Below, piece after piece: positions 1-29,430 of a stretch of 29,430 nt of DNA. Below the pieces are notes generated by a model that had not been told where the DNA came from, made no database searches, and saw only the letters and a program-made list of their open reading frames with translations. Position 1 is the first letter of the stretch. Every line of letters begins with the position of its first letter. This stretch comes from a virus: positions 1-29,430 of the IMG/VR virus record IMGVR_UViG_3300045482_000114, one strand, 5' to 3'. The translations under genes and the position numbers were made by a program.

Positions 1-1032
1 GCGGAGGCGAAGGCGCCACGCACGGCCCGTTTCCACCTCAACGCCCTGTATTCGCCCTGGGCGCGGTGGGCGGATCTGGCGCAGGAGTTCCTGGACAGCC
101 AGGGCAACGTGACCCGGCTGCAGGTGTTCGTCAACACCGTGCTGGGTGAGACGTGGGAGGAACGGAGCGGCGGGCTGGACGTGGAGGGCCTACGCGCGCG
201 CCGCGAGACCTACGCCGCCGAGGCGCCAGCGGGTGTGGCGGTCCTGACGATGGGAGCGGACGTGCAGGACGACCGCCTGGAGTACACGATCCGGGGCTGG
301 GGCGCGGGGGAGGAGTCCTGGTTGATCGCCCGCGGGGTGATCGCCGGCGCGCCGTCGGTGAAGTTCGGGCAGCCGGGCTCCCCGTGGGATCAGCTTGAGG
401 CCGAGCGCATCCGGCCGCGCCGCCGGGAGGACGGGCGGGAGTTGCGGCCCCTGGTGACGCTGGTCGACTCGGGGCACGCCACGATGGAGGTCTACGACTA
501 CACAGGCCCACGGGCGCGCTGGCGGGTCTACGCCGCCAAGGGCTACAGCACACCGGGGAAGCCGCTGGTCGCCCGCCGACCCACGCGAAACAACAAGGGG
601 CGTGTGCCGCTGTGGATGATCGGGACCGAGGCGGCCAAGGACACGATCTACGGGCGGCTGAAGATCGCCACGCCGGGGCCGTTGTACATGCACGTGCCGG
701 ACTGGACCGACGCGGAGTGGTTTGAGCAGGTGGCGGCGGAGGTCCCGGTCCGCAAGCAGGTGACGGGTGGGCGGTGGGTGCGGGTCTACACCCTGCCGCG
801 CGGGCTGCGCAACGAGGCGCTGGACTGCGAGGTGCTGTGCCTGGCGGCCCTGCGACTGGCCCCGGTGCGGCTGTCCGACCTCGGCAAACTGGCCGGGCAG
901 TCGTTGGAGGTGCCGGAGAGCCACGAGGGACCCGAAAGAGCCCCGCCAGAACCCGCGGCACCCCCGCCGAGACCGTCGCCGGCCGCTCGGCGGCACCCGC
1001 GGCCCCGCAAGGGGTGGGTGCAGGGGTGGTGA
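1..1032 (+). CDS. terL: Phage terminase large subunit, lambda gpA type (5' truncated)
   Basis: This is the C-terminal 343 residues of the DNA-packaging motor large subunit, which translocates and cuts phage DNA at the portal. The reading frame is open from base 1, so the ATPase half lies outside the window. The end of the linker region is seen as FHLNALYSPW and FVNTVLGETWEE. It is followed by an RNase H-like nuclease domain whose likely metal ligands are the Asp codons at 259 (GADVQDD), 466 (LVDSGHA) and 823 (LDCEVL). The tail is a low-complexity Pro/Ala/Arg stretch. The GTG at 109 is only an internal valine. The stop overlaps the next start as GTGA. The GpA family assignment (pfam05876) rests on recognition of these motifs. 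Confidence 0.93.
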   Translation, partial: AEAKAPRTARFHLNALYSPWARWADLAQEFLDSQGNVTRLQVFVNTVLGETWEERSGGLDVEGLRARRETYAAEAPAGVAVLTMGADVQDDRLEYTIRGWGAGEESWLIARGVIAGAPSVKFGQPGSPWDQLEAERIRPRRREDGRELRPLVTLVDSGHATMEVYDYTGPRARWRVYAAKGYSTPGKPLVARRPTRNNKGRVPLWMIGTEAAKDTIYGRLKIATPGPLYMHVPDWTDAEWFEQVAAEVPVRKQVTGGRWVRVYTLPRGLRNEALDCEVLCLAALRLAPVRLSDLGKLAGQSLEVPESHEGPERAPPEPAAPPPRPSPAARRHPRPRKGWVQGW

Positions 1033-1235
1033 CCGCCGGCACGGTGCCTATCCGAGTGGACTGCCGCTGCCGGCCGTGGGTGGCCCCGGTGCAGCTGAGC
1101 CGGCAATCGTTGCGGCTGCTGGCCGCGCACGGGGCGCCGGCGGACCTGGTCGTGGCTACGACCAGGTGCCGGAAATGTGGCGAGGTCGTCACGCACCGGC
1201 TCAGTGATTTCGTGCCCTGGCGGCGAGTGGCGTAG
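1029..1235 (+). CDS. Small zinc-ribbon protein (Com-like?)
   Basis: A 68-residue protein with a CxC pair near the N terminus (DCRCRPW) and a CxxC pair near the C terminus (RCRKCGE), the spacing of a small zinc ribbon. The arrangement recalls Com-type zinc-finger translational regulators of Mu-like phages, but that likeness is weak. The GTG start overlaps the terminase stop (GTGA), and a second GTG lies one codon upstream, so translation is probably coupled to terminase. A poly-C run (1240-1248) and a non-coding stretch follow. Function is unknown. Confidence 0.6.
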   Translation: MTAGTVPIRVDCRCRPWVAPVQLSRQSLRLLAAHGAPADLVVATTRCRKCGEVVTHRLSDFVPWRRVA

Positions 1236-1344
1236 GGCGCCCCCCCCCTTGCGCGTTTCGCGGCGTGTCCCCATATTGGCATCCGAGGCACCACACATAG
1301 GCTAGAAGGCGGCTCGACCGCCAGAGGCGCGACGTCAGCGCAGA

Positions 1345-1386
1345 GGGCCCGGACACCATCCCCAGACGGGGAGCGTGTCCGGGCCC
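1345..1386 (+). terminator. 12-bp perfect inverted repeat, terminator-like hairpin
   Basis: GGGCCCGGACAC (1345-1356) pairs perfectly with GTGTCCGGGCCC (1375-1386). The loop holds a nested CCCC/GGGG stem (1360-1363 with 1368-1371). Three T follow directly (1387-1389), then the GC-rich sequence resumes. The hairpin lies in the 179-base gap between the zinc-ribbon gene and the gpW-like gene, 28 bases before its start. It may be an intrinsic terminator that late antitermination overrides, or an mRNA-processing hairpin. The short T tract makes its strength uncertain. Confidence 0.6.
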
Positions 1387-1414
1387 TTTCGCGTTCCCGT
1401 ACCCCGGAGCCCGC

Positions 1415-1972
1415 GTGGCCCCTGTGATCCCGACCACCGAACCGACCACAGCCACGGCGGGTGCCACGTGGCAGTGGCAAGTCTCGGACCCGGTATTCCC
1501 CGCAGCGGATGGCTGGGTGCTCTCCTACGCCATCCGGGGGCCGGACGCGCCGGCGTGGGAGGCGGGCTGGGTGGCCACGGCGGACGGGGTGCACACGATC
1601 ACGATTTCTGCGGCGGCGACCGCGGCCTGGACGGCGGGCCGCTACGAGCTGACCCGGATCTGGACCCTCGGCAGCGTGGTCCACCACCGGCCGGTGGCCC
1701 CGCTCGCGGTGGCGCCGAACCCGGCGACGGCCGCGCCCGGCGAGCGGGTGACGCACGCGGCGCGGACGCTGGCGGTGATTGAGGCCGCGCTCGAGGGGCG
1801 GGTGACCGACGACATCCAGAACTACATGATCGGGTCGCGCCAAGTCATCAAGATCCCCGTGATGGAGCTGCTGCGCCTGCGTCAGCACTACCGGCTGGAG
1901 GTCTACCGGGAGCGGCACCCCGGCAAGACGGCCCCGCCCCTGCTGGTGCGGTTCTCGGGAGTGGGCGGGTGA
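1415..1972 (+). CDS. gpW-like head-tail joining protein with N-terminal beta domain
   Basis: A 185-residue protein. Residues 1 to about 100 look like an Ig-like beta domain (TWQWQVSDP, then alternating hydrophobics around HTITISAAATAAWTAG). Residues 113-185 form a helical part with a segment resembling gpW-type joining proteins (IEAALEGRVTDDIQNYMIGS, then ELLRLRQHYRLEV). In lambda, gpW sits between terminase and portal, exactly this position, and closes the head after packaging. The GTG start has a GGAG about 9 bases upstream. Its stop overlaps the portal start as GTGA. The gpW link is by position and short motifs only. Confidence 0.65.
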   Translation: MAPVIPTTEPTTATAGATWQWQVSDPVFPAADGWVLSYAIRGPDAPAWEAGWVATADGVHTITISAAATAAWTAGRYELTRIWTLGSVVHHRPVAPLAVAPNPATAAPGERVTHAARTLAVIEAALEGRVTDDIQNYMIGSRQVIKIPVMELLRLRQHYRLEVYRERHPGKTAPPLLVRFSGVGG

Positions 1973-3537
1973 AGCCCCCCTCGCTCTGGCGGCGCGCACT
2001 GCGGGCGGTGGGCCTCGAGCCCGCGCGCGCCGTGCGGTCAGGGTTCGCGGGCGCCCAGCACCACCGGCTGCTGGCGGACTGGCTGACCAGCTCAGTCGGG
2101 CCGAACGCCGAGCTGCGCTACAGCGCGCGGCAACTGATGGTGCGCGCCCGCGACCTCGAAAAGAACGACGCACTGGTGCGGCGCTACCTGGCGCTGGTGG
2201 CCGAAAACGTCGTGGGCCACCGGGGGCAGGTGCTCCAGTCGCGGAACGTGCTGCCCGACGGCCGGCCCAACAGCCAGGCCAACGACCAGATCGAGGCGGC
2301 GTGGGCGGAGTGGGGCCGTCCCGGCGAGTGCACCATGGGCGGCCGCCAGTCGTTCGTCGAGTTCCAGCAGCAGGTGGTGCGGGCCGTGGCGCGGGATGGC
2401 GAGGCGCTGGTGCGGCTGGTGCGCGGGGTGGGGCGATACGGGTTGCGGGTGGTGATGCTGGACCCGGACCTGTTCGACGACGCGGGAGGCGTGCGCGCCA
2501 CGGGGGCGGGGACCGTGATCCACAACGGGGTCGAGGTGGACGGGTGGGGCCGGCCGGTGGCGTACCACCTGTGGACGCACCACCTCAACGAGACCGGGAT
2601 CGACCGGCGGGTCGAGCGCATCGTGGCGAGCGACGTGCTCCATCTCACCCGCCCGCGCCGTGCGGGGGCGCTGCGGGCCGAGTCGTGGTTGGCCCCGGTG
2701 CTGACGACGATCCGGCACCGCAACGGCTACATCGAGGCCGCGGTGGTCAATGCCCGGACGGGTGCCGCCAAGATGGGGTTCGTCCTGCAGTCGGAGGACG
2801 CTGTCGGGAGCGGCCCCGACCCTGACGCAGCTCCGCAGGAGCTGGAGGCGTCGCCGGGCGTGCTCGAGCGGCTGGCACCCGGCGAGACGTTCGCCGCATT
2901 CGATCCCGACTACCCCACCGCGCAGTTCGGACCGTTCCTCGCGGCGATCGATCACGAGATCGCTGCCGGGCTCGGCGTCTCCTACACCTCCCTGACCGGC
3001 AACCTCTCGCAGGTCAACTACTCCAGCATCCGCGCCGGCCTGCTGACCGAGCGCGACACCTGGCGCTCGCTGCAAGTGTGGTTCGCCGACCAGCTCCTCA
3101 CACCGCTGTTCGAGGAGTGGCTGCGTGCGGCCTGGGCCAGTGGGGCGCTGTCGCTGCGGATGCTGCCGGACCAGTACCGGGCACACCGCTGGCAGGCTCG
3201 CGGGTGGGATTGGGTGGATCCCCTGAAAGATGTGCAGGCGCAGGCGCTGGGTGTGGCGTTCGGGTTTACCACGCGCGGGCGGGTCGTCTCCGCGCACGGG
3301 GAGGACTACGAGGCGCTGCTGGCCGAGGCCGAGCGCGAGCGTGACCTGGAAACCTGGTACGGCGCGACCCCGCGCCTGCCGAGTGGCGTGATCAGCGCCG
3401 AGGAGGATGAAGATGGGGCCACCGATGAAGTTGCCGATGCAGCGGAGGACGCTGGAAATCGACCGCGAGGCGCTGGCCACCCGAGCCGAGGGCGAGGAGC
3501 GGATTCCAGTCTCCTTCTCGTCAGACGCGCGGGTTAG
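1969..3537 (+). CDS. Portal protein, lambda family
   Basis: A 522-residue portal protein, which forms the dodecameric DNA channel at the head vertex and docks terminase and connectors. The length is normal for lambda-type portals (pfam05136). Recognisable segments are RARDLEKNDALVRRYL (residues 59-74) and QVNYSSIRAG (348-357), the latter a signature of this family. The GTG start overlaps the previous stop (GTGA). The last 40 or so residues are acidic, then Arg/Gly/Ser-rich, and overlap the start of the protease-capsid gene by about 125 bases in another frame, so this tail may be dispensable. Confidence 0.93.
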   Translation: MKPPSLWRRALRAVGLEPARAVRSGFAGAQHHRLLADWLTSSVGPNAELRYSARQLMVRARDLEKNDALVRRYLALVAENVVGHRGQVLQSRNVLPDGRPNSQANDQIEAAWAEWGRPGECTMGGRQSFVEFQQQVVRAVARDGEALVRLVRGVGRYGLRVVMLDPDLFDDAGGVRATGAGTVIHNGVEVDGWGRPVAYHLWTHHLNETGIDRRVERIVASDVLHLTRPRRAGALRAESWLAPVLTTIRHRNGYIEAAVVNARTGAAKMGFVLQSEDAVGSGPDPDAAPQELEASPGVLERLAPGETFAAFDPDYPTAQFGPFLAAIDHEIAAGLGVSYTSLTGNLSQVNYSSIRAGLLTERDTWRSLQVWFADQLLTPLFEEWLRAAWASGALSLRMLPDQYRAHRWQARGWDWVDPLKDVQAQALGVAFGFTTRGRVVSAHGEDYEALLAEAERERDLETWYGATPRLPSGVISAEEDEDGATDEVADAAEDAGNRPRGAGHPSRGRGADSSLLLVRRAG

Positions 3538-5263
3538 GCAGCGGTTTGGGCTGGAAGTCCTCGATCACTCGCCCGGCGCGGTCAACATGGAGTACGCGAA
3601 GAACGGCTTGCCGTTCTTGGTCGCGCACAGCCGTGGTCAGCTCGCAGGCCGTGTGGAGAATATCGCGTTTGCGGGTGGGCGGGGGCGCGGATGGCTCCGC
3701 ACAGGCAGGTCACCGTTCGCCCGAGAGATCCGGCAGGACATCGAGGACGGGATTCGGCCAGATCTCTCGGTCGGGTATCGCGTGGATGAGCTCGTACTCG
3801 AGGGGCTGGACGGCGACGACAAGGTGTATCGCGCAACCCGATGGACACCGATGGAAGTCAGTTCTGAACCGATCCCGGCCGATGTGTCGGTGGGAGCTTA
3901 CCGGAACGCGGAAGCTCTGGACGAGTTCCCGGTAAAGATCTCTGACCAGAGCGACCCTGACACCCCTGAAGTAAGGAGCACAACAATGACCGAGCCGATC
4001 ACGGCTGCGGCCCCGGTAGGGGTCGTACAGGAGCCCCGCGAGACCGAGGCGAAGCTGGTCGCCGCCGCGGCCCGCACGTTCAAGATGGAGAGCAAGCTGC
4101 CGGAGTGGATCGGCCGCGGGCTGACGCTGGAGCAGGTGCGCGGCGAGATCGAGGCCGAGCAGGTGCGCGCGGCCTCGGCCACCCCTCCGCCGGGGCACGT
4201 CGATCTGACACCGAAGGAGGAGCGCGCCTATAACCCCCTCGCGGCCATCTTCGCGATCGCGGATGGGAAGTGGGAGCGCGGCGGCGGGCTCGAGAAGGAG
4301 GTCAGTGATGCGGTCGCGCAGCGGATGGGCCGCCCGCCGCGGTCGTTCTACCTGCCGATGAACGTCCGGAGCGTGACGGGCAACGTGGTGGGCACCCCCG
4401 GGCTCGGCGGCCACGCGGTCGAGACCCAGCTGGTGGGGTTCATCGACCTGCTGCGCGCTCGCATGAAGGTGCGCGCCATGGGTGCCACCGTGATGACCGG
4501 GCTGAAGGGGAACCTCGCGATCCCGCGGCAGATCACCGCCAACGCCGTGTCGTGGGTGGGCGAGAATCCCGCCACCGGCGTCGGGCTCACCGCGCTCACG
4601 CTGGACCAGGTCACGATGACGCCCAAGGTCGCGATGGGCTCCACCGCCTACTCGCGCCTGGCCGCACACCAGACCACACCGGACGTGAGCGCACTGGTCC
4701 TGAACGATCTGGCCCTGACCGCGGCCCTCGCCGTGGATTCCGCGGCGATCAACGGGACCGGGTCGAGCAACCAGCCCACCGGCGTGCGGCTGACGAGCGG
4801 CATCAACACCCGGCCGGTCGGCGCCAACGGGGGCGCGCTCACCTGGGCGCTCCTGGTCGGTGCGGAGACGGAGATCGCGGTCGACAACGCCGACGTCGCC
4901 ACGATGGGCTGGCTCACGACCCCCGGCGTGCGGGGCTCGGCGAAGACGATCCTCAAGAGCGCCACGGCGGGCTCGCATTTCCTGTGGTCCGACGACAACA
5001 AGATGAATGGCTACCGGGCCGAGGTCAGCACCCAGGTGCCGAGCAACCTCACCAAGGGCACCAGTAACGGGATCTGCCACGCCGCGATCTTCGGCGACTG
5101 GTCGCAGTTGATGATCGGTGAGTGGGGGGGGGCGCTCGACGTCCTGGTGGATCCGTACAAGTACGCCGACAAGGGCATGGTAGCGGTCTACAGCTACCTC
5201 ACCGTGGACGTGGCGGTGCGCCAGCCGTCGGGGTTCTGCCTCATTCCGGACATCCTCGTCTGA
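3413..5263 (+). CDS. Fused HK97-type prohead protease and major capsid protein
   Basis: A 616-residue fusion of a prohead maturation protease (about residues 1-185) and an HK97-fold major capsid protein (about 300-616), with a linker that could serve as scaffold. The serine protease residues are likely H72 (FLVAHSRGQ) and S119 (PDLSVGYR), with the conserved WTPMEVSSEPIPAD segment following. The capsid part contains LPMNVRSVTGN and IPRQITANAVSWVGEN and ends in VRQPSGFCLIPDILV. The ATG at 3413 is preferred because AGGAGG ends 6 bases upstream; ATG 3407 directly abuts it. An internal start at 3986 (Met192) could give capsid alone. The protease part has visibly lower GC than its neighbours. Confidence 0.92.
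   Translation: MGPPMKLPMQRRTLEIDREALATRAEGEERIPVSFSSDARVRQRFGLEVLDHSPGAVNMEYAKNGLPFLVAHSRGQLAGRVENIAFAGGRGRGWLRTGRSPFAREIRQDIEDGIRPDLSVGYRVDELVLEGLDGDDKVYRATRWTPMEVSSEPIPADVSVGAYRNAEALDEFPVKISDQSDPDTPEVRSTTMTEPITAAAPVGVVQEPRETEAKLVAAAARTFKMESKLPEWIGRGLTLEQVRGEIEAEQVRAASATPPPGHVDLTPKEERAYNPLAAIFAIADGKWERGGGLEKEVSDAVAQRMGRPPRSFYLPMNVRSVTGNVVGTPGLGGHAVETQLVGFIDLLRARMKVRAMGATVMTGLKGNLAIPRQITANAVSWVGENPATGVGLTALTLDQVTMTPKVAMGSTAYSRLAAHQTTPDVSALVLNDLALTAALAVDSAAINGTGSSNQPTGVRLTSGINTRPVGANGGALTWALLVGAETEIAVDNADVATMGWLTTPGVRGSAKTILKSATAGSHFLWSDDNKMNGYRAEVSTQVPSNLTKGTSNGICHAAIFGDWSQLMIGEWGGALDVLVDPYKYADKGMVAVYSYLTVDVAVRQPSGFCLIPDILV
3973..3988 (+). promoter_or_regulatory. Internal ribosome binding site and in-frame start for capsid alone
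   Basis: A full AAGGAG (3973-3978) lies 7 bases before an ATG (3986-3988) in frame with the protease-capsid gene. It is among the best Shine-Dalgarno sites in the window and falls exactly at the domain boundary. Initiation here would give a 425-residue protein made of the linker plus capsid domain, without the protease. Lambda uses a comparable in-frame nested start (C and Nu3) to set protease and scaffold levels. Use of this start is inferred. Confidence 0.7.
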
Positions 5264-5466
5264 TGGTGAGGGTGCGGCTGGTCCGGGGGATCGTGTGGGA
5301 CCGTGAGGTGCGGTCCTCCGGGGAGGTCCTGGAGGTGACCCCCGCCGAGGCGACGGTGCTGGTCGAGATCCGTCGCCAGGCGGTGCGGGTCGAGGGGGAG
5401 GCGCCGGCCGAGGGGATGGGCCACCGGGACCCGGTGGCCGCTCCCCAGCGGCGGGGCCGGCGGTGA
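5263..5466 (+). CDS. Small hypothetical head protein
   Basis: A 67-residue protein with a short beta-rich start (MVRVRLVRGIVWDREV) and a basic, proline-containing tail. It resembles small proteins found after capsid genes that read as 'G-x-V-x-E-V-t-x-x-x-A-x-x-L', but no firm family assignment is possible. The ATG overlaps the capsid stop by one base (TGATG), and its own stop overlaps the next start as GTGA, so it is locked into the head operon. Possibly a connector or decoration-related protein. Confidence 0.6.
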   Translation: MVRVRLVRGIVWDREVRSSGEVLEVTPAEATVLVEIRRQAVRVEGEAPAEGMGHRDPVAAPQRRGRR

Positions 5467-5771
5467 GTATCGCCGCCGACCTCGCCGCGCTGGTCCGGGG
5501 ATTCGGGTCGGTGCCTGTGGTCATCGGCGATGTCGCCGGCCGCGGGCTGCTGGATGAGGAGGACGGCCCGGCCGAGGACGCCAGCGGCCGGGAGGTGCTG
5601 CAGCGGCGCGTGGTGCTGACGGTGCGGCGCGGGGACTTCCCCGACCTCGCCGCCCACGTGACGGTGCAGGTGGAGGGGGCCGACTACCGCGCCGGGGATG
5701 TGGTCCTAAGCGCCGACGGGCTGATTGCCCGGGTGGCGCTGAAGCGGGTGAGCCGTGCTGCTCGAGACTGA
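5463..5771 (+). CDS. Putative head-tail attachment protein (gpFII-like)
   Basis: A 102-residue protein with an N-terminal helix (SIAADLAALVRGFG) and a beta-rich body containing VVLTVRRGDFPDL and VTVQVEGADYRAGDVVLSAD. This layout, size and position after the capsid match lambda FII-type head-tail joining proteins, which form the ring bound by the tail. The GTG start overlaps the previous stop (GTGA), and the gene overlaps the next by 17 bases. The assignment is by pattern and gene order. Confidence 0.65.
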   Translation: MSIAADLAALVRGFGSVPVVIGDVAGRGLLDEEDGPAEDASGREVLQRRVVLTVRRGDFPDLAAHVTVQVEGADYRAGDVVLSADGLIARVALKRVSRAARD

Positions 5772-6276
5772 CCGCATCCTCGCCGACTGGCTCGCGGGGG
5801 CGGCGGGAGTGAACGCCAAACTCCCCCTCGTGCCGCGCGATGGCGGGGACCCGGTGCCCGCGAATGTCACGGTGGCCGATGAGACGCGGCACGACGACGT
5901 GGCGCTGGGGCGGTTGCCCGCCGCCCTGCCCTGTGTCGCCGTGTCGGTGCAGGACATCGAGTACCAGGACCCGGTCCAACCGCACGTGACCGATCAGGTG
6001 ACGGCGCGGGTGACGGTGCTGATCCGCTACGGCCAGCGCGGGGTCGACAGTGACAGGGGGCTGGCCGACGCGAGCTACACCCTGCGCGCCGTGTTGATGT
6101 CGTTGCGGGAGCTGCACACGAACGAGCAGGCGGCGGCGCGAACGCGGGGGAGCGTGCAACTGATCAGCTGCGACGACCTCCGCCAGGTGCCGCTGACGCA
6201 GGAGGTCGAGGACGCCTGGGTAACCGGCGCGATCCGCGCGACCTACACGATGTACGACCTCGCACCCAGGGGGTGA
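5755..6276 (+). CDS. Putative tail terminator / tail completion protein
   Basis: A 173-residue protein beginning MLLETDRILADWLAG, with an alternating beta segment (QVTARVTVLIRYGQRG), a long helix (ASYTLRAVLMSLREL) and a closing beta strand (GAIRATYTMYDL). Tail terminators such as lambda gpU share this alpha-beta plan and always precede the tail tube gene, as here. They cap the tail tube and bind the head connector. The start is GTG inside the previous gene, a 17-base overlap. Moderate confidence because the family is recognised by context more than by residues. Confidence 0.6.
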   Translation: MLLETDRILADWLAGAAGVNAKLPLVPRDGGDPVPANVTVADETRHDDVALGRLPAALPCVAVSVQDIEYQDPVQPHVTDQVTARVTVLIRYGQRGVDSDRGLADASYTLRAVLMSLRELHTNEQAAARTRGSVQLISCDDLRQVPLTQEVEDAWVTGAIRATYTMYDLAPRG

Positions 6277-6279
6277 GCA

Positions 6280-6435
6280 GTGGAGACCGTGATCGTCGGA
6301 GACAAGCGCATCGTGATTCCGCCCGAGATCCGGGTGGCCGGTGACGAGGCGGTCCTCGCGTATCTCGACGCGCAGACCACCCCGCCCCGCAAGACCACGC
6401 CCAAGACCACGGCCGCGCCGGCCGAAGGAGCGTAA
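6280..6435 (+). CDS. Small hypothetical protein with Pro/Thr/Lys tail
   Basis: A 51-residue ORF, GTG to TAA, filling the gap between the tail terminator and tail tube genes. The N-terminal half is ordered-looking (METVIVGDKRIVIPPEIRVA, then a short helix EAVLAYLDAQ). The last 20 residues are Thr, Pro, Lys and Ala with a repeated KTT. It starts three bases after the previous stop, and its end carries the GGAG that serves the tail tube start. Tight packing and GC-rich third positions support a real gene. Function unknown. Confidence 0.55.
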   Translation: METVIVGDKRIVIPPEIRVAGDEAVLAYLDAQTTPPRKTTPKTTAAPAEGA

Positions 6436-6438
6436 CGG

Positions 6439-7449
6439 ATGTCCGCCCCCGCGAAACTGATGAACCTCTCGGCCCTGCTCCTCAAGGCCGAGGTGACCTA
6501 CGGCACTGCGGTCACTCTGGCCGCGGCCACCGACGGCCACCAGCTGGCGCTCTCGGACCGCCACCCTGGCCTGCTGACGCTGGGCTACCTCTACGACGGC
6601 CGGTTGGGGCCGAGTCCCGGCAACCTCGGCGACCTCCGGCGGGTCGGACCGCTGGGCCGCACGGTGAGCGGAGAGATCCCCATGCGGTTCCGCGGGGCGG
6701 GAACCGCCTACACCTCCGTCGTGCTTCCCAACCTGCACACGATGCTGCGGATCAGCGGGTTCGACGCGACGCTGAACACCGGCGTCTACACCTACAGCCC
6801 GACGGCGGACGGGACCGCCTATACCTCGGCCACGGCGGAGTACTACAAGCGCGGGGAGCGCTGGTCCAGCCGCGGCACGCTGGCCAGTTGGGGGTTCCGC
6901 GTCGAGGGCGCCGCCCCGCCCATCCACACGTTCAGCCTCCAGGGGATCGCCAGCGCGGCCATTGCCGACGCGGCGATGGTGGCACCCACGTATCCCAACG
7001 CCGGTATCGCGCCTCCGGTCGCCGCGGGTGTGGTCTGTACCCTCGGCAGCTGGACCGTGGCCGGCCTCAAGTCGGCGACGTTCGCGATGAACCGTGCGCT
7101 GGAGGGGCGGGTGGGCCTGGAGGCGGCGGACACACACCTCGGATTCGTGCCCGCGGGCTATGACCCCGAGCTGCGACTGGTGGTGGAGAGCACCGCGCTG
7201 GTCGGCACTCCGTTCCACACCGCCTCCGGGTTCGATCCGTACCAGTTGCGCGCGAGCGCGAACAATTTCGCCGTCGCGCTGACAGTCGGCGCGACGGCCT
7301 TCAACCGGTTCCGCCTCAACTTCGCGCAGGCGCAGCTGGTGGACGCGGTGCCGGGTAACGAGGGGCCGGTGGCGACGACCGAGCTGGTCATCAAGCCGTA
7401 TGCCAGCACGCCAGTGGCCAACGACATCCTGACCCTGGTGTGCGACTGA
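6439..7449 (+). CDS. Major tail tube protein
   Basis: A 336-residue protein, largely beta and rich in Thr, Ala and Gly, placed between the tail terminator and the frameshifted chaperones, the invariant position of the tail tube gene. Features include GTAVTLAAATDG near the start, VSGEIPMRFRGAGTAY, and an ending with NRFRLNFAQAQLVD and ATTELVIKPYAS, as in tail tube proteins of long-tailed phages. The ATG has GAAGGAG 8 bases upstream, a strong site fitting a highly expressed structural protein. It polymerises as stacked rings around the tape measure. Confidence 0.8.
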   Translation: MSAPAKLMNLSALLLKAEVTYGTAVTLAAATDGHQLALSDRHPGLLTLGYLYDGRLGPSPGNLGDLRRVGPLGRTVSGEIPMRFRGAGTAYTSVVLPNLHTMLRISGFDATLNTGVYTYSPTADGTAYTSATAEYYKRGERWSSRGTLASWGFRVEGAAPPIHTFSLQGIASAAIADAAMVAPTYPNAGIAPPVAAGVVCTLGSWTVAGLKSATFAMNRALEGRVGLEAADTHLGFVPAGYDPELRLVVESTALVGTPFHTASGFDPYQLRASANNFAVALTVGATAFNRFRLNFAQAQLVDAVPGNEGPVATTELVIKPYASTPVANDILTLVCD

Positions 7450-7781
7450 CGGCGGCGGTGGTGGGCCGTGACCCGTGGGCGGTGCGCATCAACGGCACCG
7501 TTCACGTGGCGAAGCCCGTCAGCGGCTACCGGGTGGCGTGGTTTCACGGGGTGGTGGAACAGGGCGTACCGGAGGCCAGCTACGCGGCGCTGGCGGCCCT
7601 GCTGCGGTGGGCGTTCCCGGTGCGGCTCTCGAACTGGTGGCGCGGGGATCCGGTCCGGCTGATCCTCCGGCTGCCGGAGGCGGAGCAGCGGGAGATCCTG
7701 ACGGATTTTTTCGCCCACCTGGCCGGGCGAGCCCCGGCCCCGCGGCCCCGCTCGACGAGTGGGACCGGATCGAGGCGCTGA
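7440..7781 (+). CDS. Tail assembly chaperone, short form (gpG-like)
   Basis: A 113-residue protein from normal (0 frame) translation. Its body (residues 1-91) is shared with the frameshift product, and the last 22 residues after DFF are low-complexity Pro/Arg/Ser. By position, between tail tube and tape measure, and by the frameshift signal, it is the gpG equivalent, which coats the tape measure before tail assembly. The GTG at 7440 overlaps the tail tube stop by 10 bases; GTG 7461 is an alternative with little difference in the protein. No clear Shine-Dalgarno is seen at either. Confidence 0.72.
   Translation: MRLTAAVVGRDPWAVRINGTVHVAKPVSGYRVAWFHGVVEQGVPEASYAALAALLRWAFPVRLSNWWRGDPVRLILRLPEAEQREILTDFFAHLAGRAPAPRPRSTSGTGSRR
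7706..7739 (+). other. Programmed -1 frameshift site: slippery heptamer and stem-loop
   Basis: T TTT TTC at 7706-7712 fits the X XXY YYZ rule exactly, with gene codons GAT TTT TTC in frame 0. After an 8-base spacer, GGCCGGG (7721-7727) pairs perfectly with CCCGGCC (7733-7739) around a 5-base loop. A run of six T is unusual in DNA of this GC content. Slipping back one base joins the 113-residue frame to the open frame ending at 8065, as in the lambda G/GT system. Confidence 0.82.
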
Positions 7782-8065
7782 ACACCGACCCCACCCCCCC
7801 GCCCGTCGCGGGGGTGTCGTTTCCGGCGGTGGCGCGGCTGGTGGAGCGGGAGTACGGGGCGGCGTGGTGGTACAACCCCGCGCGGTGGGCGACGCTGGAT
7901 GGGTACGCGCCCTACGGCGCGGTCTGGGACGCGTGGGAGACGATGCGGCGGGCGCGCGCCCTCGACCGCATCAACCTGGTGCGGGCGGTGGCGATCAGCC
8001 GGGCGGGGGAGCGCGCGCAACGATTGCTGGACAGTGATCTGAAGGAGGCGTTCCCCGATGGCTAG
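7712..8065 (+). CDS. Tail assembly chaperone, frameshift extension (T part of gpGT)
   Basis: The -1 frame portion read after slippage at 7706-7712. It adds 117 residues, giving a fusion of about 208 residues when read from 7440. The extension has a Pro/Gly linker and then a well-formed domain containing PAVARLVEREYGAAWWYNPA, DGYAPYGAVWDAWETMRR and ISRAGERAQRLLDS. No good independent start exists at the head of this frame, which supports its being made only by frameshifting. In lambda the T domain recruits the tail tube protein to the G-coated tape measure. It overlaps the tape measure start by 8 bases. Confidence 0.75.
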   Translation, partial: RPPGRASPGPAAPLDEWDRIEALNTDPTPPPVAGVSFPAVARLVEREYGAAWWYNPARWATLDGYAPYGAVWDAWETMRRARALDRINLVRAVAISRAGERAQRLLDSDLKEAFPDG

Positions 8066-10952
8066 CCCCAAGGTCAGCGTCGTCCTCGAGTTGCTCGACA
8101 AGATGACGCAGCCCCTGAACGGCGCGAAGGGCTCCGTCGAGTCCTTCGGCGCCAAGGCCGTCGGCGTCTTCAAGGCGGTCGCCGCCTCGGCCGTGGCGCT
8201 GGCTCTGGGCAAGTTCTTCAAGGAGGCTGTGAGCCGTGCGATGGAGGCGGAGCTCGCCTTCGCGCAACTCGAGGCCGCGGTCGCGAGCACCGGTGGCGCG
8301 GCGGGGTTCACGGCGAAGGAGCTCAAGGGCCAGGCCGACGCGCTCGCGCGGCTCACCAATTTCTCCAGCGAAGCCGTGCAGGGCGGCCTCGCCCGTCTGC
8401 TGGGGTACACCGACATCCAGGGCGCCATGTTCGAGCGGGCCACCCGCGCGACACTGGACATGGCGCAGGCGCTGGGCATCGACGTCTCGAGCGCGGCCGA
8501 AAAAGTCGGCAACGCCCTCAACTATCCGACCCAATCCCTCAACTCGCTCACCCGGCAGGGCTTCCGCTTCACCGATGAGCAGCGGCGCATGATCGCCGAG
8601 ATGGAGCGCGCGGGGAATATCGCCGGCGCCCAGGCGATCATCCTCGAGGAGCTCGAGCTCGCCTATGGCGGCAGCGCGGAGGCGGCAGGCCGCACCTTCG
8701 CGGGCGCGCTGGACAAGCTGGGCAAGGCGTGGGACGGGGTCCTGGAAGCGGTCGGCCGCGCGATCATCGGGAACGAGCAGATCACGGGCTCCATGGGCTG
8801 GCTGGTGGAGACGCTGGCCGAGGTGGAGCAGTGGGTGGTGGCCAACGAGGGGGCCATCAGCGAGTTCGCGGGCGCGGTCGTGACCGCCTTCCGCGCGGTC
8901 GGCGAGGTCGTCAAGGCCGTGGTCTCCGTGCTGATGGTCTCACTCGGCGGGTGGCTCAACCTCGTCCAGTGGATCGGGGTGGCGGCGACCGAGATGGGGT
9001 TCGCGTGGGACGGGATCGCGCCGGCCGTCAAGAAAATGGCGGGCAACGTCCTGATCACGCTCTCCTCGCTGGTGGGAGAGTCGCGGATCGTCCTGACCAT
9101 CTTCGGGGACGCGGCGACCGACCTGGCCAACCGGATGGGCGACTCGGGTGTGCGCATGGTGCGCGAGGCGTCGAAGGCACAGCGCGACATCAAGGCGGGC
9201 CGGGAGCTCTACTACCGCGAACTGGGAGAGCAGGCCGTCCGTGGCGAGCAGACCCAGACCCGCGCCACCGCGGAGGGGGGGGCCCGGCGCAAGGAGCTGA
9301 CCAAGGAGGAGCTCGACGCGATCGAGAGGGCGCGCAAGGCGGCGGCTAAGCGGCTGGACGACCTGCGCGACGAGATCCTCCTCAAGGAGATCCGCTTCCA
9401 GCACAACTGGAGTGAGGCGACGGCCAAGGCGTACATCCAGCGTGAGAGGGACCTCGGCCGCACGATGCAGGTGCAGGTGGCCACGATCGAGGAGGCGTAC
9501 AGGCGCTTGGATGCGGTGAACACCCTGCTGGCCGCGGGGTTCACGCAGCGGGTGGTCCCGGCCATCAAGAGCACCACGGAGCGGATTCAGGAGCTCGGCC
9601 ACCACGCCGAGCCGGTCACGGTCACGATCCGGGAGACGGGCGCCGCCGCTCAGGAGTCCGGCGAAAACTTCGAGCGGACGGCCCGCACGGCGGTGGACGC
9701 CGCACACGGTATGGGGTTGCTGGACGACGCCGGCAAGGGTGTGATGACCACCATGCTCAACCTCAGCTCGGCGATCAAGGATGCGATCGCGGGCGGGTGG
9801 TCAACGGGCGGGATCATCGGGGTGGTGGCGGGCGTGGGTTCGCTGATGAGGAGCCTCTTCGGCGGGAAGAGCCCGGCGCAGATCGCGGCGGAGCGGGCGC
9901 TGCGGAAGAACACCGAGGTGATCGAGGACAACACCCGGCAGGTGGGCGACCTGACGCGGCTGCAAACGGCCGGCGGGAAGTTGGCCGGAGCCCAGTCGGC
10001 GCTGCAGGGGTTCCTCGGCTCCGATCTGGCGAAGTTCCTCGGCCCGATGGGGAGGGTGTTGGGCGGGATCGAGCGGGGCAAACAGGCGCAAGCCGCGCTC
10101 GTGAAGGCGCTGGCGGCGGCTGGCCTCAGCGTCAGCGACCTCGACCGGATCGCCAAGGACCTGGACATCACCATCCGGGACGATCAGGGCCGGCTGGATT
10201 CTCGGTTTCTCCAGAACCTACTGGCCCAGCTCGGGGCCATCGAGCCCACCCAATTCGCCCAGACCTTCGCGGGCGGCCGGGCGCGGCTGCGCGAGGAGAC
10301 GCGCCTCTTCGACCTGAGCCCCGCGGAGCAGGCGCGCCGGCTCGTGGCCCTCGCCGGGGGGCCCCTCGGATCCAGCCTCATCGGCCAGCGGCTCGGCGGG
10401 CTCGATTTCACCACGGCCGAGGGGCGTGCGGCGGGTGTCGCCGCCATCCAGCGGCTCTTCACCGACATGCCCGGGCTCTCGGCGGCCGATCTCGGCGGGC
10501 TCACCGGCAGTGACCTGCTCGCCTTTTTGGCGGACCTCAAGGACCTGCTCACCACGCCCCCTCCCGCCACGGGGGTGGGGGGGGACGAGGACGGGGGGGG
10601 GGCGGGAACGGGAGGGGGGACGGGAACGGGAGGGGGGACAATCCCCGAGACGGACGCCCCCGCCCCCCGCCTCTCCCTGGCCGACCTCGTGGCGACGGCC
10701 ACCCGCAGTGAGATGCATCTGGCCACGATCGCCGGCCACACCAGCGTGCTGCCCACCCTGACCGGCCCGCTCGGCGGCGTGGAGCGGGCCCCGCGCCTGG
10801 AGATCCACGGGGGGGTGCACATCGCGGTCACCACACCGGCGGGAGCGGGAGGCGCGGAGACCGGCGCGGCCATCGCCCGGGCGATCGACGAGGAGCTTGG
10901 CCGCCTCTACCGCGAGCGCCGGCTGGCGCTCGGCGACGTGAGGCGCACATGA
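8058..10952 (+). CDS. Tail tape measure protein
   Basis: A 964-residue protein, mostly helical, that sets tail length and is ejected into the cell on infection. It begins with ASPKVSVVLELLDKMTQPL, then a hydrophobic stretch (about residues 33-55). Residues 80-220 contain FTAKELKGQADALARLTNFS and ALDMAQALGID-type segments seen in siphoviral tape measures. Further hydrophobic stretches lie near 290-310 and 590-605. Long charged helices fill the middle. A glycine-rich linker at about 840-868 contains tandem GTGGGT and lies before a C-terminal region. The ATG has AAGGAGG 10 bases upstream, and the gene follows the frameshifted chaperones. Confidence 0.92.
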   Translation: MASPKVSVVLELLDKMTQPLNGAKGSVESFGAKAVGVFKAVAASAVALALGKFFKEAVSRAMEAELAFAQLEAAVASTGGAAGFTAKELKGQADALARLTNFSSEAVQGGLARLLGYTDIQGAMFERATRATLDMAQALGIDVSSAAEKVGNALNYPTQSLNSLTRQGFRFTDEQRRMIAEMERAGNIAGAQAIILEELELAYGGSAEAAGRTFAGALDKLGKAWDGVLEAVGRAIIGNEQITGSMGWLVETLAEVEQWVVANEGAISEFAGAVVTAFRAVGEVVKAVVSVLMVSLGGWLNLVQWIGVAATEMGFAWDGIAPAVKKMAGNVLITLSSLVGESRIVLTIFGDAATDLANRMGDSGVRMVREASKAQRDIKAGRELYYRELGEQAVRGEQTQTRATAEGGARRKELTKEELDAIERARKAAAKRLDDLRDEILLKEIRFQHNWSEATAKAYIQRERDLGRTMQVQVATIEEAYRRLDAVNTLLAAGFTQRVVPAIKSTTERIQELGHHAEPVTVTIRETGAAAQESGENFERTARTAVDAAHGMGLLDDAGKGVMTTMLNLSSAIKDAIAGGWSTGGIIGVVAGVGSLMRSLFGGKSPAQIAAERALRKNTEVIEDNTRQVGDLTRLQTAGGKLAGAQSALQGFLGSDLAKFLGPMGRVLGGIERGKQAQAALVKALAAAGLSVSDLDRIAKDLDITIRDDQGRLDSRFLQNLLAQLGAIEPTQFAQTFAGGRARLREETRLFDLSPAEQARRLVALAGGPLGSSLIGQRLGGLDFTTAEGRAAGVAAIQRLFTDMPGLSAADLGGLTGSDLLAFLADLKDLLTTPPPATGVGGDEDGGGAGTGGGTGTGGGTIPETDAPAPRLSLADLVATATRSEMHLATIAGHTSVLPTLTGPLGGVERAPRLEIHGGVHIAVTTPAGAGGAETGAAIARAIDEELGRLYRERRLALGDVRRT
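10603..10638 (+). repeat. Tandem 18-bp repeat within the tape measure gene
   Basis: Two identical 18-bp units lie back to back (10603-10620 and 10621-10638), each beginning CGGGAACGGG and each encoding one GTGGGT hexapeptide. They sit next to G8 and G10 runs (10577-10584, 10593-10602). The unit is a multiple of three, so copy changes would alter linker length without a frameshift. This may be a slippage-prone minisatellite. Confidence 0.85.
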
Positions 10953-12787
10953 CCACGCTCGAGCGTGTCGAACTCTGGAGTGACCTCGCCTGTGTGGCGG
11001 GCAGCGCCCGGCTGGCCGTACTCCCTGTGGTGAGCGCTGACACGAGTGAGGAGATCGCGGGCGCCCTGGTCAGCCGAGCGGCTACCTGCGCTGTCCCCGC
11101 CACGTGGGAGGGCGTGCCAGAGCTGCAGGTCGGCCGGGTACTGCGCGTCCTCCGGGAGGACGGCGCGTGGCGCGAATACCGCCTGACCCGGGTGCAGGTC
11201 CGGAGTGGCCCCGGGGTCACCGTGGCGTCGTGCACGGCTGCCGGCATCGAGCAGGACCTGGCCCTGTCGCGCGAGGTCCTGCACGACGCCGACGGCACCC
11301 GGTGGACCTATCGCCTCGACACCGCGTCGTTCAGCTTCGCGTGGGCGATCACGCACCGCGTTCTCCCGCACCTGCCCACGTACTGGGCGGTAGGGACCGT
11401 GACCCCGACGGGGATCGTCCTCGCGAGCCTGGACACCGCGACGCCGCTGGCCGCGCTACTGGCGCTGACGGAGAGCTACAACGCGGCCCGCGGCACCCGT
11501 TTCGTGGTGGATGTGCGGGCCAACGGCACCAGCGGCTACCTGATCGACGTGATCGACGCGGGTAGTACCGCTCCGGTGGTGGACCTGCGGGTGGGGGGGG
11601 GGCTGCAGGGGGTGACCCGCACCGTCGAGAGTGCGGGTCAAGCGACCCGGGCCGTGGTGGTGGGTGCCAACGGGCGCTGGGGCGTGCCGTGCTACGCCGT
11701 CGCCGCGGTGTCTACCAACACCTGGATCGAGGTCGTGGACCTCGCGGGGGGTCCTGGCCCCGCGCAGGAGGAGGACCAGTTCAACGGCGGGCACATCATC
11801 AACCGGGCCAACGGACTGCACGCGATCACCGATACCGTCGTGATCTCCGCCACCACGACGCGGTTCCACGTCGCGAGCACCACCAATATCGCGGCCGGCG
11901 ACATCGTCCAGCTGGTCGAGACCAGCGGGCGGGCGGAATACCGCTGGGTCGACCGGCCCTCGCTCCAGGCCACCCACGGGCTCCGGTTGGGGGTGCTGCG
12001 GGTGCCCCACGACGAGCACACGAACTGGGTGCCCAACGCCGACATGGCGGACTGGACCGGGACCTACCCCACCCACTGGACCGGCAGCGGCACCGCGCCC
12101 GCCAAGATCCTGTCCGTGTTCCGCAGCGGCGGCCACTCCGCCCTGTTGAGCTCGACCACCGCGGGCTCCCTCTTCGCCTCGAGCCGCGTGCGACACTACG
12201 CGGCCGGGGAGCCGGTGTCGATCGGAGTGTGGCTGCGCCTCACGGCGTTCGGGGCGGGCGAGGTGCGCTTCGTCGACCCGAACGGGGCGCACCACTGGTG
12301 GAACATCGACGGGTCGGTGAGCGGGCTGGACCGGCTCCACGAGTGGCTGTTCTGGAGCCAGACCTACACCGTGACCACCGCCGGCCCGAAGACCGGCGAG
12401 GTGAGGGTCAGTCCCGGGGCCGGCGTGCCGGTGTATGTGGACTCGGCACAGATCACGCCGACCAGCGCGGCGGTGTCCTGGCGGGCGGGGTCGGGACCGG
12501 CGTCAGCTCTCCAGACCGCGAACGCCTACCTGGAGGCGCACGCCGCCCCGGCGGTGGCCTACGACCTCTCGGTGCTCGACCTCGCCCGTCACGACCCCGC
12601 CGGCGCGGGCGTCTACGCGGCACTGACCCTTGGCGGGACCGTGACGGTGACCGATGAGGCGCTCGCCCTCACTGCCTCCACTCGCATCCTCCGGATCGAG
12701 CGCAACGAGCTCCTGCCCCACGACACCCGGATCCGCGCCGCGACACTGGCCGATCCGCTCACCCGCACGCTGGCACGGTCCGTATGA
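10949..12787 (+). CDS. Tail-tip hub protein with inserted carbohydrate-binding-like domain
   Basis: A 612-residue beta-rich tail protein. Residues 1-350 and 520-612 look like a tail hub or baseplate protein, with short strands, the segment TESYNAARGTRFVVDV, and an ending with TASTRILRIERNEL that resembles the closing strands of tail-associated (Tal-like) proteins. Residues about 358-510 look like a separate jelly-roll, carbohydrate-binding-like domain: it opens NWVPNADMADW, has aromatic-rich strands (AHHWWNIDG, WLFWSQTY) and ends PVYVDSAQITPT. Such domains bind host surface glycans. The ATG overlaps the tape measure stop (ATGA). The hub call is by pattern and position. Confidence 0.65.
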   Translation: MTTLERVELWSDLACVAGSARLAVLPVVSADTSEEIAGALVSRAATCAVPATWEGVPELQVGRVLRVLREDGAWREYRLTRVQVRSGPGVTVASCTAAGIEQDLALSREVLHDADGTRWTYRLDTASFSFAWAITHRVLPHLPTYWAVGTVTPTGIVLASLDTATPLAALLALTESYNAARGTRFVVDVRANGTSGYLIDVIDAGSTAPVVDLRVGGGLQGVTRTVESAGQATRAVVVGANGRWGVPCYAVAAVSTNTWIEVVDLAGGPGPAQEEDQFNGGHIINRANGLHAITDTVVISATTTRFHVASTTNIAAGDIVQLVETSGRAEYRWVDRPSLQATHGLRLGVLRVPHDEHTNWVPNADMADWTGTYPTHWTGSGTAPAKILSVFRSGGHSALLSSTTAGSLFASSRVRHYAAGEPVSIGVWLRLTAFGAGEVRFVDPNGAHHWWNIDGSVSGLDRLHEWLFWSQTYTVTTAGPKTGEVRVSPGAGVPVYVDSAQITPTSAAVSWRAGSGPASALQTANAYLEAHAAPAVAYDLSVLDLARHDPAGAGVYAALTLGGTVTVTDEALALTASTRILRIERNELLPHDTRIRAATLADPLTRTLARSV

Positions 12788-13590
12788 CCATGACGGCCCT
12801 CCGCGTGAACGGCGTCGACCTGGCCGAGCGGTTCGGGTTCTTCGCCACCTCGATCGGCGGGTGGCTCGGCATGACCGCGCTGACCACACCCGCCGCGTCG
12901 GTGTCTGGGCGGGACGGGGCGCTGGCCTTGCCGGCGCACGTCGGGACCGGGCGGTCCGTGCAGCTCGTCCTGACCACCCAGGCGACGACACCCGAGACGC
13001 GCCGGGAGCGCGAGCGGGGGCTGTCCGGCCTGCTGCGGGCGGGACAGGTGCGGGTGCGGGTCGAGGACGGCCTTCCCGGCCCCGTGCAGATCGAGGGACG
13101 CCTGCGGGCGCTCGCCATTCTGCCCTACGGCCCCAGCCTCACCCCGCTCGCCTCCCAGGCTACGATCGACCTGATCTGTGACGAGGAGGTCTATTGGCGC
13201 GACGTGGAGCCGGCCACGCGCGCGCTGGCCGTGGCAGGCACCCGCTACACCCTCACGCTCGGCACCGCGCCGTCGAGCCCCCTGATCCGCCTCATGGGCC
13301 CCGCCACGAACCCGGTGCTCACGTATCGCGACGCCGGGGGCGCGGTGGCCCGCACAGCGGGGTTCACGGTGTCACTGGCGAGCACGGAGTACCTCGACCT
13401 CGACATGCGGCGCGGTGTGATCCACAGGGTGGCGAGCGGGGTGGCCACCAACGGCATTGCCCTGCTCACGAGCGGACAATTCCCCTGGGCGCTGGACCCG
13501 CAGGACGGGGACCGGGGCACGGCCGCGTGGCCGACGGTCGAGGTGTCGGCCGGCACCGGGGAGGTGCTCTGGTGGAGGCAGTGGCTGTGA
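12784..13590 (+). CDS. Distal tail protein (Dit-like)
   Basis: A 268-residue protein of the kind that forms the ring joining the tail tube to the tail tip. The N-terminal part has SVSGRDGALALPAH followed by RSVQLVLTTQAT, matching the 'P-G-R-x-G' loop and following strand of Sipho_tail proteins. The C-terminal half is a beta domain ending with SGQFPWALDPQDGD and TVEVSAGTGEVLWW, typical of the second Dit domain. The ATG overlaps the upstream stop (ATGA). Its position after the hub-like gene is reversed relative to the common Dit-then-Tal order. Confidence 0.75.
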   Translation: MTMTALRVNGVDLAERFGFFATSIGGWLGMTALTTPAASVSGRDGALALPAHVGTGRSVQLVLTTQATTPETRRERERGLSGLLRAGQVRVRVEDGLPGPVQIEGRLRALAILPYGPSLTPLASQATIDLICDEEVYWRDVEPATRALAVAGTRYTLTLGTAPSSPLIRLMGPATNPVLTYRDAGGAVARTAGFTVSLASTEYLDLDMRRGVIHRVASGVATNGIALLTSGQFPWALDPQDGDRGTAAWPTVEVSAGTGEVLWWRQWL

Positions 13591-14306
13591 CCCTCCCCCT
13601 ACTCGGGTTCCGGCGGCAGACGGGCCGCGCGCTCGGCCACCCACTGGTCTGGCTGGGGCGCGAACTCACACTCCGCGCCCTGACGGGCCAGGCGGGCACG
13701 CTGACCCGGACCACCACCGCCGCGCCCACCGACAGCCACGGTGTGGCGCGAACGGTCGTGCACAGCCAGCCCGCCTGGCAGACCGACACGACACACGGCC
13801 GCACGGGGCTCCTGCTGGGCAGCACCGCCCACCTCGCCTGGCCGCTGCCGCTGATCCCGCAGGCGATGTGCGGGATGGTGGAGTTCATCGAGCTCGGGAC
13901 CATCAGCACGGCTGGCGCGGGGTTGTTCTACATCGGCCACGACGGCGTCACGGGGGCCCGGCTCGTCCTCGATGCGACCGGCAGCCAGTACCGGCTCACC
14001 CACCACAACGGCAGCGCCTCGGTCGCGGTGACGATGAGCGGCACGGCCCCGGCCGCCGGCCAGCGGGTGCGGCTGCGCTGGTGGCTCGCCGGTGACGGGT
14101 CGGTGCGGCTGTGGCAGTCCCTCAACGACGGAGCGGAGACCGGCCCCTCGCCGTCGGGGGCGCTGGCGCTGGCCGGCGCGTGGGGGGGGGGCACCTGCCG
14201 CCTCAACAGTGTCGGCACCGCGAACCAGGGCACCACCCTGGCGCTGGGCACGGTGGTGATGTTGGGGAATCAGACAGAGACCACCCTGCGGGCGGCCCTC
14301 TCATGA
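13587..14306 (+). CDS. Putative tail-tip protein with lectin-like fold
   Basis: A 239-residue beta-rich protein. Residues 30-239 have the strand pattern of a concanavalin/LamG-like sandwich: GLLLGSTAHLAWPL, AGLFYIGHDGVTGARLVLDA, YRLTHHNGSASVAVTM and VRLRWWLAGDGSVRLW. These resemble 'fake-colour' lectin-like tail proteins that touch the host surface, but no specific family is certain. GTG 13587 is chosen because it overlaps the Dit stop (GTGA) and has GGAGG 8 bases upstream; in-frame GTGs at 13572 and 13581 are alternatives. Confidence 0.6.
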   Translation: MTLPLLGFRRQTGRALGHPLVWLGRELTLRALTGQAGTLTRTTTAAPTDSHGVARTVVHSQPAWQTDTTHGRTGLLLGSTAHLAWPLPLIPQAMCGMVEFIELGTISTAGAGLFYIGHDGVTGARLVLDATGSQYRLTHHNGSASVAVTMSGTAPAAGQRVRLRWWLAGDGSVRLWQSLNDGAETGPSPSGALALAGAWGGGTCRLNSVGTANQGTTLALGTVVMLGNQTETTLRAALS

Positions 14307-14333
14307 GCGCCACGCGGAGAACGGAGGAGCAGC

Positions 14334-14612
14334 GTGACGCTTGACGCCGGCGCAGTCCTCATCTGGCTCCTGGAGCACCTGACCGTGCTCCTGATCCCGC
14401 TGCTCATCTGGATGACGCGGAGCCTCTGGCAGGTGAGCCAGACGATCTACGGCACCAAGGGAGACAACGGCCTCCAGGGCAGCGTGCGCGAGGCGAAGCG
14501 GCGCCTGCACGAGCACGGCACCGTCCTGCAGCGCCACGAGGGCCAGCTCGACCGCCACCGGGAGCGGCTCGACGGGCACGACCGCGAGCTCTCCGACCTG
14601 AGGTCACGATGA
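14334..14612 (+). CDS. Membrane protein with coiled-coil tail, lysis-associated
   Basis: A 92-residue protein with one strong N-terminal membrane segment (residues 9-30, LIWLLEHLTVLLIPLLIW) followed by a charged coiled coil rich in His, Arg and Glu (residues 50-92). It sits directly before the endolysin, overlapping its start (ATGA), and has GGAGG 6 bases before its GTG. The plan recalls small XhlA-like lysis proteins or holin-antiholin accessories, and also inner spanins. Its lysis role is inferred from position and topology. Confidence 0.6.
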   Translation: MTLDAGAVLIWLLEHLTVLLIPLLIWMTRSLWQVSQTIYGTKGDNGLQGSVREAKRRLHEHGTVLQRHEGQLDRHRERLDGHDRELSDLRSR

Positions 14613-15145
14613 GCCGCCTCCTGCTGCTCGACGCCCGCGAGACGGTGCTCTCGGTGGCCCGCCATCACCGCTGGGTGCGGGAGACGCAGGGCAGCAACCG
14701 CGGCGAGGTGGTGGACCGGATCGTCCGCGAGTCGGGGCTCGATCCCGCCGGCCGCTTCGCCTGGTGCGCCTGTTTCGTGGCCTACATCGGCCGGATGGTG
14801 CTGGCGTATCCGCCGCGGCGGTGGCCGCTGAAGCCCTGGGCGGGGTGTGTCAGCCTCGCCCAGGAGGCGGACCAGTTGGGCCTGCTGCGCACGGAGCCCG
14901 CGTGGGGGGGGGTCTTCCTCCAGTGGCGCGCACTCCAGGAGGGCGGGCGGACGGTGGAGCGGTTCGCGCACACGGGATTTCTGGGCCTCCCCGTCACGGG
15001 CCGGCCCGGCTGGTGGGAGACGATCGAGGGCAACACCAGCCCCGACGGCAGCCGGGAGGGGACCGGCGTGTTCATCCGGGAGCGGCGGTTCCACCACCGC
15101 GACCGGTTCATCTGGTGGTGGGATCGTCCCGCCACCCCACCCTGA
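14609..15145 (+). CDS. Endolysin with CHAP-type peptidase domain
   Basis: A 178-residue protein that likely cuts peptidoglycan peptide or amide bonds. The CHAP catalytic cysteine is C53 in AWCACFVAYI, the histidine is H121 in RFAHTGFLG, and E140/N142 in TIEGNTSPDG likely complete the site. The N-terminal ETQGSNRGEVVDRI is usual just before the cysteine in phage enzymes of this type. No signal peptide is seen, so export depends on a holin; the holin-like gene follows 10 bases downstream. There is no obvious cell-wall binding domain, as expected for Gram-negative-type hosts. Confidence 0.87.
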   Translation: MSRLLLLDARETVLSVARHHRWVRETQGSNRGEVVDRIVRESGLDPAGRFAWCACFVAYIGRMVLAYPPRRWPLKPWAGCVSLAQEADQLGLLRTEPAWGGVFLQWRALQEGGRTVERFAHTGFLGLPVTGRPGWWETIEGNTSPDGSREGTGVFIRERRFHHRDRFIWWWDRPATPP

Positions 15146-15154
15146 GGAGGATCC

Positions 15155-15466
15155 ATGTCACTCGCCTCACTGACCCCCGCGCTCTGGCTGCTGGTGCCGG
15201 TCGCCGCGTTCCTGCTGCTGCAGGTGCTCAAGGCGGTGATCGCCCCGCTCGACCACGCGCCCGCGCTCGTGAAGCAGATCGTGGCCACGGTGTTTGCGTT
15301 CGCGGGGTCGCTGGTCGCCGCGCACACCGGTGTGCCGATCCCGGCTGACCTGGCCAGCGTGGACGCGGGCACGATCGAGCGGCTGCTCACCTGGGCGCTG
15401 ACGGTTCTGCTCGGCGGCTCCGCCACGGTCGGACTCCACGCGATCAAGAAAGCGACGGTGGGCTGA
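15155..15466 (+). CDS. Putative holin
   Basis: A 103-residue membrane protein with two or three hydrophobic segments (about residues 8-30, 40-58 and 76-92) and a short, basic C terminus ending HAIKKATVG. Small size, topology and location directly after the endolysin indicate the holin that opens the inner membrane. A strong GAGGAGG lies 4 bases before the ATG. Its stop overlaps the next start (TGATG). Confidence 0.75.
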   Translation: MSLASLTPALWLLVPVAAFLLLQVLKAVIAPLDHAPALVKQIVATVFAFAGSLVAAHTGVPIPADLASVDAGTIERLLTWALTVLLGGSATVGLHAIKKATVG

Positions 15467-15927
15467 TGCGGCGGCTGCTCGCGGTCTCCGTCCTGGCGCT
15501 CCCGGTCCTACTGGGCGCCTGCCCGCGCGTCGCGGACGCGGCGCCCGCCGCGCCGGTCATGGCGCTGGCCCTGGTGCCGGTGCCGCTCGCCGACACGATC
15601 CAGGTGGACGTCCGCTGGGACGCCTGGGTGGACGACGGGCGCGGCCCGCTGGATTCGATCATGGTGCAGGTCGCGCACCTGACGAGCGGCACGGGCTGGC
15701 TGCGCTCGGTGCTCACCCCCGACATGGTCGGGTGGTCGGTGCGGCAGGCGATCCCCTATGTGAGCGCCACGTGGGAGGTGGTGGCCCAGGTCTGCTTCTA
15801 CCGGCGGTCGCGGATCTCCTGCGCGGAACAGACGGCGCAGTTCACGGTGGAGGACACGGCACCCGCGGCACCGCGGAATCTCCGGCTCACCGTCACGGTG
15901 CGACCGCCGGGAGAGACGGAGTCGTGA
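15466..15927 (+). CDS. Small secreted lipoprotein with Ig/FN3-like domain
   Basis: A 153-residue protein with a lipoprotein signal: basic MRR, hydrophobic core, and lipobox LLGAC with the lipidated residue at C19. The rest is a single beta-sandwich-like domain (IQVDVRWDAWVDD, SIMVQVAHL, TWEVVAQVCFY, AQFTVEDTAPAAP) with a linker end typical of FN3-like domains. It is coupled to the holin gene (TGATG). An outer-membrane spanin role is possible by position, but the domain is larger and more folded than usual o-spanins, so a surface or exclusion role is equally possible. Confidence 0.6.
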   Translation: MRRLLAVSVLALPVLLGACPRVADAAPAAPVMALALVPVPLADTIQVDVRWDAWVDDGRGPLDSIMVQVAHLTSGTGWLRSVLTPDMVGWSVRQAIPYVSATWEVVAQVCFYRRSRISCAEQTAQFTVEDTAPAAPRNLRLTVTVRPPGETES

Positions 15928-16079
15928 AGCAGCGGCAGAAGGGCCGCAAGGACCGGAAACCGGCCAGGCGGCCGAGCGCGCGGCGCGGTGCGCCGATCCC
16001 CGAGAAGGAGCGGCGGCGGACGGAGGGGAAGCCGAACGGCCAGGGACTGCGGAGGCCCGCGTGGATGCTGCGGATGTAG
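15924..16079 (+). CDS. Very basic small protein
   Basis: A 51-residue protein of which more than a third is Lys or Arg (MKQRQKGRKDRKPARRPSAR at the start). It is probably disordered and could bind nucleic acid, but no family is recognised. The GTG overlaps the lipoprotein stop (GTGA), and its 3' end overlaps the next gene by 19 bases. Confidence 0.5.
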   Translation: MKQRQKGRKDRKPARRPSARRGAPIPEKERRRTEGKPNGQGLRRPAWMLRM

Positions 16080-16441
16080 CGGGCCTGACGCTTCACCAGC
16101 GGGAGGCGCTCCACAGGTTCCGCTCGTGGTGGCAGCACACCGCACAGGCGCAGGTGTTGGCGACGGTCAACGCGCAGCGGGCAGAGATCGCGGCCGCCGC
16201 CGGCCTGGAGCCGCACCGGCAGGGGGTGGACGACGCCGAGCGCGAGCGGGCTCGGCGACGCCACGAGCAGGGCGTGGCGGCCCGTCGCCAGCGCGGGATC
16301 GAGGCACGGGAGATGGAGCGGATGGTGTGTCGGCGCGGGGCGCGGCAGCCGGCGGGGCCGACCGTCGCAGAGGACGCAGAGACCGACGCCAACATCGCGG
16401 CGGCCCTGGAGCGGCTGCGGGCGAGAGCATATACACCCTGA
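16061..16441 (+). CDS. Hypothetical helical protein
   Basis: A 126-residue, strongly helical, Arg/Ala/Glu-rich protein (TLHQREALHRFRSWWQHTAQ, then VDDAERERARRRHEQ). The second half is charged and likely coiled coil. The GTG start has GGAGG five bases upstream and lies inside the preceding gene. It ends just before the strong Shine-Dalgarno of the next gene. It may be a structural or chaperone protein of the adhesion block, but nothing in the sequence identifies it. Confidence 0.5.
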   Translation: MDAADVAGLTLHQREALHRFRSWWQHTAQAQVLATVNAQRAEIAAAAGLEPHRQGVDDAERERARRRHEQGVAARRQRGIEAREMERMVCRRGARQPAGPTVAEDAETDANIAAALERLRARAYTP

Positions 16442-16456
16442 GGAGGAGGAGGAGAC

Positions 16457-16852
16457 ATGGCCAACGCCATCAACTATGCCGCGACCCCGCGACGGGGCGG
16501 CGGAATCATCAGTGTGGCCAACACAGCCCGTGATGGCAGCGGGACGGGGGTGGTCACGCTCATCACGGGTGTCGCGGCGGGAACCCGGATCGAGTCGGTG
16601 CGCGTGGTCGCGGCGGGGGCGACCACGGCAGGAGTGGTGCGGCTGTTCACGCACGATGGGACGACGAGCTACCTCCTTGAGGAAATCATGATCGAGGCTG
16701 CCACGCCGTCTACGACCGTACCCGTACAGCGGCGCGAAATCATCTTCGGTGATATTCGACCGCTGACACTGCCTAACGCCTCGTGGACGCTGCGAGCGTC
16801 TACGCATAACGCGGAGACGTTCCACGTACATGTGGCGGCGGCGGACCACTAA
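16457..16852 (+). CDS. Putative virion beta protein
   Basis: A 131-residue beta-rich protein of a kind often seen beside tail fibre genes: TGVVTLITGVAAGTRIESVR, then TTAGVVRLFTHDGTTSYLLE, then ATPSTTVPVQRREI. The recurring pattern is a small jelly-roll or decoration-like fold; no catalytic motif is visible. A very strong GAGGAGGAGGAG lies right before the ATG, implying high expression like a structural protein. The stop is followed immediately by the next ATG. Local GC is lower than in the head genes. Confidence 0.6.
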   Translation: MANAINYAATPRRGGGIISVANTARDGSGTGVVTLITGVAAGTRIESVRVVAAGATTAGVVRLFTHDGTTSYLLEEIMIEAATPSTTVPVQRREIIFGDIRPLTLPNASWTLRASTHNAETFHVHVAAADH

Positions 16853-17635
16853 ATGGGACTGCTCAACGGCGCTGTAGGCAATTCACGCGGTAGCGTGTCA
16901 CGCACGACGTTGCGCTCTGTGCAACGCAGTGGACACCGGGCGGCTGCGGTTGCAACAGCAACCGGATTGCCGGACGCGGTGGACCCGTGGGCGGCGGGCC
17001 CGCACACGTGGCGCGTGTTCCGCTCGCTGCGGCAGCCTCTGGTGGGGTCCGTGTCGGATGTGCTCCGCACGCCGAGCGGCACTTATCCGGGGGGCGGTGC
17101 CTTCATCGGCGGCGTGTTGCTCCCTGATGGGCGGGTCTTCTGTGTGCCGAGCAACTCGACCACCGCGCGCATCTACGATCCGGTCAACGATGTGCTAACC
17201 ACCCCGAGCGGCACCTATCCGGGGAGCAATGCCTTTTTCGGCGGTGTCCTGTTGCCGGACGGGCGGGTGTTCTGTGTGCCGACCTCCGGTGCCGCGCGCA
17301 TCTATGATCCCATCGCGGACGTGCTCACGACGACAGTCAGCGGGTTTCCGGGCGGTGATGGGCTGGTGTTCGGCGTTCTGCTGCCCGACGGGCGGGTGTT
17401 CTGCGTGCCGAGCAAGTCGACCACCGCGCGCATCTACGATCCGGTCACGGACACACTCACCACGCCGAGCGGCACCTATCCGGGGAGCAATGCCTATCGC
17501 GGCGGCGTTCTGCTGCCCGACGGGCGGGTGTTCTGCGTGCCGAGCACCTCGACGACGGCGCGGGTCTACGGCGACGCGCTGCCGCGCCCGCTGCCTCCGG
17601 CGCGGGTCCTCAGCCCCTACGACAACAAACTCTGA
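16853..17635 (+). CDS. Four-repeat propeller-like protein, putative fibre or adhesin
   Basis: A 260-residue protein built from four near-identical repeats of about 43-44 residues (69-112, 113-155, 156-199, 200-240). Each has the order 'TTPSGTYPG', 'GGVLLPDGRVFCVPS' and 'TTARIYDPV'. This strand layout resembles Kelch or related beta-propeller blades; four blades would be a small propeller unless it assembles as an oligomer. The N-terminal 60 residues are basic and unlike the repeats. Location in the late block suggests a tail fibre or surface-binding protein. The ATG follows the previous stop with no gap. Confidence 0.65.
   Translation: MGLLNGAVGNSRGSVSRTTLRSVQRSGHRAAAVATATGLPDAVDPWAAGPHTWRVFRSLRQPLVGSVSDVLRTPSGTYPGGGAFIGGVLLPDGRVFCVPSNSTTARIYDPVNDVLTTPSGTYPGSNAFFGGVLLPDGRVFCVPTSGAARIYDPIADVLTTTVSGFPGGDGLVFGVLLPDGRVFCVPSKSTTARIYDPVTDTLTTPSGTYPGSNAYRGGVLLPDGRVFCVPSTSTTARVYGDALPRPLPPARVLSPYDNKL
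17057..17572 (+). repeat. Four tandem ~130-bp coding repeats
   Basis: The four blades of the propeller-like gene are also repeated at DNA level. Stretches such as CCGAGCGGCACCTATCCGG and GACGGGCGGGTGTTCTG recur with few changes, so the array probably arose by recent duplication and could gain or lose units by recombination. Unit 3 differs most in its first third (SGFPGGDGLVF). Confidence 0.8.
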
Positions 17636-18774
17636 TGCGCGGCACCGTCTCGGGGCTCGATACCACCCTCCACCTCACCCTGCCGGGCGACGGGCTGGCG
17701 GATTATCCGGAAGGTGTGGCGCTCGGCGTCCTCGCGGGGGGGGGGGCGGTGCTGGCCGCCACCGTGACGTGTACGGTGAGTGCCTCCGGGGGGCTGACCA
17801 CCGGCATCACGCTGGCCGGGGGGGGCAGCCTCGGCGTGAGTAGCGCGGCGGCCCTCAGTACCGCGACTGAGATGGCGGCGGCCGCCGTCCTCGCCGTCAC
17901 CGCAACGGCGGGCCTGACAACCGACATCCGTCTCGCGGGTCAGGCAGCCCTTGGGATGGGCGTGGCGGCGGCGCTCAGCACCGGCATACACCTCGCTGGC
18001 CAGGTGAGCCTAGGTGTGGCCACCGCGGCGGCGCTGACGACCGATGTGCGGCTAGCCGCGGCCGCCGCTCTGACCCTCACCACGGCGGGCGCCCTCGACG
18101 CCCCGGCGGCCCTGGCGGGTACGGCCCACGCGACCATCTCGGCGGCGGGCGTGCTCACGACCGGGGTCACGATGGCGGGCAGCGCGTCCCTGGCCGTGAG
18201 CGCGGCGGCGGCACTCGGCACGGCGATTGAGGTGGCGAGCGCGGCCCCGCTCACGCTCTCCGCCACCGGGGCACTGACTACAGGGATCCATCTAGCGAGC
18301 GCCGCGACCCTGTCGGTGAGCGCGGCCGCGGCGCTGGCGACCGACCTTCGGATGGCGGGAGCGGCGACCCTCGCGGCGTCCTCGGCCGCCGCCATGACCA
18401 CCGCCATTCGTCTGGCGGGGCAGGCATCGCTGGCGGTGCACGGTGCCGGCGCCCTCGGGACCGCGATCACGTTGGCAGGTCAGGCCACCGCGACGGCGGC
18501 CACGGCCGGGGCGGTCGCCACCGAGATCCGCCTCGCGGGTCAGGCGGCCCTGGCCGTGGCCGCCGTCGCGGTCCTGGGAACCGACATCCGCCTGGCCGGT
18601 AGCGCCACGGGTACGATCATGGCCAGCGGCACCCTGGAGATCGTCACGACCATCCTCCGGTGGCGACTGACCGACGTCTCGGCCCCCGCGTTCTCCTTTG
18701 CCGATGCCAGTGTCCCCGCGCATGTCGTCACCGACACTTCGGTCCCTGCGTTCTCGCTTCGGAGGGTGCCATGA
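17635..18774 (+). CDS. Fibre-like protein of fifteen exact 20-residue repeats
   Basis: A 379-residue protein. Residues 41-340 are fifteen consecutive 20-residue units without a single insertion or deletion: L, M or V at every residue 20n from 60 to 320, nearly always followed by A-G or A-S, then an A-L-x-V-type strand, a small-residue turn (AAAL) and a T-T-x-I strand. It is mostly Ala, Thr, Gly, Leu and Ser. This predicts a regular beta-solenoid or beta-fibre shaft. Residues 345-375 hold a different short repeat (SAPAFSF, SVPAHVV, SVPAFSL). The N-terminal 40 residues probably attach it. The ATG overlaps the previous stop (TGATG). A tail-fibre shaft role is inferred. Confidence 0.7.
   Translation: MRGTVSGLDTTLHLTLPGDGLADYPEGVALGVLAGGGAVLAATVTCTVSASGGLTTGITLAGGGSLGVSSAAALSTATEMAAAAVLAVTATAGLTTDIRLAGQAALGMGVAAALSTGIHLAGQVSLGVATAAALTTDVRLAAAAALTLTTAGALDAPAALAGTAHATISAAGVLTTGVTMAGSASLAVSAAAALGTAIEVASAAPLTLSATGALTTGIHLASAATLSVSAAAALATDLRMAGAATLAASSAAAMTTAIRLAGQASLAVHGAGALGTAITLAGQATATAATAGAVATEIRLAGQAALAVAAVAVLGTDIRLAGSATGTIMASGTLEIVTTILRWRLTDVSAPAFSFADASVPAHVVTDTSVPAFSLRRVP
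17755..18654 (+). repeat. 60-bp periodic coding repeat array, 15 units
   Basis: The 20-residue units produce an uninterrupted 60-bp period across 900 bases. Some units share long DNA identity (for example CGCCTCGCGGGTCAGGCGGC near 18529, and a similar stretch near 17932), while others have diverged at the DNA level but keep the protein pattern. This argues for old repeats held by selection plus some recent exchange. Confidence 0.8.
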
Positions 18775-19133
18775 GCACACCGCGCCGGCTCAACTGCTAC
18801 GCCGATTTCCATTTCACGACCGATATCCGGATCTCCTCCGCCACGGACGGCACCCTCGTCACGCCCGCTGCGGGGGCGGTGACCGACGTCCGGCTCCGTC
18901 TCAGCGCCACCGAGCACGGCGCTGCGCTGCACGCGGCTGTCGGCAACCTGCTCGCGACGGAGTACGCGGGCAAGCCCGGCCGGTTTACGGTGCGCGTGGA
19001 CCAGGCGCACCTCCTCGCCCACGTCTGGCCGCTGGGCAAGGGCACGCCCGTCTGGGCAGTCTGGAGCAAGGCGGGCGACTTCGACCGCATCAGCACCCCG
19101 TACCTCGTCTGGGACGGGGAACGGATACCCTAA
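18771..19133 (+). CDS. Hypothetical virion-associated protein
   Basis: A 120-residue alpha-beta protein (YADFHFTTDIRISS, then GAVTDVRLRLSATEHGAALH, FTVRVDQAHLLAHVWPLGKG). No family recognised. The ATG overlaps the repeat-protein stop (ATGA), tying it to the fibre block; it may be a fibre assembly or attachment protein. Confidence 0.55.
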   Translation: MSTPRRLNCYADFHFTTDIRISSATDGTLVTPAAGAVTDVRLRLSATEHGAALHAAVGNLLATEYAGKPGRFTVRVDQAHLLAHVWPLGKGTPVWAVWSKAGDFDRISTPYLVWDGERIP

Positions 19134-19157
19134 CAACGCAGAGTGGGAGGCACACCG

Positions 19158-19550
19158 ATGACACGCACACTGGAGCAGTACACCCCTCAGGCGCTGGCGG
19201 ACGAGGCCGCGCGCCTGCATCAGACCTACGGCGCCGAGGGCGGACTCCGGGAATACCGCGCCTTGGTGGCGGGCCTCCGCCAGGAGTGCTTCAATCGCCG
19301 CGCGCGCGACATGGACCCCGACGGGCTCCTCCGCGACTGGGCTGCCGAGATGACGGCGCGGCATGGTCCGCACGTCCACGTACACGGCATCACGTACACG
19401 TGGCCCGCCGCGCTGGGTGTCGCTCGGTACGGGGAGGATCCGGAGCACTGGCCGGACGCGTTCGCGGCCGCGGATGTCCACCGCGCCAAGCGGTGGCTGT
19501 ATCAGGGCGTGGTGCCCGAGGGTGTCACCTACATCACCGTGGAGGGCTAG
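19158..19550 (+). CDS. Hypothetical protein
   Basis: A 130-residue acidic, mainly helical protein starting MTRTLEQYTPQALADEAARL, with a short His-rich strand (HGPHVHVHGITYTW) in the middle. No family is recognised. ATG 19158 is preferred because GGGAGG lies 9 bases upstream; the in-frame GTG at 19143 lacks a site. It lies between two adhesion-block genes. Confidence 0.55.
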   Translation: MTRTLEQYTPQALADEAARLHQTYGAEGGLREYRALVAGLRQECFNRRARDMDPDGLLRDWAAEMTARHGPHVHVHGITYTWPAALGVARYGEDPEHWPDAFAAADVHRAKRWLYQGVVPEGVTYITVEG

Positions 19551-19553
19551 ACC

Positions 19554-19964
19554 ATGAGCGCGATGACCGACTATCTCGAGGGGGAATTGCGGAAGCACCT
19601 GTTCCGCACCGGCTCCTACACCAAGCCGGCGCAGCTGCACGTCCGACTGTATACCGCAGCGCCCGGCGAGGCTGGCGGGGGCACGGAAGTCAGCGGCGGC
19701 TCCTATGCCCCCGTGCAGCGCGACCCGCTGGACGCCAACTGGACCGCGGCCAGCGCCACCGACGGCCTGACCGATAACGCCGCCGCGCTGACGTTCCCCG
19801 CGCCCACGGCTAACTGGGGCGTGGTGACCCACTTTGCCATCGCGGACGCCGCGACGGCGGGCAACATGCTGATCTACGGGGCGCTGGCCCAGGCGAAAAC
19901 CGTGAACAACGGAGACGCGGCGCCCAGTTTCCCCGCTGGCTCGCTGGACATCACGTTCGCCTGA
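19554..19964 (+). CDS. Phage tail-fibre-associated protein
   Basis: A 136-residue protein with the plan of a common phage family near tail fibres: N-terminal helix (TDYLEGELRKHLF), then QLHVRLYTAAPGEAGGGTEV, GGSYAPVQRD, ALTFPAPTANWGVVTHFAI and PSFPAGSLDITF. These 'LYTAAP...GGTEVSGGSYA...FPAGSL' segments recur in many phages and are usually annotated as tail fibre or minor structural proteins. The ATG at 19554 follows the previous stop closely; ATG 19563 is an alternative start. Confidence 0.7.
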   Translation: MSAMTDYLEGELRKHLFRTGSYTKPAQLHVRLYTAAPGEAGGGTEVSGGSYAPVQRDPLDANWTAASATDGLTDNAAALTFPAPTANWGVVTHFAIADAATAGNMLIYGALAQAKTVNNGDAAPSFPAGSLDITFA

Positions 19965-19966
19965 CG

Positions 19967-20167
19967 ATGGCCCGCTGGCGCGTGGTGGTCGAGCTGTCGG
20001 AGGAATACCCGGACGCGGGGCACGCCCTGCAGTCTGCCCTCCGGCAGTTCGGCGCCCGCGTCGTGCGGGTGGTCTCGCGCGTGAGCGACGAGATCGGGAT
20101 CGAAGAGCGTCAGGGCCGGCGGCGGGGGCGCCGGCCGTTGTTCCTGGACGAGGAGGATGCCACGTGA
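19967..20167 (+). CDS. Small hypothetical protein
   Basis: A 66-residue protein with an alpha-beta start (ARWRVVVELSEEYPDAGHAL), a strand (GARVVRVVSRVSD) and a basic-then-acidic tail (GRRRGRRPLFLDEEDAT). No family recognised. It starts two bases after the previous stop and overlaps the next start (GTGA). Confidence 0.5.
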   Translation: MARWRVVVELSEEYPDAGHALQSALRQFGARVVRVVSRVSDEIGIEERQGRRRGRRPLFLDEEDAT

Positions 20168-20760
20168 AATCATTCGCCTACGGCGCGATCGCGCTGGTGA
20201 TCTGGACCGCGGTGGTGTTCGGGATCGGGCGGGCCACGGTGCCCGACCGCTCCCCGGAAGTGCGGCAGTGGCGCGAGCGCGCGGCCGCGGTGGTGGACAG
20301 TGCGCGACAGACGGCCGCCGCCCGCGAGGCGGAGGCCGCACGCCGGGAGGCCGCGATGAGGGCGCGGGCGGACAGCGCCGAGGCGCGGCTGGCCGCAGCC
20401 CGCCGGCGCTCCGCTCAGCAGGCCGCCGAGACGGCAGCGCTCGAGCAGCAACTCGCCGTGGTGGCCACCCTGGCCGACACGGCACGGGTACGGGGGGAGA
20501 TCATCGCGAGCCAGCGGGTGGAACTCCGCGACCTCCGCGCCAGCCTGGCCGACGCCCAGGAGGCGATGCGCGACCTGCGGATGGACCTCACGATCGCCCA
20601 CGAGGACCGGCGCGCACTGGCCGAGGAGACAGAGCGCCTCACCCGGCTGCTGCAGGAAGGGGTCGAGGTCACGCGGCCGAGCCCGGGATCAGGGCGCACC
20701 CTGCGCACCCTGGCGCTCGGCATCGGCCTCGGCGTGGTGGGCTGGGAGATCGTGCGGTAG
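20164..20760 (+). CDS. Membrane-anchored coiled-coil protein, spanin-like
   Basis: A 198-residue protein with an N-terminal membrane anchor (residues 5-23, AYGAIALVIWTAVVFGIG), a long charged coiled coil (about residues 33-160, Ala/Arg/Glu-rich), and a second hydrophobic stretch near the C terminus (TLALGIGLGVVGW). A single anchor plus periplasmic coiled coil is the plan of Rz-type inner spanins, though the C-terminal hydrophobic segment is unusual. It is the last late gene, with its TAG inside a bidirectional hairpin. A spanin role is inferred from topology only. Confidence 0.55.
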   Translation: MKSFAYGAIALVIWTAVVFGIGRATVPDRSPEVRQWRERAAAVVDSARQTAAAREAEAARREAAMRARADSAEARLAAARRRSAQQAAETAALEQQLAVVATLADTARVRGEIIASQRVELRDLRASLADAQEAMRDLRMDLTIAHEDRRALAEETERLTRLLQEGVEVTRPSPGSGRTLRTLALGIGLGVVGWEIVR

Positions 20761-20774
20761 CACGGTGCTACCGC
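20754..20774. terminator. Bidirectional terminator hairpin between convergent genes
   Basis: GCGGTAGCA (20754-20762) and TGCTACCGC (20766-20774) form a perfect 9-bp stem with a CGG loop. The palindrome contains the TAG stop of the + strand gene and the TAG stop of the - strand HTH gene, and lies exactly between the late operon and the - strand cassette. There is no T tract on either side, so it may block collision or protect mRNA ends more than act as a classical intrinsic terminator. Confidence 0.72.
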
Positions 20775-20950
20775 GGCGCGGCCTCGCGCCGGAGCGCCTC
20801 GACCTGCAGCCGCGTGCGGCGGGTGACGGGCTGCTCCCCCGCCTCCATCCGCGAGACGCTGGCCTGCGTGATCCCGAGCGCGTCGGCCAGCTCCGCCTGC
20901 GAGAGACCGAGCGTGTCGCGGGTGGCGCGGAGCCAGGCGGCGTCAGTCAC
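20768..20950 (-). CDS. Xre-family helix-turn-helix protein
   Basis: A 60-residue DNA-binding protein that is essentially one Cro/CI-type HTH: LGLSQAELADALGITQASVS followed by RMEAGEQPVTRRTRLQVEAL. It would bind DNA as a dimer. It is the last gene of a four-gene - strand operon and overlaps the gene before it by 8 bases. It may autoregulate the cassette, in the way of antitoxin-like regulators, or act on phage promoters. Start is GTG. Confidence 0.82.
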   Translation of the reverse strand: MTDAAWLRATRDTLGLSQAELADALGITQASVSRMEAGEQPVTRRTRLQVEALRREAAPR

Positions 20951-21128
20951 GGCTGGCTCGGATCAGCGCCTGGAGCGCGGTGCGCGCCTCCTGGAATCCG
21001 CCCGAGCCGAGACGCACCGGCTCCTCGTCGGGCCGCTCCAGGGTGTACGCCTCGTCGTCGCACCAGACCACGGCCCGGGGCCACTGGCCCGAGGCCACGC
21101 GGGAGAGGTAGCCCTCGACCTGCCTCAC
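20943..21128 (-). CDS. Small hypothetical partner of the HTH gene
   Basis: A 61-residue protein (MRQVEGYLSRVASGQWPRAV, then a strand and DEEPVRLGSG, then helix EARTALQALIRA). No family recognised, and it lacks the features of RelE/HigB-type toxins. GTG start with GGAGG upstream; it overlaps both neighbours (GTGA and 8 bases). Confidence 0.5.
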   Translation of the reverse strand: MRQVEGYLSRVASGQWPRAVVWCDDEAYTLERPDEEPVRLGSGGFQEARTALQALIRASRD

Positions 21129-21637
21129 ACCACACCTCCACGACGATCGGGATCACTGAGTTCGGCGGGCGGTTGAACCTCGTGGGCCACCCGGGAGGTC
21201 AACCCTCTCAGCGCCCGGCCGTATTCCGCCGCATTCTGGCACCAGGCGAGCGTGCCCGCCCAGCGGGGATCGTCCGCTGGGGGCAGCGGCCAGTGAAACA
21301 CGACCGCCTGCCAGGGCGAGTTGTGTTCGTCGGGTGTCGGTTCGAGTGCGTCGGCTGGCCAGCCGTGTGTAACCGTCGGGGTCACCGCCAGCGGGTCGGT
21401 CCAGCGGTCCGGCCCTACACGGACGTGCAGGTGCAGGGACACGCCGTCGCTCAGCCCCGGCTCGGCGCGCCGAGCGACCCGCCGCTCCCCCAGTCCCCAG
21501 ACCGCCCGCTGGCGGTGACAGTATTCCTCGAACGCCTCCCGCACGACAGCGGCCAGCGCCCCCGGGTCGGGAGCGCTGGTGAACTCGACCGCGGCGTCCA
21601 CGGTGTTGCTGAGTCGCAGATGCAGGTGGCGGCTCAC
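21125..21637 (-). CDS. Hypothetical protein of the - strand cassette
   Basis: A 170-residue protein with an alternating beta pattern at the start (RHLHLRLSNTVDAAVEF), a helix (GALAAVVREAFEEYCHRQRA), further strands (GVSLHLHVRVGPDRW), and a Trp-rich region (WQAVVFHWPLPPADDPRW). No family recognised. GTG 21637 is chosen because it overlaps the upstream stop (GTGA) and begins the structured part; a longer reading upstream runs into the neighbouring gene. Confidence 0.5.
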   Translation of the reverse strand: MSRHLHLRLSNTVDAAVEFTSAPDPGALAAVVREAFEEYCHRQRAVWGLGERRVARRAEPGLSDGVSLHLHVRVGPDRWTDPLAVTPTVTHGWPADALEPTPDEHNSPWQAVVFHWPLPPADDPRWAGTLAWCQNAAEYGRALRGLTSRVAHEVQPPAELSDPDRRGGVV

Positions 21638-22062
21638 CGGGTCTCCGGTGCGGTCAGGAGAACGTGCCCACGCGGCGACCACTCCACCGTCCACCCCGCC
21701 GCCTCGGCCTCGGCCACCAGCGCCGGGCTCTCACGGCGGGCGGACAGCACCGTGATCTGGCGGCTGCTCAGGTCGGCGCGGGTCTCGACCCCGCCCCGGA
21801 GCAGGATCCGGCCGGCCTCGCGCTGCGCGCCCACACTCAGGGCCTCGAGGGCCGCGATCAGCGCCGCCACGTTGGCGAGGTCGTCGGCGGAGTGAGTCTG
21901 TGGGGTTGCCTCAGCCACGATCCGCCGGAACGGGGTCAGGGGGGCCGCTGCGCAGGCGGCGTGCTGGGCCGGCTGGCCGCGGGTCCATTCGATCGGGGCA
22001 CCGACGGGGATTGGCTGCTGGCAGGCCGGGCAGATACTGGCGAAACGGGCGGTGATCGTCAC
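21634..22062 (-). CDS. Zinc-ribbon protein heading the - strand cassette
   Basis: A 142-residue protein. The N-terminal 40 residues form a zinc ribbon (FASICPACQQPIPVGAPIEW, then H and C in QHAACAAA) of a type often attached to phage and plasmid proteins that handle nucleic acid. The rest is helical (ANVAALIAALEALSVGAQRE) and ends with a small alpha-beta unit (EAEAAGWTVEWSPRGHVLLT). GTG 22062 is chosen because AGGAG lies 7 bases upstream and the likely promoter lies between it and the longer ORF start at 22188. Function unknown. Confidence 0.55.
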   Translation of the reverse strand: MTITARFASICPACQQPIPVGAPIEWTRGQPAQHAACAAAPLTPFRRIVAEATPQTHSADDLANVAALIAALEALSVGAQREAGRILLRGGVETRADLSSRQITVLSARRESPALVAEAEAAGWTVEWSPRGHVLLTAPETR

Positions 22063-22141
22063 GGGGGGCTCCTGGGTTCCTCCCGGTCTCAGGCCGGGCG
22101 TCCTGGCGGCTGGATCGGCAGCCGCTCCGATTACTCCCACC

Positions 22142-22170
22142 AATATATATACGTGGTGTATGTCGCGCAA
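22142..22170 (-). promoter_or_regulatory. Likely promoter of the - strand cassette
   Basis: On the - strand, TTGCGC (complement of 22165-22170) is followed after 17 bases by TATATT (complement of 22142-22147). The spacing is ideal and the -10 matches 5 of 6 positions. The site falls in an AT-rich island (22141-22163) that stands out in this GC-rich DNA, about 70 bases before the zinc-ribbon gene. A second possible -10, TACAAT, lies upstream. Confidence 0.55.
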
Positions 22171-22191
22171 GGGGTGGAATTGTAACATCTC

Positions 22192-22214
22192 AACCCGTTG
22201 CGGGGCAATGGGTT
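22192..22214. repeat. Imperfect inverted repeat between lipoprotein gene and cassette
   Basis: AACCCGTTGC and GCAATGGGTT are arms of a 10-bp stem with one mismatch (G-T wobble) and a GGG loop. It lies just downstream of the lipoprotein gene and just upstream of the cassette promoter. It could be a terminator for the lipoprotein transcript or an operator for the cassette; no T tract is seen. Confidence 0.5.
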
Positions 22215-22264
22215 AGGTAGCGTCTTGCCACACCGCCGCCCGGGGGACGAGGGGCCGGCTGGGG

Positions 22265-23149
22265 TCAGGGTTGCCGGACCCAGGGGCCACAACCACTGCT
22301 CCGGAACCCCACGTCGGTCGGCGCGATCGTCACGAGTCGCGGCTCCGGTCCGAGATCGTTCGCGATGATGTCCACCACGTTGCCACTGAACCCTCGGAGC
22401 CGCGCGAAATAACACGAGCCCCCGCTCCCGCTCGACTGCCACGTACCCGGAGTGACCTCGGCCGGGACCAGGTACACGCCAGTAGGCAGGGGGGCGGTGG
22501 GGTTCGCTCTCACGCCGCCGACCACGGCGACCCACGGCGCACACCCCGACGAACTGAACGCCAGGTCGGTCGCGGCGATCGACACGAGCCGGGGCCCACC
22601 GCCGATATCGTTGGCGATGATCTCGGCTGTGGTTCCGCCCAGGCCGCTCAACCGCGCCCAATAGCAGAACCCGTCCTGGGCCGTCAGGCTCCGGTAGAGC
22701 CCCGGCGGTACCTGGGTGCCGACCAGCCGCATCCCCGCGCCGAAACTGAACGGAGTCACGGTCACGGCGGCGTGCCCGCTCACACCCTCGCTGGTGGCCG
22801 TGACCTGGGCCTGACCGATCGCGACGCCGGTCACGGTCCCCGCCGCTGAGACTGTGGCGATCGTCGTGGGGACGGCCGACCAGGAGACCGGCCGCCCCGT
22901 CACAATCGCCCCGGCGGCGTCTCTCAGGGTCACGGTGAACTGCCCCGTCTGTTGCACCGGCACACTCAGCGTTGCCGGGCTTAGGGTCACCGTGGCGACG
23001 GGCGCCGGGGGCGGTGGTGGAGGGGGTGGGGGAGGGGGTGGCGGCGGTGGAGGCGCTGGCGGCGGCGCGGGTGGCGGGTGCGGCCCGGAGGTCTCTCCGC
23101 CGCACGCAGTCACCAGCGCCCCTACGACCAGCAGGTCTCTCAGCCGCAC
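22265..23149 (-). CDS. Poly-proline lipoprotein with Ig-like domain and twin Cys repeats
   Basis: A 294-residue surface lipoprotein. The signal ends in lipobox LVTAC (C16). Residues 25-48 are almost pure proline (16 in a row), a rigid spacer. Residues 50-132 resemble a Big_2-type Ig domain (ATVTLSPATLSVP, SWSAVPTTIATVSAAGTVTG). Two related modules follow, about 143-207 and 230-291, each with CYWARL or CYFARL, EIIAND or DIIAND, then PRLV and SSGC-x-PWV; the paired cysteines may form a disulfide. GTG start with GCGGAGG 7 bases upstream. As a - strand gene next to the repressor it could be expressed in lysogens (lysogenic conversion or exclusion). Confidence 0.72.
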   Translation of the reverse strand: MRLRDLLVVGALVTACGGETSGPHPPPAPPPAPPPPPPPPPPPPPPPPAPVATVTLSPATLSVPVQQTGQFTVTLRDAAGAIVTGRPVSWSAVPTTIATVSAAGTVTGVAIGQAQVTATSEGVSGHAAVTVTPFSFGAGMRLVGTQVPPGLYRSLTAQDGFCYWARLSGLGGTTAEIIANDIGGGPRLVSIAATDLAFSSSGCAPWVAVVGGVRANPTAPLPTGVYLVPAEVTPGTWQSSGSGGSCYFARLRGFSGNVVDIIANDLGPEPRLVTIAPTDVGFRSSGCGPWVRQP

Positions 23150-23263
23150 AGTCGGCCTCCGCGTTTGAGGATGCGTTGAGGGTCCGGCCCTACCCTGCCC
23201 TAGCGGCTGTCACCCGGCTGCGGTATACTCGCTTCTTCGGCATATCTTCGGGAGCGCTCACCC

Positions 23264-23617
23264 ATGGTTCACCTGTATTTCCGGGTGCGAGGACCGGTCG
23301 CCGGCCTCCCCGGAACCGCCGCCGGCCAGGACCTCTGTGTGCACCTTGGCGCAACAGGTAACGTGGTGATCCGCCAAACTTTACGTATTCCGGAAGGTGT
23401 AATCTACGGCCTGATCGGCCACGCCCTCCTCGACGGCTCCTTGGAAAACGTCACTCCTGGCCCGACGCCCGCCGCCGTGACCGAGTCGCTCCGCCTGGCT
23501 GTTGGGGCGCCGGAGCGTCTAGGACAGCCCGCTCCTTCTCCGCCAGGCGCGCCAGGTCCTCCGCTGGAACTGCGACGCTGGCGCCGGATCCGCTCTCCCC
23601 TGCGGCTGGTGCCGTAG
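23264..23617 (+). CDS. Possible small gene in the 23150-23450 gap (uncertain)
   Basis: A 117-residue ORF on the + strand with ATG and a GGAG about 10 bases upstream, downstream of a lone TATACT (23224-23229). The first 65 residues look protein-like (YFRVRGPVAGLPGTAAGQDL, then IYGLIGHALLDGSLENV), but the last 55 lie antisense to the repressor gene and are Pro/Arg-rich, as antisense frames here tend to be. If it is not a gene, the 301 bases between 23150 and 23450 hold only a possible promoter for the lipoprotein. A real gene is slightly less likely than not. Confidence 0.35.
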   Translation: MVHLYFRVRGPVAGLPGTAAGQDLCVHLGATGNVVIRQTLRIPEGVIYGLIGHALLDGSLENVTPGPTPAAVTESLRLAVGAPERLGQPAPSPPGAPGPPLELRRWRRIRSPLRLVP

Positions 23618-23954
23618 GCTCTGCCAAGGCCGCCTCCAAGGCGTCCAGTACTCGGACGCGAATCTCCTCTCGAATCCGCGCTTCTCGCAGGTCCTCGGCG
23701 GGAGACGAGCCAGGAGCCTCCCGCGGCCCCTCACCGGTCAGGAGCCAATGCCCGGATACTCCGAGCGCCTGACAGATTGGCCCCAACCAATCCACTGACG
23801 GCATGACTTCATCGGCGTACCACTGCCTAGTTGTGCTCCGCACCGTTCCGATCGTGTCCGCGAGAACCTGGGGGTCAACCCCATCGGCCTCGGCGGCCTT
23901 CAGCAGGCCAAGCAGCCTGCCTCGGACGGCCCCCCTCGCCCTGCCTATTGACAA
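23451..23954 (-). CDS. CI-like repressor with N-terminal HTH
   Basis: A 167-residue protein in which residues 15-75 form an HTH of the phage repressor kind (LADTIGTVRSTTRQWYADEV, then DWLGPICQALGVSGHWLLTG). The remainder is a charged, helical or disordered tail (LREARIREEIRVRVLDALEA), with no S24 peptidase, so RecA-triggered self-cleavage is unlikely. The TTG at 23954 is chosen because the reading upstream runs antisense through the operators and the facing gene. ATG 24008 is the main alternative. With TTG the transcript would be nearly leaderless. It probably represses the early operon by binding 23957-23983. Confidence 0.72.
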   Translation of the reverse strand: MSIGRARGAVRGRLLGLLKAAEADGVDPQVLADTIGTVRSTTRQWYADEVMPSVDWLGPICQALGVSGHWLLTGEGPREAPGSSPAEDLREARIREEIRVRVLDALEAALAEPTAPAAGESGSGASVAVPAEDLARLAEKERAVLDAPAPQQPGGATRSRRRASGQE

Positions 23955-23974
23955 GACGTAGGTACGGCTATAAC
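23948..23974 (+). promoter_or_regulatory. Early promoter (PR-like)
   Basis: A consensus -35 TTGACA (23948-23953) is followed after 15 bases by TATAAC (23969-23974), 5 of 6 matches to the -10. The spacer is short, and such promoters are usually weak or activator-dependent. It reads into the ribbon-helix-helix gene and the early operon. Its -35 overlaps the repressor start codon on the other strand. Confidence 0.65.
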
Positions 23975-23983
23975 GTATGTACG
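23957..23983. promoter_or_regulatory. Paired operator dyads of the lysis-lysogeny switch
   Basis: CGTAGGTACG (23957-23966) and CGTATGTACG (23974-23983) are two copies of the dyad CGTA-NN-TACG, 17 bp centre to centre. Both lie inside 13-bp direct repeats matching at 12 of 13 positions. They cover the spacer and -10 of the early promoter and the start of the repressor gene, as expected for repressor or Cro-type operators. No third copy was noticed. Confidence 0.72.
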
Positions 23984-24021
23984 GCGGTAGCGTCTCACAC
24001 GAAAACATAAGGCGGCGCCAA

Positions 24022-24237
24022 ATGTCTGTCGATAGCGAGGCCCCTCCGGAGCGTGAGGTCCGGGTCCATTCGATCCAGTGGCGGGTCGCGGACCTCCGGA
24101 AGATCGAGGAGGCGGCGGAGTTTCTGTCTGCCCGTGAGCATATCTCCGTCTCAATGACCGACGTCATCCGGCGAGGAGCTCTCCGTGAAGCGGAAGCGCT
24201 CCTGGCCGAGGCGGCGGCGCAACAGCAGGCGGCCTGA
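24022..24237 (+). CDS. Ribbon-helix-helix regulator facing the repressor (Cro-like role)
   Basis: A 71-residue protein with an Arc/CopG-like pattern: beta strand (RVHSIQWRV, residues 14-22), helix (ADLRKIEEAAEFLSAR), turn, and helix (MTDVIRRGALREAEALLAEA). It is divergent from the repressor and immediately downstream of the early promoter, so it likely plays a Cro-like or early regulatory role. ATG 24022 is chosen because the in-frame ATG at 23977 lies before the expected transcription start. Confidence 0.65.
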   Translation: MSVDSEAPPEREVRVHSIQWRVADLRKIEEAAEFLSAREHISVSMTDVIRRGALREAEALLAEAAAQQQAA

Positions 24238-24241
24238 CCCG

Positions 24242-24688
24242 ATGCCGGCGACGACGATACGGCGCGGTGGGGTCACCCGCGACCAGCGGGAGGCGCCGCG
24301 TTGGGCGAGCCGCGCCGCGCGGGATCTCCACCTCCAACCCCGGACGGTGGAGGCCCGCGTCCACAGCACCACCCGGCCCACGATCCAGGAGGAGCTCGCC
24401 ACGATCCTCCGCCGGCTCCTCGAGACCGGCAACCTCCCCCTCGTCGCCAAGATGATGGCTCCGGTCGAGGCGGCGCTGGCGGGCCTCGCGGTGCCGCCGC
24501 TCGGCGACGAGGTGATTGCCGCGGCGGTGCGGCCCGACGAAGAAGAGTCGATCGCGCGGGACGCCTACCTGATGGACCCCACGCCCACCCATCGGCGCGC
24601 ATGGCGCGTGGCCCTGGAGCGGCAGCGCGCCACCTCGCTGCCGCTCTATCTCGCCCTGGTGGCCGCGGAGCGGGAGGGACACTGCTGA
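24242..24688 (+). CDS. Hypothetical early protein (CII-like?)
   Basis: A 148-residue helical protein. A possible HTH lies at about residues 22-45 (ASRAARDLHLQPRTVEARVH), followed by EELATILRRLLETGNLPLV. Its order after the Cro-like gene, and its size, would suit a CII-type regulator, but the likeness is weak and no specific family is claimed. ATG 24242 follows the previous stop by four bases. The stop overlaps the next start (TGATG). Confidence 0.5.
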   Translation: MPATTIRRGGVTRDQREAPRWASRAARDLHLQPRTVEARVHSTTRPTIQEELATILRRLLETGNLPLVAKMMAPVEAALAGLAVPPLGDEVIAAAVRPDEEESIARDAYLMDPTPTHRRAWRVALERQRATSLPLYLALVAAEREGHC

Positions 24689-25014
24689 TGAGCCCGGTCT
24701 TCTGGGTCCTGGTGGGTGCCGGCGTGCTGGTGTGCGCGGCGGTGGTGTGGATCACCTGGCGCGACGCGCAGGAGGCGCGGGCGCTGGCAGAGAGGCACTG
24801 GCAGGCGAGGGAGGAGCGGCGCCGACTCGCCTCGCAGGAGCGGTTCCTCGCGCGTCTGGCGGAGCTCCGCGCGGAGGCGGAGGGTGAGGACGGCTGCGGG
24901 GGGGGGGGTCCGGCACCGCAACCGCCCGGGCTCGTGATCCTGGGCGAGACCGATGCGCAGATCGCCGACGAGCTGATCCGGCAGACCGCCCCGCACCGGG
25001 GGAGCCGGGCATGA
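24688..25014 (+). CDS. Small membrane protein with charged cytoplasmic tail
   Basis: A 108-residue protein with an N-terminal membrane segment (residues 3-22, PVFWVLVGAGVLVCAAVVW) and then a charged helix (RDAQEARALAERHWQAREER), a short Gly/Pro linker encoded partly by an 11-G run (24898-24908), and a C-terminal helix (DAQIADELIRQTAP). Function unknown; early-expressed membrane proteins of this kind sometimes block superinfection. Confidence 0.55.
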   Translation: MSPVFWVLVGAGVLVCAAVVWITWRDAQEARALAERHWQAREERRRLASQERFLARLAELRAEAEGEDGCGGGGPAPQPPGLVILGETDAQIADELIRQTAPHRGSRA

Positions 25015-25232
25015 CGATCTCCATCTCGGGCCGTAACGGCGGCTCGGCGTTGACCTATGCCGTCGCGAGCGAGGCGCCGGGACAAGCCGCGGAACTAGAA
25101 GCCGAGGCGGCGGATCTGGAACAGCGGGCCGCGGCGAAGCGGCGGGCGGCGGCAACGTTGCGGGCCATGCACGCCATCGCCTCTCTGGAGGTGCCTCTGG
25201 TTGCGTTGATTGGCGACGAGGTGGCGGTGTGA
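25011..25232 (+). CDS. Small helical protein
   Basis: A 73-residue protein with a short strand start (MTISISGRNGG) and a coiled-coil-like helix (QAAELEAEAADLEQRAAAKR), ending in a hydrophobic strand (LEVPLVALIGDEVAV). No family recognised. The ATG overlaps the previous stop (ATGA), and its stop overlaps the HNH gene. Confidence 0.5.
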   Translation: MTISISGRNGGSALTYAVASEAPGQAAELEAEAADLEQRAAAKRRAAATLRAMHAIASLEVPLVALIGDEVAV

Positions 25233-25807
25233 TGGATGCGCGGTCCTTCGGGCTCATTCACGGCGTAGACGCACCGGCTGTCAACCAGTGGTGCCGTCAA
25301 GGCCGCCTCCCCGGCGCGGTCAAGCTTAAGGGGCGGTGGGTGGTGCCGGGGCACCTACCCCGCCCGACGGTTGTGTGGGAATCAGACTACGCCCGCTTCG
25401 TCGCCAAAGTCGAGCTGTTGAAGTCGGGGTGCTGGCGGTGGGTGGCGGGCCTCGATAGGGACGGGTACGGCCTGTTCAAGTGGGGCGGTAAGACGCGCAA
25501 GGCGTACCGATGGGTCTACGAGTACGCCGTGGCGCCCATCCCTAGCGGCCTGACGATCGACCATTTGTGCCGCAACCGCTGGTGCGTGAACCCGAAACAC
25601 CTAGAGGCCGTGACCAACGCCACTAACGTCCTTCGCGGTGACGGGCCGTCAGCACACAATGCCAGGAAGACCCACTGCAAACGCGGACACCTCCTGGGCG
25701 GCGAGAATGTTTACGTGAACCTGGCCGGGGCGCGCATATGCCGAAGCTGTATGCGCTGGCACAACCGACGATGGCGGGACAAGCAGGGGTTGGCGAGGGC
25801 CGGATGA
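25232..25807 (+). CDS. HTH-HNH endonuclease fusion
   Basis: A 191-residue protein (GTG 25229 is an equally possible start). Residues 4-44 are an excisionase/MerR-like HTH (SFGLIHGVDAPAVNQWCRQG followed by RLPGAVK and RWVVP). Residues 67-175 are an HNH_3-type nuclease: CWRWVAGLDRDGYGLFKW, TIDHLCRNRWCVNPKHLEAV with D110-H111, N120 and H123, then C149, C170 and C173 of a zinc site. The aromatic 'AHR' of the family reads AYR here. GC is lower than in the neighbouring genes, fitting a mobile homing endonuclease. Confidence 0.82.
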   Translation: MDARSFGLIHGVDAPAVNQWCRQGRLPGAVKLKGRWVVPGHLPRPTVVWESDYARFVAKVELLKSGCWRWVAGLDRDGYGLFKWGGKTRKAYRWVYEYAVAPIPSGLTIDHLCRNRWCVNPKHLEAVTNATNVLRGDGPSAHNARKTHCKRGHLLGGENVYVNLAGARICRSCMRWHNRRWRDKQGLARAG

Positions 25808-26028
25808 AGGGCTGGCTCGCTGGCATCCGGGGCGGCCATGACCGGGTCGGACGGACACCCACCCGCAGGGCGTGCGCTGTCTGCGGAGGAGTGTACATCG
25901 GCCCCGGCCCGCTCTGCGGCACCTGCGGGCGCTGCCCCCGGTGCCACGCGAAAATCACGGGGGGGGGGCGTTGCGCCGAGTGCGCCGGCCGCGTCCCCCC
26001 GGAGGAGCCGCCCCCGCGGGCGGCGTAG
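25804..26028 (+). CDS. Small multi-cysteine zinc-ribbon protein
   Basis: A 74-residue protein with four CxxC pairs in a row (CAVC, CGTC, CPRC, CAEC), likely two zinc ribbons. A G10 run (25959-25968) encodes part of the linker. The ATG overlaps the HNH stop (ATGA). Function unknown; likely nucleic-acid or protein binding. Confidence 0.6.
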   Translation: MKGWLAGIRGGHDRVGRTPTRRACAVCGGVYIGPGPLCGTCGRCPRCHAKITGGGRCAECAGRVPPEEPPPRAA

Positions 26029-26033
26029 GGACC

Positions 26034-26165
26034 CGCCGACCCCCTATCGGCGATGAGGACCGCACGGGAGTGGTCGCCCCCCGGCACCGTCGGTGCCGCC
26101 CCGGTCACACGGGGGTGCGGGTTGCGGGAGCGTAGGGCGAGGCCATGGGGACTGGGCCCCGTGGC
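26034..26165 (+). other. Non-coding leader with three hairpins before the recombination gene
   Basis: The gap 26029-26194 holds no good ORF but three stems: CGCCGA/TCGGCG (26034-26039 with 26047-26052), a 17-bp palindrome CGGCACCG-T-CGGTGCCG (26082-26098), and GCCATGGGG with CCCCGTGGC (26142-26150 with 26157-26165, one G-T pair). It may be a structured 5' leader, a terminator between early genes, or a protein-binding region. No clear promoter was found in it. Confidence 0.5.
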
Positions 26166-26194
26166 TGACACAGGATCACGGGAGGCACCGGATT

Positions 26195-26929
26195 ATGACG
26201 CAGCTGATCGTCCGTGGCGACACAGGGGAGGTGGTCGGCACACCACGGCTGTTCGATCCGGCCGAGTACGTGGCGTCACTGACCGCGCCGGGGGCGCTCG
26301 CCTACCAGCAGCAGTTGGCGGCGGCCTACGACGCGGCGTGCCGGGCGCTGATCGGCCCGAACGACGTCCAACGCGAGGCGGGGCGTGAATTCAAGGAGAA
26401 GTCGGCGTGGCGGAAACTCCAGCGACATTTCCACATCTCGACCGAGGTCACCGCCACCGACAAGACCTGGCACGAGGTTCCGCCCGGCGGTGCCATCTTC
26501 GTTGCGACCGTCACGGTGCGCGCCAGCGCCCCGTGGGGGCAGTCGGCCGAGGCCGTCGGGGCGTGCGCCACAGACGAGGAGACGGGCCGGCGGGTGATCA
26601 CGATCGCGGACGCGATCGCTACCGCGGAGACGCGCGCCACCAATCGCGCTGTCAGCAACCTCATCGCGATGGGCGAGGTGAGCGCGGAGGAGATTGGGGA
26701 CCGATCGCGCGACGGGGCGCACGACACGACCCACGACGGCGGGCGGCCTGAGGATCGCCCGATGCCGTTCGGCAAGAGCAAGGGGCGGAGGTTGGGTGAC
26801 CTCTCGATCAGCGACCTGGAGTCCACGATCGCGTGGTGCCAGGGCAAGGACGCGGAAAGGTTCGCCGACCTGATCGGCGCGTGTCAGCAGGTCCTGGCGC
26901 ACCGTGCGCCACGGGGAGGGGCGCCATGA
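26195..26929 (+). CDS. Putative single-strand annealing / Rad52-like recombination protein
   Basis: A 244-residue protein. Residues 60-167 resemble phage and archaeal Rad52/Sak-like annealing proteins: FKEKSAWRKLQRHF, WHEVPPGGAIFVATVTVRAS, then ADAIATAETRATNRAVSNLI and MGEVSAEEI. Residues 190-235 look like an ExoX C-terminal-type module (MPFGKSKGRRLGDL). Such proteins anneal single strands during phage recombination. ATG 26195 has GGAGG 9 bases upstream. The exact family could not be fixed by eye. It is the only clear DNA-metabolism gene besides the integrase. Confidence 0.55.
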   Translation: MTQLIVRGDTGEVVGTPRLFDPAEYVASLTAPGALAYQQQLAAAYDAACRALIGPNDVQREAGREFKEKSAWRKLQRHFHISTEVTATDKTWHEVPPGGAIFVATVTVRASAPWGQSAEAVGACATDEETGRRVITIADAIATAETRATNRAVSNLIAMGEVSAEEIGDRSRDGAHDTTHDGGRPEDRPMPFGKSKGRRLGDLSISDLESTIAWCQGKDAERFADLIGACQQVLAHRAPRGGAP

Positions 26930-27126
26930 CGCCGCGTGACGCCCGCGCTCTGGCGCGGCGGGTGGTCGTCCAGCGGCGCGTCCTGCGCTGGCAGGTGTGG
27001 CAGGGGCGGCGCCTGCTCGCCGCGGCCCCGGCGCGGATCATCGGGTCCGAGAAAGAGGACGCCGAGGCGTGGGCACGGCGGTGCTTCCCGTCGCGGACGG
27101 GCCTCGAGGTCCGGGGGGTGTGCTGA
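26926..27126 (+). CDS. Small hypothetical early protein
   Basis: A 66-residue basic protein with a beta-like middle (VLRWQVWQGRRLLAA) and a C-terminal helix (KEDAEAWARRCFPS). No family recognised. ATG overlaps the annealase-like stop (ATGA) and its stop overlaps the next start (TGATG), so it is clearly part of the operon. Confidence 0.5.
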   Translation: MTPRDARALARRVVVQRRVLRWQVWQGRRLLAAAPARIIGSEKEDAEAWARRCFPSRTGLEVRGVC

Positions 27127-27362
27127 TGCCCGCGATCATTCCCGTCCTGCTCTCGGACCTGGAATGCCGTGCGGTGCTCGAGGCGATCAATCGCGCGTGG
27201 GACCACACGCCGCGCGGCACACCGAGGCGGGCGATCGACCGCGCGGCCAGCCGGATCGAAGAGGCGCTGCGGCGGCACCGGGCGGGACGGATTCCCGAGC
27301 GGGCGGGGGGAGGCTCCGCCCAGGCACGTGACGATGACCCTCTGACCAGGAGCGAGCGATGA
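27126..27362 (+). CDS. Small hypothetical early protein
   Basis: A 78-residue helical protein (LLSDLECRAVLEAINRAWDH, then AIDRAASRIEEALRRH) with a Gly/Ser-rich C terminus. No family recognised. Start and stop both overlap neighbours. Confidence 0.5.
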   Translation: MPAIIPVLLSDLECRAVLEAINRAWDHTPRGTPRRAIDRAASRIEEALRRHRAGRIPERAGGGSAQARDDDPLTRSER

Positions 27363-27580
27363 CACTGCGGGAGGCGGCGGCGATCCTCGACGTGAGCGAA
27401 GGGCACGTGAAGGACCTGGTGCGCGACCGGGCGCTCCGGGGCCGCTACACGGAGACCACGGTGCGCGAGAAGCGGCGGGTGCGGGGCACGCGGCGGTTCG
27501 TGTTCCGCACGATCCGCCGGACACTCTGGACCGTCAACGGCCGGGACGTGCGGGCGCGCCGGCGGCGGCTGGCGGCGTGA
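27359..27580 (+). CDS. Basic excisionase-like HTH protein
   Basis: A 73-residue protein starting with an excisionase/MerR-type HTH (LREAAAILDVSEGHVKDLVR) and continuing with a strongly basic region (REKRRVRGTRRFVF). It could be a DNA-bending accessory protein or a regulator. It lies in the operon that ends in the integrase, but a second HTH gene next to the integrase is the better excisionase candidate. ATGA overlap with the upstream gene. Confidence 0.6.
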   Translation: MTLREAAAILDVSEGHVKDLVRDRALRGRYTETTVREKRRVRGTRRFVFRTIRRTLWTVNGRDVRARRRRLAA

Positions 27581-27780
27581 TCGCCCGGTGCGCCGCCTGT
27601 GACGTGCGCCGGGAGGCGCGGGGCTGGCCCCACCACACGGCCTACCGGTGGGACCCTCGCCGCGCGCCTCTCGGGGGATGGGCCTGCCCGGAGTGTGGCG
27701 GGGCCCTGCGCGCGAAGCGGCGGGGCGAGGGTGAGGCCAACATCCTCGACGCGCGCGTGCGGCGGGAGCCGGCGCGGTGA
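27577..27780 (+). CDS. Small zinc-ribbon protein
   Basis: A 67-residue protein with CxxC pairs at residues 5-8 (RCAACD) and about 37-40 (CPECGG), the plan of a simple zinc ribbon, with basic linker and tail. No specific family. GTG start overlapping the previous stop. Confidence 0.5.
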   Translation: MIARCAACDVRREARGWPHHTAYRWDPRRAPLGGWACPECGGALRAKRRGEGEANILDARVRREPAR

Positions 27781-28175
27781 GCTACGATCCCGTGGCCGTG
27801 CGCGCCGAGCGCCGCGAGGCGAGAGTGCGCCAGGCGGTCGAGGGATGCCCGCTGTTCGGGTGGCCGGAGGCGCCGCCGGCCGAGCGGGTGGAGCAGGCGG
27901 CGCTGCCGATTCCCGATGCCACGATCCAGGGGCGGTGGGAGGCGTGGCTGGCGACCGAGGACGGGCGGCTGGTCTTCGGCGTCTTCTGCCAGAGCGCGCT
28001 GGCCCTGGCCGCGCGCGGCGAGCGGCTGAGCGCCAAGGCGATCTGGGAGACGACGCGGGCGTCCCTCAAGCGGCCGGCGAACAACGACTACACCGCGCTG
28101 GCGGCCCGCGAGGCCGAGGCGCGCTACCCGGCCCTGCGGGGCCAGTTCGAGAAGCGGCGGAGGCATGCGGCGTGA
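27777..28175 (+). CDS. Conserved phage protein of unknown function
   Basis: A 132-residue helical protein. Segments WEAWLATEDGRLVFGVFCQS, AKAIWETTRASLK, NNDYTALAAREAEARYPALR and GQFEKRR match a pattern (W...F/ W...L, 'aKaIwE..R', 'NN.y.s..AR', 'P.l...F..R') that I recognise from early regions of many phages. Role unknown. GTGA overlap with the upstream gene. Confidence 0.65.
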   Translation: MSYDPVAVRAERREARVRQAVEGCPLFGWPEAPPAERVEQAALPIPDATIQGRWEAWLATEDGRLVFGVFCQSALALAARGERLSAKAIWETTRASLKRPANNDYTALAAREAEARYPALRGQFEKRRRHAA

Positions 28176-28372
28176 GCGCACACGACACGACGACCCCCAC
28201 GACCTATGATCGCAACGCCATCCTCACCACCGAGCAGGTGGCGGCCTGGCTCCAGTGCAGCCCCCGTCTCGTGGAGGGGATGGGGCTGCCACGCCTCAAC
28301 ATTCCGGGCCGCCTGACCCGCTACTCGGCGGGGCAGGTACTCGATTTTCTCGAAGGGCGGAAAGCCGCATGA
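28172..28372 (+). CDS. Excisionase / AlpA-like HTH protein
   Basis: A 66-residue protein with an excisionase-like HTH: ILTTEQVAAWLQCSPRLVEG, then LPRLNIPGRLTRYSAGQVLD. It directly precedes and overlaps the integrase (ATGA), as excisionase genes often do, and likely directs excision by bending attL or attR DNA. It starts with GTG overlapping the previous stop. Confidence 0.75.
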   Translation: MSAHDTTTPTTYDRNAILTTEQVAAWLQCSPRLVEGMGLPRLNIPGRLTRYSAGQVLDFLEGRKAA

Positions 28373-29430
28373 CGCCCCACCGGAGCCACGGGCGCGGCAC
28401 GCTGGTGCTCAAGGTGCGCTATCGCGGGGTGCCGCGCATCGAGCGGAGCACCGGCACCAACGACCCCAAGGTGGCAGAACAGATCCGTCGGATGTGCGAC
28501 GTGCTGTACGATCAGGGCCGCCTCGACCTCTTGGAGGCGATGGCGCTGCCGCGCGGGGATGCCCGGCGCCTCCACCCCATGCTGGTCTTCGACCGCTACA
28601 AGGCGGGCACGCTGGAGAGGTTGCCCCGCGCCGAGGTGCTGGTGCCGCTGGCGGAGCAGTGGGAGGCGTGGACGGCGGCGGCGAAAGTGGCGGACAGCAC
28701 GACCGAGAGCCGCCGCAAGGGGTGGCGCGGGCTGCGCCGACACCTCCATGCGGCGGCGACCCTGCACGACCTGCCGGGCGCGCTGCGGGATTATCGGGCC
28801 GCGTGTGCCGCGCATCCGCGCACGTTCAACCTGGCGCGGGCGGCGGTGATGGCGTTCGTGCGCGACGTCCTGGGGAAGCGCCACGCGCTGTACGCGCAGG
28901 TTGCGGATGTGCGCGTGCTGGCCCGCGTGGGGCCTCGTCGCCAGGGGCGCCCCTTCACGGTCGCGGGGTTGCGCGCGCACATGGCGGCGATGCCGTCCGG
29001 GATGGGGATGGCCAGCTGGACGATGGCGGTGACGGGGATGGGTCCGAAGGAGTATTTCAGGGACGGCTTCACGGTGCAGGCCGATCGGGTGCTCATCCAC
29101 GGCCAGAAGCGCGAGGGGCGGGAGCGGGTCATTCCGCGTGCGGCCCGGATCGAGGCGCCCTCGGTCTCACGCGAGACCTGGCGGCGGGCCTTCAAGCGGG
29201 TCTCGCCGGAGCGGCAGCCGTATGACCTGCGGCGCACCTTCCCCGCCCTGATGCTGCTCGCGGGAATCCCCGCCAACCGCCGCCGCGCCTACATGGGGCA
29301 CGGAGCGCGCACGATGACCGAGCTCTACGAGGATGCGGAGGTGACCCAGTGGCTCGTCGAGGACGCCGCGGCCCTGGCCCGTGTCCTGGGTGAGCCGAAC
29401 CCCACCCTGCGACTGGTGGGGGTGGCGTGA
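28369..29430 (+). CDS. int: Tyrosine integrase (site-specific recombinase)
   Basis: A 353-residue phage integrase. The catalytic domain has the lysine in the beta-hairpin (HGQKREGRER, K247), the R of the HxxR-like motif (PYDLRRTF, R288), H311 in YMGHGAR, and the nucleophile Y320 in MTELYED. Two usual residues differ: the first arginine (normally in TGMR) is Gly225 in TGMGPKEY, and the HxxR histidine is Tyr285. ATG 28369 overlaps the excisionase stop (ATGA). The stop is the last codon of the window, so attP is likely just beyond. Confidence 0.88.
   Translation: MTPHRSHGRGTLVLKVRYRGVPRIERSTGTNDPKVAEQIRRMCDVLYDQGRLDLLEAMALPRGDARRLHPMLVFDRYKAGTLERLPRAEVLVPLAEQWEAWTAAAKVADSTTESRRKGWRGLRRHLHAAATLHDLPGALRDYRAACAAHPRTFNLARAAVMAFVRDVLGKRHALYAQVADVRVLARVGPRRQGRPFTVAGLRAHMAAMPSGMGMASWTMAVTGMGPKEYFRDGFTVQADRVLIHGQKREGRERVIPRAARIEAPSVSRETWRRAFKRVSPERQPYDLRRTFPALMLLAGIPANRRRAYMGHGARTMTELYEDAEVTQWLVEDAAALARVLGEPNPTLRLVGVA

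Follow-up and report, generated by a model that had tools for sequence, protein, structure and literature searches.

What does a phage protein look like, and what would it do for the phage, when its sequence repeats every 20 residues fifteen times over with no insertion or deletion? The question arises from the window, by which we mean the whole stretch of DNA analysed here, an entire virus record of IMG/VR, 29,430 bases long. By gene content, including a tape-measure gene and minor tail proteins, the window phage reads as a siphovirus; window bases 1-25,000 have no DNA-level match in the annotated phage collection. Our analysis favours, with a probability of about 0.6, the reading that the protein is a virion fibre or adhesin belonging to a module of the phage GP4 kind, in which a two-strand beta-solenoid shaft would space a host-binding part from the virion. 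The features that the argument draws on are as follows.

109-1032: terminase
1969-3537: portal
3407-5263: capsid/protease
8058-10952: tape measure
14609-15145: endolysin
16853-17635, + strand: 260 aa propeller-like protein with about four ~44-aa repeats; TGATG overlap with the repeat gene
17635-18774, + strand: repeat protein gene, 379 aa; its ATG overlaps the preceding stop (TGATG)
17635-17754, + strand: N-terminal 40 residues of the repeat protein, non-repeat, low model confidence
17755-18654, + strand: 15 gap-free 20-residue units, residues 41-340; modelled by AF2 with two beta segments each
18664-18771, + strand: C-terminal region, three 10-residue units (DVSAPAFSFA, DASVPAHVVT, DTSVPAFSLR)
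18771-19133, + strand: 120 aa gene directly 3' of the repeat gene, with a 4-base overlap, in the position of the gp77 adaptor in other members
19143-19550, + strand: 135 aa gene, weak match to the TIGR02242 tail domain
19554-19964, + strand: homologue of GP4 fibre I (gp80), 136 aa; PF23140 at E 2.8e-42, PDB 8jou_a at E 1.3e-13
right end of the window: HNH endonuclease and a weak integrase match

The identity of the repeat protein to itself is 0.41 at lag 20, 0.46 at lag 40 and 0.44 at lag 60, compared with 0.163 +/- 0.020 at lag 20 in shuffled versions and a maximum of 0.264 over lags 5 to 59 (3000 shuffles), which bears out the exact gap-free period that a sequence-only reading of this DNA had assigned to residues 41-340. 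Two exclusions made in that reading also hold, namely that the repeats are not 15-residue triple beta-spirals (identity is not raised at lag 15) and that they lack a pentapeptide pattern (lag 5 is not raised either, and Pfam gives no match). The C-terminal repeat that it had put at 10-11 residues is indeed present and distinct, but its length is exactly 10 residues, in three copies (lag-10 identity 0.35, shuffle P 0.0024). At the DNA level, identity at lag 60 is 0.55 and is lowest at codon position 3 (0.44, versus 0.62 and 0.60 at the others); consequently, the repeats are old, with a periodicity kept at the level of the protein. Tandem Repeats Finder misses the 20-residue repeats in the window DNA.

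No profile in Pfam, PHROGs or NCBIfam matches the repeat protein, and no PDB chain matches the repeats by sequence. Neither a tblastn search of phages with the window protein nor a protein-based scan of viral contigs returned matches, and tblastn with two family members as queries also returned none; a likely reason is low-complexity filtering. A DNA pattern scan for two copies of LxTx[IV]xLAG set 20 residues apart picked out 40 stretches in viruses and 22 in the genomes of prokaryotes. When translated, the viral matches and six of the genome matches carry the same repeat; the six are in Massilia sp. Leaf139, Methylovulum miyakonense HT12, Nitrospira, Nitrospiria, a betaproteobacterium and a Chloroflexi MAG. 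The remaining genome matches were rejected as unrelated low-complexity frames, mostly AFLAGAFF-like and probably antisense. In genomes of bacteria, long open frames of the AFLAGAFFTAFFLAG type (L123, L124, L128, L134, L140 and L143) mimic the pattern and are probably the antisense of Lys/Ala-rich repeats.

A hidden Markov model (HMM) of the repeat matched 47 proteins, duplicates and the window included, which correspond to about 41 non-redundant members. A version built without the window rows still recognises the window protein (E 1e-35), and it matches no sequence in a set of 1000 shuffles of that protein. The members belong to very different phages and prophages, with locus G+C from 0.43 to 0.72, and the host groups seen are beta- and gammaproteobacteria, Nitrospirota and a Chloroflexi MAG; among 274 gammaproteobacterial genomes, only the already-known Methylovulum locus matched at E 1e-10. 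The expectation that homologues would keep the period holds for the single step between neighbouring units, which is 20 residues in 145 of 149 cases, and fails for strict regularity: units one to three residues longer are present in most of the 41 members tested, and only three members, the window protein among them, are strictly regular.

The units of the window protein follow the consensus A-G-x-A-x-L-x-V-x-A-x-A/G-x-L-T-T-x-I-x-L. Ala is invariant at position 1, position 2 is small and mostly Gly, and positions 4, 6, 8, 10, 14, 16, 18 and 20 carry only hydrophobic residues, small residues or Thr, without any charge. Over 42 proteins of the family, position 2 is Gly in 86% and position 12 is Gly in 67% or Ala in 31%, with Leu at 14 (96%), Thr at 16 (94%), Ile at 18 (83%) and Leu at 20 (88%), where the percentages at positions 14, 16, 18, 20, 1 and 2 are inflated by the member-finding pattern, which fixes these positions and leaves 4-12 free. 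With inward and outward positions assigned by alternation, charged residues account for 0.4% of the former versus 9.4% of the latter in the 42 proteins, and charged residues, Asn, Gln and His together for about 1% of inward positions. Judged from these residues, the unit pattern is that predicted for two beta segments with two Gly/Ala corners ten residues apart. A constant coil length and an alternation of inward hydrophobic or small residues with outward polar ones, the combination characteristic of beta-solenoids, are both found.

The alternation and the Gly corners would suit any beta-fibre, and known tailed-phage fibres are mostly trimers. It is possible, if somewhat unlikely, that the fibre module is the same but its repeats make up an intertwined homotrimeric beta-fibre with a 20-residue period, like a triple beta-spiral or a triple beta-helix, and the solenoid model of the window protein does come from a monomer run. 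The fixed corner spacing (the 145 of 149 steps of 20 residues) speaks against a trimer of this type, as if each coil returned to register, and the inward Ala, Leu, Ile and Thr would fit a narrow two-sheet solenoid.

AF2, applied to the window protein with 36 relatives, predicts two strands per unit with a repeat pLDDT of about 89-90, a mean of 81 and a pTM of 0.73. Prediction of the monomer, which had been proposed as a check, thus gave confident coils for the window repeats but only about 41-58 for those of L006, a less regular, divergent member. The confidence of the AF2 solenoid is to be discounted because AF2 over-predicts solenoids, having made them of 36 out of 50 random 20-residue repeats (PMC11795689). 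This blind spot and the low values in L006 would agree with the repeats being a flexible, mostly disordered or weakly structured Ala/Ser/Thr-rich linker from an adhesin head to the virion, with the solenoid an AF2 artefact; the authors of the work on siphophage LSH1 weigh a linker or a hallucination for a comparable region (PMC13243795). We consider a linker improbable, since neither the strict conservation of Leu14, Thr16, Ile18, Leu20 and Gly2 across very divergent phages nor a face nearly without charge would be expected of one.

Compared with known structures by VIA, the window model ranks the curli protein CsgA first (PDB 8c50, Z 26.7, rmsd 8.6), followed by an ice-binding beta-helix (Z 21.7, rmsd 3.2) and tailspikes (Z about 17). 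What the model shares with the CsgA beta-solenoid is a repeat of about 20 residues with two strands in each. CsgA has inward Gln/Asn and Ser ladders and repeats of 22-23 residues; the repeat family, in contrast, has Ala, Leu, Ile and Thr on its inward side, no Gln/Asn ladders and a period of 20, and the identity to CsgA is 8%. With P22-type tailspikes and ice-binding beta-helices (1tsp, 3p4g; Z about 17-22) the model shares parallel beta-helix geometry but no sequence relation, and the P22 tailspike is a three-sheet trimer, unlike the modelled rod. Foldseek finds no match for the window model in the PDB at E 0.001, and the nearest shapes in BFVD are unnamed phage proteins (A0A6J5RH99, prob 1.00, TMq 0.78, E 0.79).

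What precedes and follows the repeats in other members points to the role of the protein. N-terminal to its repeats L004 has a Laminin_G_3 match that passes the curated cut-off, L012 has a weak BNR-like match in the same place, and LamG-like sequence, as read by eye, lies ahead of the repeats in several more members. C-terminal to the repeats there are short repeats such as FEGSGSRV or RTFTVPA, comparable to those of the window in L130, L031, L008 and others, and beyond these L002, L006, L031 and L039 have a further domain of about 110 residues. In the L006 model the pLDDT of this domain is 75-94 over most of its length, and Foldseek, run with the model against the PDB, ranks 8jou_B first (prob 1.00, E 0.012), an entry entitled "Fiber I and fiber-tail-adaptor of phage GP4". 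VIA also places 8jou_B first for the domain (Z 8.6 over 85 of 89 residues), followed by the Milano neck (8.0), the 7-7-1 collar (7.4) and Ig-like domains (6.2). With 8jou_B, neck and collar proteins ranked first for the predicted fold, L006 probably has a neck- or collar-type anchor fused C-terminal to its repeats; comparing profiles of the fused domain and of gp77 sequences, however, revealed no link at the sequence level.

PDB 8JOU, for which the citation is Zheng et al. (2023, J Mol Biol 435:168258), comprises fibre I and the fibre-tail adaptor of GP4 (gp80 and gp77). Within the locus sequences, the gp80 gene is on the same strand as the repeat gene, usually just upstream, in 27 of 47 loci; among the 21 loci (window excluded) with at least 2.5 kb of upstream DNA, 20 have it on that strand. 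A gp80 homologue is present in 39 of 46 whole member records versus 1 of 19 control records, which are phage records picked by the window's capsid protein (Fisher P 1.6e-9; some member records are duplicates, and the count without them is 35 of 42). Of the seven records without gp80, six are fragments (4-20 kb) and one is a MAG. Besides the window, 27 family records were tested for gp77 (PF23148); seven have it, and in all of these the order is gp80, repeat gene, gp77. The module thus resembles that of GP4 and gp55-gp56-gp57 of Lessievirus BcepIL02 in that gp80 adjoins, with the repeat gene between gp80 and gp77 in seven family records, and resembles GP4 also in the adaptor-like C-terminal domain of one modelled member. 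It differs from the GP4 module in that the window phage is by gene content a siphovirus, its own gp77 (PF23148) is not detected in the window, and the repeats have no PDB match.

Three observations on the window count against placing its protein in such a fibre module: it has no detectable gp77, its gp80 is downstream of the repeat gene rather than upstream, and 18 of the 19 nearest relatives by capsid protein have no detectable gp80. The gene at 18771-19133, which has no detectable homology to gp77, may stand in for it as a candidate. A homologue of 19143-19550 lies beside gp80 in L012 and shares the open frame L130:1981-2955 with a gp80-like match, on which grounds 19143-19550 is probably part of the gp80 unit. 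That L130 has both neighbours in one frame suggests that they act together. The gene at 16853-17635, apparently translationally coupled to the repeat gene, may be a candidate head or adhesin. Its 132-base DNA period, with 72% match, suggests that its repeats expanded recently, and it partly matches the radical copper oxidase GlxA, at E 3e-8 and far short of the cut-off.

A module past the lysis genes has also been described in siphophage LSH1, where gp34-gp36, an "extra structural module" 3' of the lysis genes, comprise an adhesin, an 8JOU-like fibril and an Ig-like protein (PMC13243795). By that description the likeness extends to the doubtful beta-helical C-terminal part of the adhesin gp34, which differs from the window protein in bearing a lyase-like beta-helix head. 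The claim of a solenoid or fibre shaft is partly supported, by the regular repeat, the gp80/gp77 context and the two-strand AF2 coils; AF2, given its bias towards solenoids for such repeats and its low confidence in L006, does not decide between solenoid and trimer.

Whether the protein is part of the particle bears on a further alternative, in which it is a non-virion assembly factor or chaperone for the fibre module. The gene order gp80, repeat gene, gp77 has its parallel in gp55-gp56-gp57 of BcepIL02 and in the gp80-like, middle and gp77-like genes of JC1, and the middle genes of both have a weak period of 20-22 residues. JC1 virions contained gp53 (gp80-like) and gp55 (gp77-like), and gp54, in the slot of the repeat gene, is not listed (PMC9144972); similarly, phiM5_17 (gp80-like) is flagged in the particle proteome and phiM5_18, in the repeat-gene slot, is not. 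The sequence-only reading would have been weakened by non-virion homologues, and the slot counterparts give a divided answer: gp56 of BcepIL02 is annotated as virion-associated, and JC1 gp54 and phiM5_18 were undetected in particles, all three being positional counterparts known by gene slot. An assembly factor nevertheless seems very improbable given that annotation, the assignment of phrog_19041 as virion structural, and the lectin domain and fused GP4-adaptor-like domain that members bear.

The repeat HMM had no matches among the gp80-neighbour genes of the isolate phages scanned, those of JC1 and phiM5 included. Several of these genes have a period of 20-21 residues and short C-terminal repeats containing Trp or Arg. 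In isolate and spring-water phages, proteins encoded beside or near a gp80 homologue (L149:8389-9219, L150:14802-15578, L151:8398-9078, L154:5318-6286, L144:6397-7107 and L152:8375-8971) have a period of about 20-21 residues and C-terminal 10-residue repeats with Trp. Because the HMM does not match them, we read these proteins as remote or convergent.

Returning to the solenoid shaft of a GP4-kind module, we propose that each 20-residue unit would form two short beta-strands parted by Gly/Ala corners, and that the stacked units, about 15 coils in all, would make a stiff, flattened rod that holds the host-binding part away from the virion. Relatives can carry a lectin (LamG) or weakly BNR-like part before the rod, and after it short repeats followed by a gp77-related Ig-like adaptor, either fused or encoded by the next gene. 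Since heads precede the rod and the adaptor comes after it in relatives, the rod probably has its N-terminus outward and its C-terminus inward, where it would be attached near the neck or tail. From the distal end the module would consist of a lectin or propeller head, the rod, short C-terminal repeats and an Ig-like anchor, with a gp80-like fibril partner; in the window the head could be the separate propeller-like gene at 16853-17635. We infer that the protein would be incorporated in the virion of this phage and take part in receptor binding.

To our knowledge, no tailed-phage fibre built as a single-chain two-strand beta-solenoid of 20-residue units is known. As far as sequence can tell, the same putative repeat rod is found beside a gp80 partner in dozens of different phages, with no name in the family databases searched. 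A tentative extension, which may well not hold, is that these proteins represent an unnamed, widespread class of neck or tail fibres with such a shaft, joined modularly to lectin or propeller heads at one end and to an Ig anchor of the gp77/collar type at the other. If the solenoid is true, a thin single-chain rod joins the known fibre architectures. Adhesin genes of environmental phages are hard to spot, as repeat-rich, Ala-rich shafts sink below similarity searches. Used together, the 20-residue signature and the gp80/gp77 bracket offer a workable way to find host-binding fibres of phages and prophages from several groups of bacteria, and they single out concrete proteins for structural study.

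Elsewhere in the window, a short G-rich tandem repeat with an 18-base period, GGGGGGACGGGAACGGGA, is present at 10569-10639, near the 3' end of the tape measure gene.
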